Below, piece after piece: positions 1 to 51,990 of a stretch of 51,990 bases of DNA. Under the pieces are notes generated by a model. It did no database searches and had not been told where the DNA came from. It worked only from the letters and a program-made list of their open reading frames with translations. The translations under genes and the position numbers were made by a program. Origin of the DNA: Anaerolineae bacterium (GTDB lineage: Bacteria; Chloroflexota; Anaerolineae; Aggregatilineales; J027); NCBI GenBank assembly GCA_021463865.1, contig JAJTXY010000027.1:1-51990 (forward strand). Direction: 5' to 3'. Position 1 is the stretch's first letter, and every line of letters begins with the position of its first letter.

Positions 1-467
1 TCCGAGCGATTGGCCGCCAAGACCACCACCTCCAATAAGTTACCCAAACTATCCACCAAGACATGGCGTTTGCGGCCTTGGACCTGCTTGCCCCCATCAT
101 ACCCCCGTTCGGGTCCACTCGCGTTGGTTTTGACACTTTGACTATCCAAAATTCCCGCACTCGGACGGGCAAAGCGTTTGAGTCGCCGCCGTTCCAAATA
201 GACCATCGCCCGATTGATGCGCTGCCATGTCCCATCCTGACTCCATTTGCGAAAATGATAATACACGCTCTTAGGGTTGGGGTACTCTTTGGGCAAATTG
301 TGCCATTGGCAGCCTGTCACCAGTACGTACAAGATCGCATTCACCACCGCCGGCTGGCTCAATTTCATCGGACGCCCAGCCCCTTGACGCTTCGGCAGCA
401 ATCTCTTCAGTCGTTCCCACTGCCCATCACTCAACTCACTCGTATATTTTCTGCTTTTGTGCGACAC
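1..467 (-). CDS. IS5-family transposase, N-terminal part (cut by window start)
   Basis: Read on the minus strand this frame gives about 155 residues typical of IS5-group transposases. An N-terminal DUF4096-like helical domain contains the GCQWHNLP and YYHFRKW blocks. The start of the DDE catalytic domain follows, with the first catalytic aspartate in ILDSQSVKT and the downstream GGKQVQGRKRHVLVD block. The remaining D and E residues lie outside the window. I chose the GTG at 467 because an AGGA at 477-480 precedes it by nine bases; no ATG occurs upstream in frame. The AGGA lies inside an inverted repeat (see the hairpin entry). The reading frame is uninterrupted as far as it can be read, so the copy may be active. 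Confidence 0.85.
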   Translation of the reverse strand, partial: MSHKSRKYTSELSDGQWERLKRLLPKRQGAGRPMKLSQPAVVNAILYVLVTGCQWHNLPKEYPNPKSVYYHFRKWSQDGTWQRINRAMVYLERRRLKRFARPSAGILDSQSVKTNASGPERGYDGGKQVQGRKRHVLVDSLGNLLEVVVLAANRS

Positions 468-476
468 TTGCTTCAG

Positions 477-526
477 TCCTATTCGGTAATTGTTTCGTTT
501 GCCAACGTTTATTTTACCGAATAGGA
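477..526 (-). promoter_or_regulatory. Inverted repeat hiding the transposase ribosome-binding site
   Basis: TCCTATTCGGTAA at 477-489 is the exact reverse complement of TTACCGAATAGGA at 514-526, with a 24-base loop. In RNA read leftward through the IS end, the 3' arm contains the AGGA used by the GTG start at 467, so the hairpin would pair it away. A transcript starting inside the element would lack the 5' arm and leave the site open. This layout resembles the read-through protection known from IS10 and IS50. The pairing is visible; the function is inferred. Confidence 0.6.
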
Positions 527-557
527 ATTTTCAGATGGATTCTAATTGGACTCGACA

Positions 558-1259
558 TCACCGTCGAATGTTACGTATTCGATCTGTACCCGCCACAATC
601 ACTTCCGACGCGATGCCGATAAAAAAGCCGTGTTCCACAATACCAACCCGCGCTTTAATTTTCTCAGCCAGTCCCGCTAAGGCAGAAGGTGTCGTCAGTG
701 GGTCAAATTTGCAGTCAATAATGAAATTGCCCTGATCGGTCTTGAAAGGCGATCCATCGCTTGCCATACGCTGTTTTGGCCTGCCTCCCAATCCTTCCAA
801 AAACGCCAAATGGGTTGTCCAACCAAATGGGATGACTTCAATTGGCAGGGCAAATCGGGTGCAAAGTGCCGGGGAAAGTTTGGATTCATCTACCACGATA
901 ATTTCGCGTCGGCTGGCCTGTGCCACAATTTTTTCACGCAGCAGTGCCCCGCCCCCGCCTTTAATCACCTCCAAATGGGGATCAACCTCATCCGCCCCGT
1001 CAATGGTCAAATCCACAACCGGGTTTTCTTCAAGTGTAGTGATTGGAATATCCAACTTGCGGGCCTCTAATTCAATTTGCTGTGAACATGGTACCCCAAG
1101 AACATTTTTCAATGTACCCGCTTGAATCAATGCACCAATCCGGCGAACGGCATAAATGGCGGTGCTGCCATGCCCCAACCCCACCACCATGCCGGATTGG
1201 ACTTGCTCCACTGCGCGTTCGGCAGCCTGTCGTTTTAATTCATCAGTTGTTTGACTCAT
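558..1259 (-). CDS. rpiA: Ribose-5-phosphate isomerase A
   Basis: Interconverts ribose 5-phosphate and ribulose 5-phosphate in the non-oxidative pentose phosphate pathway, in the cytosol. The 233-residue protein has the family signatures: phosphate-binding GLGHGST (about 28-34), DGADE (87-91), and KGGGG (100-104) with a glutamate at about 109; these match the catalytic Asp, Lys and Glu of characterised RpiA. Length is normal. An ATG at 1280 would add seven residues, but it would sit only about eight bases from the predicted transcript start and has no ribosome-binding site. I therefore prefer 1259, although its own GGGA is very close to the start. It diverges from the aldo/keto reductase gene, and the IS5 element lies just past its stop. 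Confidence 0.95.
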   Translation of the reverse strand: MSQTTDELKRQAAERAVEQVQSGMVVGLGHGSTAIYAVRRIGALIQAGTLKNVLGVPCSQQIELEARKLDIPITTLEENPVVDLTIDGADEVDPHLEVIKGGGGALLREKIVAQASRREIIVVDESKLSPALCTRFALPIEVIPFGWTTHLAFLEGLGGRPKQRMASDGSPFKTDQGNFIIDCKFDPLTTPSALAGLAEKIKARVGIVEHGFFIGIASEVIVAGTDRIRNIRR

Positions 1260-1273
1260 ATTCCCATAATCTT

Positions 1274-1323
1274 TTTGCATAGCGAAATGAGTTCAGTATA
1301 CTCCCCCTCACTGTTTTGCCCAA
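1274..1323. promoter_or_regulatory. Overlapping divergent promoters sharing a palindromic -10 (rpiA / aldo-keto reductase)
   Basis: AGTATACT at 1295-1302 is its own reverse complement, so it provides TATACT on both strands. Rightward: TTTGCA (1274-1279), 17-base spacer, TATACT (1297-1302). Leftward: TTGGGC (1318-1323 read on the minus strand), 17-base spacer, TATACT (1295-1300). Each -35 matches the sigma-70 consensus at four of six positions and each -10 at five of six. Predicted starts are near 1309 (rightward) and 1288 (leftward). Confidence 0.5.
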
Positions 1324-1342
1324 TGTTACCGGAGACGCCGCC

Positions 1343-2338
1343 ATGAATTTACGCCCCCTCGGTACAACAGGTTTGTCAGTTACACCCATCGGATTAGGCT
1401 TGGCAGCACTTGGCAGACCGGGATATGTCAATTTAGGTCATGCCGAGGATTTAAACCATAATTACGACGTCTCCGCGATGCAAGCTCATACTCATGCGAT
1501 GTTGGATGCAGCTTGGCAGGCGGGGATTCGTTATTTTGATGTCGCTCGTTCGTATGGTCGCGCTGAGGAATTTTTGGGCAATTGGTTACGGGGTCGGGCC
1601 ATTCACGTCGGGGATGTCACCGTCGGCTCAAAATGGGGCTACACCTATACGGCAGGTTGGCAGGTCGAAGCCGAGCATCATGAAATCAAAGAGCACACCC
1701 TGCCCGTTTTGCAGCGTCAATGGGGTGAAACGCAGGCCCATCTGGAGGATTATGTCCGGCTCTATCAAATTCACTCCGCCACGCCGGAAAGTGGCGTGCT
1801 GACGAACTATGAAGTCCTTAACAAATTGGCGCGTCTGAAAAATCAGGGTCTTAGAATTGGGCTGACCTTAAGTGGTCCCGATCAAATCGAAACCCTCCGC
1901 ATGGCGATGGCAATTCAGATAGATGGTCTCCGTTTATTTGATTGTGTTCAGGCCACCTATAATTTATTGGAAACGTCGGCTGCCCCGGCTCTCAAGGAAG
2001 CTCATGCCGCTGGAATGGGAGTGATTATCAAAGAAGCGCTTGCCAATGGCCGCCTGACTCCGCGCAACCACGACCCCGAATTTGCCGACACGATGCACCA
2101 ACTCATCCAGCAGGCGAACCGATTGAATACCACCCTAGATGGATTGGCCCTCGCCGCTGTGTTGCATCAATCGTGGGTAGATGTTGTGTTGAGCGGAGCA
2201 GCCACCATCGAACATTTACAAGCCAATCTCAAGGCGCTTGAAGTCCAATGGGATGAAGAAGCAACTTTCGAGTTAGGCAAAATCACCGAACCGCCCTCGA
2301 TTTATTGGAAACGACGAAAGACATTGCGTTGGAATTGA
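1343..2338 (+). CDS. Aldo/keto reductase
   Basis: NAD(P)H-dependent oxidoreductase of the AKR TIM-barrel superfamily; the substrate cannot be told. The 331-residue protein carries the catalytic tetrad in standard positions: Asp66 in YFDVA, Tyr71 in SYG, Lys97 in GSKWGY and His144 in YQIHSA. I chose the ATG at 1343 because GGAG (1331-1334) stands eight bases upstream and the protein then begins MNLRPLGTTG, the usual start of this group. The family resembles the L-glyceraldehyde reductase / auxin-induced protein type. It is divergent from rpiA and 41 bases ahead of glgB; no clear terminator separates it from glgB, so they may be co-transcribed. Confidence 0.9.
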   Translation: MNLRPLGTTGLSVTPIGLGLAALGRPGYVNLGHAEDLNHNYDVSAMQAHTHAMLDAAWQAGIRYFDVARSYGRAEEFLGNWLRGRAIHVGDVTVGSKWGYTYTAGWQVEAEHHEIKEHTLPVLQRQWGETQAHLEDYVRLYQIHSATPESGVLTNYEVLNKLARLKNQGLRIGLTLSGPDQIETLRMAMAIQIDGLRLFDCVQATYNLLETSAAPALKEAHAAGMGVIIKEALANGRLTPRNHDPEFADTMHQLIQQANRLNTTLDGLALAAVLHQSWVDVVLSGAATIEHLQANLKALEVQWDEEATFELGKITEPPSIYWKRRKTLRWN

Positions 2339-2379
2339 GTTAAACTTTTCACAAACTTTTGAGAGTATGGAGATTTACA

Positions 2380-4653
2380 GTGATCACAGTTGAAATCCAC
2401 CCTGATGCGATTGCAGCAATTGTGCATGGCTATCATGGTGCCCCGTTTGATGTTCTCGGCCCACACAAAATTGACGGAAACACGGTGTCATTCAGAGCCT
2501 ATTGCCCAACCGCCCAAAAGTTAACGTTGCTGCTCGGCAATCAACGCATTCCCATGAATCGGCTGTGGGATGAGGGTTTTTTTGAAATCACTGTTGAAAC
2601 GAGTTGGCCCGGCCCGCATTATCAATTGGAAGCCGAGGTTCACTTTGCAAGCCATAAACGTACTGATGTGTTTGCCGATCCCTATGCCTTTCCCGCTTTT
2701 TTGAGTGATTTTGACCTCTATCTCTTAGGGGAGGGTCGCCATTTAACAAGTTACGAAAAACTCGGCGCTCATCTGGTAGAGATTGAAGGTATCGCCGGGG
2801 TTCATTTTGCAGTATGGGCACCCAATGCCTACCGGATTAGTGTCATTGGTGATTTTAACGGGTGGAACGAGACCAGCCATCCCATGCAGCGACGTGGCGT
2901 CAGCGGCATCTGGGAATTGTTTATCCCCGGTCTAAAAGAAGGCGAAACTTATAAATTTGACTTGCGTTCACGCTTTGACGATTTTCATGTCCAAAAAGCC
3001 GACCCTTATGCGTTTGCCGCCGAAGTTCGACCCAAAACGGCCTCGGTAGTAACAAATCTGGATGATTATGAATGGCACGACGATACATGGCTAGAAGCAC
3101 GTGCCAAAAGTGACCCCCTCAAACAGCCCATCTCCATTTATGAGGTTCATCTGGGTTCATGGCGACGCACAAAAGGCAATGAATGGCTGACCTATCGAGA
3201 CCTCGCTGATTCGCTGGTACAGTACGTCAAAGAAATGGGCTATACCCACATCGAACTGATGCCAGTCGCCGAACACCCCTTTGATGGCTCGTGGGGCTAT
3301 CAGGTTACAGGTTATTTCGCGCCGACAGCCCGCTACGGTTCTCCCACCGATTTTATGTATCTGGTGGATCAATGTCACCAAAACAATATCGGCGTCATTT
3401 TGGATTGGGTTCCGGCGCACTTCCCTAAAGATGGGCACGGCCTCGCCTATTTTGATGGTACCCATCTATATGAACATGCCGATACCCGTAAAGGGGAGCA
3501 TCCTGATTGGGGCACACTCATCTTTAATTTTGGCCGCAACGAAGTCCGCAACTTCCTACTGTCTAATGCTCTGTTTTGGCTGAAAAAATATCGCATTGAC
3601 GGCCTGCGGGTGGATGCTGTGTCCTCCATGCTCTATCTCGATTTTTCGCGCCAAGCCGGTCAATGGTTGCCAAATCAATATGGCGGCAGAGAAAATATCG
3701 AGGCGATTCACTTCTTGCGCGAAGTCAACGAAATTGTGCATAGCGAATCCCCCGGCGTACTGATGATTGCTGAAGAATCTACTGCATGGCCGATGGTTTC
3801 TCGCCCTACTTACATCGGTGGACTTGGCTTCACCTTCAAATGGAATATGGGTTGGATGCACGACACGTTGGATTACATCCAAAAAGACCCCGTGTATCGG
3901 CGTTATGCCCACAATCGCATCACCTTCTCGCTGTTTTATGCCTTCAGCGAAAACTTTGTCCTTTCGCTCTCCCATGATGAGGTCGTACATGGCAAAGGGT
4001 CACTGATTAACAAAGCATCTGGCGATTGGTGGCAAAAATTTGCGACGGTGCGTTTGTTAGCGGGCTATCAATATACTCATCCCGGTAAAAAGCTGAATTT
4101 CATGGGGCAGGAGATTGGGCAATGGCGTGAATGGAGCGAAGAACGTAGCCTTGATTGGCATCTGTTGGAATTACCGACCCATGCCCACCTAAACCAATGG
4201 ATGCGTGATCTCAATACTTTCTACCGATCTCAGCCTGCCCTTTATCAAAACGATTTTTCACACGAGGGCTTCCGCTGGATTGAACCCAACGACGCCGACC
4301 AAAGCGTATATAGCTATATCCGATTCGCCGATGACAAGTCGGATTTCATTGTGGTCGCCTGCAATTTCACACCCATCCCACGTTATCACTACCGTATTGG
4401 TGTTCCGGAAGCAGGCCACTATAAAGAAGTTCTCAACAGCGATGCGGGCATTTATGGCGGTGGCAATATTGGCAACTATGGGGGTGTGACCAGTGAAGAA
4501 ATGACTTCTCACGGCTTCCCTCATAGCTTATCCTTGACTCTACCGCCGCTTGGCATCGTGGTTTTTAAGTTGGAGCGAGCAAAACCACAGGGAGCCAAAC
4601 GACCTGCCAGTAAGCCGTCTAAATCCAAACCACCCAAAGGCAAATCAGAGTGA
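2380..4653 (+). CDS. glgB: 1,4-alpha-glucan branching enzyme GlgB
   Basis: Introduces alpha-1,6 branches into glycogen (GH13). The roughly 757-residue protein has an N-terminal beta-sandwich (about 15-110), a CBM48 module (about 125-220), the catalytic barrel (about 245-600) and a C-terminal all-beta domain. Catalytic residues are visible: nucleophile Asp412 in GLRVDAV, acid/base Glu465 in IAEEST, and Asp533 in [14 protein letters not shown] at 2380 is preferred because GGAG at 2369-2372 sits seven bases upstream; a TTG at 2359 would add seven residues without such support. The last 25 residues are a lysine/proline-rich tail beyond the usual end. The stop overlaps the next start by four bases (GTGA), so translation is probably coupled. 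No other glycogen genes are near. Confidence 0.95.
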
Positions 4654-5813
4654 TCCAGCCATCGCCTTCTTATTACCACGATCTGAGCGTTTTTAGCGAT
4701 TGGGTCGAGGCGGCGGCTCGACAGCAGGCGCTTTTCCCGATAGCTATTCCCGGCCCTGCCACTCAACAGCGGGTACGCGAGGTGCTGGGTTTTTGTAAAG
4801 GCGATGAGACCCCATTTGATGTTGAAGTCAACCAACAATGGGAAAAAGATGGATTGGTTGGTGAAGCCATTTCATGGTCAGTTGGCTATGGGCCACGCAC
4901 CGAGGCTTGGTTGTTAAAGCCAGCCGATGCTACTGGCCCTTTACCCGGAGTGGTGGCGCTCTATGAACATGGTGGATTCAAATATCTGGGCAAGGAAAAA
5001 ATCGCCATTGGGCCGCCTGACCCTCCGCCATTTATGCAAAACTGGTGGGACAAGTATTATGGTGGGCGGCCCTTTGCTAATGCCCTTGCCCATAAAGGAT
5101 TCGCTGTACTCATCCATGATCCATTTCTGTGGGGCAGTCGTCGCTTTCCCCAAGACGTGATGCCTGAATGGACAACCCCAGCTTTTACAGGGCTGCAAGA
5201 CAGCAATTGGCTAAACTATGGCATTCCCTATGAAATCGGCCTCTATAATTTTGCCGCCTCACAGCATGAGCATCAGGTCGAAAAATTTTGTACGGTTTTG
5301 GGGACGACACTGGCGGGAGTCGTTAGTCATGAAGACCGCATTGCCGTAAATTATTTGCGCTCAAGATCAGATATAGCTACCCATCACATCGGCTGTGTTG
5401 GTCTATCCGGGGGAGGGGCACGCGCCGCCCTTCTCCAAGCCACCCATCCCCATATACACGCCACAGTCGTTGTAGCGATGATGGCTTCGTATGCTGAGAT
5501 GCTTAGTCGAGATGTCACCCGTCATACATGGCTGTTTTTCCCAAAGGGGTGGTCAAGATTTGGCGATTGGCCGGATTTAGCAGCTTGTCGTGCGCCATCA
5601 CCTCTGATGGTTCAATACAATCTTGATGACGAGCTTTTTGCACGAGAAGCCATGCAAGCTGCCCATCAGCGTTTAACCCAACATTATGCGGCGGCGGGAT
5701 GTGCGGACGCCTATCAAGGGGAATTTTATGCTGGCCCCCACAAATTTGATTTAGCCATGCAGGAATCCGCTTTTCAATGGTTGGCTACCCACTTAAAAAA
5801 AGGGATGGGCTAA
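4650..5813 (+). CDS. Alpha/beta-hydrolase (dienelactone hydrolase / acetyl-esterase-like)
   Basis: Predicted cytosolic serine hydrolase of the alpha/beta fold, 387 residues; substrate unknown. The nucleophile elbow is GLSGGG with Ser253. An aspartate in YNLDDELF (about 320) and His364 in GPHKFD complete a plausible triad. The oxyanion-side strand may be YEHGG near residue 107. No signal peptide is seen. The GTG start overlaps the glgB stop (GTGA), which makes a glgB-linked role possible, such as removing acyl groups from a glucan or sugar ester; that is only inference from position. Similar enzymes are often labelled acetylxylan esterase or 7TMR-type hydrolases, so the name should stay general. 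Confidence 0.8.
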
Positions 5814-5918
5814 AATAAAAATGAGGCAATTTGGTTCAAATGGGTTATCCATGTCAAAAACATGTTGCCCTAATAAAATTTGTATTTTAATTTAGCGACA
5901 ATTCTTGGTAAACTATAC

Positions 5919-5948
5919 GTTATAACTGCGTTCGATTCCGGTTATAAC
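5919..5948. promoter_or_regulatory. Two palindromic GTTATAAC sites upstream of the response-regulator gene
   Basis: The 8-base perfect palindrome GTTATAAC occurs at 5919-5926 and again at 5941-5948, 22 bases apart start to start (about two helical turns). They lie 31-60 bases before the ATG at 5979. The arrangement would suit a dimeric repressor or activator, but no regulator is known, and AT-rich 8-mers can arise by chance. Confidence 0.3.
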
Positions 5949-5978
5949 CCGACCGCATTCTATTTGAGGCGACCTCCT

Positions 5979-6821
5979 ATGAGCAAAAAGCGATTGCTTA
6001 TTATTGAAGACGATACTGATTTAGCAGAACTGTTGGTGACTTTTTTCAACAGCCAAGGCTACGAAGTGCTGCAAGCAGATACAGGGCTGGAGGGCATTGC
6101 GTTAGCCCGTTCTAAATTCCCCAATCTCATTTTATTGGATGTCATGCTGCCCGATATGCAGGGTTTTGATGTCTGTCAAGAACTGCGGATGACAACACTG
6201 ACCAAATACATCCCGATCACCTTTTTGACCCAACGCGATGCCCGTGCCGACAAAGTGGCGGCGCTCGAACTCGGCGCGGACGATTATGTTACCAAGCCAT
6301 TTGATATTGAAGAACTGCGCCTGCGTGTACAAGGCTCGATTCGACGCGCTACCCGTGACCATTTGCACGAACCCCGCACGGGATTACCCACTGGCCGCCT
6401 CATTCAAGCTGAATATGAGCGTCTGCGGGATCGGGAAGGTTGGCATTATCTCTCGCTTAAAATCGCTCACTTTGACGCCTTCCGTGATTTATACGGTTTC
6501 ATTGCTGCTGACCAAGCCCTTGCCCTCGCCGCCAAAGTGCTGACCGAAACCATTGCCGCTTTTGGAACACAGGACGATTTTATTGGGAGTAGTGGCGAAA
6601 ATACCTTTGCGGTCTTCACCCATACCCTTGATATTGAGGGCTTCCGGGCATCGTTGATTCAAAATTTCAAATCGCGCATCGAATCCGTTTATAATTTTAG
6701 CGATTTGGAACAGGGCTATATCGTTGTAGGGAAAGATACCTTGCAGGAAGAGCGCATCCCACTGATGAATATCGAACTGACCACCCATGTGGCAACTGAA
6801 GATTTGGATTTAGTCGTCTAG
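5979..6821 (+). CDS. Response regulator with degenerate GGDEF output domain
   Basis: The 280-residue protein has an N-terminal receiver domain (about 4-118) with intact phosphorylation features: acidic pair Asp11-Asp12, phospho-acceptor Asp54 in LLDVMLP, Thr84 and Lys106 in VTKPFD. Residues about 132-275 have the shape of a GGDEF domain (TGLPTGRLI; then a Gly-Glu-Asn-Thr-Phe block at 206-210 where GGDEF should stand). The active-site motif is therefore replaced, and diguanylate cyclase activity is unlikely. ATG 5979 is chosen for the GAGG at 5966-5969 and because it starts the receiver fold; an upstream in-frame start would add 33 unrelated residues. No histidine kinase is adjacent. Confidence 0.85.
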   Translation: MSKKRLLIIEDDTDLAELLVTFFNSQGYEVLQADTGLEGIALARSKFPNLILLDVMLPDMQGFDVCQELRMTTLTKYIPITFLTQRDARADKVAALELGADDYVTKPFDIEELRLRVQGSIRRATRDHLHEPRTGLPTGRLIQAEYERLRDREGWHYLSLKIAHFDAFRDLYGFIAADQALALAAKVLTETIAAFGTQDDFIGSSGENTFAVFTHTLDIEGFRASLIQNFKSRIESVYNFSDLEQGYIVVGKDTLQEERIPLMNIELTTHVATEDLDLVV

Positions 6822-6911
6822 GTCAGGTATCGGAATAGCACTCTAGCTCTTTCTATGCTACACTTCGTCGCGTTAAAAACTGGAAGATAATCCAACCATA
6901 ATTTGGTTTTT

Positions 6912-7322
6912 ATGCGACGAACACAACGTTTAACCCGTAGCCTCCTTGACCGTGTATTGGGCGGCGTTTGCGGCGGATTAGGAACTTACATCGGCATCAG
7001 TCCTTGGTGGGTACGCATTACCTTTATTGCGCTGACCATCTTCACTATTGGCACGGGACTGCTGCTCTATCTCACCCTCTGGCTTGCTATCCCCGAACAA
7101 ACATTAGGTGATATTCAAGGTATGACAGGCAGTTCACCACGTCGCGTCAGCCCCGAAACGCTGGTGCTGATTGGCGGGGGGATTATTTTGGTTGGCCTCT
7201 TGGTCTTGGCCTTTAATCTAGGGGTATTAAGCAATACCAACGGCGGGGCACTGCTGCCTTTTGCGATTATCCTGCTTGGCCTTACCCTATTGGCGCAGCA
7301 ATTGAGGAGAGCCGCTCGGTGA
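6912..7322 (+). CDS. PspC-domain membrane protein
   Basis: Small inner-membrane protein of 136 residues with an N-terminal PspC domain (about 8-62; LGGVCGGLG followed by a membrane segment) and two further hydrophobic segments (about 80-101 and 108-126). PspC proteins act in membrane-stress sensing in the phage-shock system; the function of stand-alone versions is not fixed. ATG 6912 starts the typical basic leader MRRTQRLTRS; no strong ribosome-binding site precedes it. Its stop overlaps the next start by four bases (GTGA), so the two membrane proteins form a pair. No pspA is visible here. Confidence 0.85.
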   Translation: MRRTQRLTRSLLDRVLGGVCGGLGTYIGISPWWVRITFIALTIFTIGTGLLLYLTLWLAIPEQTLGDIQGMTGSSPRRVSPETLVLIGGGIILVGLLVLAFNLGVLSNTNGGALLPFAIILLGLTLLAQQLRRAAR

Positions 7323-8245
7323 ATATCTCCCGCCCCAATTTCATGTGGCCCATGCTGATTATCGGTATTGGTCTATTCTTGCTGCTGGTTCAAATAGAGA
7401 TCGTTCCTGAAGCCATTGGTGATTTATTCATCCGATCATGGCCCATGCTGCTGGTCATTTTCGGCTTGAATATTTTACTGGGGGGACGCATTCGTTATGC
7501 CAATTGGGTAATTTTGATCGCTTCGATTGTGTTGGTCGTTGTGGTTGGCAACTTGGCCTATGCCGAACGTCGAGGGGAATATCGCAACGATTACAAAGAA
7601 TCGCGTCTCGAAGTTTTGCCCCCAGAAATTCAATCGCTCACTGTTGACATTGAAGTGAAGTCTACCCGCGCCACCATCAGCGCTGCTCCCAACGCCAGCC
7701 AGATCATCGCTCGTTTTGAAGGCAGCACCGAAAGCGATGTCAATATTGATTTAGCGATTGACGGGACAACCGCCACCCTGACGATCACCGAAACCACCTC
7801 TGGCGTATTACCCAAATTAGATGAGGTCGGGCGGGGTACACTCAACGTCTATTTGCCAGCCAATGTGCCCATTGCGAATCTGCGCTATCTGGCTGACGAC
7901 GGCGCAATGACGGTGGATTTACGTCCATTGATCGTCCAAGTGCTGGATATTCAACTCAAGCGCGGCAATATGGCGCTCTATGTGCCGACACAAGGGCAGA
8001 TTTTGCAGGATGTTGTTCGGGTCGAAAATGGCAACCTCCATATGTTTGTGCCCGACAACGATACTTATCTTCGTCTAAGCCTGAGAGAGGGAGCGGAAAA
8101 ACCGACCTTTGTGCCAGAATTGGAAGGTGCGCAGTATGAATTATTGGGGAGCGATTTATTAGTCCCCGGTATCGCCAATCCGCGTATCCTGCTGCGCGTC
8201 GAAGTGGATGGGACATTTACGATTGACTTTAGCGCCACCAGCTAA
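7319..8245 (+). CDS. LiaF/DUF4097-like membrane protein
   Basis: The 308-residue protein begins with three closely spaced membrane segments (about 9-28, 38-54, 61-80), like the LiaF-type transmembrane domain, followed by a roughly 220-residue exported region predicted as mostly beta strands (repeating short strand-turn units such as RATISA, GTLNVYLPA, GNMALYVPT, GNLHMFVP). This resembles the beta-helical part of LiaF or DUF4097 proteins. Together with the overlapping PspC gene this suggests a cell-envelope stress-sensing pair. The GTG start is set by the GTGA overlap. Family assignment rests on architecture and is moderate. Confidence 0.7.
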   Translation: MNISRPNFMWPMLIIGIGLFLLLVQIEIVPEAIGDLFIRSWPMLLVIFGLNILLGGRIRYANWVILIASIVLVVVVGNLAYAERRGEYRNDYKESRLEVLPPEIQSLTVDIEVKSTRATISAAPNASQIIARFEGSTESDVNIDLAIDGTTATLTITETTSGVLPKLDEVGRGTLNVYLPANVPIANLRYLADDGAMTVDLRPLIVQVLDIQLKRGNMALYVPTQGQILQDVVRVENGNLHMFVPDNDTYLRLSLREGAEKPTFVPELEGAQYELLGSDLLVPGIANPRILLRVEVDGTFTIDFSATS

Positions 8246-8255
8246 AATTTTTTCG

Positions 8256-8285
8256 TTTACAATTACCGAACAAATATTCTATAAT
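8256..8285 (+). promoter_or_regulatory. Sigma-70-like promoter for nadK
   Basis: TTTACA at 8256-8261, 18-base spacer, perfect TATAAT at 8280-8285. The predicted start near 8292 gives a leader of about 43 bases to the nadK ATG. A 7-base inverted repeat (AATTTCT at 8283-8289 and AGAAATT at 8298-8304) overlaps the -10 and start site and could be an operator or a weak 5' hairpin. Confidence 0.6.
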
Positions 8286-8334
8286 TTCTATACGAAGAGA
8301 AATTCTTCCATCATAATTCTTACATGAGGCGTTA

Positions 8335-9270
8335 ATGAAGATGGGCTATAATAGCCAATATTTGACCGATGCCCTAGAGGACAGCAATTTGGCAACTTTT
8401 GAACGTGTCGGTGTGTTGGCTCATCCTTCGCGCTCCAATACCGCACTACTAGCTGAACGGATAGCTGATTCGCTTCGACAACGCAGCCTTGATGTGTGGA
8501 TGTTTACGGATTGGAACGCTGACAGAATTCGCCCCCATGTCAAAGATTCGGATATGGTGGTAGCCATTGGTGGGGATGGTGCCATGCTGCACACCGCACG
8601 GGTCTGTGCCCCTTTGGGTGTCCCCATATTTGGCCTTAACGCTGGATATCTCGGATTTTTGACTGAATCCAGCCCAGAACATTGGGAATCCTCCTTGAGG
8701 CGCGTACTGGATGGGGATTATTGGGTTGAAGAACGTATGATGATTACAGGCGAAATCTGGCAGGGCGGCATTTGCACTGGCATTGATGAAGCTTTGAATG
8801 ATATTGTGATTAGCCGTGGGGCGGTAGCCCGATCCGTTCATTTGGAGACATTCATCAACGATACATGGACGACCACCTATAATGCCGATGGCTTAATTGT
8901 TGCCACCCCAACCGGCTCAACCGCCTATGCACTAGCGACTGGTGGGCCAATTCTGCCACCGGATTTACGCAATATTTTGGTAACGCCTGTTGCGCCCCAT
9001 CTGAGCATGGATCGTTCGCTGGTCTTATCTGAAAATTCGGTCATCAAAGTGGTGATTGCCCCGCGCAATTCGGCCCCGGAAGTCGTTGTTACGGTGGACG
9101 GGGAGGCCATCGCGCAAATCGGTGTAGATGATTCGGTCATTATTCGTGCCAGTCAAAAAACTAGTCGGTTTATCCGTCTGCGTGAAAAAGGCTATTTTTT
9201 TCGGTCACTCTTAGACCGACTTGAACCAAAGTTGGTATCGCGCAGCCAACGCGATTCAACCAATCAATAA
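8335..9270 (+). CDS. nadK: NAD kinase
   Basis: Phosphorylates NAD to NADP with ATP or polyphosphate. The 311-residue protein shows the family signatures: GGDG (79-82), LNAGYLGFL just after it, the NE/D-type motif ALNDIVI, and TPTGSTAY of the glycine-rich conserved region. Length is normal. ATG 8335 follows GAGG at good distance and sits about 50 bases after a clear promoter. An internal ATG two codons later is possible. The gene heads a run nadK - B-box protein - recN - recF; nadK next to recN is a common order in bacteria. Confidence 0.95.
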   Translation: MKMGYNSQYLTDALEDSNLATFERVGVLAHPSRSNTALLAERIADSLRQRSLDVWMFTDWNADRIRPHVKDSDMVVAIGGDGAMLHTARVCAPLGVPIFGLNAGYLGFLTESSPEHWESSLRRVLDGDYWVEERMMITGEIWQGGICTGIDEALNDIVISRGAVARSVHLETFINDTWTTTYNADGLIVATPTGSTAYALATGGPILPPDLRNILVTPVAPHLSMDRSLVLSENSVIKVVIAPRNSAPEVVVTVDGEAIAQIGVDDSVIIRASQKTSRFIRLREKGYFFRSLLDRLEPKLVSRSQRDSTNQ

Positions 9271-9289
9271 TCGAGTGGAGTTTTGGTGG

Positions 9290-9790
9290 ATGACTGCTCC
9301 GGTTGAAGCAACCCAAGAAAAGATTTACTGTGGCAAGTCCAATTGCCCCGGCAGCACGGGCCTTAAATGTTATCGCACGGGTGTCCCCATCTGCATGAAA
9401 TGTGCGGTCAAGACCCCCGTCGGTTATATCAGCAAAGAGGCTGCTCGTGAGCAAGCCGATAAATATTTCAATATCGCCAGCTACGACTATATCATCGCCA
9501 CCGTCGTCGCGTTTGGGTCACTCCTCGTCAGTGGGTTTGTATTGGTGCGATTTATTCCATTTTTCTATTTCATGTTCCTAATCGGCGGGGCGGTTGGCGG
9601 GGGCATTGCCGAAATTGTGTGGCGGGCTATCCGGTATAAACGCGGACGCTATACGACCTATGCAGTAGGGATTGGCATGATTGCAGCCACACTGGTCTTG
9701 ATGTTATTCAGTCCAATCAATGGAATCATTTTTGGCGGGGTAGCGACGAGTGTGGCCTTAGGTCGCTTCCGTTTTCAGTTGCGTGTTTAG
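9290..9790 (+). CDS. B-box-type zinc-finger membrane protein
   Basis: Protein of 166 residues. The N-terminus carries a cysteine cluster (Cys at about 14, 18, 26, 34, 37) ending in PICMKCAVKTPVGY, which matches the B-box-like zinc-ribbon followed by the TPVGY block seen in many actinobacterial and Chloroflexota membrane proteins. The C-terminal two-thirds is hydrophobic with three or four membrane segments (about 64-85, 88-108, 123-141, 145-158). One expected metal ligand after TPVGY is Ile-Ser rather than Cys, so the finger may be incomplete. The ATG at 9290 is preferred over an earlier frame extension because GTGGAG (9275-9280) precedes it and the protein then lies just beyond nadK. Function unknown. 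Confidence 0.65.
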   Translation: MTAPVEATQEKIYCGKSNCPGSTGLKCYRTGVPICMKCAVKTPVGYISKEAAREQADKYFNIASYDYIIATVVAFGSLLVSGFVLVRFIPFFYFMFLIGGAVGGGIAEIVWRAIRYKRGRYTTYAVGIGMIAATLVLMLFSPINGIIFGGVATSVALGRFRFQLRV

Positions 9791-9820
9791 TATTGAATTG
9801 AGTAGGGGCAGAGACGGCTT

Positions 9821-11566
9821 ATGCTGGTTGAACTGCATATCAAAGATTTTGCCATCATTAACGAACTGCATTTGGAATTTGGCGAAGGATTTAACGTCAT
9901 CACCGGGGAAACCGGCGCAGGTAAATCCATCCTGATAGATGCAGTCAACTTTGTATTGGGGGTAGGCAACGGCAAAGATTTTATCCGCAGCGGCACTCAA
10001 CAAACCACTGTCGAGGCGTCTTTCCGCGTCCCGGACGTGTTGCAAGCCCATATTCAAAGTTATCTAGATGAAGAAGCCATCGAATATGACTCAGTGGCGG
10101 AACTGCACCTCGCCCGTGAATATCGCTCGAATGGGCGTAACGTGGCACGGGTAAATGGCAGTGTGTGTAAAGCGACCACCTACCGCGAAATTGGGGATTT
10201 ATTGTTGGATATTCATGGGCAAAATGAACACCTCTCCTTGCTCAATCCACGCCAGCATATTTACCTATTGGATCGCTTTGCCGAACTGGAAAATGAACGC
10301 CATGTCGTCACCGCACTGGTACGCAAATTCCAAGCTGTCCACCGCGAAATGGAAGATTTGCAGCACAATGAGGCCGAACTCGCCCGCCGCATGGACATTT
10401 TGCAGTATCAGATAGATGAAATTCAAAATGCCAAACTGCGTGCTGATGAAGAAAACGAACTGCGCGAAGAAAGCAATCGGCTTGCCAATGCCGAAAAGCT
10501 GCGCGAGCATACCTTAGAAATCGAACGCCTGTTGTTTGGCGGCACACGCGGTACGCCCGGCGCGGTTGAACAGGTCAGCCAGACCGCCCTCTTGCTAGAA
10601 AAAGCGGTCAAATTTGATGCGGGTCTGCAAGATTTAACCGAACTTGCCGACAGTATCACGATTCAGGTGGAAGAATTCGCCCAGACCGTGCGCCGCTATG
10701 CCGAAAATATTGATTTGTCGCCGGGGCGGATTGATGAGGTCGAAATTCGCTTGCAGCAAATCACGACGCTTAAACGCAAATATGGCGGTACGATTGAAGC
10801 TGTCCTTGAATTTGCCGAAAAAGCCAAACGTGAACTCGATAACATCACCCACAGTGAAGAACGCCTAGCGGAATTGGAAATTGAGGCCGACACTTTGCTG
10901 CATCAGGTGGGCGAGGCCGCCTATCGTTTGAGCCAGCGCCGCAAAGCCGCTGCCGCACGATTGAGTGCTGAGATCATGACCGAACTCAAAGACCTGCGAA
11001 TGGAAGCTGCTCGTTTTGAAGTCGCTGTCGAACAGCAGGAAATGGTAGACGGTTGTTTTGTGGGCGATGAACGTTTTGCTTTTGATCTCAACGGCATTGA
11101 CCATGTAGAATTTATGATTTCAACCAACTTTGGCGAACCGATTATGCCTCTCGCCAAAATCGCCTCTGGGGGCGAAACAGCCCGTGCGATGCTGGCTCTG
11201 AAAAATGTACTAACCAATGCCGACCACACCCCAACGCTGATTTTTGATGAGGTAGATCAAGGCATTGGCGGACGTTTAGGTATCGTGATTGGTGAAAAGT
11301 TGTGGCGTTTAACAGGCAGTCATCAAGTGTTGTGTGTCACCCACCTAGCCCAAGTCGCCAGCTTTGCCGATACACATTTTAAGGTGAGTAAACACGTCAG
11401 CGGCAGTCGCACCGTCACCGATATTGAGCAGTTGTATGATTCGGCCCGTGTCGAAGAAATCACCCAGATGTTGGGGTCAGAAACCGAAAGCGCCCGTTTG
11501 AATGCCCACGAATTGTTGGGGTTGGCCCGGCAAACCAAGATGTCCCAACAAGTACGCCTATTGTGA
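9821..11566 (+). CDS. recN: DNA repair protein RecN
   Basis: SMC-like ATPase that acts at double-strand breaks. The 581-residue protein has Walker A GETGAGKS (29-36), a central pair of coiled-coil arms (about 150-380), the SGGE signature (IASGGETAR, about 446) and Walker B ending at Asp476 in LIFDEVDQGIGG. The length is normal for RecN. It begins 30 bases after the B-box gene and is followed after 54 bases by recF; a hairpin lies in that gap. Co-location with another recombination ATPase (recF) suggests joint expression as repair genes. Confidence 0.95.
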   Translation: MLVELHIKDFAIINELHLEFGEGFNVITGETGAGKSILIDAVNFVLGVGNGKDFIRSGTQQTTVEASFRVPDVLQAHIQSYLDEEAIEYDSVAELHLAREYRSNGRNVARVNGSVCKATTYREIGDLLLDIHGQNEHLSLLNPRQHIYLLDRFAELENERHVVTALVRKFQAVHREMEDLQHNEAELARRMDILQYQIDEIQNAKLRADEENELREESNRLANAEKLREHTLEIERLLFGGTRGTPGAVEQVSQTALLLEKAVKFDAGLQDLTELADSITIQVEEFAQTVRRYAENIDLSPGRIDEVEIRLQQITTLKRKYGGTIEAVLEFAEKAKRELDNITHSEERLAELEIEADTLLHQVGEAAYRLSQRRKAAAARLSAEIMTELKDLRMEAARFEVAVEQQEMVDGCFVGDERFAFDLNGIDHVEFMISTNFGEPIMPLAKIASGGETARAMLALKNVLTNADHTPTLIFDEVDQGIGGRLGIVIGEKLWRLTGSHQVLCVTHLAQVASFADTHFKVSKHVSGSRTVTDIEQLYDSARVEEITQMLGSETESARLNAHELLGLARQTKMSQQVRLL

Positions 11567-11575
11567 TTATTTTGC

Positions 11576-11600
11576 AGGGGGCAGTCGAAAAATGCCCCTT
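11576..11600 (+). terminator. Hairpin between recN and recF (weak terminator or attenuator)
   Basis: AGGGGGCA (11576-11583) pairs with TGCCCCTT (11593-11600), eight pairs including one G-U, loop of nine. Only a broken T stretch follows, so termination is probably partial and recF may receive read-through. Confidence 0.4.
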
Positions 11601-11620
11601 GTTACCAACCCTGAAAACTC

Positions 11621-12841
11621 ATGCACATCGAGCATTTGTCTCTCAAGAATTTTCGCAACTACATCCGCCTTGAATTGTCATTAACACAGGGGGCGGTAGT
11701 GATTCACGGAGCAAATGCTCAAGGCAAAACCAGCCTGCTCGAAGCCATTTATTATCTCGCCACCAGCAGTTCGCCTTATACTAATTCGGATCGGCAGTTG
11801 ATGAATTGGAATATGGATGGCGAATTTATGGCATTCACACAGGTCGGGGCAGATATAATTCTGTCCAGCCATGCCGTGAATCATGCCGAAATAATCCTAT
11901 TTAAAGATCAGACCCCCGATGGTGGCGAACGTTTCCGCAAAGAGGTCAAAATCAACGGGGTATCACGGCGCGGGGCAGATTTGTTGGGATTGCTGGCGGT
12001 GGTGATGTTTCTACCACAGGATATGTCACTGGTCGAAGGCCCACCCGCCGGACGCCGACGTTATCTCGACATCGCCCTCTGTCAAACCGACAACGCCTAT
12101 TCGCAAGCCCTCAGCACCTTTGAAAAAGCCCTAACTCAGCGCAATGCCCTGTTACGCCGCATCGGGGATGGATTTGCCTCACCTACCGAACTGGAATATT
12201 GGGATGTGCAGATCGCTGAAGCCGCCGGGATTTTGATTGCAGGCCGCCAGCGATTTATCCGGGAATTGGAACGCTTGGCTCAACGGATACATCGAGATTT
12301 AAGTGGTCGTTTGGAAGATTTGGAGTTGGTCTATCAGCCCAGTTTTGAGCCGACCTTTGAGGGGGATGGTCAGCGGTCATTCAATACACTGGGTCTTGAT
12401 CTGCACCGTCAACTGCCCCCTGAAGACATCGTGCCGCAATATCGTGAAGCATTGGTGACTTCGCGCAGCGATGAAATCACACGCGGCATGACCCTCATTG
12501 GCCCGCAGCGTGATGAAATGCGCTTTTTGGTTAACGGGCGCGATTTGGGGACGTATGGCTCACGCGGACAGACCCGCACAGGCATCTTAGCCCTTAAATT
12601 AGCTGAATTGGAATGGATGCACCGCACTCTCAATGAATGGCCCGTACTGCTGTTGGATGAAGTATTTGCCGAATTGGACGCTGACCGCCGCAGTTATTTG
12701 GTAGACCGTATCAAAGACGTTAATCAGGTACTACTAACGACCACTGAAATTTCGACCCTTGCCCCTGAATTTCTGCATAGGGCAGCCTTGTGGCAGGTGC
12801 GCGATGGTCAAATCACGATTGTGGAAGCAAGGGGCGCTTAG
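11621..12841 (+). CDS. recF: DNA replication and repair protein RecF
   Basis: ATP-dependent single-strand-gap repair protein that helps load RecA. The 406-residue protein begins with the RecF hallmark LSLKNFRNY, then Walker A GANAQGKT (30-37). The C-terminal half has the signature SRGQTRTG and the Walker B block LLLDEVFAELD. Length is slightly above average. recF is more often found in the dnaA-dnaN cluster; here it stands behind recN and no dnaA or dnaN is present. Its 3' end overlaps the convergent rsmG gene by 29 bases, so the two coding ends share sequence on opposite strands. Confidence 0.93.
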   Translation: MHIEHLSLKNFRNYIRLELSLTQGAVVIHGANAQGKTSLLEAIYYLATSSSPYTNSDRQLMNWNMDGEFMAFTQVGADIILSSHAVNHAEIILFKDQTPDGGERFRKEVKINGVSRRGADLLGLLAVVMFLPQDMSLVEGPPAGRRRYLDIALCQTDNAYSQALSTFEKALTQRNALLRRIGDGFASPTELEYWDVQIAEAAGILIAGRQRFIRELERLAQRIHRDLSGRLEDLELVYQPSFEPTFEGDGQRSFNTLGLDLHRQLPPEDIVPQYREALVTSRSDEITRGMTLIGPQRDEMRFLVNGRDLGTYGSRGQTRTGILALKLAELEWMHRTLNEWPVLLLDEVFAELDADRRSYLVDRIKDVNQVLLTTTEISTLAPEFLHRAALWQVRDGQITIVEARGA

Positions 12842-13544
12842 AGGGTGTACCTGCTTGACGCGGATACTGGACAGGGGTGGGGCGGAATTTTTCCATGACA
12901 ATCAGATAATGGGCTTCTTCAACCCCCGGTAGTTCCACCCGATGATTTGCTATCACCTTGCCGCCGAGCGTTTTCAGGGCATAGGCCGCTTCGTCAATTT
13001 CTCGCGCCGCGCTCTCCCCCTTCATCGCCACACAAATGCCCCCAACTTTACATAGAGGCAGCAGATATTCGGCCAAAACGGGCAGATGCGCCACTGCGCG
13101 GGCGACTACAAGATCGTATTTTTCGCGGTGCGCCTTGTTCTGTCCGGCGTCCTCAGCGCGGGAGGTCACAACCTGCACATTCGATAGTTGCAGCGTTTCC
13201 ACCATATGCGACAAAAACGCCGTCTTTTTGCCAACCGAGTCCATCAGAGTCAGCGCAATATCGGGGCGGATAATCTTCAAGACGAGGCCGGGAAACCCTG
13301 CCCCTGTGCCAACATCTACCAGACACGCTTTTTGTGGGATTTGGATATGCCCCAACAGCGAAATTGAATCGAGGAAATGGCGGGTTTCGACGGCATCGGA
13401 GTCGGTGATGGCGGTCAAATTGGCGCGGTTTTCGTTCCAATCGAGCATCTCACGAGCGTAGATCACCAGTTGTTCACCGATGATGGGAGAGAATTCGATC
13501 CCGAATTTTTGGGCGGCATTTTCGGCAAGGCGTTGGGGTTGCAC
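12813..13544 (-). CDS. rsmG: 16S rRNA (guanine-N7) methyltransferase RsmG (GidB)
   Basis: Methylates N7 of the guanine equivalent to E. coli G527 in the 530 loop of 16S rRNA using SAM; its loss is known to give low-level streptomycin resistance. The 243-residue protein has the RsmG fold: ANLTAI and RHFLDS near residues 41-60, SAM motif VDVGTGAGFPG (76-86), and VVARAVAHL further on. The GTG start is supported by AGAGGTG about ten bases upstream, which lies inside the end of the preceding DUF2442 gene. A proline/arginine-rich tail of about 20 residues extends past the usual end and overlaps recF by 29 bases. Confidence 0.93.
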   Translation of the reverse strand: MQPQRLAENAAQKFGIEFSPIIGEQLVIYAREMLDWNENRANLTAITDSDAVETRHFLDSISLLGHIQIPQKACLVDVGTGAGFPGLVLKIIRPDIALTLMDSVGKKTAFLSHMVETLQLSNVQVVTSRAEDAGQNKAHREKYDLVVARAVAHLPVLAEYLLPLCKVGGICVAMKGESAAREIDEAAYALKTLGGKVIANHRVELPGVEEAHYLIVMEKFRPTPVQYPRQAGTPSKRPLLPQS

Positions 13545-13550
13545 TACAAG

Positions 13551-13835
13551 CTACACCTCTTGTTTGGCAATGATTTGGGGCTTCGGCGAATGGTTGCCAG
13601 CCAACATGCCACGCACGGATAAATCCTCATCTAGTAGAGGCCAATGGATTCCACTAAAACCGAGTTCAATCACTGCCAATTCTTCAGGAGAGGCTACTTT
13701 TAAACGCGGATACCAGTCCAGTGGAGTAGCAATTACGCGCCCGTCCTGCAAGGTCACTTTTAGAAAATCATCGCTGATTTCAACGGCAATTGGACAGTCT
13801 TTTTCATGTGGCTGATTCAGCATTTCTATCAACAT
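13551..13835 (-). CDS. DUF2442 protein
   Basis: Small 94-residue protein whose C-terminal half carries the DUF2442 signature: GIHWPLLDEDLSVRGML. DUF2442 genes often sit next to DUF4160 genes in what are believed to be toxin-antitoxin-like pairs, but no DUF4160 partner is present here; only 68 bases separate this gene from the next one upstream. It ends six bases before the rsmG start and probably shares its transcript. The protein may be a domesticated or orphan member. Function unknown. Confidence 0.8.
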   Translation of the reverse strand: MLIEMLNQPHEKDCPIAVEISDDFLKVTLQDGRVIATPLDWYPRLKVASPEELAVIELGFSGIHWPLLDEDLSVRGMLAGNHSPKPQIIAKQEV

Positions 13836-13845
13836 TCCAAATAGA

Positions 13846-13890
13846 TCGGCGGGCGTGTTCTATATTTTTCACATCCCCACACCCGCCCGA
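13846..13890 (-). terminator. GC-rich imperfect hairpin downstream of the P-loop GTPase gene
   Basis: TCGGCGGGCGTGT (13846-13858) pairs with ACACCCGCCCGA (13879-13890) with two one-base bulges. Read leftward it follows the stop of the GTPase gene and precedes DUF2442. No good T stretch follows on that strand, so it may be a processing or partial termination site. Confidence 0.35.
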
Positions 13891-13903
13891 CTATCAATTC
13901 ACG

Positions 13904-15229
13904 TTATTTTTTGCGGCCAAACTTGGCTTCGAGCACTTCAAGCAAAGTCGGTTGCCCGATTTCCTGCAATTCATAGCGCACCCGCAGCATTGGCTTGTTG
14001 GCTTCCAAAATCCGCCCCAAGTCAATTGGCGTTCCGACGACGACAATATCAGCCTCGGTGCGGTTGATGGTCTCTTCGAGGTCATCGCGTTGGGCATCAC
14101 CATAGCCCATCGCGGGGAGCAGCGTGCCAATCTTGGGATAATGCTCAAACGTCTCGGTGATGCTCCTGACAGTATAGGGACGCGGATCAACAATTGTGCC
14201 AGCCCCAAATTTCTGTGCGGCGACAATCCCTGCCCCATATTTCATTTCGCCGTGTGTCAGCGTTGGGCCATCTTCCACCACCAATACCCGCTTACCCCGA
14301 ATCATGTCCGAATTTTCAACAAAAATTGGTGAGGCGGCTTCGATCATAATCGCGTCGGGATTGAGGGCAAAAATAGATTCACGCACTTTTGCAATGCCTT
14401 CGGGTGACGCAGTATCCACTTTATTGATAATCACCACATCCGCTGATCGTAGATTGGCTTCACCGGGGTGATAGCTCACTTCATGACCGGGGCGATGCGG
14501 ATCAACCAAGACGATATGAATGTCCGGCAGATAGAAGGGCAGGTCGTTGTTCCCCCCGTCCCACAGTACAATGTCGGCTTCTTTTTCGGCCTCACGCAAA
14601 ATTCGCTCATAGTCCACGCCAGCAAACACGACCACACCGTTGTCAATATGCGGCTCGTATTCTTCGCGTTCTTCGATGGTGACTTGGTGATAATCAAGGT
14701 CTTTGTAATCGCCAAAACGCTGCACGGCTTGTTTGGCTAGGTCACCATACGGCATGGGGTGACGCACGGCGGCGACTTTGTAACCCAGTTCGCGCAGGGC
14801 ACGGCTAACCGCACGGGTAGTTTGGCTCTTACCGACACCCGTCCGCACGGCACCAATGCTGACGACAGGCTTGGTGCTTTTAACTTGGGTATCTTTGGTG
14901 CCGAGCAGTCGGAAATTGGCTCCGGCAGCCAAAACCAGACTGGCTTTGTGCATAACATACTCATGCGGCACGTCCGAATAGGCAAAAACGACCTCATCTA
15001 CCCTCAATTGGTGGATAAGATCGCGTAATTCCTCTTCGGCGTAAATCGGGATGCCTTTGGGGTAGAGTTTTCCGGCGAGTTCTGGGGGATAAACTCGGCC
15101 TTCAATATCGGGAATCTGGGTTGCCGTAAAAGCGACCACCTCGTATTGGTCATTGTCACGGAACACCATATTAAAATTATGAAAGTCGCGTCCGGCGGCT
15201 CCCATAATCAAGACTTTGGTTTTACTCAT
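13904..15229 (-). CDS. Cyclic 2,3-diphosphoglycerate synthetase-like P-loop GTPase
   Basis: The 441-residue protein resembles the COG2403 group, usually labelled predicted GTPase or cyclic 2,3-diphosphoglycerate synthetase. Residues 1-115 form a Rossmann-like domain (KVLIMGAAGRDFHNF). A P-loop follows at about 126-136 (GAVRTGVGKSQ), then a DGGNND block near 225 and an NKVD motif near 262, which suggests guanine-nucleotide or NTP use. In methanogens the named enzyme makes the osmolyte cyclic 2,3-diphosphoglycerate; whether this bacterial relative does so is not shown. The gene is read with tatC, 28 bases downstream of it. Strong family match, uncertain reaction. Confidence 0.75.
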   Translation of the reverse strand: MSKTKVLIMGAAGRDFHNFNMVFRDNDQYEVVAFTATQIPDIEGRVYPPELAGKLYPKGIPIYAEEELRDLIHQLRVDEVVFAYSDVPHEYVMHKASLVLAAGANFRLLGTKDTQVKSTKPVVSIGAVRTGVGKSQTTRAVSRALRELGYKVAAVRHPMPYGDLAKQAVQRFGDYKDLDYHQVTIEEREEYEPHIDNGVVVFAGVDYERILREAEKEADIVLWDGGNNDLPFYLPDIHIVLVDPHRPGHEVSYHPGEANLRSADVVIINKVDTASPEGIAKVRESIFALNPDAIMIEAASPIFVENSDMIRGKRVLVVEDGPTLTHGEMKYGAGIVAAQKFGAGTIVDPRPYTVRSITETFEHYPKIGTLLPAMGYGDAQRDDLEETINRTEADIVVVGTPIDLGRILEANKPMLRVRYELQEIGQPTLLEVLEAKFGRKK

Positions 15230-15257
15230 GGGGATATTGGCTCCTAAATAGTGAAAC

Positions 15258-16073
15258 TCAATGAGGCGCGTTCAGCGAACGTTGAACACGACGTGCAGCA
15301 ATTGCCACAAGGCCAATGCTGAGAACGTACAACATCAACAGCGGCGCAACAACTAGGAGCATATTAAAAGGGTCAACTGTGGGGGTGATGATTGCAGCAA
15401 TGACCGTGATGGCAACCACAGCAAAGCGCCAATTGCGGATTAACGCTTTCGGCCCAATCAGTCCTAGTCGCGCCAACACAAACATGAAGACTGGCATCTC
15501 GAATGCCACGCCAATCCAAAACAACAGCGAGGTCAAAAACTTGAAATATTCTTGGGCAAACCACTGATCTTGAAAAACATCATCTTGAAAAGTCTGCAAA
15601 AAATCAAAGGCCGCTGGGGCCATAATGAACCACGCAAAAGAGACGCCTAATAGGAAAAAGCCCGTCGTAGCTGGAATCGCCAATAGCACCCAATTGCGTT
15701 CTTTTTTGGTGAGGCCGGGAGCAACAAACATGAACAACTGATAGGTGATATAGGGTATAGTGAGAATGGCCCCACTCATCAGTGCCACCCGGAAATACAT
15801 CACGACTGCACCAGTAGGTGTGGGATTAATCAGTTTATTTTCATAGGGGCTAGACAAATATTTGATGATGTCGCCCGTAAAAATCGCTGAAATAACGACC
15901 CCAAGAATCAAAGCAATGATCGAACGTAGCAAGCGCGAACGCAGTTCTTCCAGATGCTCAAAAAAACTCATCGTGCCGACAGGCGCTTTTTCCGGCAATG
16001 GGGCCGGGCCAATGACGGTGGGAGTCGGATTAGGCGATGTGGAGGTCAAGGGTTCTTTCACGGTTCGCCTCAT
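15258..16073 (-). CDS. tatC: Twin-arginine translocase subunit TatC
   Basis: Core receptor of the Tat export pathway, an integral membrane protein that binds twin-arginine signal peptides. The 271-residue protein has the N-terminal TatC signature MSFFEHLEELRSRLLRS at about 35-51, the membrane segments expected of the family (about 54-70, 95-115, 132-155, 180-200, 218-235, 237-255) and the FEMPVF block. A proline-rich cytosolic N-terminal extension of about 33 residues precedes it. The start overlaps the nusB stop (ATGA). No tatA/tatB gene is present in the window. Probable clients encoded here are the DUF1800 and DUF1501 proteins. Confidence 0.95.
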   Translation of the reverse strand: MRRTVKEPLTSTSPNPTPTVIGPAPLPEKAPVGTMSFFEHLEELRSRLLRSIIALILGVVISAIFTGDIIKYLSSPYENKLINPTPTGAVVMYFRVALMSGAILTIPYITYQLFMFVAPGLTKKERNWVLLAIPATTGFFLLGVSFAWFIMAPAAFDFLQTFQDDVFQDQWFAQEYFKFLTSLLFWIGVAFEMPVFMFVLARLGLIGPKALIRNWRFAVVAITVIAAIITPTVDPFNMLLVVAPLLMLYVLSIGLVAIAARRVQRSLNAPH

Positions 16074-16666
16074 GTGGTTTCTTCAGTTGGAGAATCGGGT
16101 TGGATGCCGTACCATTCGTCGGTGATTGACCCCAATACACCATTAATAAAACGCGGTGATCCTTCTGCCCCAAACAGTTTAGCAATCTCTACCGCCTCAT
16201 TGATGACGACTTTGACAGGCAGTTTTTTGTCTTGGGTCAATTCGTGAATGGCGATTCGTAGGATATTGCGGTCAATAATGGCGATCTGGTCAAGCGGCCA
16301 TTCCGGGGCATGTTGGGCGATTACTTGGTCAAGATTATCGCGTTGTTTCAACACCCCTGTTACCAGAATTTGCATCATTTGATACGTTTCGACGGTTAAA
16401 GTAAGTTCGGGGTCTTTAAGCACCAAGCTGGCATCATCCCAGTCATCATCTTCGTCGTCCTCCACCATCTCCTCACCAAGTGTACTAGATGAAAGGTGCA
16501 AGGCCATATATGCCGTAATACGGGCATCATCTCCCGGAATGGGCATATTGGCATATGATTCTAAAATGCTGATCGGAGTATGGTTGGTACTATCAATTTC
16601 ATAGAGGGCCAATAACGCAAGACTGCGTGCCAGATGGCGAAGGTCAATGTTGGGTGGTGTTGTCAT
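16070..16666 (-). CDS. nusB: Transcription antitermination protein NusB
   Basis: RNA-binding factor that joins NusE (S10) in rRNA antitermination. The 198-residue protein has the NusB pattern: ARSLALLALYEID at the N-terminus, WPLDQIAIIDRNILRIAIHEL, VVINEAVEIAKLFG and RFINGVLGSI near the C-terminus. An acidic insert (EEMVEDDEDDDWDD, about 66-79) makes it longer than the usual 140-160 residues. ATG 16666 is chosen because a longer frame would overlap the upstream Asp23 gene. It overlaps tatC by four bases (ATGA) and follows Asp23 by 13 bases. Confidence 0.9.
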   Translation of the reverse strand: MTTPPNIDLRHLARSLALLALYEIDSTNHTPISILESYANMPIPGDDARITAYMALHLSSSTLGEEMVEDDEDDDWDDASLVLKDPELTLTVETYQMMQILVTGVLKQRDNLDQVIAQHAPEWPLDQIAIIDRNILRIAIHELTQDKKLPVKVVINEAVEIAKLFGAEGSPRFINGVLGSITDEWYGIQPDSPTEETT

Positions 16667-16679
16667 AATATCACTAAAG

Positions 16680-17024
16680 CTACTTTTCAAACACCACGTC
16701 TTCAATATGGACGTTGACGGCTAAAACCTTCATGCCGATATATTCCTTTATGGTACGGGCGACCTCTTCTTGGACACGTCGGCTAGTATCATAAAGCCCA
16801 TGTGAGGCTTTGGCAACAATGTAAACATCCACCCGCACACCTTCTGGCTCAACATTCAGGCGCACGCCGCTTTCATCCGTAGAAAGCCGCAGCCAACTTG
16901 AACCACCGGGGACGCTGCTTAATTGGGCTACCCCATTCACATTGAGGGTGGCAATGCGTACCACCGTTACTAACACACTCGGCACAACCGTTACCGTATC
17001 ATTCGGATTTTGAAGGGTCGCCAT
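16680..17024 (-). CDS. Asp23/Gls24-family protein
   Basis: Cytosolic 114-residue protein of the Asp23 (DUF322) family, members of which are linked to envelope stress in Firmicutes. Seen features are IATLNVNGVAQL near residues 23-34, VDVYIVAKASHGL near 66-78, and the terminal VNVHIEDVVF. Asp23-family genes lie directly upstream of nusB in many Gram-positive and Chloroflexota genomes, which fits here. It stands between fabG (55 bases upstream) and nusB. Confidence 0.88.
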   Translation of the reverse strand: MATLQNPNDTVTVVPSVLVTVVRIATLNVNGVAQLSSVPGGSSWLRLSTDESGVRLNVEPEGVRVDVYIVAKASHGLYDTSRRVQEEVARTIKEYIGMKVLAVNVHIEDVVFEK

Positions 17025-17079
17025 GTTCCACTACAAGCCAATCTGTACTATGCGTTGTCCTAAATTGTACAACTAAAGC

Positions 17080-17829
17080 CTAGCCCATGACCAGACCACC
17101 GTCTACTGAAAGCACCTGCCCTGTGATATAGGCCGCTTCATCCGAGGCCAAGAACGACACCGCAAACGCCACTTCATCAATCGTACCCCAGCGTTTGAGG
17201 GGAATGGCATTATTCAATTGGTCGGTCAATTCTTTGGGAAGGCTTGAGGTCAAATCGGTCAGCACAAAACCGGGGGCGACTGCATTCACCGTAATATTCC
17301 GATCCGCGATTTCACGAGCGAGGGCTTTGGTCAGGCCAATCAATCCGGCTTTGCTGGCACTATAATTGGTTTGTCCAGCCTGACCTGCGATGCCGCTGAC
17401 GCTGGTGATATTGATGATACGACCATAACGCGCTTTCATCATGGGGCGGGACACCAGCTTACACATATTCCATGCGCTTTTCAAATTGGTATCCAACACT
17501 TCGTCCCATTCTTCTTCTTTCATCCGCATAATCAAATTATCCCGGGTCGTGCCAGCGTTGTTGACCAAAATATCTACTTTTTCAAAGGCATCTACTGTCG
17601 CTTTAACCAACTGGGTAGCGTCTTCCATCACCGCCACATTCGCCTTGACCGCCAGACCCTTGCCGCCACCCGCTGAAATCATCTGAACCACTTCGTTCGC
17701 GGCGTCGGCGTTTTGGTTATAATTGACCACAATCGTCGCGCCACGTTTGGCAAGTTCCAGCGCAATCCCGCGCCCAATGCCCCGACTTGCTCCGGTTACA
17801 ATGGCAACTTTTCCGTCTAGCTGTCCCAT
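17080..17829 (-). CDS. fabG: 3-oxoacyl-ACP reductase FabG
   Basis: NADPH-dependent reductase of the SDR family, second step of each fatty-acid elongation cycle. The 249-residue protein has the cofactor motif TGASRGIGRG (12-21), NNAG (90-93) and the catalytic Ser143, Tyr156 and Lys160 in NYSASKAG. The C-terminal YITGQVLSVDGGLVMG is typical of FabG. AGGAG precedes the ATG. A good promoter lies 46-73 bases upstream. It is the first gene of the leftward fabG - Asp23 - nusB - tatC run. Other fatty-acid genes are absent, so a different SDR role cannot be excluded. Confidence 0.9.
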   Translation of the reverse strand: MGQLDGKVAIVTGASRGIGRGIALELAKRGATIVVNYNQNADAANEVVQMISAGGGKGLAVKANVAVMEDATQLVKATVDAFEKVDILVNNAGTTRDNLIMRMKEEEWDEVLDTNLKSAWNMCKLVSRPMMKARYGRIINITSVSGIAGQAGQTNYSASKAGLIGLTKALAREIADRNITVNAVAPGFVLTDLTSSLPKELTDQLNNAIPLKRWGTIDEVAFAVSFLASDEAAYITGQVLSVDGGLVMG

Positions 17830-17874
17830 GTCGAAAATGCTCCTGAGAGGTGGTGTGATTTAATTGCTTGATAG

Positions 17875-17902
17875 ATAATATCGGACGGGGGCAGGGTGTC
17901 AA
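17875..17902 (-). promoter_or_regulatory. Sigma-70-like promoter for fabG
   Basis: On the minus strand, perfect TTGACA (17897-17902), 16-base spacer, TATTAT (17875-17880). The expected start near 17868 leaves a leader of about 39 bases to the fabG ATG at 17829. Confidence 0.6.
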
Positions 17903-17936
17903 GATAAACCTGCGCTAAGTAAAAAAGGGAATCTGC

Positions 17937-19157
17937 GTGAAAATTCGGTTTAAAATCATCGTTCTGCTATTCACACTTTCGACTTTGGGGCTATCCGCCT
18001 GTCAAGACAGTCCCGACGACAACGCGCCTTTGGTGATTGTAGCGACTTCGGCTGCCCCCGACGCAGGTTTTTATACCTATCGGCATGAAAGTGGTGTATT
18101 CAGCATTCGCATCCCACCGAACTGGGTTGCCGATAATTTACCTGACCCGAACGGGGTACGGGTGCAATTTTCCAATTTGGAAGGGACAGAAAGTGTGGTG
18201 CGCCTTACGGTTTATGTCGTCAATACGGGCACCCCTATGACCCGTGAAGGATTTTTGAATGCCGCCGCCGCCTATCAACCTCCTGAAGATGTCGCTAATT
18301 ATGGGTGGCAGTTGATTGAAGACCCGATTGATCAATCTGATGGCAGTCGCCGCTTGGTGGGGGTCCGCACTTATCCTACCATTGGGCCACGTGCTATGAA
18401 TATTTTCCTACAGGGCAATGGCAGCTATTTCTCCGCTCTCGAAGCCGATGTCACCGATGCTGATGACCCCCTTATCAATACCCTTGCCGCTGTCGTCAAT
18501 ACGTATCGTGTCAACAGCAGCGTGGCCCTACAAATCGGTGAAGTCACAGGCGTAACGTCCTTCACTGGGGTAATCGGATTCGACAGCTATACTGCTTGGT
18601 CGGACAGTGACGGCGGGTTTAATATCACCGGACGGGTAGTCAACAATGCCGATTATTCGGTTGAGGCCGTGCGTTTGACGGGTTATTTGTTTGATTCACG
18701 CAGCAACCGCCTAAGCGAAAAATCAAGCATTTTGACCACCGATATTCTAGCACCCGGCGAAGGTGCGCCATTCCGACTGCGTTTTGATGGAGGCCGACCT
18801 TCAACAGTGGTACGCTATGAACTGCACGCCGCTGCCCGTGCCTCGGAAGATACCGTTCTACAAAATTTTTATGGTAAAAATAACTTCACTGTGCAGAGCA
18901 ACGACCCCTTCTATAACGAAAGTGGCTTTTTGGTGGTTAGTGGTCAGCTTTCCAACAATGGGTCACGGCTGGTGAAACTCATTAAGGTCGTGGTCAGCAT
19001 CTTCGACGATCAAAACAATGTCGTCGCTACCGAGACGGTCTTTATTGATAAAGATCAACTACTCCCCGGTGAGGCAGGCAGCTATGAAGTGGTGATGTAT
19101 GATGTGGGTGGCCCCGCCATTCGTTATGAATTAAATGTGATGGGCACGGCGGAGTAA
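17937..19157 (+). CDS. Predicted lipoprotein with FxLYD-like repeats
   Basis: Exported 406-residue protein with a lipoprotein leader: basic start, hydrophobic core and lipobox LSAC with Cys22. Residues about 45-180 form a globular region (SGVFSIRIPPNWVAD) resembling a PsbP/photosystem-type or DUF1795-like fold. Two repeats follow (about 215-300 and 320-400), each with a GRVVNN or GQLSNNG strand and LAPGEGAPF or LLPGEAGSY; this is the pattern of FxLYD domains. The GTG start follows GGGA by seven bases. Divergent from fabG. Function unknown; an envelope-bound role is likely. Confidence 0.7.
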   Translation: MKIRFKIIVLLFTLSTLGLSACQDSPDDNAPLVIVATSAAPDAGFYTYRHESGVFSIRIPPNWVADNLPDPNGVRVQFSNLEGTESVVRLTVYVVNTGTPMTREGFLNAAAAYQPPEDVANYGWQLIEDPIDQSDGSRRLVGVRTYPTIGPRAMNIFLQGNGSYFSALEADVTDADDPLINTLAAVVNTYRVNSSVALQIGEVTGVTSFTGVIGFDSYTAWSDSDGGFNITGRVVNNADYSVEAVRLTGYLFDSRSNRLSEKSSILTTDILAPGEGAPFRLRFDGGRPSTVVRYELHAAARASEDTVLQNFYGKNNFTVQSNDPFYNESGFLVVSGQLSNNGSRLVKLIKVVVSIFDDQNNVVATETVFIDKDQLLPGEAGSYEVVMYDVGGPAIRYELNVMGTAE

Positions 19158-19164
19158 AGTTGAG

Positions 19165-19519
19165 ATGGATAAAACAACTCCATACAAGCATATTGTTTTG
19201 GACGACAAAGTAGGCCCAATTATTGAAAACACAAACAAAGGGGTTGTCCATATTGTGCTGTATATGAAAGCCTTTGGCTGGAGTCCTGAAAAAATCCATT
19301 TAGAGTATCCTAATCTCTCGTTAGGTCAAATCCATTCCGCCCTCGCCTAATTATTGGGATCATCAAGTCGAATTAGATGCCGATATCGAAAGGCGTGTAT
19401 TAAAGGTCGGAGAGATTATTCACGGTCATCTTCCACCAGATGACAAAACGATTATGATTCTCGATAAAGAACAAGCAAAACAACTAGCGATAGAAACGAT
19501 TGCGAAAGTGAGGCGGTAA
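19165..19519 (+). pseudogene. DUF433 family gene, frameshifted
   Basis: The first 61 codons (19165-19350) give MDKTTPYKHIVLDD... through LSLGQIHSALA, a good match to DUF433 proteins, small antitoxin-like proteins. The family normally continues with YYWDHQ-ELDADIERR; that sequence is present from 19352 (YWDHQVELDADIERR), but shifted by one base, with a TAA stop at 19348-19350. One extra base in the TAATTAT run explains it. The shifted frame ends at the TAA at 19517-19519, overlapping the next gene remnant. The reading may be a true mutation or a sequencing/assembly error. An intact 61-residue product is still possible. Confidence 0.65.
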
Positions 19520-19774
19520 AGCATCGAAGAAGTAAACAACTTATATGCCATCGTTGATTCTGAAACCATCGAAAAAGATTATGGATGGATATTCCTCTTT
19601 GCAACTCATATCTATCTGAAAACTAAAGATCCAATGTATGCTCTACCTCCGGGTTTCGGCCCATTGTTGGAACGAAAAGGCGGAGCTATTGCAGCTTTTG
19701 GTACAGGTAAACCCTTCGCTGAAAGTATCTTGGCTTATGAAAAAGGCATAAAAAAGATTGAGAAGAATACATAG
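19454..19774 (+). pseudogene. YrhB/Imm35-like immunity gene interrupted by a stop
   Basis: From the ATG at 19454 the frame reads MILDKEQAKQLAIETIAKVRR, meets TAA at 19517-19519, then continues in the same frame to a stop at 19772-19774. The downstream part contains TIEKDYGWIFLF, HIYLKTKDP and AESILAYEKG, which resemble the YrhB / Imm35 family of immunity-like proteins. The two halves in one frame look like one gene of about 106 codons with one nonsense codon. The second half has no start codon of its own near its beginning. No toxin partner is visible. Family call is from remembered motif pattern and is moderate. Confidence 0.55.
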
Positions 19775-19784
19775 GAAATCGAGT

Positions 19785-20621
19785 TTATAAGAGCATTTCG
19801 CGTAATCTCTGCAATTGCAACACCAATGATTCCGCTGGCCCATAATATTCCAACGTGACGACCTGCAAATTTGGACAGCTTTCCAATGTAAAACGCAGCA
19901 GTTCATAATCGGCCTCTGCTAGGGGCTGGTGCAAATCGCGCAGCCGCCCTCGATACATCCCCGGCCCACTCACATGTAACTCTATCACATGCTCTAGGGG
20001 TAGTTGGCAGATATAGCCAGTTGGAGATTCCCGACGCATGGCCGCTGACACCCGCGCATGGCCCAAATCCAGCAATAAATGGCATCCGGTTTGTTGAATC
20101 ACTTCATTTATAAAAAGGGGGTCAACCAGATAATCATGTCCGGTGTGGCGATGATAGGCTTGATTTTCAATAGCGATGGGAATGGAAAGGGTTGCCTGCA
20201 AAAGTTGGATGTTTTCAATCGCCTGCTGGGTGGCGCGGGAACGAGTCACAATCGGCATGGGGATACCCGCTTTTTTCCAGAATCGGAAAATGCGTGAGGG
20301 GGATACATCCAAATGTAACGAGATAAATGGCGGGTGGGTCTGGTCTATCAACTGCTTGATAGAAGCAAGTTCACATTGGATAGAATGACCGATGAGTGCG
20401 GTGTGAAGGTGCAGCAAAATTGGATGATGATTGGCTCGGTCAAACATCCGGTCAAGCCCAATCCAAGGGCCAACCTTCAAAAAATCAACCCGTACCTGAC
20501 CCGCCGCCATTAAATCCAACAGCAGGTCAGAGCCATCCGCAGCAAGGGCAATGTTATTTGTGGGTATCTTGATACCCTTCGCCAAGTGGAGTTGCCAGCA
20601 TCGCACCTGTGAAACCGGCAA
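19785..20621 (-). CDS. DUF692-like TIM-barrel protein (MNIO-related)
   Basis: The 278-residue frame shows the DUF692 pattern: DFLKVGPW near the start, then IAIENQ, TGCHLLLDLGHARVSAA, LPLEHVIELHVSG and VTLEYYG. These hold plausible metal ligands (Glu, Asp, His, His, Glu) of the multinuclear non-heme iron enzymes (MbnB, TglH, BufB) that modify cysteine-containing peptides, though most members are uncharacterised. Start is uncertain: the ATG at 20621 overlaps the upstream gene by 68 bases, and a TTG at 20585 would give a more usual N-terminus. Neither the DUF2063 partner nor a clear cysteine-rich precursor peptide is nearby. A general xylose-isomerase-like barrel is an alternative description. 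Confidence 0.65.
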   Translation of the reverse strand: MPVSQVRCWQLHLAKGIKIPTNNIALAADGSDLLLDLMAAGQVRVDFLKVGPWIGLDRMFDRANHHPILLHLHTALIGHSIQCELASIKQLIDQTHPPFISLHLDVSPSRIFRFWKKAGIPMPIVTRSRATQQAIENIQLLQATLSIPIAIENQAYHRHTGHDYLVDPLFINEVIQQTGCHLLLDLGHARVSAAMRRESPTGYICQLPLEHVIELHVSGPGMYRGRLRDLHQPLAEADYELLRFTLESCPNLQVVTLEYYGPAESLVLQLQRLREMLL

Positions 20622-20856
20622 AAATCGCCGCGTGTAGCAGCGTCAGGGGCAAGCACATCCACAACCAGACCGAGGTAGCATTGTCGCTGAGGACAAGGCC
20701 CAAAATGACAATTCCAAAAGACACAAAACTAATCACAATTAAGATCGTGCCTGCCAGCAAGGGCCATCCGCGCCGCGAAGATAATGCGGTTGAGAGGCGC
20801 ATGATAAAACGGCTGATACGCGGGGAGGAGTCAACTCTTCGCATAAATTCGGACAT
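20554..20856 (-). CDS. Small membrane protein, two membrane segments
   Basis: A 100-residue protein with a basic N-terminus (RRVDSSPRISRFIMR) and two hydrophobic segments at about 33-56 and 64-86, so both ends may be cytosolic. I do not recognise the family. GGAG stands 11 bases before the ATG. Its 3' end overlaps the DUF692-like gene on the same strand, so the two are probably co-transcribed and translation may be coupled. Confidence 0.6.
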   Translation of the reverse strand: MSEFMRRVDSSPRISRFIMRLSTALSSRRGWPLLAGTILIVISFVSFGIVILGLVLSDNATSVWLWMCLPLTLLHAAIFAGFTGAMLATPLGEGYQDTHK

Positions 20857-20933
20857 ATTTTTTAGGACTCCAGTTTAAGAATAATCAGCGCAATCATAAC
20901 GCAGACTGGCAGGCACGCCAACGAGATCAACCA

Positions 20934-22013
20934 CTAGACATTAAAGCGGATGTTAAGAATATCCCCATCTTGGACGATATATTCTTTGCCTTCCAGACGG
21001 AATTTGCCTTTGGCCTTGATTTCGTGTATGCCACCCAATGTGACCAGATCATCATAGGTGAAGACTTCAGCACGAATGAAGCCCCGCTGCAAATCGCTGT
21101 GAATCACCCCTGCTGCTTCGGGAGCAGTCGCGCCCCGATCTACGCTCCAAGCCCGCACTTCATCCGGCCCAACGGTGAAAAAGGTCAAAATTTTCATCAG
21201 TTCGTACGACGCCTGAATGACCCGTGCCGCGCCAGATTCGTTGATGCCATATTCTTCCATAAACATCGCCCGATCTTCAGTAGGTAGTTGGGCGATTTCG
21301 GCTTCAATCTTGCCCTGCAATCCCAATAGGACGCCGTTTTTATGCGGATAGGTAATCAACTCAGTAGGGTTACGTGATTTTTCGCCAAAATTCAACACAA
21401 TCACCACTGGTTTGAGTGACAGCAAGCCATATCCGCGTAGGGGTTTCATCTCGTGTTCGGTCAAATCCAGATCACGCAAGGGCTTTTCAGTTTCAAGGTG
21501 GGCCTTTAGGCGCATGAGCAGTTCAATTTCTTCTGTAATGAGTCGCTTATCACCCGTCTTACCTTTTTTTAAGTCTTCATTAAGGCGTTCCAAGCGACGC
21601 TCAACGGTAATCAGGTCGGAGAGCAAAAATTCGGCGTCCACAATTTCTAAATCACGTGCCGGGTCAATTGTTTCATAGGGGTGTGGCACGGTATTATCTT
21701 CAAACACACGAATGACATGAATCAGGCCGTCCAAATTCGACAGCGCATTCCGCAACTGTCCCGACATGCCCTCGTTGCCAATCCCCTTATCTACCCCCGC
21801 CACATCATTATAGACAACAGTTGCATAGGTGGTCTTTTTGGGCGTATACATACCACTAAGCTTATCCACCCGTGCATCCGGCACATTGACAACCGCCGTA
21901 TGGACTTCTAATTTGCCGCTGGATACGGCGCTGGTTTCCAAATTGCTGCCCGTTAGCGCATTAAATACGGTTGTTTTGCCACTGTTTGGCAGGCCGATAA
22001 TGCCCAGTTTCAT
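20934..22013 (-). CDS. ychF: Obg-like ATPase YchF (DUF933 type)
   Basis: Cytosolic P-loop NTPase of the Obg-related class that binds ribosomes and prefers ATP. The 359-residue protein has G1 GLPNSGKT (7-14; more typical members have PNVGKS), G3 NDVAGV (about 70), a G4 position NFGE that replaces NKxD, which fits ATP preference, a helical middle region (about 125-200), and a C-terminal TGS/DUF933 domain (VFTYDDLVTLGGIHEIKAKG to the end). No tRNA or pth gene is adjacent. It diverges from the DUF1800 gene, with a good promoter in between. Confidence 0.92.
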   Translation of the reverse strand: MKLGIIGLPNSGKTTVFNALTGSNLETSAVSSGKLEVHTAVVNVPDARVDKLSGMYTPKKTTYATVVYNDVAGVDKGIGNEGMSGQLRNALSNLDGLIHVIRVFEDNTVPHPYETIDPARDLEIVDAEFLLSDLITVERRLERLNEDLKKGKTGDKRLITEEIELLMRLKAHLETEKPLRDLDLTEHEMKPLRGYGLLSLKPVVIVLNFGEKSRNPTELITYPHKNGVLLGLQGKIEAEIAQLPTEDRAMFMEEYGINESGAARVIQASYELMKILTFFTVGPDEVRAWSVDRGATAPEAAGVIHSDLQRGFIRAEVFTYDDLVTLGGIHEIKAKGKFRLEGKEYIVQDGDILNIRFNV

Positions 22014-22059
22014 GAAACGTTGCCCTTCCTAAAAAATTCTGTCATACCGAAGCGCCGCA

Positions 22060-22088
22060 ACTATAATGGGAGAACCGATTTCCGTCAA
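22060..22088 (-). promoter_or_regulatory. Sigma-70-like promoter for ychF
   Basis: On the minus strand, TTGACG (22083-22088), 17-base spacer, TATAGT (22060-22065). The expected start near 22053 leaves about 40 bases to the ychF ATG at 22013. No comparable rightward promoter was seen for the DUF1800 gene in the remainder of this 180-base gap. Confidence 0.6.
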
Positions 22089-22193
22089 TTGTAGCCCCCT
22101 TTAAAACTTTTCTTACAACTAGCACACACTTCCAAAAACTTTTGATGGAAAACTGGTGAGATATAGAGACATTTGGGAGAAAGGCACTATTTC

Positions 22194-23705
22194 ATGAACC
22201 GACGCCAGTTTTTGCAGACTTTTGGGCTGGCGACCACCGCTGCATTACAGACTAGCACTCTCCATCGTGCATTGGCATCGCTGCCCCCCGGCGCATTTGC
22301 CCCGGCCAATCTGATTGACCGCGATCCCATCGCCCATGTCATTTCCCGCCTGACATTTGGCGTCACCCCCGATTTGTATCAGCATGTTCAAACGATTGGT
22401 TCACAGGCGTTTATTGAGGAACAACTTGCTTTTGAAACATTGGCCGACCCCAATATTGCGACTCACCTGATTCCCTATGCCGAAGTATTGGGCAAAAATG
22501 CTGGGGTGCTGCTCAAAGAAAGTGAGGGCATGGCACAGGTAGCGGGTCAGGCCCTATTAGGGGGCACAACTGTTCGGGCTATGTATTCCCAACGCCAACT
22601 GTATGAGCGTATGGTGCATTTTTTCTCCGATCATTTCAGCATCTACGTATCGAGTGCCCCGCTGACGTTCATGAAAGTGGATGACGATCGTGATGTGGCA
22701 CGGGCTTATGCGATGGGCACATTCCGTGCGATTCTCGGCGCGTCGGCCCACAGCCCCGCCATGCTCGATTATCTGGACAACGCCACAAGCGCCAAAGACG
22801 CCCCCAATGAAAACTATGCCCGTGAATTGATGGAACTGCACACCCTCAGTGTTGATGGTGGCTATACCGAAACCGATGTCAAAGAAGTGGCACGGTGTTT
22901 TACGGGGTGGTCTATGACGAGGCCGCGTGACAGCGAAGACGGTCTGCTGCAATACCTGTATCGCCCGCGTATGCACGATGATGGCGCAAAGACCGTCTTG
23001 GGGACGATTATTCCGGCAGGGGGTGGCGAACGCGACGGCGAACAAGTGCTTGATTTACTGGCAAGCCACCCTTCCACCGCTGAGTTTATCAGTTACAAAT
23101 TAGCGCGGCGTTTTGTCTCCGATTTTCCACCCGACGCCCTTGTCCAAGCCTGCGCCAACGTGTTTATGCAGACCGAGGGCGATATTCGGGCCGTCCTACG
23201 TACCATCTTCAATTCGGAGGATTTTTGGAACGCGCCGCCCAAATTTAAACAACCTTACGAATACACGATCAGTTTGCTGCGGGCTTTCGATACCATCATC
23301 CTCGACGGCAACCGCTTCTTGCGTAATATGCGAAATTCGTTAGACGGGATGGGTCAAATTCCGTTCCACTGGCCTGCCCCGAATGGCTTCCCGGATGTAC
23401 AAGGGGCTTGGGCAGATAATTTGTTACCGCGTTGGAACATGGCAACCGCCATCGTTGGCAATCAACTGCGTGGGGCACAAACGAATACCGAGCCATTCCT
23501 GAATCTATTGGAATCGCGCGGTGTGACCCTAGACCCCGAAGCCGTGTTTGCATTTTTGGCCCAATACTTGTTGGGTCGCCCGTTGACCACCGATGAAAAT
23601 GGCATCCTGATGGATTTTGTGAACTCGGTTGCCGACACCCCCGAATCGCAAATTATGAATGGCATCGGATTGCTGCTGGCATCCCCGGCCTTCCAATATC
23701 GCTAG
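22194..23705 (+). CDS. DUF1800 family Tat-exported protein
   Basis: The 503-residue protein opens with a twin-arginine leader (MNRRQFLQTFGLATTAALQ), so folded export through TatC is likely. The body matches DUF1800: HVISRLTFG near residue 45, MVHFFSDHFSIY, ENYARELMELHTLSVDGGYTE (the most conserved block) and RWNMATAIVGNQL near the end. The function of the family is unknown. ATG 22194 is preferred over an upstream TTG since the leader begins there and AGAAAGG precedes it. The DUF1501 partner follows after 12 bases; this pair is a fixed neighbourhood in many Bacteria. Confidence 0.9.
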   Translation: MNRRQFLQTFGLATTAALQTSTLHRALASLPPGAFAPANLIDRDPIAHVISRLTFGVTPDLYQHVQTIGSQAFIEEQLAFETLADPNIATHLIPYAEVLGKNAGVLLKESEGMAQVAGQALLGGTTVRAMYSQRQLYERMVHFFSDHFSIYVSSAPLTFMKVDDDRDVARAYAMGTFRAILGASAHSPAMLDYLDNATSAKDAPNENYARELMELHTLSVDGGYTETDVKEVARCFTGWSMTRPRDSEDGLLQYLYRPRMHDDGAKTVLGTIIPAGGGERDGEQVLDLLASHPSTAEFISYKLARRFVSDFPPDALVQACANVFMQTEGDIRAVLRTIFNSEDFWNAPPKFKQPYEYTISLLRAFDTIILDGNRFLRNMRNSLDGMGQIPFHWPAPNGFPDVQGAWADNLLPRWNMATAIVGNQLRGAQTNTEPFLNLLESRGVTLDPEAVFAFLAQYLLGRPLTTDENGILMDFVNSVADTPESQIMNGIGLLLASPAFQYR

Positions 23706-23717
23706 AGGAGACCCATC

Positions 23718-24998
23718 ATGACCTGCTCACATTGCAAGACCCTCTCCCGTCGGGAAATGCTGCGGAACAGCGCGGCCCTAGCTACTGTTGGCGCGGCTCA
23801 TGCGGCCTTGCCTGCGTGGATGCCCCGTTTGGCTTTTTCGCCCAAACATCAAGCCCCGCGTGGCGATGTTTTGGTCTCGATTTTTCTGCGCGGCGGTGCG
23901 GACGCCCTCAATATGATTGTGCCACACGGCGAAGATGCCTATTACACGGCCCGCCCTCAACTGGCTATCCCACGCCCCGATGCCTCTGGTGGCGATCCAA
24001 AGACGCTGGATTTGGATGGTTTTTTCGGGATTCATCCGGCCCTATCGCCCCTCCTGCCGATTTTTCAGGGGGGTCAATTGACCGCTGTCCACGCGACCGG
24101 ATCACCCCATGAAAGCCGTTCGCACTTTGAAGCGATGAGTTTTATGGAACGGGGCACCCCCGGCGAACAAGGCATGACAACGGGCTGGATAGGTCGTCAC
24201 TTGGGAACACTGGACACCGGCAATGGTTCACCGATTCGGGCAGTGGGATGGGGCACAGCCGTCCAAGCCGCCCTGCGTGGCCCGATTTCACCCGTCGCCA
24301 TCAAGTCCATCGTAGATTATCACCTCGGTGGAGATGAAAAGGCGGCAGCGGCTATGCTGAACTCCCTCAATTCGCTCTATGCCCTCGACAGCGAATCGCT
24401 CCATGCCTCGGCGGAAGCTACCAAATCGGCGATTGAAGTGGTCGCCAGTATCAACTACGCCAGCTATATCCCGCAAAATGGCACGACCTATCCCGAAACC
24501 GATTTCGCAATGGCCCTGCGTCAGACCGCTGCCCTCATCCGGGCCGATGTCGGCTTAGAGGCGGCCTGTATTGATCTGGGTGGATGGGATACCCATGTGA
24601 ATCAAGGCGGCGCGGAAGGCACACAGGCGCAATTGATGATCCAATTATCGGAGGGATTGGCAGCGTTTCATGCCGATCTAGGGCCGGATATGCAAAAGGT
24701 GTCCGTCGTCGTCATGTCGGAATTTGGTCGGCGGGTCGAAGAAAACGGCGGCATCGGAACGGATCATGGTCACGGCGGCGCGATGCTGCTGATGAGCGGC
24801 AATTTGAATAAAGGCCCGGTGGTTGCCAATTGGCCCGGCCTCGCCCCTGATATGTTAGATCGCGGTGAAGATTTAGCCATCACAATTGATTACCGTGATG
24901 TTTTAAGCGAATTGCTGACCTCGCGCTTGAATAACCCGCTGATTAATGAAATCTTCCCAGATTTCACCACCAATAGTCTCGGTTTATTCAGCGCCTAG
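23718..24998 (+). CDS. DUF1501 family Tat-exported protein
   Basis: The 426-residue protein has a Tat leader at residues 10-30 (SRREMLRNSAALATVGAAHA) after a short CSHCK sequence. DUF1501 proteins resemble alkaline phosphatase/sulfatase-fold enzymes. Visible blocks are VSIFLRGGADALNMIVP (about 53-69), HATGSPHESRSHFEA, DLGGWDTHVNQG and MSEFGRRVEENGGIGTDHGHGG, rich in Asp and His that could bind metal. It pairs with the DUF1800 gene 12 bases upstream, consistent with one exported complex or pathway. The real substrate is unknown. AGGAG stands before the ATG. Confidence 0.9.
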   Translation: MTCSHCKTLSRREMLRNSAALATVGAAHAALPAWMPRLAFSPKHQAPRGDVLVSIFLRGGADALNMIVPHGEDAYYTARPQLAIPRPDASGGDPKTLDLDGFFGIHPALSPLLPIFQGGQLTAVHATGSPHESRSHFEAMSFMERGTPGEQGMTTGWIGRHLGTLDTGNGSPIRAVGWGTAVQAALRGPISPVAIKSIVDYHLGGDEKAAAAMLNSLNSLYALDSESLHASAEATKSAIEVVASINYASYIPQNGTTYPETDFAMALRQTAALIRADVGLEAACIDLGGWDTHVNQGGAEGTQAQLMIQLSEGLAAFHADLGPDMQKVSVVVMSEFGRRVEENGGIGTDHGHGGAMLLMSGNLNKGPVVANWPGLAPDMLDRGEDLAITIDYRDVLSELLTSRLNNPLINEIFPDFTTNSLGLFSA

Positions 24999-25087
24999 CC
25001 TCACATATTTTCCTCGCCCTCACACCGATGGAATGGCAGTACGGTAAAATCCTGCTGCCATTATTTTTTGTACAAGGAGGGTATGTC

Positions 25088-25606
25088 ATGGAAGTATGGG
25101 AAGCGATTCGCAAAAAACGGGCGGTGCGGGTGTTCAAAAATGAACCGCTGTCCGATGAAGCCGTCACACGCATTTTGGATGCGGGCCGTCGCTCACAAAG
25201 CAGCAAAAATACCCAACCGTGGGACTTTATTGCCATTCGTGAGCGCGACCAACTCCAAAGCGTTTCCAAATTAGGCAACTGGACGGGCCATGTCGCAGGT
25301 GCGGCGCTGTGTGTGGCAATTGTCATTCCCGCCCCGCAGCCCGGTCAGGATGTGGATTGGAAGCATATGTTTGATGCGGGTCAAGCCGCGTCGTATATGC
25401 AATTGGCAGCATTAGAAATCGGGGTTGGTTCGTGTCTTGGCACGGTTTACCAATATGATGAAGCGCGACAAGTGCTCGGTTATCCCGAAGATAAAACCGT
25501 CCGGATTGTGATTTCGTTTGGCTACCCCGCCGAACAGCCCGAAACACCCGCCAAAAAGAGTGGGCGACGACGCCTAGAAGAAGTTGTTCATTGGGATAGA
25601 TGGTAA
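25088..25606 (+). CDS. Nitroreductase family protein
   Basis: FMN-dependent oxidoreductase of 172 residues. Seen features: RKKRAVRVFKNEPLSD at the N-terminus, with basic residues for FMN phosphate; RRSQSSKNTQPWDF (about 34-47); and the C-terminal VRIVISFGYP. Length fits the smaller nitroreductase type. The ATG at 25088 follows AGGAGG (25075-25080) by seven bases; an ATG five bases earlier is in another frame. Reaction and electron acceptor are unknown. It stands alone between the DUF1501 gene and carA. Confidence 0.9.
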   Translation: MEVWEAIRKKRAVRVFKNEPLSDEAVTRILDAGRRSQSSKNTQPWDFIAIRERDQLQSVSKLGNWTGHVAGAALCVAIVIPAPQPGQDVDWKHMFDAGQAASYMQLAALEIGVGSCLGTVYQYDEARQVLGYPEDKTVRIVISFGYPAEQPETPAKKSGRRRLEEVVHWDRW

Positions 25607-25681
25607 TTATTCCAAAATTGCTCGTCATGTGCGATGTGGGTCGTTATTATCTCATGCCGATATTCTATTGGGGGACAAGGC

Positions 25682-26818
25682 ATGACAGAACGTACCGCAC
25701 GATTAGCACTTGAAGATGGCAGTATTCTAACGGGCATTGGCTTTGGGGCGGAGGGCACACAGGTCGGTGAGGTGGTTTTTAATACCAGCCTAACCGGGTA
25801 TCAGGAAATTTTGACCGACCCCAGTTATGCCGGACAGATGGTGGTGATGACCGCCACTCAAATTGGCAACACGGGCATCAATTTGGAAGATGATGAGTCG
25901 CAGCGCATTTTCCTGCACGGCTTTATCATCCGCGAACTCAGCCCGGTTATTTCCAACTGGCGTGCCACCAAAACGCTCGATAGGTGGTTGGCGGAACAAG
26001 AGGTCATCGGGATCAGCGAGATTGATACTCGCGCTCTAACCCGCCGCCTGCGTGATAATGGCAGTCAAAAAGGGGTACTTTCGACTGAGGTTCATTTTTC
26101 CGATGACGACCTTGTGTCCCAAGCGCGGGCATGGTCAGGTTTGGATGGCATAGATTTGGTGCAGGCCGTTAGCTGTGATGAACCCTATCATTGGACGGAT
26201 GCTACCGACGCCGCGTGGGAATTTAAATCATCGCCTACCCGCTCCACTGAAAAACTGCATGTGGTCGCCTACGATTTCGGCCTTAAACGCAATATCCTAC
26301 GTCGCCTAGCTGCCAATGGCTGTCAGGTAACGGTTGTCCCGGCTAAAACCACCGCCGCCGAAACATTGGCCCTGAAACCTGATGGTGTTTTGTTAAGCAA
26401 TGGCCCCGGCGATCCATCTGCCCTGCCCTATGCCGTCGAAGCCACCCAAGCATTATTGGGCCAAGTACCCGTCTTTGGTATCTGCTTGGGGCATCAAATT
26501 TTGGGGCAGGCATTAGGTGGCAAGACCTATCGCCTCAAATTTGGGCATCATGGCGGCAATCAACCTGTGCGCTATACCCCAACTGGACGGGTCGAAATCA
26601 GTGCCCATAATCACAATTTCGCGGTTGACCCCGCCAGTCTACCCGCTGAGGTCGAAGTTACCCATCTGAATTTAAATGACGGCTGCTGTGAGGGGCTGCG
26701 TCACACTACCTTACCCGCCCTAAGCATCCAATATCACCCCGAAGCGGCTCCCGGCCCCCACGATGCCGACCCGCTGTTTGATGAATTTGTCCAACTCATG
26801 CACACCCATAAGAAATAG
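25682..26818 (+). CDS. carA: Carbamoyl-phosphate synthase small subunit
   Basis: Glutamine amidotransferase subunit; releases ammonia for carbamoyl phosphate, the precursor of pyrimidines and arginine. The 378-residue protein has the N-terminal CPSase domain (about 5-135; [20 protein letters not shown]) and a class I GATase domain with nucleophile Cys268 in FGICLGHQ and His352/Glu354 in HPEA. ATG 25682 is preferred because the protein then begins [13 protein letters not shown]; an upstream start adds 16 unrelated residues. carB starts four bases after its stop. No pyrimidine attenuator was seen upstream. Confidence 0.97.
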
Positions 26819-26822
26819 GCCC

Positions 26823-29800
26823 ATGCCCAAACGAACTGATATTGAAACGATTCTCGTCATTGGCGCTGGCCCGATTGTGATTGGGCAGGCCGCCGAATTT
26901 GATTACAGCGGTACCCAAGCCGTTCGCGCCCTGAAAAAAGAAGGCTATCGGGTGGTCTTGGTCAATAGCAACCCCGCCACCATCATGACCGATCCCGAAC
27001 TCGCCGATGCCACCTATATTGAGCCACTAACCCCCGACATTGTAGAAATGATTATTGCCCAAGAGCGCCCCGACGCGATTTTGCCAACGGTGGGGGGTCA
27101 AACTGCTCTCAATATGGCGTTGGCGTTGGCAGACAAGGGGATTCTCGAAAAATATGGCGTTGAGTTAATCGGCGCGAACATCAATGCGATTCAACTCGCT
27201 GAAGACCGCCTATTGTTCCAAAAAGCCATGCTTGAAGCGGGCTTAGATGTGCCAAAGGGAGGGATTGCCCGCACCCTTGCCGAAGCCCAAACCGTTGCTG
27301 CCGAAATCAACCGCTACCCCATTCTGATTCGCCCTTCCTTTACACTAGGGGGCAGTGGGGGCAGCATCGCCTATGACCCCACTGATTTTGTCAAAAAAGC
27401 CGAATTTGGATTGCGTGAAAGCCCCGTCCATACCGTGCTGGTCGAGGAAAGTGTGGTCGGTTGGAAAGAATTTGAATTAGAAGTCATGCGAGATCGAGCG
27501 AATAATTTTGTAGTCATCTGCTCCATTGAAAATTTCGACCCGATGGGCGTCCATACAGGCGATTCCATCACCGTCGCTCCTGCCATGACCCTGACCGACC
27601 GCGAATATCAACGCCTGCGCGATATGGCCCGTGTTGTTATGCAAACCGTCGGTGTCGAAACAGGTGGTTCAAATGTGCAGTTCGCGGTTAACCCTGACGA
27701 TGGGCGGGTGTTGATTATTGAAATGAACCCGCGTGTCAGCCGTTCCTCGGCACTCGCCAGCAAAGCGACGGGTTTCCCAATTGCCAAAATCGCGGCGCTG
27801 CTCTCCATCGGGTATCGCCTTGATGAACTGCATAATGACATCACCCGTACCACCGTCGCAGCCTTTGAGCCGAGTATTGATTATGTTGTCACCAAAATCC
27901 CGCGCTGGGCCTTTGAAAAATTCCCCGGTGTAGACCCCACCCTCGGCCCACAAATGAAGTCGGTGGGTGAGGTCATGGCGATGGGGCGCACCTTCAAAGA
28001 ATCACTGCTCAAGGGTCTACAATCGCTGGAACTGTCGCGCACCCCCTATCCGACACCGCAGCATTCGGTTTGGGACGGCAAAATCGAAAGCCTTGCTATC
28101 CCACGTGCCGAACGTATTTGGGCAGTTTGGGAAGCTCTCCGCGCTGGGCATACCCCCAACGAGATTAATGAGGTGACGGGTATTGATGTCTGGTTCTTGA
28201 CCCAGATGGCGGAAATCGTCTGGCTAGAAAATGAAATCAGCCAATATCATCATTTGGAAGGCCTGCCCCCCCAATTATTGCGGAAAGCCAAACGCATGGG
28301 ATTTGGCGATGCACATATCGGCTGGCTGCTTGCTGCTAGTGCTCTCAAAGTACGCGAAAAACGGCAGGGGGCGGGCTTGCTGCCGACCTTCCATATGGTG
28401 GACACCTGCGCCGCCGAATTTGAATCCTACACCCCTTATCTGTACAGCAGTTACGAATCCGAGAGTGAATTCCCGCCGTCAGACAATGAAAAAGTAATTA
28501 TTTTGGGCGGGGGGCCAAATCGTATCGGGCAGGGCATCGAATTTGATTACTGCTGTGTTCACGCGGTCATGGCCTTGCGGGAAGCAGGCTATGAAGCAGT
28601 AATGATTAACTGCAATCCCGAAACCGTCAGCACCGATTATGACATCCCTAATCGCCTCTATTTTGAGCCGCTGACGCTGGAACATACCTTGAATATCATC
28701 GAACGCGAGCAGCCGCTTAAAGGGGTGATTGTGCAATTTGGCGGGCAAACCCCTCTCAATTTGGTTGGGCGATTGACGGCAGCAGGTGTCCCCATTTTGG
28801 GCACGTCGTCGGACGCAATTGACCTTGCCGAAGATCGGGAACGGTTTGCCGTCCTCCTGCGTGAACTCGATATTCCCAGTCCAGCCTATGGTATGGCGAC
28901 ATCGCTAGAAGACGCCCGTGAAGTGGCGCAAAAAGTTGAGTATCCAGTGATGGTACGCCCTTCCTATGTGTTAGGTGGACGAGCGATGGCGATTGTCTAC
29001 AGCGAGGCTGAATTGGAGGGTTATGTCAAAACTGCCCTTGAAGCCTCATCAGGTCGCGCCATGTTGATTGACCACTATCTTGAAGATTCGTATGAGGTAG
29101 ATGTGGACGCGGTGGCGGATGGGGAGCGTGTCGTCATTGGTGGCATTATGCAGCACATCGAAGAAGCGGGTGTCCACAGCGGCGATTCAGCCTGTGTCTT
29201 GCCCCCCTACAAAATATCGTCCTACCACCTGTCAATCATCCGCGAGTACACCGAACGGCTTGGTTTGGCGTTGGGAGTGCGCGGCCTGATGAATGTGCAA
29301 TACGCCATCAAAGAAGATGTGGTCTATGTGTTAGAGGTCAATCCCCGTGCCAGCCGCACCACACCCTATGTTAGCAAGGCGACGGGGGTACCGCTTGCCA
29401 AAATCGCCACCCAAGTTATCCTCGGCAAAAGGTTGGCTGAGATTGGTTTAATTGAAGAACCCCCTGTGCGTGGCTTTTTTGTGAAGGAGGCCGTTCTGCC
29501 CTTCAAGAAATTTTGGGGGGTGGATGCGCTGTTGGGTCCCGAAATGCGGAGTACAGGCGAAGTGATGGGTCACGCATCGCATTTCGGTCACGCCTTCGCC
29601 AAAGCGGAGATGGCGGCGGGTGATCGCCTGCCACTCAAGGGCACGGTCTTTATGAGCCTGAACGACTTTGATAAGAGTGCTGGGCTAAAATTGGCACGCG
29701 ACCTGCATCGCATGGGTTTTCACATCTTGGCGACCAAAGGCACGGCGGTCTTTTTTGAACGGGCAGGTGTCCCGGTTAAAGCCATCAATAAAGTGACCGA

Positions 29801-30038
29801 GGGCAGTCCTCATGCCGCCGACTATATTCAAGCCGCGGAAATTGATCTGGTCATCAATACGCCGCTTGGGTCAACTGCCCATAGTGACGGGGCACTCATT
29901 CGCACCACCGCCATTCGTTACGGTGTACCCTTAATGACCACCCTCAGCGCCGCCCAAGCCGCCGTGCAGGGAATTCGGGCTTTGCGAGATAAGTCGTTGA
30001 AATCACGCAGTTTGCAGGAGCATTATCGGAGCTTATAA
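26823..30038 (+). CDS. carB: Carbamoyl-phosphate synthase large subunit
   Basis: Makes carbamoyl phosphate from bicarbonate, two ATP and ammonia delivered from CarA. The 1071-residue protein has both ATP-grasp halves: the first opens with [21 protein letters not shown] and the second (about 558) with [21 protein letters not shown]. The oligomerisation segment lies between, and the C-terminal MGS allosteric domain is about 930-1071 ([22 protein letters not shown]). Length is full. The start is the ATG after the carA stop (spacing four bases); longer frames overlap carA. The 3' end stands six bases from the convergent STAND gene with no hairpin between. Confidence 0.97.
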
Positions 30039-30044
30039 GGACAC

Positions 30045-32903
30045 CTAATCAACCGGTTTTAATAATTTCCATAGGGGAGCAAGTAAATCGGCATCCCCTA
30101 TGGTTTGCTGCAATTCACCTAACCAGCGCCCTATTTCAGCGACCAACCCCGCCCCCTGATAATTTTGTAATGCTCGTTCGAGTGCCTTTTGGCTTTGCTG
30201 CAAATACCCTTCTCGCTGCGACTCATTCACAATGGTCAAGCCTGCCAATGCCGTTGCTTTGATATAACCCGCCCGAACATGGGTCGGCGGAGATTTCAAC
30301 AACCCATCGGCAGCAGCAACCGCCTCCTGAAAAGCACTTTCCGCCCCCCACCCATCACCCATTCTCATCAAAATCAGCCCCTGTGTCATCATACCCATCG
30401 GACGATGAATCGCCGTCGCATAGGCTGGACTGGTTTCGACGGTTTCGAGACCCTCTTTTAAACGACCCAATGCGAGATAAGCCAGCGCTAGATGGGTCAA
30501 AATCGGCTGTAGATCAAGATTACTCTGAATCTCACGCGCCACCTCTGCTGCTGCCATCAAGTGGGTAACAGCCGTATGCGGGTCGCCTGTCGCCAGTGCC
30601 ACACGGCCCAACTGCCAACGGGCTAATCGTTCCGCTGACCATGCGCCAATTCGCGTCGCAATCTCAAGCGCCTGTGTGCCATAGTCCAATGCTTTGGCGG
30701 TATCCCCGGCGTCAATTTCCAAACTGCATAGACGGGACAAACGCTGACATTGACTGCCCCAATCGCCCGACTTGGTGGCAATCTCCATAGATTGGGTAAA
30801 ATGTTGGGTTGCAATGACATAGTAGCCTAATTCGGTGTGAATCAATCCCAAAAGGCTGTGGCTGTGGCCGACCCCATTTAAATCTTGGACACTTTCGGCA
30901 AAGTGCAAGGCCTGTTCGGTCTGGGCAAGGGCGTCGGCATAACGGCCCTGATTCCGTGCGATATAGCCTAATATTATCAAGCATCGGCTTTGTAGGGCGG
31001 GGTCTTTTTGCGCTAAACGAAGCGCCTGCTGTACTCGTTCCAAGGCCGATTCATCATCCCCCATCTGGTGATAAATCAAGCCCAAGCCTAGCAGCGCTGT
31101 GCCCTCGGCATCCTGTTCATCGGAGACCGCCAACGCTTGGAAATAACAATCTACTGCCTCGTTATAACGCCCTTGATTGCGATAAATATCCCCCAAACCG
31201 ACCAGCGACAACCGCACCCGTGACGTATCGCCTGCCGCCGCCGCCATAATCATGACCCGCCCGAAACAGTCTACCGCCTCTTGAAATTGACCAGAGGCTT
31301 GATAGGCGCGGGCCAACCCAAATAAATTCATGTATTCCATGCGGGCATCGCCCAATTTACCAATCACCCGCTGGCGCAAATGGATTACTCGCTGTCCATG
31401 TCCCCACAATAACAAAACATCAAAGCCACGTTCGCCAATTTGTTGCAGGGCTATTTCTGCATCTCCGGCTTTCAAATAATGTTCAAAAGCCGATAGTTGT
31501 GGGTCAAGGTCTTGCACACCCCGCCAGAAATCGGGGGCAATCCGCATCTGCTCATAATAGGCCGCCGCCCGCCGTTCGAGTGCCTCCCGACTGCTTGGGC
31601 CGCGTTCCTCTAATTGAGCATAGGCATAATCGGCATCAATTGGGTGCAAAGAAATCAAGCCGCTGGCTCGGTCAATCGTCACCATACGGGTGCGTGTCAA
31701 TCGCTGTAACACCTCTCGTCCGCCAAAATTCGAGTCAACGGGTCGCAGCAAATATTCAATCGCCTCAGCCCGCACCGGACGGCGATAAACCGCAAGGGCC
31801 TTCAATACCCATTGGGCCTGTGCATCCAAGCGCCGATAGCCTGTTTGGATCATGTCCTGCACGTCACGCCACTTGCCAAATTCCGCCAATACCCGATCCA
31901 AGCGGGCCAATCGGTCATCTTCCAAAATCCCGACCAGCACCTCCAGCGCACGTGGGACACCATGCACCTTTTGCACCGCCTGTTGCAGCAGTTCATCGGG
32001 TGCATCCCGCAGGCCGCATGTACCGCCGGGGTCAAGCTCACGCAGCAATTGAATTCCTTCGATTTCCGATAGGCCCTCCTCCAAAACCACCACTCGATTG
32101 AGATGGCGCAAATCATGCGGGAAGGTCAATTCAATTTGGGAGGTAAGCAGAAATCGGATCGGGTTTTTTTGGCGTAGGGTTTGAAAAATAAACTGGCTTA
32201 ATTCGGGGTCAGATAAATGGCCTTCGTCATCTATAAGGTCTTCCAAATTATCCAAAAAAATAAAGGCTGGATGACAGGAAGCGCTATCCAACAAAGGCTT
32301 CCCCGCCGCCATCACCTGTTCCAGAATCCGCTGTCCACTGCCGGCACTTATATACTGAATGCCTGCTACATTCTCAATTTCCGCTTGGCCTGTCTCGATC
32401 TCATGCAGGGCATGGCAAACCAGCGCTGTTTTCCCAATCCCGCTGCGTCCAATCACTGTAATGATGCGCGTAGCCGAATCCGCCAGTATCGCCCGCAAAG
32501 TCTCCAATTCGCCCTCCCGTCCCACAAAAGGACGGCCAATACTTATTGGAGGCTGCCCTATAATCAGCAGGGATTCGGGCGAGGGGGGAGCTATCGTATT
32601 TGGGGGAGCATCTAAGCGCCGATTTTGCACACGGGCTTGGTGAAATTGCTTGCGGAGTTCTTCACGTACATCCGGCGGAAAATCCACACTGGCTAAAAAG
32701 TCTTCAAATTTTTTTAGGCGGGGAAAATGATCGCCAGCCACCCAACGTTTGAGGGTATCTACCCACACATTAAAGCGCCGATTTTGCTCCCATGCCTCGC
32801 GGTAACGTTCTTCCCATGTAGCGTGATGCCGCACATCCCAGCCCGGATGATAAGTATCGAGCGCCTGTTGTAAGGTCTGTTGAAATTGTAGGCGGGGGTC
32901 CAA
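30045..32903 (-). CDS. STAND-type ATPase with HTH-like N-terminus and TPR repeats
   Basis: A 952-residue cytosolic protein. Residues about 45-90 resemble an XRE-like helix-turn-helix unit (TLKRWVAGDHFPRLKKFEDF). A NACHT/NB-ARC-like NTPase follows: entry motif PFVGREGELETL (about 125), Walker A GRSGIGKT (about 152-159), Walker B FIFLDNLEDL, RFLLTSQ sensor and a winged-helix region. From about 480 to 900 it is built of tetratricopeptide repeats (such as GRYNEAVDCYFQAL). The architecture fits signal-triggered oligomerising regulators or NLR-like defence proteins; the trigger and effector are not visible. TTG at 32903 is chosen because GAGGG precedes it by eight bases; a TTG at 32918 would add five residues. 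Confidence 0.8.
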   Translation of the reverse strand: MDPRLQFQQTLQQALDTYHPGWDVRHHATWEERYREAWEQNRRFNVWVDTLKRWVAGDHFPRLKKFEDFLASVDFPPDVREELRKQFHQARVQNRRLDAPPNTIAPPSPESLLIIGQPPISIGRPFVGREGELETLRAILADSATRIITVIGRSGIGKTALVCHALHEIETGQAEIENVAGIQYISAGSGQRILEQVMAAGKPLLDSASCHPAFIFLDNLEDLIDDEGHLSDPELSQFIFQTLRQKNPIRFLLTSQIELTFPHDLRHLNRVVVLEEGLSEIEGIQLLRELDPGGTCGLRDAPDELLQQAVQKVHGVPRALEVLVGILEDDRLARLDRVLAEFGKWRDVQDMIQTGYRRLDAQAQWVLKALAVYRRPVRAEAIEYLLRPVDSNFGGREVLQRLTRTRMVTIDRASGLISLHPIDADYAYAQLEERGPSSREALERRAAAYYEQMRIAPDFWRGVQDLDPQLSAFEHYLKAGDAEIALQQIGERGFDVLLLWGHGQRVIHLRQRVIGKLGDARMEYMNLFGLARAYQASGQFQEAVDCFGRVMIMAAAAGDTSRVRLSLVGLGDIYRNQGRYNEAVDCYFQALAVSDEQDAEGTALLGLGLIYHQMGDDESALERVQQALRLAQKDPALQSRCLIILGYIARNQGRYADALAQTEQALHFAESVQDLNGVGHSHSLLGLIHTELGYYVIATQHFTQSMEIATKSGDWGSQCQRLSRLCSLEIDAGDTAKALDYGTQALEIATRIGAWSAERLARWQLGRVALATGDPHTAVTHLMAAAEVAREIQSNLDLQPILTHLALAYLALGRLKEGLETVETSPAYATAIHRPMGMMTQGLILMRMGDGWGAESAFQEAVAAADGLLKSPPTHVRAGYIKATALAGLTIVNESQREGYLQQSQKALERALQNYQGAGLVAEIGRWLGELQQTIGDADLLAPLWKLLKPVD

Positions 32904-32918
32904 TAGGTTAGCCCTCAA

Positions 32919-33124
32919 CGAGTCCGCATAACAAATAGAAATTGGGGTGGCGTTTTGCGTTCATTTTCGCAGATTTGCGCTCAATTTGCTACCACATTAT
33001 GAGGTATCGTTGGAAATGTACGGGACTCACATTGGAGCAGCACAAAGCGAAAGATGATGGCATAGCATTTTTTCGCTACTGGTGGCGTGTTGCTCCGATG
33101 CTAGTCCCATTCTCTTTTTTCGGA
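32919..33124. other. Intergenic region between STAND and alcohol dehydrogenase genes
   Basis: About 200 bases without a convincing gene. It holds a degenerate tandem repeat of period 20 (TTTGCG at 32954 and 32974, about 13 of 20 bases alike) just upstream of the STAND gene, and a long imperfect inverted repeat at 33022-33108 (listed separately). No convincing promoter for the STAND gene was identified. Confidence 0.5.
33022..33108. repeat. Long imperfect inverted repeat (87 bases)
   Basis: The 22-base arms 33022-33043 and 33087-33108 are complementary at about 18 of 22 positions (GGGACT...GGAGCA against TGCTCC...AGTCCC). A nested pair AGCGAAA (33046-33052) and TTTCGCT (33071-33077) extends the stem. 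A run TCTTTTTT follows on the plus strand, but no plus-strand gene precedes it. It could be a terminator for the alcohol dehydrogenase, a MITE remnant or a structured RNA. Confidence 0.55.
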
Positions 33125-34225
33125 TCAAAATACAATGACCCCGCGTGCCACTTCCCCACCGAGCATCGCATCATAGGCTTGATTGATTTGATTCAGGGGA
33201 TATTCCCGCGAAACCAATTCATCCAATTTCAGCTTACCCGCCATATATAAATCGAGCAGCATTGGAAAATCGCGGCTGGGATTGACCGAGCCATAATAAC
33301 TCCCCTTGATGGTTTTTTCCTGTCGAGTGATGATCGCCCCCGGCAAATTGGTTGCTGACCCCATTGGTGATAGCCCCGCCAATACAATCGTTCCGCCGGG
33401 TCGAGCCACTTCCAACGCCACTTCCTGCAATTTCGGGATGCCCACCGCCTCAAACGCATGATCAGCCCCACGTCCACCGGTCAAATCGCGCACCGCTTCA
33501 ATGAGGTGGTCATCGGAATAGAGGGTATGGGTTGCTCCGAACTGACGGGCCAATTGCATTTTGGCCTGGTTCACATCCACCGCAATAATCGGATTCGCAC
33601 CGCACAGCATTGCGCCCTGTAACATATTTAACCCGACACCGCCGCAACCCAATACCACCACGCTTTCGCCCGGGCGCACCCCGGCGGTATACATCACCGC
33701 ACCGACCCCTGTCGCCACCGCACATCCCACCAATGAGGCCACTTTCAGCGGAACATTTTGGGCAATCGGGATGCAACTTTGCTGCGATACCACTACATAT
33801 TCGGCAAAGGTCGCCAATCCACAGTAGTGAAAAACAGGCTCTTTCCCTCGATACAGACGAGGTGTGCCGTCCAGCATTGTGCCTGCCCAGATCGGGCCGG
33901 TAAACGTGTCACATAAATTGGGCTGCCCATGCCGACAGTAGAAACATTCGCCACAATCCGGACTCCAACTCAGCGTTACATGATCGCCGGGACGCACACG
34001 GGTCACGCCTACCCCCACCGCTTCGACGACCCCCGCGCCTTCATGTCCACATACAACAGGCATGGGGTGTTGGGTTGTACCTGCTACCAGATGATAATCA
34101 CTGTGGCAGACCCCACACGCCGCCACTTTGACCAATACCTCACCATCACGGGGTTCCTGCAAAGTTAGTTCTTCAATCACAAACGGGTTTTTTGCCTCAT
34201 ATAAAACGGCGGCTTGAATTTTCAT
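33125..34225 (-). CDS. Zinc-dependent alcohol dehydrogenase
   Basis: NAD(P)-dependent medium-chain dehydrogenase, 366 residues. The catalytic zinc ligands are the Cys of ACGVCHSD (about 37), His of CGHEGAG (about 59) and a Cys in GCAVATG (about 168). The structural zinc site is the four-cysteine lobe CGECFYCRHGQPNLC (about 89-103). The nucleotide fold has GCGGVGLN. The pattern is close to class III / mycothiol- or glutathione-linked alcohol dehydrogenases, but the substrate is not determined. ATG 34225 follows GAGGA by five bases; a longer frame adds 11 residues. It diverges from a two-component system, with no evidence for shared control. Confidence 0.92.
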   Translation of the reverse strand: MKIQAAVLYEAKNPFVIEELTLQEPRDGEVLVKVAACGVCHSDYHLVAGTTQHPMPVVCGHEGAGVVEAVGVGVTRVRPGDHVTLSWSPDCGECFYCRHGQPNLCDTFTGPIWAGTMLDGTPRLYRGKEPVFHYCGLATFAEYVVVSQQSCIPIAQNVPLKVASLVGCAVATGVGAVMYTAGVRPGESVVVLGCGGVGLNMLQGAMLCGANPIIAVDVNQAKMQLARQFGATHTLYSDDHLIEAVRDLTGGRGADHAFEAVGIPKLQEVALEVARPGGTIVLAGLSPMGSATNLPGAIITRQEKTIKGSYYGSVNPSRDFPMLLDLYMAGKLKLDELVSREYPLNQINQAYDAMLGGEVARGVIVF

Positions 34226-34368
34226 GCTGTCCTCAAAATGGGTATGCGGCTCAATCAAACAACTATTGTGCGGTTTTTGCTACAAAGCGCAAAATCTCTT
34301 AATCTCGCTGTAATTTATCTGCGCGACAATAGACTAATCTTTAACTTTGGAAATCGAATCGTGGCTTT

Positions 34369-35085
34369 ATGGCAAAACCGCTTACCATCCTAATTGTAGA
34401 AGATGACACCACCATCCGCGAAGTTGTGCGGCGCTATTTGGAGCGTGAAGGCTTGGCGGTCTTGGAAGCAGGTACAGGCTATCAGGCGCTTGAAAAACTC
34501 GCCGACGCTAAAATTGATCTGGTGCTGTTGGATATTATGCTGCCGGGGATTGATGGATTTGACATCACCCGTTCGCTACGGGATGGCGACTATCCCCACT
34601 TGCAACTGAACGAAGATATTCCTATCATCATGCTGACCTCACGCGGCGATGAATCTGACCGGATTGCCGGTTTTGAACTAGGGGTGGACGATTACGTCGT
34701 CAAACCCTTTAGCCCCCGCGAATTGGTAGCACGGGTCAAGGCTGTTCTGCGTCGCACGGGTGCCAAAGAAGAAGATCATGAAAAACCGCTTATCTTCACC
34801 GCGCTGCAAATTGACCCCATCCGCCGGACTGTCCTACTCGAAAATCAGCCAATTACCCTGACCGCCAAAGAATTTGAACTGTTATGGCTGATGGCCTCCC
34901 ACCCTCAGCAGGTTTTCACCCGTGAACAACTGCTCAATCGTATATGGGGTTATGAGTTTTATGGCGACGAAAGCACCGTCACTGTCCATATCCGGCGACT
35001 GCGTGAAAAAATCGAACCTGACCCTTCCAATCCAACCTTTATCCAAACCGTGTGGGGAGTAGGATATAAATTTGAACCAGCGTAG
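34369..35085 (+). CDS. OmpR-family response regulator
   Basis: DNA-binding response regulator of 238 residues. The receiver domain (about 5-125) has an acidic pair at Glu11-Asp12 and the phospho-acceptor Asp in LVLLDIMLPG (about 55), with the Lys in VVKPFSPREL (about 114). A winged-helix domain (about 140-236) contains LTAKEFELLWLMA, VFTREQLLNRIWG and VTVHIRRLREKIE. It overlaps the next gene, its probable cognate kinase, by 14 bases. Targets are unknown; the molybdoenzyme gene downstream is a candidate by position. Confidence 0.93.
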   Translation: MAKPLTILIVEDDTTIREVVRRYLEREGLAVLEAGTGYQALEKLADAKIDLVLLDIMLPGIDGFDITRSLRDGDYPHLQLNEDIPIIMLTSRGDESDRIAGFELGVDDYVVKPFSPRELVARVKAVLRRTGAKEEDHEKPLIFTALQIDPIRRTVLLENQPITLTAKEFELLWLMASHPQQVFTREQLLNRIWGYEFYGDESTVTVHIRRLREKIEPDPSNPTFIQTVWGVGYKFEPA

Positions 35086-36325
35086 GCTTGCCACCCCCAT
35101 CTATCCCATCTTTCTGCTCGTCATCGGGTCAATCGCGGCCATCAGCATCGCCATTGTTATGATCGTCGCCGCGCTGAATCCGCCGATGCGCGATATTCAA
35201 CTACTGACCCTCATCATGTCTGGCACAGCGACAGTCACGGTGGTCGTGGCCTATATCATCTATCACCGCGAAATCATGGAGTGGTTTAGCAGTTTGCGCT
35301 GGACGGTCTTGGCGACTTGTTTGCTGAGTGTGGCCCTCACCTTTATGAATGTATGGGTGACGGCCCGGCTGATGTTTATCAATAGCCACGACTTTGTATT
35401 AACGACGGCCCTCTTGATGTTCGCAGGCATTATTTCAGCCATTGCGGGTTTTGTCGTATCTGGCACGATGATTAAACGTATTTACATGCTGGCCCATGCC
35501 GCCGAACGCCTAGCCGATGGCGAATTAAACACCCGCCTCGTGATTGCGGGCCGTGATGAATTGGCGCAATTGGGCCGCACCTTCAACACGATGGCAGCTA
35601 CATTACAGCAGGTGGACGACCAAAAACGCCAATTGGAACAGACCCGCCGCGCCTTGATTGCATGGGTTTCGCATGATCTCCGCACACCACTGGCGGCAAT
35701 TCGTGCCATGAATGAGGCAATTATTGACGGCGTGGTCTCCGACACCGAAACGGTCAACCGCTATCATGAGAGCATTCAAAAAGAAGTGCAGCATCTCAGT
35801 CATCTCATAGACGACCTGTTTGAATTGGCGCAATTGGATACCGGACACCTCAAAATCACCCGCGAAAAAGCCTCCATACGAGATTTGATTTCGGATACAT
35901 TGGGTGGAATTAGCGCCCAAGCCGAAAAACAAAAAATCAAGCTGACAGGCCGGGTGGAAGACCCGATTGAGTTGGTCAATATGGCGGCAGATAAAATTCA
36001 GCGTGTGTTGTACAATCTGCTCGATAACGCTATACGCCACACCCCTCCCGGCGGTGAAGTAACCCTCCATGCCCGTCAAATGAGCCAAAAGGTGTGCATC
36101 GAAATCCATAACACAGGGGATGTAATTAATCCTGCCGATTTACCCCATATCTTCAAAAGTTTCTATCGGGGTGAGCCTTCGCGTACCCGTGCCAATGATG
36201 GCTATCGGGGGACGGGGTTGGGATTAGCCATCGCGCGTGGGTTCATCGAGGCACATGGTGGTGAAATCTGGGTGGAAAGTGATGCGGGCAAAGGCACAAC
36301 CTTTAGTTTTTCACTGCCCCTGTAA
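35072..36325 (+). CDS. Sensor histidine kinase
   Basis: Membrane-bound kinase of 417 residues, probable partner of the preceding regulator. It has four hydrophobic segments in the first 150 residues with short loops, so there is no large extracellular sensor domain. Then come a HAMP linker (about 132-185), the dimerisation/phospho-acceptor domain with His201 in WVSHDLRTPL, and a catalytic ATPase domain (NLLDNAIRHTPPGG, GTGLGLAIARGF). The TTG start is supported by AGGA eight bases upstream, inside the regulator gene, and by the 14-base overlap. The signal may be sensed within the membrane. Confidence 0.92.
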   Translation: MNQRRLATPIYPIFLLVIGSIAAISIAIVMIVAALNPPMRDIQLLTLIMSGTATVTVVVAYIIYHREIMEWFSSLRWTVLATCLLSVALTFMNVWVTARLMFINSHDFVLTTALLMFAGIISAIAGFVVSGTMIKRIYMLAHAAERLADGELNTRLVIAGRDELAQLGRTFNTMAATLQQVDDQKRQLEQTRRALIAWVSHDLRTPLAAIRAMNEAIIDGVVSDTETVNRYHESIQKEVQHLSHLIDDLFELAQLDTGHLKITREKASIRDLISDTLGGISAQAEKQKIKLTGRVEDPIELVNMAADKIQRVLYNLLDNAIRHTPPGGEVTLHARQMSQKVCIEIHNTGDVINPADLPHIFKSFYRGEPSRTRANDGYRGTGLGLAIARGFIEAHGGEIWVESDAGKGTTFSFSLPL

Positions 36326-36428
36326 TCAAATTGTTAGATTTTGACGGCAAACTTTCAAACATCTAAAGGGCAATTTCTGAACAATTGTATTTGAGATTAT
36401 CGGCATGGGATTGGAAAGGATTTCATAG

Positions 36429-38060
36429 ATGACCCAAGCAAAAAATAGAGCAGGTGCGCTGGTCGGGGCACTCACCACCGCCGCGTTAATGGCGATCTTT
36501 TATGTGGCGGAACAGGCTGCCGATTTACCATTCCCTCCCTTTGACATCTTCCAGTGGATTAGCCGTATCCTTCCCGGTTTCCTGATTACCTTTGGCATTG
36601 ACATCATGGTCACGATTATTGACGCTTTCAATCTGGGTCAGACCGATGACACTGCCAAACTTGCCGAACAGTTACTCTCCGTCGCGCTAGTGTTTGGCTT
36701 GGGTGGGGCACTGGGGGCACTCTATTTCAGCTTGCAGCAAAAAGAAGGCCCAGCACAAAAATTTGCCCGCACGTTGCTCCCCGGCGCGATCATGGGTTTG
36801 TTGGTAGGGATTGCGGTATCGTTCATCAGTGACCGCTACAATTTTACCTCCTCGGTAGATAACACCCTCAGCGGCCTTTGGATTACCGCCCTTTTCGTCG
36901 TGTGGGGCATCATCATCAATTGGGCCTATAACCTTCTGGACACTCCTGCCTCCATGCAAGTTCCGACTGCTGTGGATGCCTCCGAAAAATCCGTCCAAAC
37001 GATAGATCGCCGCCGCTTTTTGGTCATCTTGGGTGGGACGGCAGCGACCATTACCGTCATTGGCTCTGGCATCGGTGCCTATCTGAACAGCAAGAAAGAA
37101 GAGGTGCTGGTTAAGATCACCGGGGCGAATCCCAAAGACTTTCCGAACCTCAACGACAAACTGATTCCCGCCCCCGGCACACGTCCTGAATACACCCCGC
37201 TGGAAGACCATTACCGCATTGACATCAATGTCAGTATCCCTGAGATTGACGCCGATACATGGGAACTCCCAATCGGCGGCCTAGTCGAAAATCCCATCAA
37301 ACTCACGCTAGATGACATTCAAAACAATTACGAGCCGATGTATCAATACATCACCATGTCGTGTATCTCTAATCGTCTGGGTGGCGATCTCATCAGCACC
37401 ACCCATTGGACGGGCACGAGCTTCCAAAATATTTTGAAAGAGGTCAAACCCAAACCCGACGCCAAGTTTGTGCGGATTGAATCGGTAGATGGCTTTTGGG
37501 AATATTTGGATATTGAAGTCATCCGCAGCGATGAAAAAGTGATGTTGACCTATGCGTGGGACGGGGCATTGTTGAAAGCCAAACACGGCTTCCCATTGCG
37601 TATCCACATCCCCAATCGTTATGGCATGAAACAACCCAAGTGGATTACCAAAATTGATTTTGTGGATGAATGGGAGGCGGGTTATTGGGTATCACGCGGT
37701 TGGGACAAAGAAGCCCTCATCAAAGCCACTTCGGTGATTGATACCGTCGCCGTAGATGATGTATATGAACAGGGCGGTCAGCAATTTGTCCCCATCGGTG
37801 GCATGGCATGGGCTGGGCCACGCGGGATTTCCAAAGTTGAAGTACAGGTAGATGATGGCGAATGGGCGGAAGCCGATTTGCGCCAACCGCTATCCGAAAA
37901 GACATGGGTCATCTGGCGCTATGATTGGCCTTTCAGCGAAGGCGACCACACCTTCCGCGTCCGCTGCACCGAAGAAGATGGCACGCCACAAATCACTGAC
38001 CGAGAGGGCACTCGCCCCAGTGGTGCATCGGGTATCTACGAAAAAGAAGCCAGTTTGTAA
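36429..38060 (+). CDS. Membrane-anchored sulfite-oxidase-like molybdoenzyme
   Basis: The 543-residue protein joins five membrane segments (about 8-30, 45-65, 78-100, 113-133, 148-170) to a further segment after the twin-arginine-like DRRRFLVILGG (about 194-204), and then to a sulfite-oxidase-type molybdopterin domain (about 260-430). Cys312 in TMSCISNRLGG is in the position of the molybdenum-coordinating cysteine. The last 100 residues match the Mo-cofactor dimerisation domain (GGMAWAGPRGISKVEVQVDDG). Related proteins are widespread in Chloroflexota and oxidise unknown substrates. AAAGGA lies eight bases before the ATG, and a strong terminator follows. No MoCo synthesis gene is in the window. 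Confidence 0.85.
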   Translation: MTQAKNRAGALVGALTTAALMAIFYVAEQAADLPFPPFDIFQWISRILPGFLITFGIDIMVTIIDAFNLGQTDDTAKLAEQLLSVALVFGLGGALGALYFSLQQKEGPAQKFARTLLPGAIMGLLVGIAVSFISDRYNFTSSVDNTLSGLWITALFVVWGIIINWAYNLLDTPASMQVPTAVDASEKSVQTIDRRRFLVILGGTAATITVIGSGIGAYLNSKKEEVLVKITGANPKDFPNLNDKLIPAPGTRPEYTPLEDHYRIDINVSIPEIDADTWELPIGGLVENPIKLTLDDIQNNYEPMYQYITMSCISNRLGGDLISTTHWTGTSFQNILKEVKPKPDAKFVRIESVDGFWEYLDIEVIRSDEKVMLTYAWDGALLKAKHGFPLRIHIPNRYGMKQPKWITKIDFVDEWEAGYWVSRGWDKEALIKATSVIDTVAVDDVYEQGGQQFVPIGGMAWAGPRGISKVEVQVDDGEWAEADLRQPLSEKTWVIWRYDWPFSEGDHTFRVRCTEEDGTPQITDREGTRPSGASGIYEKEASL

Positions 38061-38078
38061 TCCTACAGGGTCAATTTC

Positions 38079-38111
38079 AAAGGGGCGATGTCACACGACT
38101 CGCCCTTTTTT
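38079..38111 (+). terminator. Intrinsic terminator after the molybdoenzyme gene
   Basis: A ten-pair stem with one G-U pair: AAAGGGGCGA (38079-38088) with TCGCCCTTTT (38100-38109), loop of 11, followed by TT. It sits 18 bases after the stop and separates it from the convergent epimerase gene. Confidence 0.8.
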
Positions 38112-38119
38112 GTTTTTGT

Positions 38120-39097
38120 CTATGCCCCAACCGATATTTTCCCCTCAGCCAATGCCCTCTCAAATCCCTCAATCGTCTGCCGAATGCCTTCTTCTAACGG
38201 CGTATCATAAACATTCGCAAAATGGCGATGTAGTTCTGAGCCATCAAAGTTTTCTGGAAATGGCAGCACGGTATCCGACATCGTGATTTTGACGTTCGGA
38301 CGCAGGCGTTCAATAATTTCAACCACCTGCGCGACAGGGGTCGGCGGCGCATCCAGATTGAAAACATAAGCGCCATTCAAAGGATGGGTTGCCGATTCGA
38401 TAAATTGCAGGGCCGTATCCGATGCCCATTGAAATTGCATCACCCCGCCGAAATTGATATGGAAATTTTGCCCTGCCGCCGCTGCCAGCATTGCTTTGGT
38501 GGGATCGCTGGTCAAGCCTTGATCGCGCCCCAAGCCATAAACGGTATAGGGACGTAATCCGGTGCTGCTGATTTGATGATCCTGCCAATAAATCCGCGCC
38601 GTGCCTTCGTTAGCCTGTTTAAAGACGCCATACAGGGTACGCGGAGAAGGGTGGGCATCATTAGCGACGGGTTGATTATCGGGATAATCTTCGGCTGGCC
38701 CAAACACCGCGATGGAGGAGGCAAAGGCAATATGTTTTACTCCAGTTTGTCGCGCCGCCTCATATACGTTAACCGTACCAACCACATTCACCTGTGCCCC
38801 TTTGATGGGATTGGCTCGCACAAAGGGGACTTGCAGCGCCGCCAAGTGAATGACATGGGTGATCCCATATTGTTGAAATACTGCCAACACTTGGTCAGGG
38901 TAAGCTAAATCACCGCGTACAAAGGAAATGACCTGTTGTTCTTCAGGCGTCATCAATAAATTGAGGCGGTGGCCCTGATCAGCAATATCAAAACTGACCA
39001 CCCGCCGCCCTTGTTTCACCAGATGATAGACTGTCCATGCGCCTATACAGCCCAGCGCCCCAGTCACTAAATATGTTTCTTTCGTTTGGTCTGCCAT
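38120..39097 (-). CDS. NAD-dependent epimerase/dehydratase (extended SDR)
   Basis: Extended short-chain dehydrogenase of 325 residues, acting on an unknown nucleotide sugar or related substrate. It has the NAD motif VTGALGCIGAW (about 11-21), a catalytic pair in TLYGVFKQANEG (Tyr and Lys spaced by three), and ASSIAVFGP near residue 125 with the likely catalytic Ser. RPYTVYGLGRD is a typical substrate-binding block. Start ATG 39097 is preceded by AGGGG about nine bases upstream. A promoter candidate lies 31-59 bases upstream. Its neighbours give no pathway hint. Confidence 0.85.
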   Translation of the reverse strand: MADQTKETYLVTGALGCIGAWTVYHLVKQGRRVVSFDIADQGHRLNLLMTPEEQQVISFVRGDLAYPDQVLAVFQQYGITHVIHLAALQVPFVRANPIKGAQVNVVGTVNVYEAARQTGVKHIAFASSIAVFGPAEDYPDNQPVANDAHPSPRTLYGVFKQANEGTARIYWQDHQISSTGLRPYTVYGLGRDQGLTSDPTKAMLAAAAGQNFHINFGGVMQFQWASDTALQFIESATHPLNGAYVFNLDAPPTPVAQVVEIIERLRPNVKITMSDTVLPFPENFDGSELHRHFANVYDTPLEEGIRQTIEGFERALAEGKISVGA

Positions 39098-39127
39098 AAA
39101 TCACCCCTAAGTAAAATATTGGCTTTG

Positions 39128-39156
39128 ATTGTATAGGGGATGGAGAACTGAGCCAA
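39128..39156 (-). promoter_or_regulatory. Candidate sigma-70 promoter for the epimerase gene
   Basis: On the minus strand, TTGGCT (39151-39156), 17-base spacer, TACAAT (39128-39133); four and five of six consensus bases. The expected start near 39121 leaves about 24 bases to the ATG at 39097. Confidence 0.45.
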
Positions 39157-39200
39157 CATCAGGTACTCTAGCAGGGGCAAATTTTTTAGGGTATGGAACG

Positions 39201-39518
39201 ATGGTTGAACCACAAACGGAAAACACCGAAGTCGAGATTATTTCGCCAGAAGCAGCCGAGGCGATCTTAAAGCCGGAAGTTGAGAAATTGGTAGCAGATG
39301 GTTGGCGCGTTGTGCATGAATCGGCTTTTGCGGCACGGCTGGTCAAAGAACGCGATTTAATAGACCTGCGAGTAGACCTGCTTGGTCAATTGGAGCGCAA
39401 ACAAGGGGTGACTTTGCTCTACGGGCCAGAAATTGGGCGGGCGGTGGCGTGGGTGCTGCTGTTGGTCTCGATTTTAATGGCGATGGCATTAGCCTCGGCG
39501 TTGGGCTTTTTTAAGTAA
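39201..39518 (+). CDS. Small hypothetical protein with C-terminal membrane segment
   Basis: A 105-residue protein I do not recognise. The first 80 residues are soluble and charged (PEAAEAILKPEVEKLVADGW near 18-37), and a membrane segment follows at about 82-102, ending FFK, so it may be tail-anchored with the bulk in the cytosol. ATG 39201 is the first plausible start, with AGGG ten bases upstream. Its 3' end overlaps the convergent methyltransferase gene by eight bases. Confidence 0.6.
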   Translation: MVEPQTENTEVEIISPEAAEAILKPEVEKLVADGWRVVHESAFAARLVKERDLIDLRVDLLGQLERKQGVTLLYGPEIGRAVAWVLLLVSILMAMALASALGFFK

Positions 39519-40233
39519 GACGCTGCAACACACTGTAACAGTTTAAATCCCCACTGCGACCATCGGCCCGATAGGTGGTAATTTCCGTCAATCCGGTGGC
39601 GGCAATTAGGGATTGATGTTCGGTGTCGTCAATGTAATGGCAGTAGCGCAGGGCAGGCTTCTCTTCGATATTTCTATCGCGCTGCCAATCCAAGAGATAA
39701 TCATGGGTTTCAACCTCAAAATCGTCGGGCCATGCCACAATCCGTTCGCGGAAACGGGGCTGCTCATAAAAGCGCCAACTGGTGAACACCAAATAGCCAT
39801 CTTTTTTGACCCGTTCACCCAAGCGCCGCACAAATTCATGCCGATTTTCATAACCGGGGATGTGATGCAGCACCCCAAAGGCCACCACAAGGTCATATTC
39901 ACCTTTATCGGGTGGATTTTCGACAATATCTCGATTTTCCAGCGTGAAGGATAGGCCGCGTTCATCGAATGCTTGTCGTGCAAAATCCAAGAGCGCCGGG
40001 GCGTTATCGAGGCCATGATATGCCATGCCATCACCCAATTGCTCGTATAGAAATAGACCAAAGCGCCCATTGCCACAACCAACATCCAAAACCGAAAGCG
40101 GCGGCTTGAGATAGGGCAGCAATTTCAGCCAACCCTCCCACGCATGGTCACGTGATTGGCTAAACGACTCGGCGGTTTGGGTATAAAAATCTTTATTCAG
40201 TTGATTTAAGCGTCGGATTAGATTAACATCCAT
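39511..40233 (-). CDS. Trm9/ALKBH8-like SAM methyltransferase
   Basis: Class I methyltransferase, 240 residues. SAM motif VLDVGCGNGRFG (48-59) and VVAFGVLHHIPG (about 117-128). The N-terminal LNKDFYTQTAESFSQSR (12-28) and AWEGW match the pattern of Trm9/ALKBH8 wobble-uridine methyltransferases, and the C-terminal LRYCHYIDDTEHQSLIA resembles their RYYH-FxxxELxxL block. Trm9 methylates carboxymethyl-uridine at tRNA position 34, the product of Elp3. The gene diverges from elp3 with 29 bases between the starts, so shared control is likely. Family call is by motif pattern; a general tRNA or other small-molecule methyltransferase is the alternative. No Trm112 partner gene is seen. Confidence 0.7.
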   Translation of the reverse strand: MDVNLIRRLNQLNKDFYTQTAESFSQSRDHAWEGWLKLLPYLKPPLSVLDVGCGNGRFGLFLYEQLGDGMAYHGLDNAPALLDFARQAFDERGLSFTLENRDIVENPPDKGEYDLVVAFGVLHHIPGYENRHEFVRRLGERVKKDGYLVFTSWRFYEQPRFRERIVAWPDDFEVETHDYLLDWQRDRNIEEKPALRYCHYIDDTEHQSLIAATGLTEITTYRADGRSGDLNCYSVLQRLT

Positions 40234-40262
40234 TCAAAGAATTCCAATCGGGTTGAACATGC

Positions 40263-42092
40263 ATGACCTACAAAACCGCCCCTGATCTTGATGAACTTGA
40301 GCTTTACCGCGAATCCCTTTTGGCGATTCTGCGGCAGGTACTTGGCACACCTGAACTTGCCCAAAAGCAGCTTGAGCGCATTCTAAAATCGCATCCCAAA
40401 GATGGCTCTGGCCTGTTCCGCCGCGATGAACTGATTCGTGCCTACCGCCATTTTACCGAGACAGGTGATCTGCCTGCCTTCGATAAAACCATTGTGGAGC
40501 GCCTGCGCCTTAAACCCGTGCGAACCAGTTCGGGGGTGACACCTGTCACCGTTTTGACCAAGCCGTTTCCCTGTCCGGGGACGTGTATTTTTTGCCCCAG
40601 CGATATTCGGATGCCCAAGAGCTATCTTTCGGATGAGCCGGGGGCACAGCGAGCCGAAGCCAACGCTTTTGACCCCTATCTGCAAACCTATCGCCGCCTG
40701 TTGGCCCTCCATAATACCGGACACCCCACCGACAAAATCGAAATGATTATTTTGGGTGGCACATGGTCATTTTATCCCGAAACCTATCAAATCTGGTTTA
40801 TCAAGCGCATTTTTGACGCGCTGCATGATTTTGGCAATGGAGTAGACCACACGGCGGAAGTGGAAAGTCTGCTCTTGGAACATTCCCAACTGCACCCCGC
40901 CCGCAACATCACCCCCATCAACGTGCCGGGGCATGACCAGACCTATAATCAGGTCGTCCAGAATATCTATCATGATGAAATGATGCGTTCGCGCGAACAG
41001 GCCGCTTCGATTGGAGTAGGTTTAGCCGAGCGCACCCTCGTCACCGAATTTGCGACATGGGAAGAATTAGAGTCGGCGCATCGGGAAAACGAAAATGCCG
41101 TATGTCGCTGTGTCGGCTTGGTGATTGAGACCCGCCCCGACCATATCAGCGAAGCAGAAGTGCTGCGGATTCGGCGCTTGGGCTGTACCAAAGTCCAAAT
41201 TGGTTTTCAGAGCCTGAATGATGAAGTGCTGCACCTGAATAAACGCGGGCATGAAGTCGCCGCCACCCGCCATGCCGTGAAGTTGCTGCGCCAAGCCGGA
41301 TTTAAAATCCATGCCCATTGGATGCCGAATTTGTATGGGTCGTCGCCGGAAGCCGATATTGAAGATTATACGCGGATGTTTCATGACCCCGATTTCCGCC
41401 CCGATGAACTCAAGGTTTATCCCTGTTCGCTGATTGAGAGCGCCGAATTGATGGATTACTATCAGCGCGGCGAATGGCGACCCTATACCCATGAGGAACT
41501 ATTAGGGGTGCTGACGGCTTGCTTTCAACTGACCCCTGATTACTGCCGCTTGACCCGGGTTATCCGCGACATCCCCGGCACAGATATTGTGGTCGGCAAC
41601 AAAATGACCAATTTCCGCGAACTGGTGCAGCAGGAATTGACCCAGAATGGCAGCTATACAGGCGATATCCGCAGCCGCGAAATCCGTCATCGTAACATCG
41701 TCCTTGATGCTTTGCACTTGGATGAGGTCTGGTACACCTCCAATTGCAGTGACGAGGTTTTCCTGCAATATATCACTCCCGAACGCCAGATTGCCGGATT
41801 TTTGCGCCTATCTCTGCCTACCGAACCGCCAATTACCCCCGAATTAGAAAACGCCGCCATGATTCGAGAAGTGCACGTTTACGGACAATCCATCGAAATC
41901 GGTGAGGCGTTGGCAGGCAAAAGTCAGCACGTCGGGCTAGGCAAACAGTTGATTGAACGCGCGGTGGAGATTGCACGCGAACGGGGCTATCAACAACTCG
42001 CCGTGATTTCCGCTATCGGTACACGCGAGTATTATCGCAGACGCGGATTTGCCGATGGGCAGCTTTATCAACTGCGTGATTTAAGGGAGTAA
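40263..42092 (+). CDS. elp3: Elongator-like tRNA uridine(34) modification enzyme Elp3
   Basis: Radical SAM/acetyltransferase that adds a carboxymethyl group to tRNA wobble uridine; bacterial Elp3 works without other Elongator subunits. The 609-residue protein has the iron-sulfur motif C104-x3-C108-x2-C111 (CPGTCIFC), the SYLSDEPGAQRA block, MIILGGTWSFYP, and GLVIETRPD at about 285. The C-terminal GNAT domain (about 520-605) has IREVHVYGQ, QHVGLGKQLIERA and ISAIGTREYYRRRGF. Relative to typical Elp3 there is an insertion of roughly 80 residues between the two halves of the barrel (about 200-278). Divergent from the Trm9-like gene; the TPR gene follows directly after its stop. Confidence 0.93.
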   Translation: MTYKTAPDLDELELYRESLLAILRQVLGTPELAQKQLERILKSHPKDGSGLFRRDELIRAYRHFTETGDLPAFDKTIVERLRLKPVRTSSGVTPVTVLTKPFPCPGTCIFCPSDIRMPKSYLSDEPGAQRAEANAFDPYLQTYRRLLALHNTGHPTDKIEMIILGGTWSFYPETYQIWFIKRIFDALHDFGNGVDHTAEVESLLLEHSQLHPARNITPINVPGHDQTYNQVVQNIYHDEMMRSREQAASIGVGLAERTLVTEFATWEELESAHRENENAVCRCVGLVIETRPDHISEAEVLRIRRLGCTKVQIGFQSLNDEVLHLNKRGHEVAATRHAVKLLRQAGFKIHAHWMPNLYGSSPEADIEDYTRMFHDPDFRPDELKVYPCSLIESAELMDYYQRGEWRPYTHEELLGVLTACFQLTPDYCRLTRVIRDIPGTDIVVGNKMTNFRELVQQELTQNGSYTGDIRSREIRHRNIVLDALHLDEVWYTSNCSDEVFLQYITPERQIAGFLRLSLPTEPPITPELENAAMIREVHVYGQSIEIGEALAGKSQHVGLGKQLIERAVEIARERGYQQLAVISAIGTREYYRRRGFADGQLYQLRDLRE

Positions 42093-42098
42093 ATGGAT

Positions 42099-42644
42099 AT
42101 GCTGCGCCGCAAAGTTCCACCGCCGACTGGCCCGCAATTACGCCTATCTACGGGTGCGCCCCTCAGCATTGCAGATCGCTATTTGGAGCGCGGTCTGCAC
42201 CACTATCAACACAAAAAATTTGCCGAGGCGCTGGCGGATTTGGACGAAGCGATTTACAACGCACCTAGTCTCGCCGAACTGTATGTTACACGGGCTGTCA
42301 TTTTATATGAGATGGAACGCGACGATGACGCAACAGAGGATGCCGAATACGCGCTGCGGCTCGATCCCCGCCAATGGATTGGGCACTATGTCTTGGGTCT
42401 GATTGCCATTCGACGCGAGGATTTTCCAGCGGCGGTAGAGGAATTTTCGCAAGCGCAACGTTATGCCCCGACGCGACCCGAAATTTTCTTCACACGGGCG
42501 ATTGCGTTTCACCAACAAGATGAGATGACATTGGCCTATTATGATATGGACAGCGCCCTACAAGTCATGAAAAGTGATCATAAGCTCCGCAAAGAGGCCA
42601 ATAAATTCGTCACACAGGTCAAACCCGCCAAAAAGAAAAAGTAA
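42099..42644 (+). CDS. TPR protein downstream of elp3
   Basis: A 181-residue soluble protein made of about four tetratricopeptide repeats (YLERGLHHYQHKKFAEALADL, PSLAELYVTRAVILYEME, WIGHYVLGLIAIRREDFPAAV and RPEIFFTRAIAFHQQDEM) followed by a lysine-rich tail. TPR proteins are adaptors; the partner is unknown. An ATG directly after the elp3 stop (42093) would be three bases from the GGGAG, so the in-frame ATG at 42099, with nine-base spacing, is preferred. It is almost certainly in the elp3 operon. Confidence 0.8.
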   Translation: MLRRKVPPPTGPQLRLSTGAPLSIADRYLERGLHHYQHKKFAEALADLDEAIYNAPSLAELYVTRAVILYEMERDDDATEDAEYALRLDPRQWIGHYVLGLIAIRREDFPAAVEEFSQAQRYAPTRPEIFFTRAIAFHQQDEMTLAYYDMDSALQVMKSDHKLRKEANKFVTQVKPAKKKK

Positions 42645-42697
42645 TCGTCTATCGGCTGGTTTGCTTTCCAAGTAAAATAACACTTATCTTCGCCGTC

Positions 42698-42714
42698 TTG
42701 ATTATGTAAATCAA
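42698..42714. promoter_or_regulatory. Palindrome upstream of panB
   Basis: TTGATT (42698-42703) and AATCAA (42709-42714) form a 6-base inverted repeat with a five-base centre, 50 bases before the panB ATG. TTGATT could also serve as a -35 with TATTTG 17 bases on, a poor -10. It may be an operator; evidence is weak. Confidence 0.25.
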
Positions 42715-42763
42715 TCTCCATATTTGCTTGTAATTTTTCAGGGCAACCAAAGGATACCCCCCT

Positions 42764-43618
42764 ATGGATAAGGTGACGCTTCAGCAGTTGCAGGCGATGA
42801 AAGAGCGCGGCGAACCCATCAGCATGTTGACCGCCTATGATTACCCCTCTGGTTTGCTGGCTGACCAAAGCGGTGTGGATATGATTTTGGTCGGCGATTC
42901 GCTCGGCATGGTTGTACACGGCTTTGAAAGTACCCTCCCGGTCACAATGGACATGATGGTGCTGCACATCCAAGCGGTGCGGCGCGGCGTTAAACGGGCT
43001 TTTTTGGTCGGCGACATGCCCTTTATGAGCTATCAAGCCAGCCGTGACGAAGCCCTCCGCAATGCAGGTCGCCTGCTCAAAGAAGGCAATGCTGATGCCA
43101 TCAAATTAGAGGGTGGCATCCATATGGCGGAAACCGTGCATGATATGGTGCAAATCGGCATCGCGGTCATGGGGCATATCGGATTGACACCCCAAAGCGT
43201 CAGCGCGTTTGGCGGCTTTAAGGTTCAGGGCAAATCCATCGAAGCAGCCCGTAAACTTATCGAAGATGCCAAAGCAATTGAACAAGCTGGTGCTTTCTCG
43301 ATGGTGATTGAAGGCGTCCCCGCGAAACTGGCGGCATTAATTACCCGTATGGTCAATATCCCCACGATTGGCATCGGAGCAGGCGGCGGCACGGATGGAC
43401 AGGTCTTGGTCATGCACGATATTTTGGGCATGTTTGACCGCTTTACCCCCAAATTTGTCAAGCAGTATGCCAAAATCGGTGAGGCGATTCAAAACGTCTT
43501 CACCACCTTCCATCAAGAAGTTCGGTCAGGAGCCTTTCCCGCTCCCGAACACGAATTTGGGATTTCCGACGCGGTGTTAAACGAAATCTTGACCGAAATC
43601 GGCGACACGGCCCATTAA
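42764..43618 (+). CDS. panB: 3-methyl-2-oxobutanoate hydroxymethyltransferase
   Basis: Makes ketopantoate from alpha-ketoisovalerate and methylene-tetrahydrofolate, the first committed step of pantothenate and CoA synthesis. The 284-residue protein has the family blocks: MLTAYDYPSGLLADQ, MILVGDSLGMVVHG with the metal-binding Asp, LEGG (about 114-117) and VIEGVPAKLA with the catalytic Glu. Length is normal. It is followed 36 bases later by panE; together they convert ketoisovalerate to pantoate. panC and panD are not in the window. Confidence 0.95.
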   Translation: MDKVTLQQLQAMKERGEPISMLTAYDYPSGLLADQSGVDMILVGDSLGMVVHGFESTLPVTMDMMVLHIQAVRRGVKRAFLVGDMPFMSYQASRDEALRNAGRLLKEGNADAIKLEGGIHMAETVHDMVQIGIAVMGHIGLTPQSVSAFGGFKVQGKSIEAARKLIEDAKAIEQAGAFSMVIEGVPAKLAALITRMVNIPTIGIGAGGGTDGQVLVMHDILGMFDRFTPKFVKQYAKIGEAIQNVFTTFHQEVRSGAFPAPEHEFGISDAVLNEILTEIGDTAH

Positions 43619-43654
43619 CCTTGCTTTCGGGTATACAGACACAGGAGGCCCATC

Positions 43655-44614
43655 ATAAAAATCGGCATTTTTGGCATCGGGGCAATGGGGACGCTGTTCG
43701 GGGCAAAACTCACTCCCCATGCAGATGTGATGCTGTTTGGGCGCTGGCCTGAACAAATCCACGCTCTCCAACATGCGCCGCTGCATATCCTCTACCCTGA
43801 TGGGCATGAGGAATATGTTCCGCTGCGGGCCACTGATAACCTCGACCATGCCGACCCCATTGATATTGCCCTAATTCTTCCCAAAGCCAACAAAACAACC
43901 CTAGCGGCCGAAGATGCTGCCCAAATCCTGAAACCAGACGGCGTGGCGATTACGCTGCAAAATGGCGTGGGCAATCTGGAATGTATCGCGGAAATTGTCG
44001 GCCCCCATCGTGCCACGCTCGGCGTCACCATGCAAGGCGCATCCACCGATAATCGGGCTGGATTTTTGCGCTACGGCGGACGCGGCTTGACCTATTTGGC
44101 AACACGCCCCGCGATAGATGCCCGTATTCAGGAATTTGCCACTTTGTTAAACACAGCAGGGTTGGCAACTGAGGTCGTGGACGAGGTAGCGGGGTTGGTC
44201 TGGGGTAAATTGGTGGTCAATGCCTCCATCAATCCCCTCACCGCGATTTTGCGTGTTCCGAATGGGGCATTGTTGGAATCGGAATGGGCACGCCAAATCA
44301 TGCGGGAATCCGCCAATGAGGTCGCCGCCATCGCCCGTGCTAAAGGGATTATCCTGCCGCATGAGAACGCAGCCGTCCGTGCGGAGGAGGTCGCCCAACG
44401 CACCGCCACCAACTATTCCTCCATGCTGCAAGATGTTTTACGCGGGACACCCACCGAAATTGAGGCCATCAGTGGGGCCGTCATGCGGGAGGGGGCAAAA
44501 CTCGGCATTGCCACCCCGGTCAACCAATGGCTGTATCGTTTGGTCAAAGCGATTGAGGAAACTCAAGCGCACCGCCAGCAAACAACGCTCCCATCCCTCG
44601 AAAAAATTGGGTAA
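43655..44614 (+). CDS. panE: 2-dehydropantoate 2-reductase, apparent AUA start
   Basis: NADPH-dependent reduction of ketopantoate to pantoate, the step after PanB. The 319-residue frame needs the N-terminal KIGIFGIGAMG Rossmann motif, but no ATG, GTG or TTG lies in frame between the panB stop and it. AGGAGG (43643-43648) is followed six bases later by ATA (43655), and by ATC three bases earlier. ATA is the best-placed start; it is a rare initiation codon. The ATG at 43685 would delete the motif and cut the dinucleotide fold. Other blocks are ALILPKANKT, LQNGVGN and WGKLVVNASINP with the catalytic Lys. Either the start is noncanonical or a base is wrong. Confidence 0.85.
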   Translation: MKIGIFGIGAMGTLFGAKLTPHADVMLFGRWPEQIHALQHAPLHILYPDGHEEYVPLRATDNLDHADPIDIALILPKANKTTLAAEDAAQILKPDGVAITLQNGVGNLECIAEIVGPHRATLGVTMQGASTDNRAGFLRYGGRGLTYLATRPAIDARIQEFATLLNTAGLATEVVDEVAGLVWGKLVVNASINPLTAILRVPNGALLESEWARQIMRESANEVAAIARAKGIILPHENAAVRAEEVAQRTATNYSSMLQDVLRGTPTEIEAISGAVMREGAKLGIATPVNQWLYRLVKAIEETQAHRQQTTLPSLEKIG

Positions 44615-44665
44615 AATGAGGGTGGTCGTTTATGCTGTTATTAGCAAATTGAGGAAATAGTAGGC

Positions 44666-45070
44666 ATGGCAGATTCGGCCCCAGCCCGCCCCTTAGTGGT
44701 AAAAGTGGATGCGACCCATTATCCAATGGATGTTTTTGGGGATCGTTTGATTTCAGAAGGCTTCCAAGTCGTCAAAGCCGCGTCGCTCGCCGAAGGCATT
44801 AAATTGGCCCGCCGCTGCAAGCCCGATCTCGTCGTCGCCATTGATGATGCGGAATCCGGCGTGGATGCCATTGAATGGCTGGAATTGCAGCACTCCGACA
44901 ATGAAGCCGCCCTTGCCATGACCCCTCTCTTGATTTTGGCCGATCATTCCCGACTGGAACGCCTGCGTGTACACGAATTACCGGATCGTGTCAAAGTCCT
45001 ACAGCGCCCCCTCGAACTGCGCGAGTTCATTCAGACCGCCAAACATATGCTGGCGATTTGGGATCTATAG
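44666..45070 (+). CDS. Receiver-like protein, degenerate
   Basis: A 134-residue protein with the outline of a response-regulator receiver: an opening strand VVKVDAT, SEGFQVVKAASLAEGIKLARRCKPDLVVAID, and QRPLELREFIQ at the position of the KP motif. The phospho-acceptor is uncertain: Asp60/Asp61 are one residue off the usual place, the N-terminal acidic pair is reduced to one Asp, and the conserved Lys is Arg. It is probably not phosphorylated and may act as a pseudo-receiver. No output domain. The next gene, an ArsA-like ATPase, begins 76 bases later. Confidence 0.65.
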   Translation: MADSAPARPLVVKVDATHYPMDVFGDRLISEGFQVVKAASLAEGIKLARRCKPDLVVAIDDAESGVDAIEWLELQHSDNEAALAMTPLLILADHSRLERLRVHELPDRVKVLQRPLELREFIQTAKHMLAIWDL

Positions 45071-45146
45071 CGCAACCCCCAGTCTCGACATCGCGTAGTA
45101 GTCACTATCAGAGACATGACCTAGAAAGGGATTTAACGTAACCAAG

Positions 45147-46334
45147 ATGCGGATTATTGTGCATACGGGCAAAGGTGGCGTTGGGAAAACCAGTGTATCG
45201 GCGGCAACCGCCCTGCGCTGTGCCGAAATGGGACTTAAAACCATCGTCATCAGTACCGATACCGCCCATTCGCTGGGTGACTCGCTGGAAATGAAAATCG
45301 GGCCAGAACCGATTCAGCTATATGACAATCTGTGGGGGCAGGAAGTGGATGCCCGCTACTCAATGGATAAATATTGGTGGCGCATCCAAAATTACCTCAT
45401 CAATGTATTTAAACAGCGTGAGGGCCTTGATGACATCGTGGCGGAGGAAATCACCATCCTGCCCGGCCTAGAGGAAGGCGCTCACCTACTATGGATCAAC
45501 CAATATTTTGAAACCCAAGAATTCGACATATTGATTGTAGACGCCGCACCCACCGCCGAAACGCTGCGCCTGCTCAGTCTGCCGGATGCCTCGCGTTGGT
45601 GGTTCGAGCGTACCATGAATTTGATGAAAGGCATGACAGGCCGTTTGCTGCGCCCATTAGCAAAACCCCTCTTTGGAACAGACCTGCCCGAGCAGGAAGA
45701 ACTCGACAGTGTACAACGTTTGTTTGATACCCTAAGCAAAGTGGCGGGTCTGTTGGCAAACCCCGAACTCAGCACGATGCGTTTGGTGATGACGCCAGAA
45801 AAAATGGTCATCAAAGAGACCCAACGTACCTATACCTATCTCAATTTGTATGGCTACCCGACGGACTCTGTGATCTGCAACCGCATCATCCCGCCAGAAG
45901 TGACTGACCCCTATTTTACGGCGTGGAAGGATTCACAGCGCAAAAATCTAGAATTGATTGGCGAGGCGTTTGGCGGATTGAAGGTACTAAAAGCCCCTAT
46001 GTTCAACAGGGACATCGGTGGTTTGGATGATCTGCGGCGGCTGGCGGATGCGCTTTATGACAGTACCAACCCCTCGCAAATTATGACCTCGGAGGTCGGG
46101 ACACATTCAATTGAACATGATTTGGAAACGGGCGATTACCTCCTCCGTATTCCACTGCCCTTTGCTGACAAAACCGACCTAGATTTGTATCGCAGCGCTG
46201 ACGAACTGACCGTGCGTGTCGGGCCATATCGCCGCAATATCGTCCTGCCCTATGCCCTGTGGAAATTGGAGACCGGGCCAGCCAATTTTGTCGAAGGGGC
46301 ACTGCAAATTCGGTTTATCAATAAACAGGCGTAA
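45147..46334 (+). CDS. ArsA/Get3-like ATPase with HSP20-like C-terminal domain
   Basis: A 395-residue P-loop ATPase of the SIMIBI class. The deviant Walker A KGGVGKTS sits at 9-16, followed by STDTAHSLGD (about 46) and DAAPTAETLRLL (about 132), which are switch-like blocks of ArsA/Get3. The last 85 residues resemble the alpha-crystallin-like ArsA_HSP20 domain (YLLRIPLPFADKTDLDL, DELTVRVGPYRR). Bacterial relatives lack arsenite-pump partners and probably handle proteins or membrane cargo; no arsenic genes are nearby. An intrinsic terminator-like hairpin follows. Confidence 0.85.
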   Translation: MRIIVHTGKGGVGKTSVSAATALRCAEMGLKTIVISTDTAHSLGDSLEMKIGPEPIQLYDNLWGQEVDARYSMDKYWWRIQNYLINVFKQREGLDDIVAEEITILPGLEEGAHLLWINQYFETQEFDILIVDAAPTAETLRLLSLPDASRWWFERTMNLMKGMTGRLLRPLAKPLFGTDLPEQEELDSVQRLFDTLSKVAGLLANPELSTMRLVMTPEKMVIKETQRTYTYLNLYGYPTDSVICNRIIPPEVTDPYFTAWKDSQRKNLELIGEAFGGLKVLKAPMFNRDIGGLDDLRRLADALYDSTNPSQIMTSEVGTHSIEHDLETGDYLLRIPLPFADKTDLDLYRSADELTVRVGPYRRNIVLPYALWKLETGPANFVEGALQIRFINKQA

Positions 46335-46351
46335 AGTTATCTCGTATTTTG

Positions 46352-46395
46352 AACGCAGGGCTGCACAAGGGGGTATCTTATCGGAGTCCTGCGTT
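46352..46395 (+). terminator. Hairpin after the ArsA-like gene
   Basis: AACGCAGGGCT (46352-46362) pairs with AGTCCTGCGTT (46385-46395), eleven pairs with one G-U, loop of 22, followed by TTGATTT. The T run is interrupted, so strength is moderate. Confidence 0.6.
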
Positions 46396-46438
46396 TTGAT
46401 TTGGCAAATTAGGCAAAATTTAACTTGAGAGAAAATTC

Positions 46439-47287
46439 ATGGATAAAACTTTTTGGCAGGGCATTATCAACAATGACTTTGCCTTACCCGGTGGTCACGT
46501 GATTGCAAGCCTGACTGACGAATTATTAGGGTATTTCGGCTCAACCGACCCCCTGCTGCGCGACGAATTTGGCTACGCGATTCTGGTCAATTGGATGGAA
46601 AAGGGATTCATCGGGCCGGAGATTTTGCGCGGCATGATTCCCAAAATGATTACCAATTTGCGAATGGGGATTAGCGAACAAGAGACGGACAGCGTGTTCC
46701 TGCGGTCTTTTTCGGTGCTGCATCTGGCAACTCTGATCGCCCATGATAATGAAAACCCTTATCTCAGTGCAGCAGAAGTGCGGCAGGTATTGGAAGCAGG
46801 CCTCGATTATTTTCAAGCCGAACGGGATTTACGCGGCATGATCGGCGAAAAGGGCTGGGCACACTCCGTCGCCCATACCGCCGATTTACTCAAATTCTTG
46901 AGCCGAAATACCCATCTCAATGCAGCCGATTTGGAAAGCATCCTCCACGCGATTGCGGCTAAATTAACGACCATCAGTCCTACGGTATTTGTGTATGGTG
47001 AGGATGATCGTCTAGCCCATGTGTTGGACGCCATCTTAAAACGAAATCTGCTCCCCCTCGACACACTGACGGCATGGATTGAAAATCTGGGCGAGCCAAC
47101 CAAAACCCGCCTACGAATGGCTGAAAATGGCACAGATGGCTACGCAACCTCGCAAAATGTACGGAATTTTCTTCGGGCGCTCTATTTTCAGATTGAACTA
47201 GCCGAACACCGTCGTCCCCTTGCTGACGAATTGATTAGTGTTCTGAAAAAGAGCCTGCTGCCTTATGGATGGTACAAATTCGAGTAA
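46439..47287 (+). CDS. DUF2785 family protein
   Basis: A 282-residue, mostly helical soluble protein. The family pattern is recognisable: LRDEFGYAILVNWM (about 39-52), VFLRSFSVLHLATLIAHDNENP, and the most conserved block ERDLRGMIGEKGWAHSVAHTADLL (about 122-145) with its conserved histidines. DUF2785 has no assigned function. The gene follows a terminator-like hairpin, so it probably has its own promoter. It ends six bases from the convergent coiled-coil gene. Confidence 0.8.
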   Translation: MDKTFWQGIINNDFALPGGHVIASLTDELLGYFGSTDPLLRDEFGYAILVNWMEKGFIGPEILRGMIPKMITNLRMGISEQETDSVFLRSFSVLHLATLIAHDNENPYLSAAEVRQVLEAGLDYFQAERDLRGMIGEKGWAHSVAHTADLLKFLSRNTHLNAADLESILHAIAAKLTTISPTVFVYGEDDRLAHVLDAILKRNLLPLDTLTAWIENLGEPTKTRLRMAENGTDGYATSQNVRNFLRALYFQIELAEHRRPLADELISVLKKSLLPYGWYKFE

Positions 47288-47293
47288 TATGCC

Positions 47294-47596
47294 CTAATCC
47301 GGGATAAGGTTATCGTACAGTTCTTCAAAAGCCTTTTCCAAATCACGGGCATCAAATCGAATCTGCATGACTGCTCTTGTTAAATCAATGGGTTGGTCAA
47401 TGATTCGTTCGGCGATCAACCACTGCAATTTTTTGACCTCCGTGCTATTTCGCTCCTCAGGTACATATTTGGCAAACAGGCCCTCATAAGCCTTTTCTGC
47501 CTCTTCCAACCGCAGGCGCATAATATCGAGCAGTTCCCGATAGCGCATAATCCCCTGCCGAACTTTTTCAATTTCTTCGGTGGCGTGAGTCGTCAT
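47294..47596 (-). CDS. Small coiled-coil protein
   Basis: A 100-residue protein, largely alpha-helical with heptad-like charged stretches (KVRQGIMRYRELLDIMRLRL, about 11-30, and DARDLEKAFEELYDNL at the end). I do not recognise a family. It overlaps the stop of the upstream methyltransferase gene by four bases (ATGA), so it is the second gene of that pair. It has no membrane segment or signal peptide. Confidence 0.6.
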   Translation of the reverse strand: MTTHATEEIEKVRQGIMRYRELLDIMRLRLEEAEKAYEGLFAKYVPEERNSTEVKKLQWLIAERIIDQPIDLTRAVMQIRFDARDLEKAFEELYDNLIPD

Positions 47597-48465
47597 TGCT
47601 TGCTTTTCCCTTCCCAGCGTATAAATGTCGCAGGCTGCAACACTCGCCCCGCGCTTTTTTCGATTAATTCAGCGACGCCAGTCTCCATTTTGCCTCCCAA
47701 ACCTGTCACCGTTACGCCAATGGCCTGCCGCAAATCCGGCAAATCGGCTTGAGTAGTGTAGGCCGTCAGTATCATAAACAAGGGTTGCTCTCCCCACAAC
47801 TGCCGACATCCTTCCAATAAACGCGGTAGGGAATCGGAAAATTTCCAGATTTCCCCTCTTGGCCCATGTCCAAACGGGGGCGGATCAAGCAATATCCCTT
47901 CATAGCGGTTGCCGCGTTTCACCTCGCGCTCCACATATTTCACCGCATCTTCGACAATCCAACGGATGGGTTTATCGGTTAATCCTGACAAGGCTTGGTT
48001 TTCACGCGCCCACGCCACCGTCGGTTTGGAGGCATCTACATGCGTAACATGCGCCCCTGCCTGCGCAGCAAATAGCGAAGCGATACCCGTATAACCGAAC
48101 AAATTTAATACGCGGATGGGGCGGTCAGCGTTTTGGATAAGTCCCACCATCCAATCCCAATGCACAGCCTGTTCCGGGAAAACCCCCATATGTCGAAAAG
48201 GAGTTGGGTGGGCATAAAATGAAATATCCCGATAGCGCATCACCCATTTTTCCGGCAACGGCTGATGAAATTCCCAACGACCCTCATTTTTGGTGGGATT
48301 CAGGTGAAATTGGGCATGAGTGGCTAACCATTCAGAAGGGGGCAGGGCGGGGCGCCATGTGGCTTGTTCTTCGGGGCGTACACAGCGATACGCGCCAAAT
48401 TGCTCCAATTTAAGCCGATTGCCGCTGTCGAGCAGGGCATAATCCTCCCAAGCGGAGTACAACAT
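47593..48465 (-). CDS. SAM-dependent RNA methyltransferase-like protein (RlmI/COG1092 type)
   Basis: A 290-residue class I methyltransferase. The SAM motif is VLNLFGYTGIASLFAAQAGA (about 119-138), followed by VTHVDASKPTVAWARENQ, and the DPPPFGHG block (about 194-201) takes the place of the NPPY-type catalytic motif. The pattern is nearest to 23S rRNA methyltransferase RlmI/RlmK relatives, but no PUA domain is seen, so the target is uncertain. It is divergent from rpsL and lies close to the str promoter. Start ATG 48465. Confidence 0.75.
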   Translation of the reverse strand: MLYSAWEDYALLDSGNRLKLEQFGAYRCVRPEEQATWRPALPPSEWLATHAQFHLNPTKNEGRWEFHQPLPEKWVMRYRDISFYAHPTPFRHMGVFPEQAVHWDWMVGLIQNADRPIRVLNLFGYTGIASLFAAQAGAHVTHVDASKPTVAWARENQALSGLTDKPIRWIVEDAVKYVEREVKRGNRYEGILLDPPPFGHGPRGEIWKFSDSLPRLLEGCRQLWGEQPLFMILTAYTTQADLPDLRQAIGVTVTGLGGKMETGVAELIEKSAGRVLQPATFIRWEGKSKQ

Positions 48466-48505
48466 GGTTTGAGAACCTCTTTAGGTGTAATAGTGCGAAA
48501 TTGTC

Positions 48506-48534
48506 TTGACACAGCCTTTTTAGAATGATACTAT
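48506..48534 (+). promoter_or_regulatory. Strong sigma-70 promoter for the str operon
   Basis: Perfect TTGACA (48506-48511), 17-base spacer, TACTAT (48529-48534). The expected start near 48541 gives a leader of about 157 bases before rpsL. Confidence 0.75.
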
Positions 48535-48559
48535 TTTACTCTCTAAACGCGATCCCAAC

Positions 48560-48652
48560 CCCAGACACCCTTGTACAACAAGGCTATGATCTGGGAATTG
48601 AGTGAAGTACATACGTCTGAGGCCGCCAATTCGTCATGAGGAGGTGGCCTCA
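48560..48652 (+). promoter_or_regulatory. Structured 5' leader of the str operon
   Basis: Two stem-loops are visible. Stem one: CCCAGA (48560-48565) with TCTGGG (48590-48595), enclosing CCTTGT (48569-48574) with ACAAGG (48578-48583). Stem two: TGAGGCCGCC (48618-48627) with GGTGGCCTCA (48643-48652), ten pairs with one G-U, loop of 15. They could form a ribosomal-protein autoregulatory leader; no T run follows, so it is not an intrinsic terminator. Function inferred. Confidence 0.45.
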
Positions 48653-48697
48653 AATCGTGCCAAAACGGGATGACAGTCATAGAATTCGGAGATTGGA

Positions 48698-49120
48698 ATG
48701 CCAACGATTAACCAACTGGTACGCAAAGGCCGTACCCCGAAGAAAAAGAAGAGCACCGCTCCGGCGCTGCAATATACTTTTAATTCTTATTCGCAGAAAC
48801 GGACTCAACAGCCCAAAGGCGCTCCGCAAAAACGAGGTGTCTGCACGCTGGTTCGTACCATGACCCCCAAGAAGCCCAATTCGGCCTTGCGAAAGGTGGC
48901 CCGTGTGCGCCTCACCAACGGTATCGAAGTGACGGCCTATATCCCCGGTGAAGGTCACAGTCTGCAAGAACACAGTGTGGTGCTTGTGCGCGGTGGCCGT
49001 GTGAAAGACCTGCCCGGTGTGCGTTATCACATCGTGCGTGGTTCGCTGGATACCGATGGCGTCAAGAATCGCCAGCAGGCCCGCAGTAAATATGGTGCCA
49101 AACGGCCCAAGTCCAAGTAA
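48698..49120 (+). CDS. rpsL: 30S ribosomal protein S12
   Basis: Small-subunit protein at the decoding centre. The 140-residue protein has [30 protein letters not shown] with the streptomycin-site lysine, and [12 protein letters not shown] with the second such lysine and the adjacent Asp; these are wild-type, streptomycin-sensitive residues. Compared with E. coli there is an extra block of about 17 residues ([16 protein letters not shown], about 27-42), a form also known from Chloroflexota. First gene of the str operon; GGAG precedes the ATG. Confidence 0.98.
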
Positions 49121-49152
49121 TTGTTGATTAGAGGACGGGAGTAAACCCAACT

Positions 49153-49623
49153 ATGTCACGTCGTTCTAGACCTGCTAAACGACCTGTGCTGGCAGATGCC
49201 AAATATAACAGCATCGCGGTGACCATGTTTGTCAACCGCATGATGATGCGCGGTAAACGCAGCACGGCCCTGACCATTATGTATGACGCGCTGGACATTG
49301 TGGAACAGCGTGCCAAGAAGCACCCGATGGAAGTGTTTGACCAAGCCCTACGCAATGTCGCCCCGGCTGTCGAAGTCAAACCCCGCCGCGTGGGTGGTTC
49401 TACGTATCAAGTGCCAATGGAAGTGGACCCGGCTCGCGGTCGCTCTTTGGCAATGCGCTGGGTATTGGCCTCAGCCCGCGCCCGCAATGGACGCAGCATG
49501 GCCGAAAAATTAGCCGCTGAACTGCTGGACGCTGCTAATAATCAGGGCAGCGCCGTCAAGAAGCGCGAAGATACCCATCGTATGGCAGAAGCGAACCGCG
49601 CCTTTGCTCACTACCGTTGGTAA
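49153..49623 (+). CDS. rpsG: 30S ribosomal protein S7
   Basis: Primary assembly protein of the 30S head, binding 16S rRNA and the E-site region. The 156-residue protein begins [19 protein letters not shown] and has [37 protein letters not shown] and the terminal [17 protein letters not shown]. In E. coli S7 represses the str operon by binding between rpsL and rpsG; this gap is only 32 bases here and shows no such element. Second gene of the operon. Confidence 0.98.
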
Positions 49624-49668
49624 AGCACCTAGCAAACCAATTAATTCTGAGGAATCTGCAAAAAACAC

Positions 49669-51771
49669 ATGGCTAAAAATGGCAAGCTAGATTTGGCGAA
49701 AGTTCGTAATATCGGGGTGATTGCCCACATTGACGCGGGTAAGACCACGACCACCGAACGCATTCTGTACTACACCGGCAATATTCATCGCATCGGTGAA
49801 GTACACGACGGCACCGCCACAACTGACTATATGCCGCAGGAACGCGAACGCGGGATTACCATTACCGCCGCCGCGATTACCGCTGAATGGAAGGGGTATC
49901 AAGTTAACTTGATTGACACCCCCGGACACGTGGACTTCACCGCCGAAGTACAGCGCAGTTTGCGCGTTTTGGACGGTGGGGTGGTCGTGTTTGACGGTGT
50001 AGCAGGCGTCGAACCCCAGTCTGAAACTGTTTGGCGTCAAGCGGACGAATATGGCGTGCCGCGTATCTGCCTTGTCAACAAGATGGATCGCGTCGGTGCG
50101 AACTATGAACGCTGCATTGACATGATGAAGAAACGGCTTTCCGCCAAACCCGTGCCGATTCACTGGCCCTATGGCGAGGGTTATGAGTTTAAAGGGATTA
50201 TTGATCTCTTTAATCAGCAACTTGTCACCTATGGCAACGACCTCGGCACCGATATTAAAGTGGAGCCAATCCCGGCTGAATTGCAAGATTTGGTCGAGAC
50301 CAAACGCGCCGAGATGATTGAACTCATTGTGGAAAATGATGAATACCTGCTTGAGAAATACCTCATGGAGGAAGAAGTCAGCCAAGATGAATTGAAGGCG
50401 GGTCTGCGTGCCGCAACGGTTGCTGGTCGGATCCAACCCGTCCTGTGCGGTTCGGCTCTCAAAAACAAAGGTGTCCAATTATTGCTAGACGCCGTTGTAG
50501 ACTTGCTGCCCTCCCCACTGGATATTCCCGCCGTCAAAGGCAGTGATCCAGACGACGAAGAAAAAGAAATCGTTCGCAAAGCCGACGACGACGAACCCCT
50601 GTCTGCGCTGATCTTTAAGATTATCACCGACCCTTATGTTGGTCGCCTAGCCTTTGTGCGCGTTTATTCAGGCGTGCTCAAAACCGGCACGACCTTGACC
50701 AATAGCACCAAAGGTCGCCGCGAACGGATTGGTCGTATCGTCCGTATGTTTGCCGCCAGCCGTGAGGATGTCGAAGAAGTTCATGCGGGTGACATTGCGG
50801 CGTTGTTGGGCCTCAAGGACACCTTCACGGGTGATACTCTGTGTGATCCTGACAAACCCGTTGTGTTGGAAAAGATCAAATTCCCAACCCCGGTTATTCA
50901 GGTGGCAATTGAACCCAAGACCAAAGGCGATCAGGACAAGATGGGTGTGGCGCTGCGTAAGCTGGCCGAAGAAGACCCCACATTCCAAGTGTCGGTGGAT
51001 GACCAGATTGGGCAAACCATCATCGCCGGGATGGGCGAACTGCACCTTGAAGTGTTGGTGGATCGCCTCATGCGGGAATTCAAGGTGGATGCGACGGTAG
51101 GCCGCCCGCGTGTGTCCTATCGTGAAACCATCACCAAGCATGTCCGCATTGACACAACCTTCAAACGTCAAACAGGTGGTTCAGGTCAATATGCCCGTGT
51201 CGTGGTCGAATTTGAACCTATTCCCGAAGACGAGCAGGCCAAGGTGGATGGCCCACTAGATTTCGTCAACGAAATTCGCGGGGCATCTATTCCCAACGAG
51301 TTTATCAAACCCACCCGCAACGGTATCGCCGATGCTATGAGCGGCGGCGTTATCGCAGGCTATCCAGTAGTGGGTATCCGTGCCCGTCTGGTAGATGGCG
51401 CTTCCCACGAAGTAGACTCCAGCGAAATCGCCTTCAAGATCGCGGGTTCGATGTGCTTGAAGGAAGGTGTCCAAAAAGGCGGCCCCATCCTGCTCGAACC
51501 GATGATGAAGATCGAAGTCGTCAGTCCGGACGAATACACAGGTGATATTATCGGTAATCTCTCGGCCCGCCGCGCGATTATTCAAGGGATGGAGCCACGC
51601 GGTGATGGCGCATCGAGTATTAAAGCCAGCGTGCCACTCGCCGAAATGTTCGGGTACGCCACCGATTTGCGGAACATGACGCAGGGGCGCGGGAGTTTCT
51701 CGATGGAATTCGAGAAATACAATCCAGTACCCAACAGCGTTGCCGACGAAATCATTAAAGGCAGTCGTTAA
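49669..51771 (+). CDS. fusA: Elongation factor G
   Basis: GTPase that drives translocation and, with RRF, ribosome recycling. The 700-residue protein has G1 AHIDAGKTT (18-26), the switch I RGITIT, G3 DTPGHVD and NKMD, then domains II to V ending in the usual [18 protein letters not shown]. Length matches bacterial EF-G1. It follows rpsG by 45 bases and is the third gene of the str operon. A large hairpin begins at its stop codon. Confidence 0.98.
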
Positions 51772-51832
51772 TTTCGTGGGATTGAAAGCGGGAACGGTGT
51801 AAAAACCTCCCCGCAGCCCCACGAAATTTTTT
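51770..51832 (+). terminator. Compound hairpin between fusA and tuf
   Basis: AATTTCGTGGG (51770-51780) pairs perfectly with CCCACGAAATT (51818-51828), followed by TTTT. Nested inside, GCGGG (51788-51792) pairs with CCCGC (51810-51814). The left arm overlaps the fusA TAA (51769-51771), so ribosomes terminating there could mask it. It probably limits read-through into tuf, or makes it depend on translation. Confidence 0.6.
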
Positions 51833-51848
51833 GCCCGGTATAGATTAA

Positions 51849-51990
<142 letters not shown>

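Follow-up and report, generated by a model that had tools for sequence, protein, structure and literature searches.

A divergent Elp3 and Trm9-type methyltransferase gene pair as a probable bacterial wobble-uridine route in Anaerolineae

Our analysis of a 51,990-nucleotide stretch of DNA from an Anaerolineae bacterium (hereafter, the window; contig C20, from a 4.9-Mb genome with a completeness of 97%) identifies two divergent genes that probably encode a bacterial two-enzyme route for modifying the wobble uridine of tRNA, leading from cm5U34 to mcm5U34 in place of MnmE–MnmG; no nucleoside has been measured. In the proposed route, Elp3 would work as it does in archaea, without the rest of Elongator, placing a carboxymethyl group on C5 of U34 to give cm5U34, and the divergently encoded Trm9-type methyltransferase would use SAM to methylate the cm5U34 carboxylate, giving mcm5U34. 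MnmA, whose gene lies in another part of the genome, could thiolate position 2 to yield mcm5s2U34, and within the class the Elp3 and methyltransferase route would replace MnmE–MnmG. The reaction, the order of its steps and the tRNA substrates are inferred; methylation of the carboxylate to mcm5U34 is the simplest reading because a Trm9-type enzyme is encoded beside Elp3 and is found only with Elp3. An mcm5U pathway had been suggested for this locus in the initial annotation, made from sequence alone; our results support the idea overall, but it is still a candidate, and the presence of mcm5U in tRNA remains inferred. The features of the locus are as follows.

39511..40233, minus strand: Trm9-type SAM methyltransferase, the proposed cm5U34 carboxyl methyltransferase (evidence: open reading frame, PDB matches, linkage to Elp3).
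40234..40262, no strand: intergenic stretch of 29 bp between the divergent start codons (evidence: sequence).
40263..42092, plus strand: elp3, radical SAM/acetyltransferase-domain tRNA U34 carboxymethyl enzyme, 609 aa (evidence: TIGR01211, PDB matches).
40572..40595, plus strand: sequence coding for the CxxxCxxC radical-SAM cysteines of Elp3, residues 104, 108 and 111 (evidence: alignment).
40830..41063, plus strand: Elp3 insertion relative to most relatives, residues 190–267 (evidence: alignment lengths).

Both genes appear in the list of open reading frames of the window with ATG starts, the methyltransferase being 240 aa long, and exactly 29 bases separate the two start codons. The initial annotation had described this divergent 29-base arrangement, which holds to the base; its further suggestion of co-regulation through the common intergenic region remains inferred only. 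The same 29-bp spacing is seen between adjacent reading frames at two other loci (L035 and L036), and methyltransferases 84–93% identical to that of the window are encoded at four loci, one from an Anaerolineae bacterium and three from Chloroflexi bacteria. A TPR-repeat protein (42093–42644) begins at the base right after the elp3 stop codon, an order that is the same in L035. Rfam gave no match within 39000–43000, and no tRNA genes were found anywhere in the window.

The plus-strand gene encodes Elp3. Its product scores 471.8 bits against the NCBIfam profile TIGR01211 (curated cut-off 350) and matches ELP3-family chains in the PDB, with a best E-value of 2.3e-98. An alignment of 49 Elp3 rows (one genome counted twice, as L041 and L048) retains the three radical-SAM cysteines in every row and the acetyl-CoA loop QHxGxG in 48, the remaining row being cut off. 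Formation of cm5U34 on tRNA by this protein is inferred; in vitro, this modification is made by the purified enzyme of archaea (PMC7663514; PMC13315578). As a separate observation, the CxCxxC linker cysteines are missing from 11 of the 49 rows, which form a clade of the window’s order together with a WWE3 sequence (L039) and L056. This clade carries a long insertion of 37–84 residues (78 in the window, 78–84 in its order, 59 in L039 and 37 in L056), compared with 5–41 residues elsewhere.

The association of the two genes extends across the class. Our main sample comprised 150 genomes of the class (called Anaerolineae), in which the methyltransferase, with a presence limit of E up to 1e-20, was found in 64 genomes spanning 20 families. 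Elp3 was over its cut-off in 72 genomes, or 74 when two partial copies are counted (the count includes G127 and G144, whose matches are partial or at a contig end, and excludes a 75-bit match in G120). Every one of the 64 methyltransferase genomes has Elp3 (Fisher p 4e-32; our distribution p-values ignore shared ancestry). One more methyltransferase, in G131, fell below the 1e-20 limit yet lies beside elp3, so that 65 of the 74 Elp3 genomes have the enzyme.

The two genes lie within approximately 1.1 kb of each other in 51 of the 64 methyltransferase genomes, from 16 families (50 divergent, one tandem), and the pairing therefore exceeds chance. An unconserved neighbourhood, which the initial annotation had listed as a finding that would refute its proposal, is thus not what we observe. 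In the other 13 genomes, which include all six other sampled members of the window’s order, the two genes are split between contigs or, in G067, separated by 0.76 Mb; this lack of linkage is a point against our preferred reading. No methyltransferase was detected in nine of the 74 Elp3 genomes of the class. These methyltransferase-free genomes (L048–L056) belong to families f12, f23 and f39; judged by eye, elp3 follows a gene with a phosphoglycerate-mutase-type-like start in some members of f12, and a glycosyltransferase-like gene in f23.

A wider sample of 301 genomes of the phylum contains the methyltransferase in 28 genomes and Elp3 in 52, every one of the 28 also having Elp3. The 24 genomes with Elp3 alone comprise 23 from outside the class and one (G009) from inside it; at most nine first-look candidates were scored per genome, which makes these absences soft. 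Because no methyltransferase was detected in nine Elp3 genomes of the class and 23 outside it, Elp3 does not appear to require the methyltransferase. Beyond these samples, a contig of a WWE3 MAG (L039, 4240–6738) carries a divergent elp3/methyltransferase pair whose products are 51% and 33% identical, respectively, to those of the window. Both proteins group with the window’s order in trees (support 100/96 for Elp3 and 96/79 for the methyltransferase), a placement that is tentative because the branches are long; either transfer or misbinning of the contig is possible, and the choice between them is unresolved.

The strongest evidence for the route is the mutual exclusion of Elp3 with MnmE/MnmG, which goes beyond what the initial annotation could draw on. 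MnmE occurs in 48 of the 150 class genomes, and MnmG is over its cut-off in 45, or 47 with two partial copies (below-cut-off pieces in G132 and G139 were added; a 165-bit piece in G051, a genome that has MnmE, was left out). Not a single genome among the 150 has both Elp3 (74 genomes) and MnmE/MnmG (52 genomes; p 5e-22), and MnmA is over its cut-off in 143. The window’s own genome encodes MnmA, the 2-thiolase, over its cut-off at 356.5 bits. In the same genome, we found neither MnmE over cut-off (best match 127.5 bits, profile positions 196–336) nor MnmG over cut-off (only a partial match of 62.9 bits), and gaps in an assembly that is 97% complete are by themselves an improbable, though possible, cause of this double absence. 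As a side observation, Elp3 and MnmE/MnmG are both missing, by the limits applied here, from 24 of the 150 genomes. These 24 include every sampled member of families f6 (six), f11 (three) and f13 (six), and MnmA is present in all 15 of these genomes, one of which (G010) is a single contig.

The minus-strand product is a class I SAM methyltransferase, as identified by domain search, and its closest relative of known structure by sequence is Trm9. Pfam methyltransferase models match all 52 members of our family alignment A1 (which excludes L034, truncated by a contig end, and does not contain L057). Searched as a single sequence, the protein finds Yarrowia lipolytica Trm9 (PDB 5CM2, 5cm2_Z) as its best PDB match, with an E-value of 3.2e-8 against 4.5e-6 for the runner-up, and the 52-row family profile also ranks Trm9 first (63.7 bits; runner-up 53.2). 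The Trm9 alignment covers profile positions 25–223 and so takes in, beyond the common core, a D-x4-W...RY block that is conserved, whereas the other 59 rows compared (60 of 160 matched) all end by position 171. For four other methyltransferases of the window’s own genome, no alignment to the family profile extends beyond position 164.

A reverse search with the Trm9 fragment gave matches in 80 of the 150 class genomes. Of the 64 genomes with the methyltransferase family, 45 were matched, a family member being the best match in 39 and a different methyltransferase scoring better in six, and 19 had no match; the six and the 19 count against the preferred reading. The elp3-linked family makes up 40 of the 122 rows of this search, and 25 of the 26 rows that reach the last block of Trm9 (query position 160 or later). 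A plasmid search with the methyltransferase returned just two weak matches, covering approximately half of the protein.

These searches bear on a rival explanation, in which the protein belongs to the general methyltransferases of small molecules or proteins (for example those of the quinone type, UbiG-like) and sits beside elp3 by chance. In its favour, UbiG (TIGR01983) is the top NCBIfam label, the CpaM and UbiG models match 50 and 46 of the 52 family members, respectively, and the fold is generic. Against it, all NCBIfam labels fall below cut-off, and we rejected the UbiG label, which scores 38.5 bits where the cut-off is 102.95 and covers residues 7–151, the core, only. Furthermore, the enzyme is confined to Elp3 genomes (64 of 64, in 20 families) and is adjacent to elp3 in 51, which would be unexpected for an unrelated enzyme. 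We consider this rival very unlikely. The initial annotation had pointed to a likeness of the N- and C-terminal blocks to Trm9/ALKBH8, and had stated that a best match to a non-tRNA methyltransferase such as UbiG would refute it; the likeness is supported, with Trm9 first by both sequence and profile and the match running past the core, and the refuting outcome did not arise, given the sub-threshold UbiG label and the first place of Trm9 among solved structures.

The residues of the family show further similarity to Trm9. Eighteen positions are invariant in the family, of which 14 fall inside the Trm9 alignment and 12 are identical in Yarrowia Trm9; L62 and P126 are invariant in the family and differ in Trm9. 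The invariant D50, G52, C53 and G54 belong to the SAM-binding core, and R28, R131, W153, D178, W183 and R196 are in common with Trm9 outside the common core. In yeast Trm9, the mutants R29A, H115A, R241A, Y243A and N271A have reduced tRNA affinity and kcat (PMC5372719). With the yeast numbering transferred by us onto the Yarrowia chain, R28 and R196 are present in 52 of 52 rows and align to arginines of Yarrowia Trm9 (yeast R29 and R241), and an HH pair (the yeast H115 region; 48 and 52 of 52 rows) aligns to HH of Yarrowia Trm9. The column of yeast Y243 is never Y (C in 32 rows, V in 12, A in seven and T in one), a point against our reading, and the preceding column is Y in 51 of 52 rows. Yeast N271 falls outside the alignment; N231, near the C terminus, is N in 38 of 52 rows.

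The predicted structure is confident (AlphaFold2; mean pLDDT 95.2, pTM 0.92), and its fold does not single out Trm9, which also counts against the preferred reading. Foldseek places Trm9 at rank 5 of 50 rows, although none of the others exceeds its target-normalised TM-score (0.80) or its identity (21%). In VIA-align, Trm9 is absent from 50 rows that are nearly tied at Z-scores of 21.1 to 19.5, an absence that shows nothing. The fold is generic and its comparison discriminates poorly; the Trm9 assignment rests on sequence.

A second rival keeps the methyltransferase on tRNA after Elp3 but gives it another product, the methyl group going to a further-processed side chain, to the ribose or elsewhere in the anticodon loop, with an end product other than mcm5U34. 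In favour of this rival, the enzyme is strongly tied to Elp3 in function but the methylation site is inferred, the Trm9 active-site residues are not all retained (the Y243 column), and METTL6, a tRNA methyltransferase of a different site, is among the top VIA-align folds. Against this rival, the R28, R131, W153, D178, W183 and R196 held in common are residues of the cm5U enzyme, and Trm9 is the closest sequence relative. We regard another product as unlikely.

The preferred reading, methylation of cm5U34 to mcm5U34, leaves the question of Trm112, the partner of Trm9 in eukaryotes. A six-frame pattern search found no Trm112-like zinc knuckle in the window (a crude search, its pattern based on review text), in line with the remark of the initial annotation that no Trm112 was seen here. 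The window’s own genome contains one match to the Pfam Trm112p model (E 4.5e-4), and 128 of the 150 class genomes have at least one. Trm112p matches are not associated with the methyltransferase, occurring in 55 of 64 genomes with it and 73 of 86 without (p 1.0, ancestry ignored). Nine methyltransferase genomes have no Trm112p match, and seven of these are at least 97% complete; two of the genomes counted as lacking a match, G130 and G138, were deduced. The Trm112p model has 40 positions and can miss copies, which makes this evidence weak.

Because Trm112p shows no association, the methyltransferase may act alone; this independence from Trm112 is an inference, and the small model makes it uncertain. 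The initial annotation had invoked the eukaryotic scheme of Elp3 followed by Trm9 with Trm112, and the Trm112 part of it is not borne out in the 150 genomes. It is less likely, though conceivable, as a variant of our explanation, that mcm5U34 is made only when the enzyme is bound to a Trm112-like zinc-knuckle protein of the bacterium. Yeast Trm9 by itself is inactive (PMC6382703), and the Trm112p match in the window’s genome, like those across the class, would fit such a partner. The lack of association speaks against this variant, weakly for the reason above, as do the seven methyltransferase genomes of high completeness without a match.

A bolder reading, towards which we lean only slightly, is that much of one bacterial class uses a stand-alone Elp3 and Trm9-type route instead of MnmE–MnmG, making mcm5(s2)U34 without Elongator accessory subunits or Trm112, and that the pair has also reached the candidate phylum WWE3. 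If true, mcm5U would be known from bacteria for the first time, made by a minimal version of the eukaryotic pathway. A mark thought to be eukaryotic may also be made by some bacteria, where the usual bacterial route is missing. Bacterial Elp3, over cut-off in 72 of 150 genomes, usually accompanied by a Trm9-type enzyme and in no case by MnmE/MnmG, would gain a concrete, testable end product, and the two-protein system offers a way to examine the need for Trm112.

The pair is probably a new bacterial variant of a known eukaryotic-type pathway, although no product has been measured. We call it new because reviews deny or narrow the bacterial case and because the open-licence PMC literature searched yielded no account of Trm9 in bacteria, of Elp3 in the class or of their pairing. 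Reviews of 2017 and 2019 state that methyltransferases of this type are absent from bacteria or that mcm5U is found only in eukaryotes, the 2019 review describing mcm5U of the Trm9 type as confined to eukaryotes (PMC6382703). According to a review of 2020, Elp3 in bacteria is limited to a single clade, Dehalococcoides, and direct evidence for its product is missing because these organisms are hard to cultivate (PMC7663514), though a 2026 paper reports Elp3 in ‘numerous bacteria’ (PMC13315578).

Compared with MnmE–MnmG (with MnmC) of most bacteria, the proposed route has the same target, C5 of U34, but different enzymes and products, and the two never occur together in the 150 sampled genomes. 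The Elp3 of Dehalococcoides mccartyi, which has a solved structure, is also bacterial and comes from what we take to be the same phylum as the window’s organism; in the 301-genome phylum sample, no partner methyltransferase was detected in the 23 Elp3 genomes outside the class, a soft absence. The archaeal Elp3 and Trm9 homologues (Sulfolobus and Haloferax) likewise involve a stand-alone Elp3, whereas the present pair is bacterial; clustering of elp3 and trm9 in S. solfataricus was noted in 2008, and the archaeal product is also unproven (PMC2584109). In eukaryotes, Elongator (Elp3) followed by Trm9–Trm112 or ALKBH8–TRMT112 makes mcm5U34 with the same two enzyme types. The bacterial pair differs in having no Trm112 association and in being encoded by divergent neighbours; it has 12 of 14 family-invariant aligned positions in common with Yarrowia Trm9, and in both systems 2-thiolation is possible as a third step, by MnmA in bacteria and by Ncs6/Urm1 in eukaryotes.
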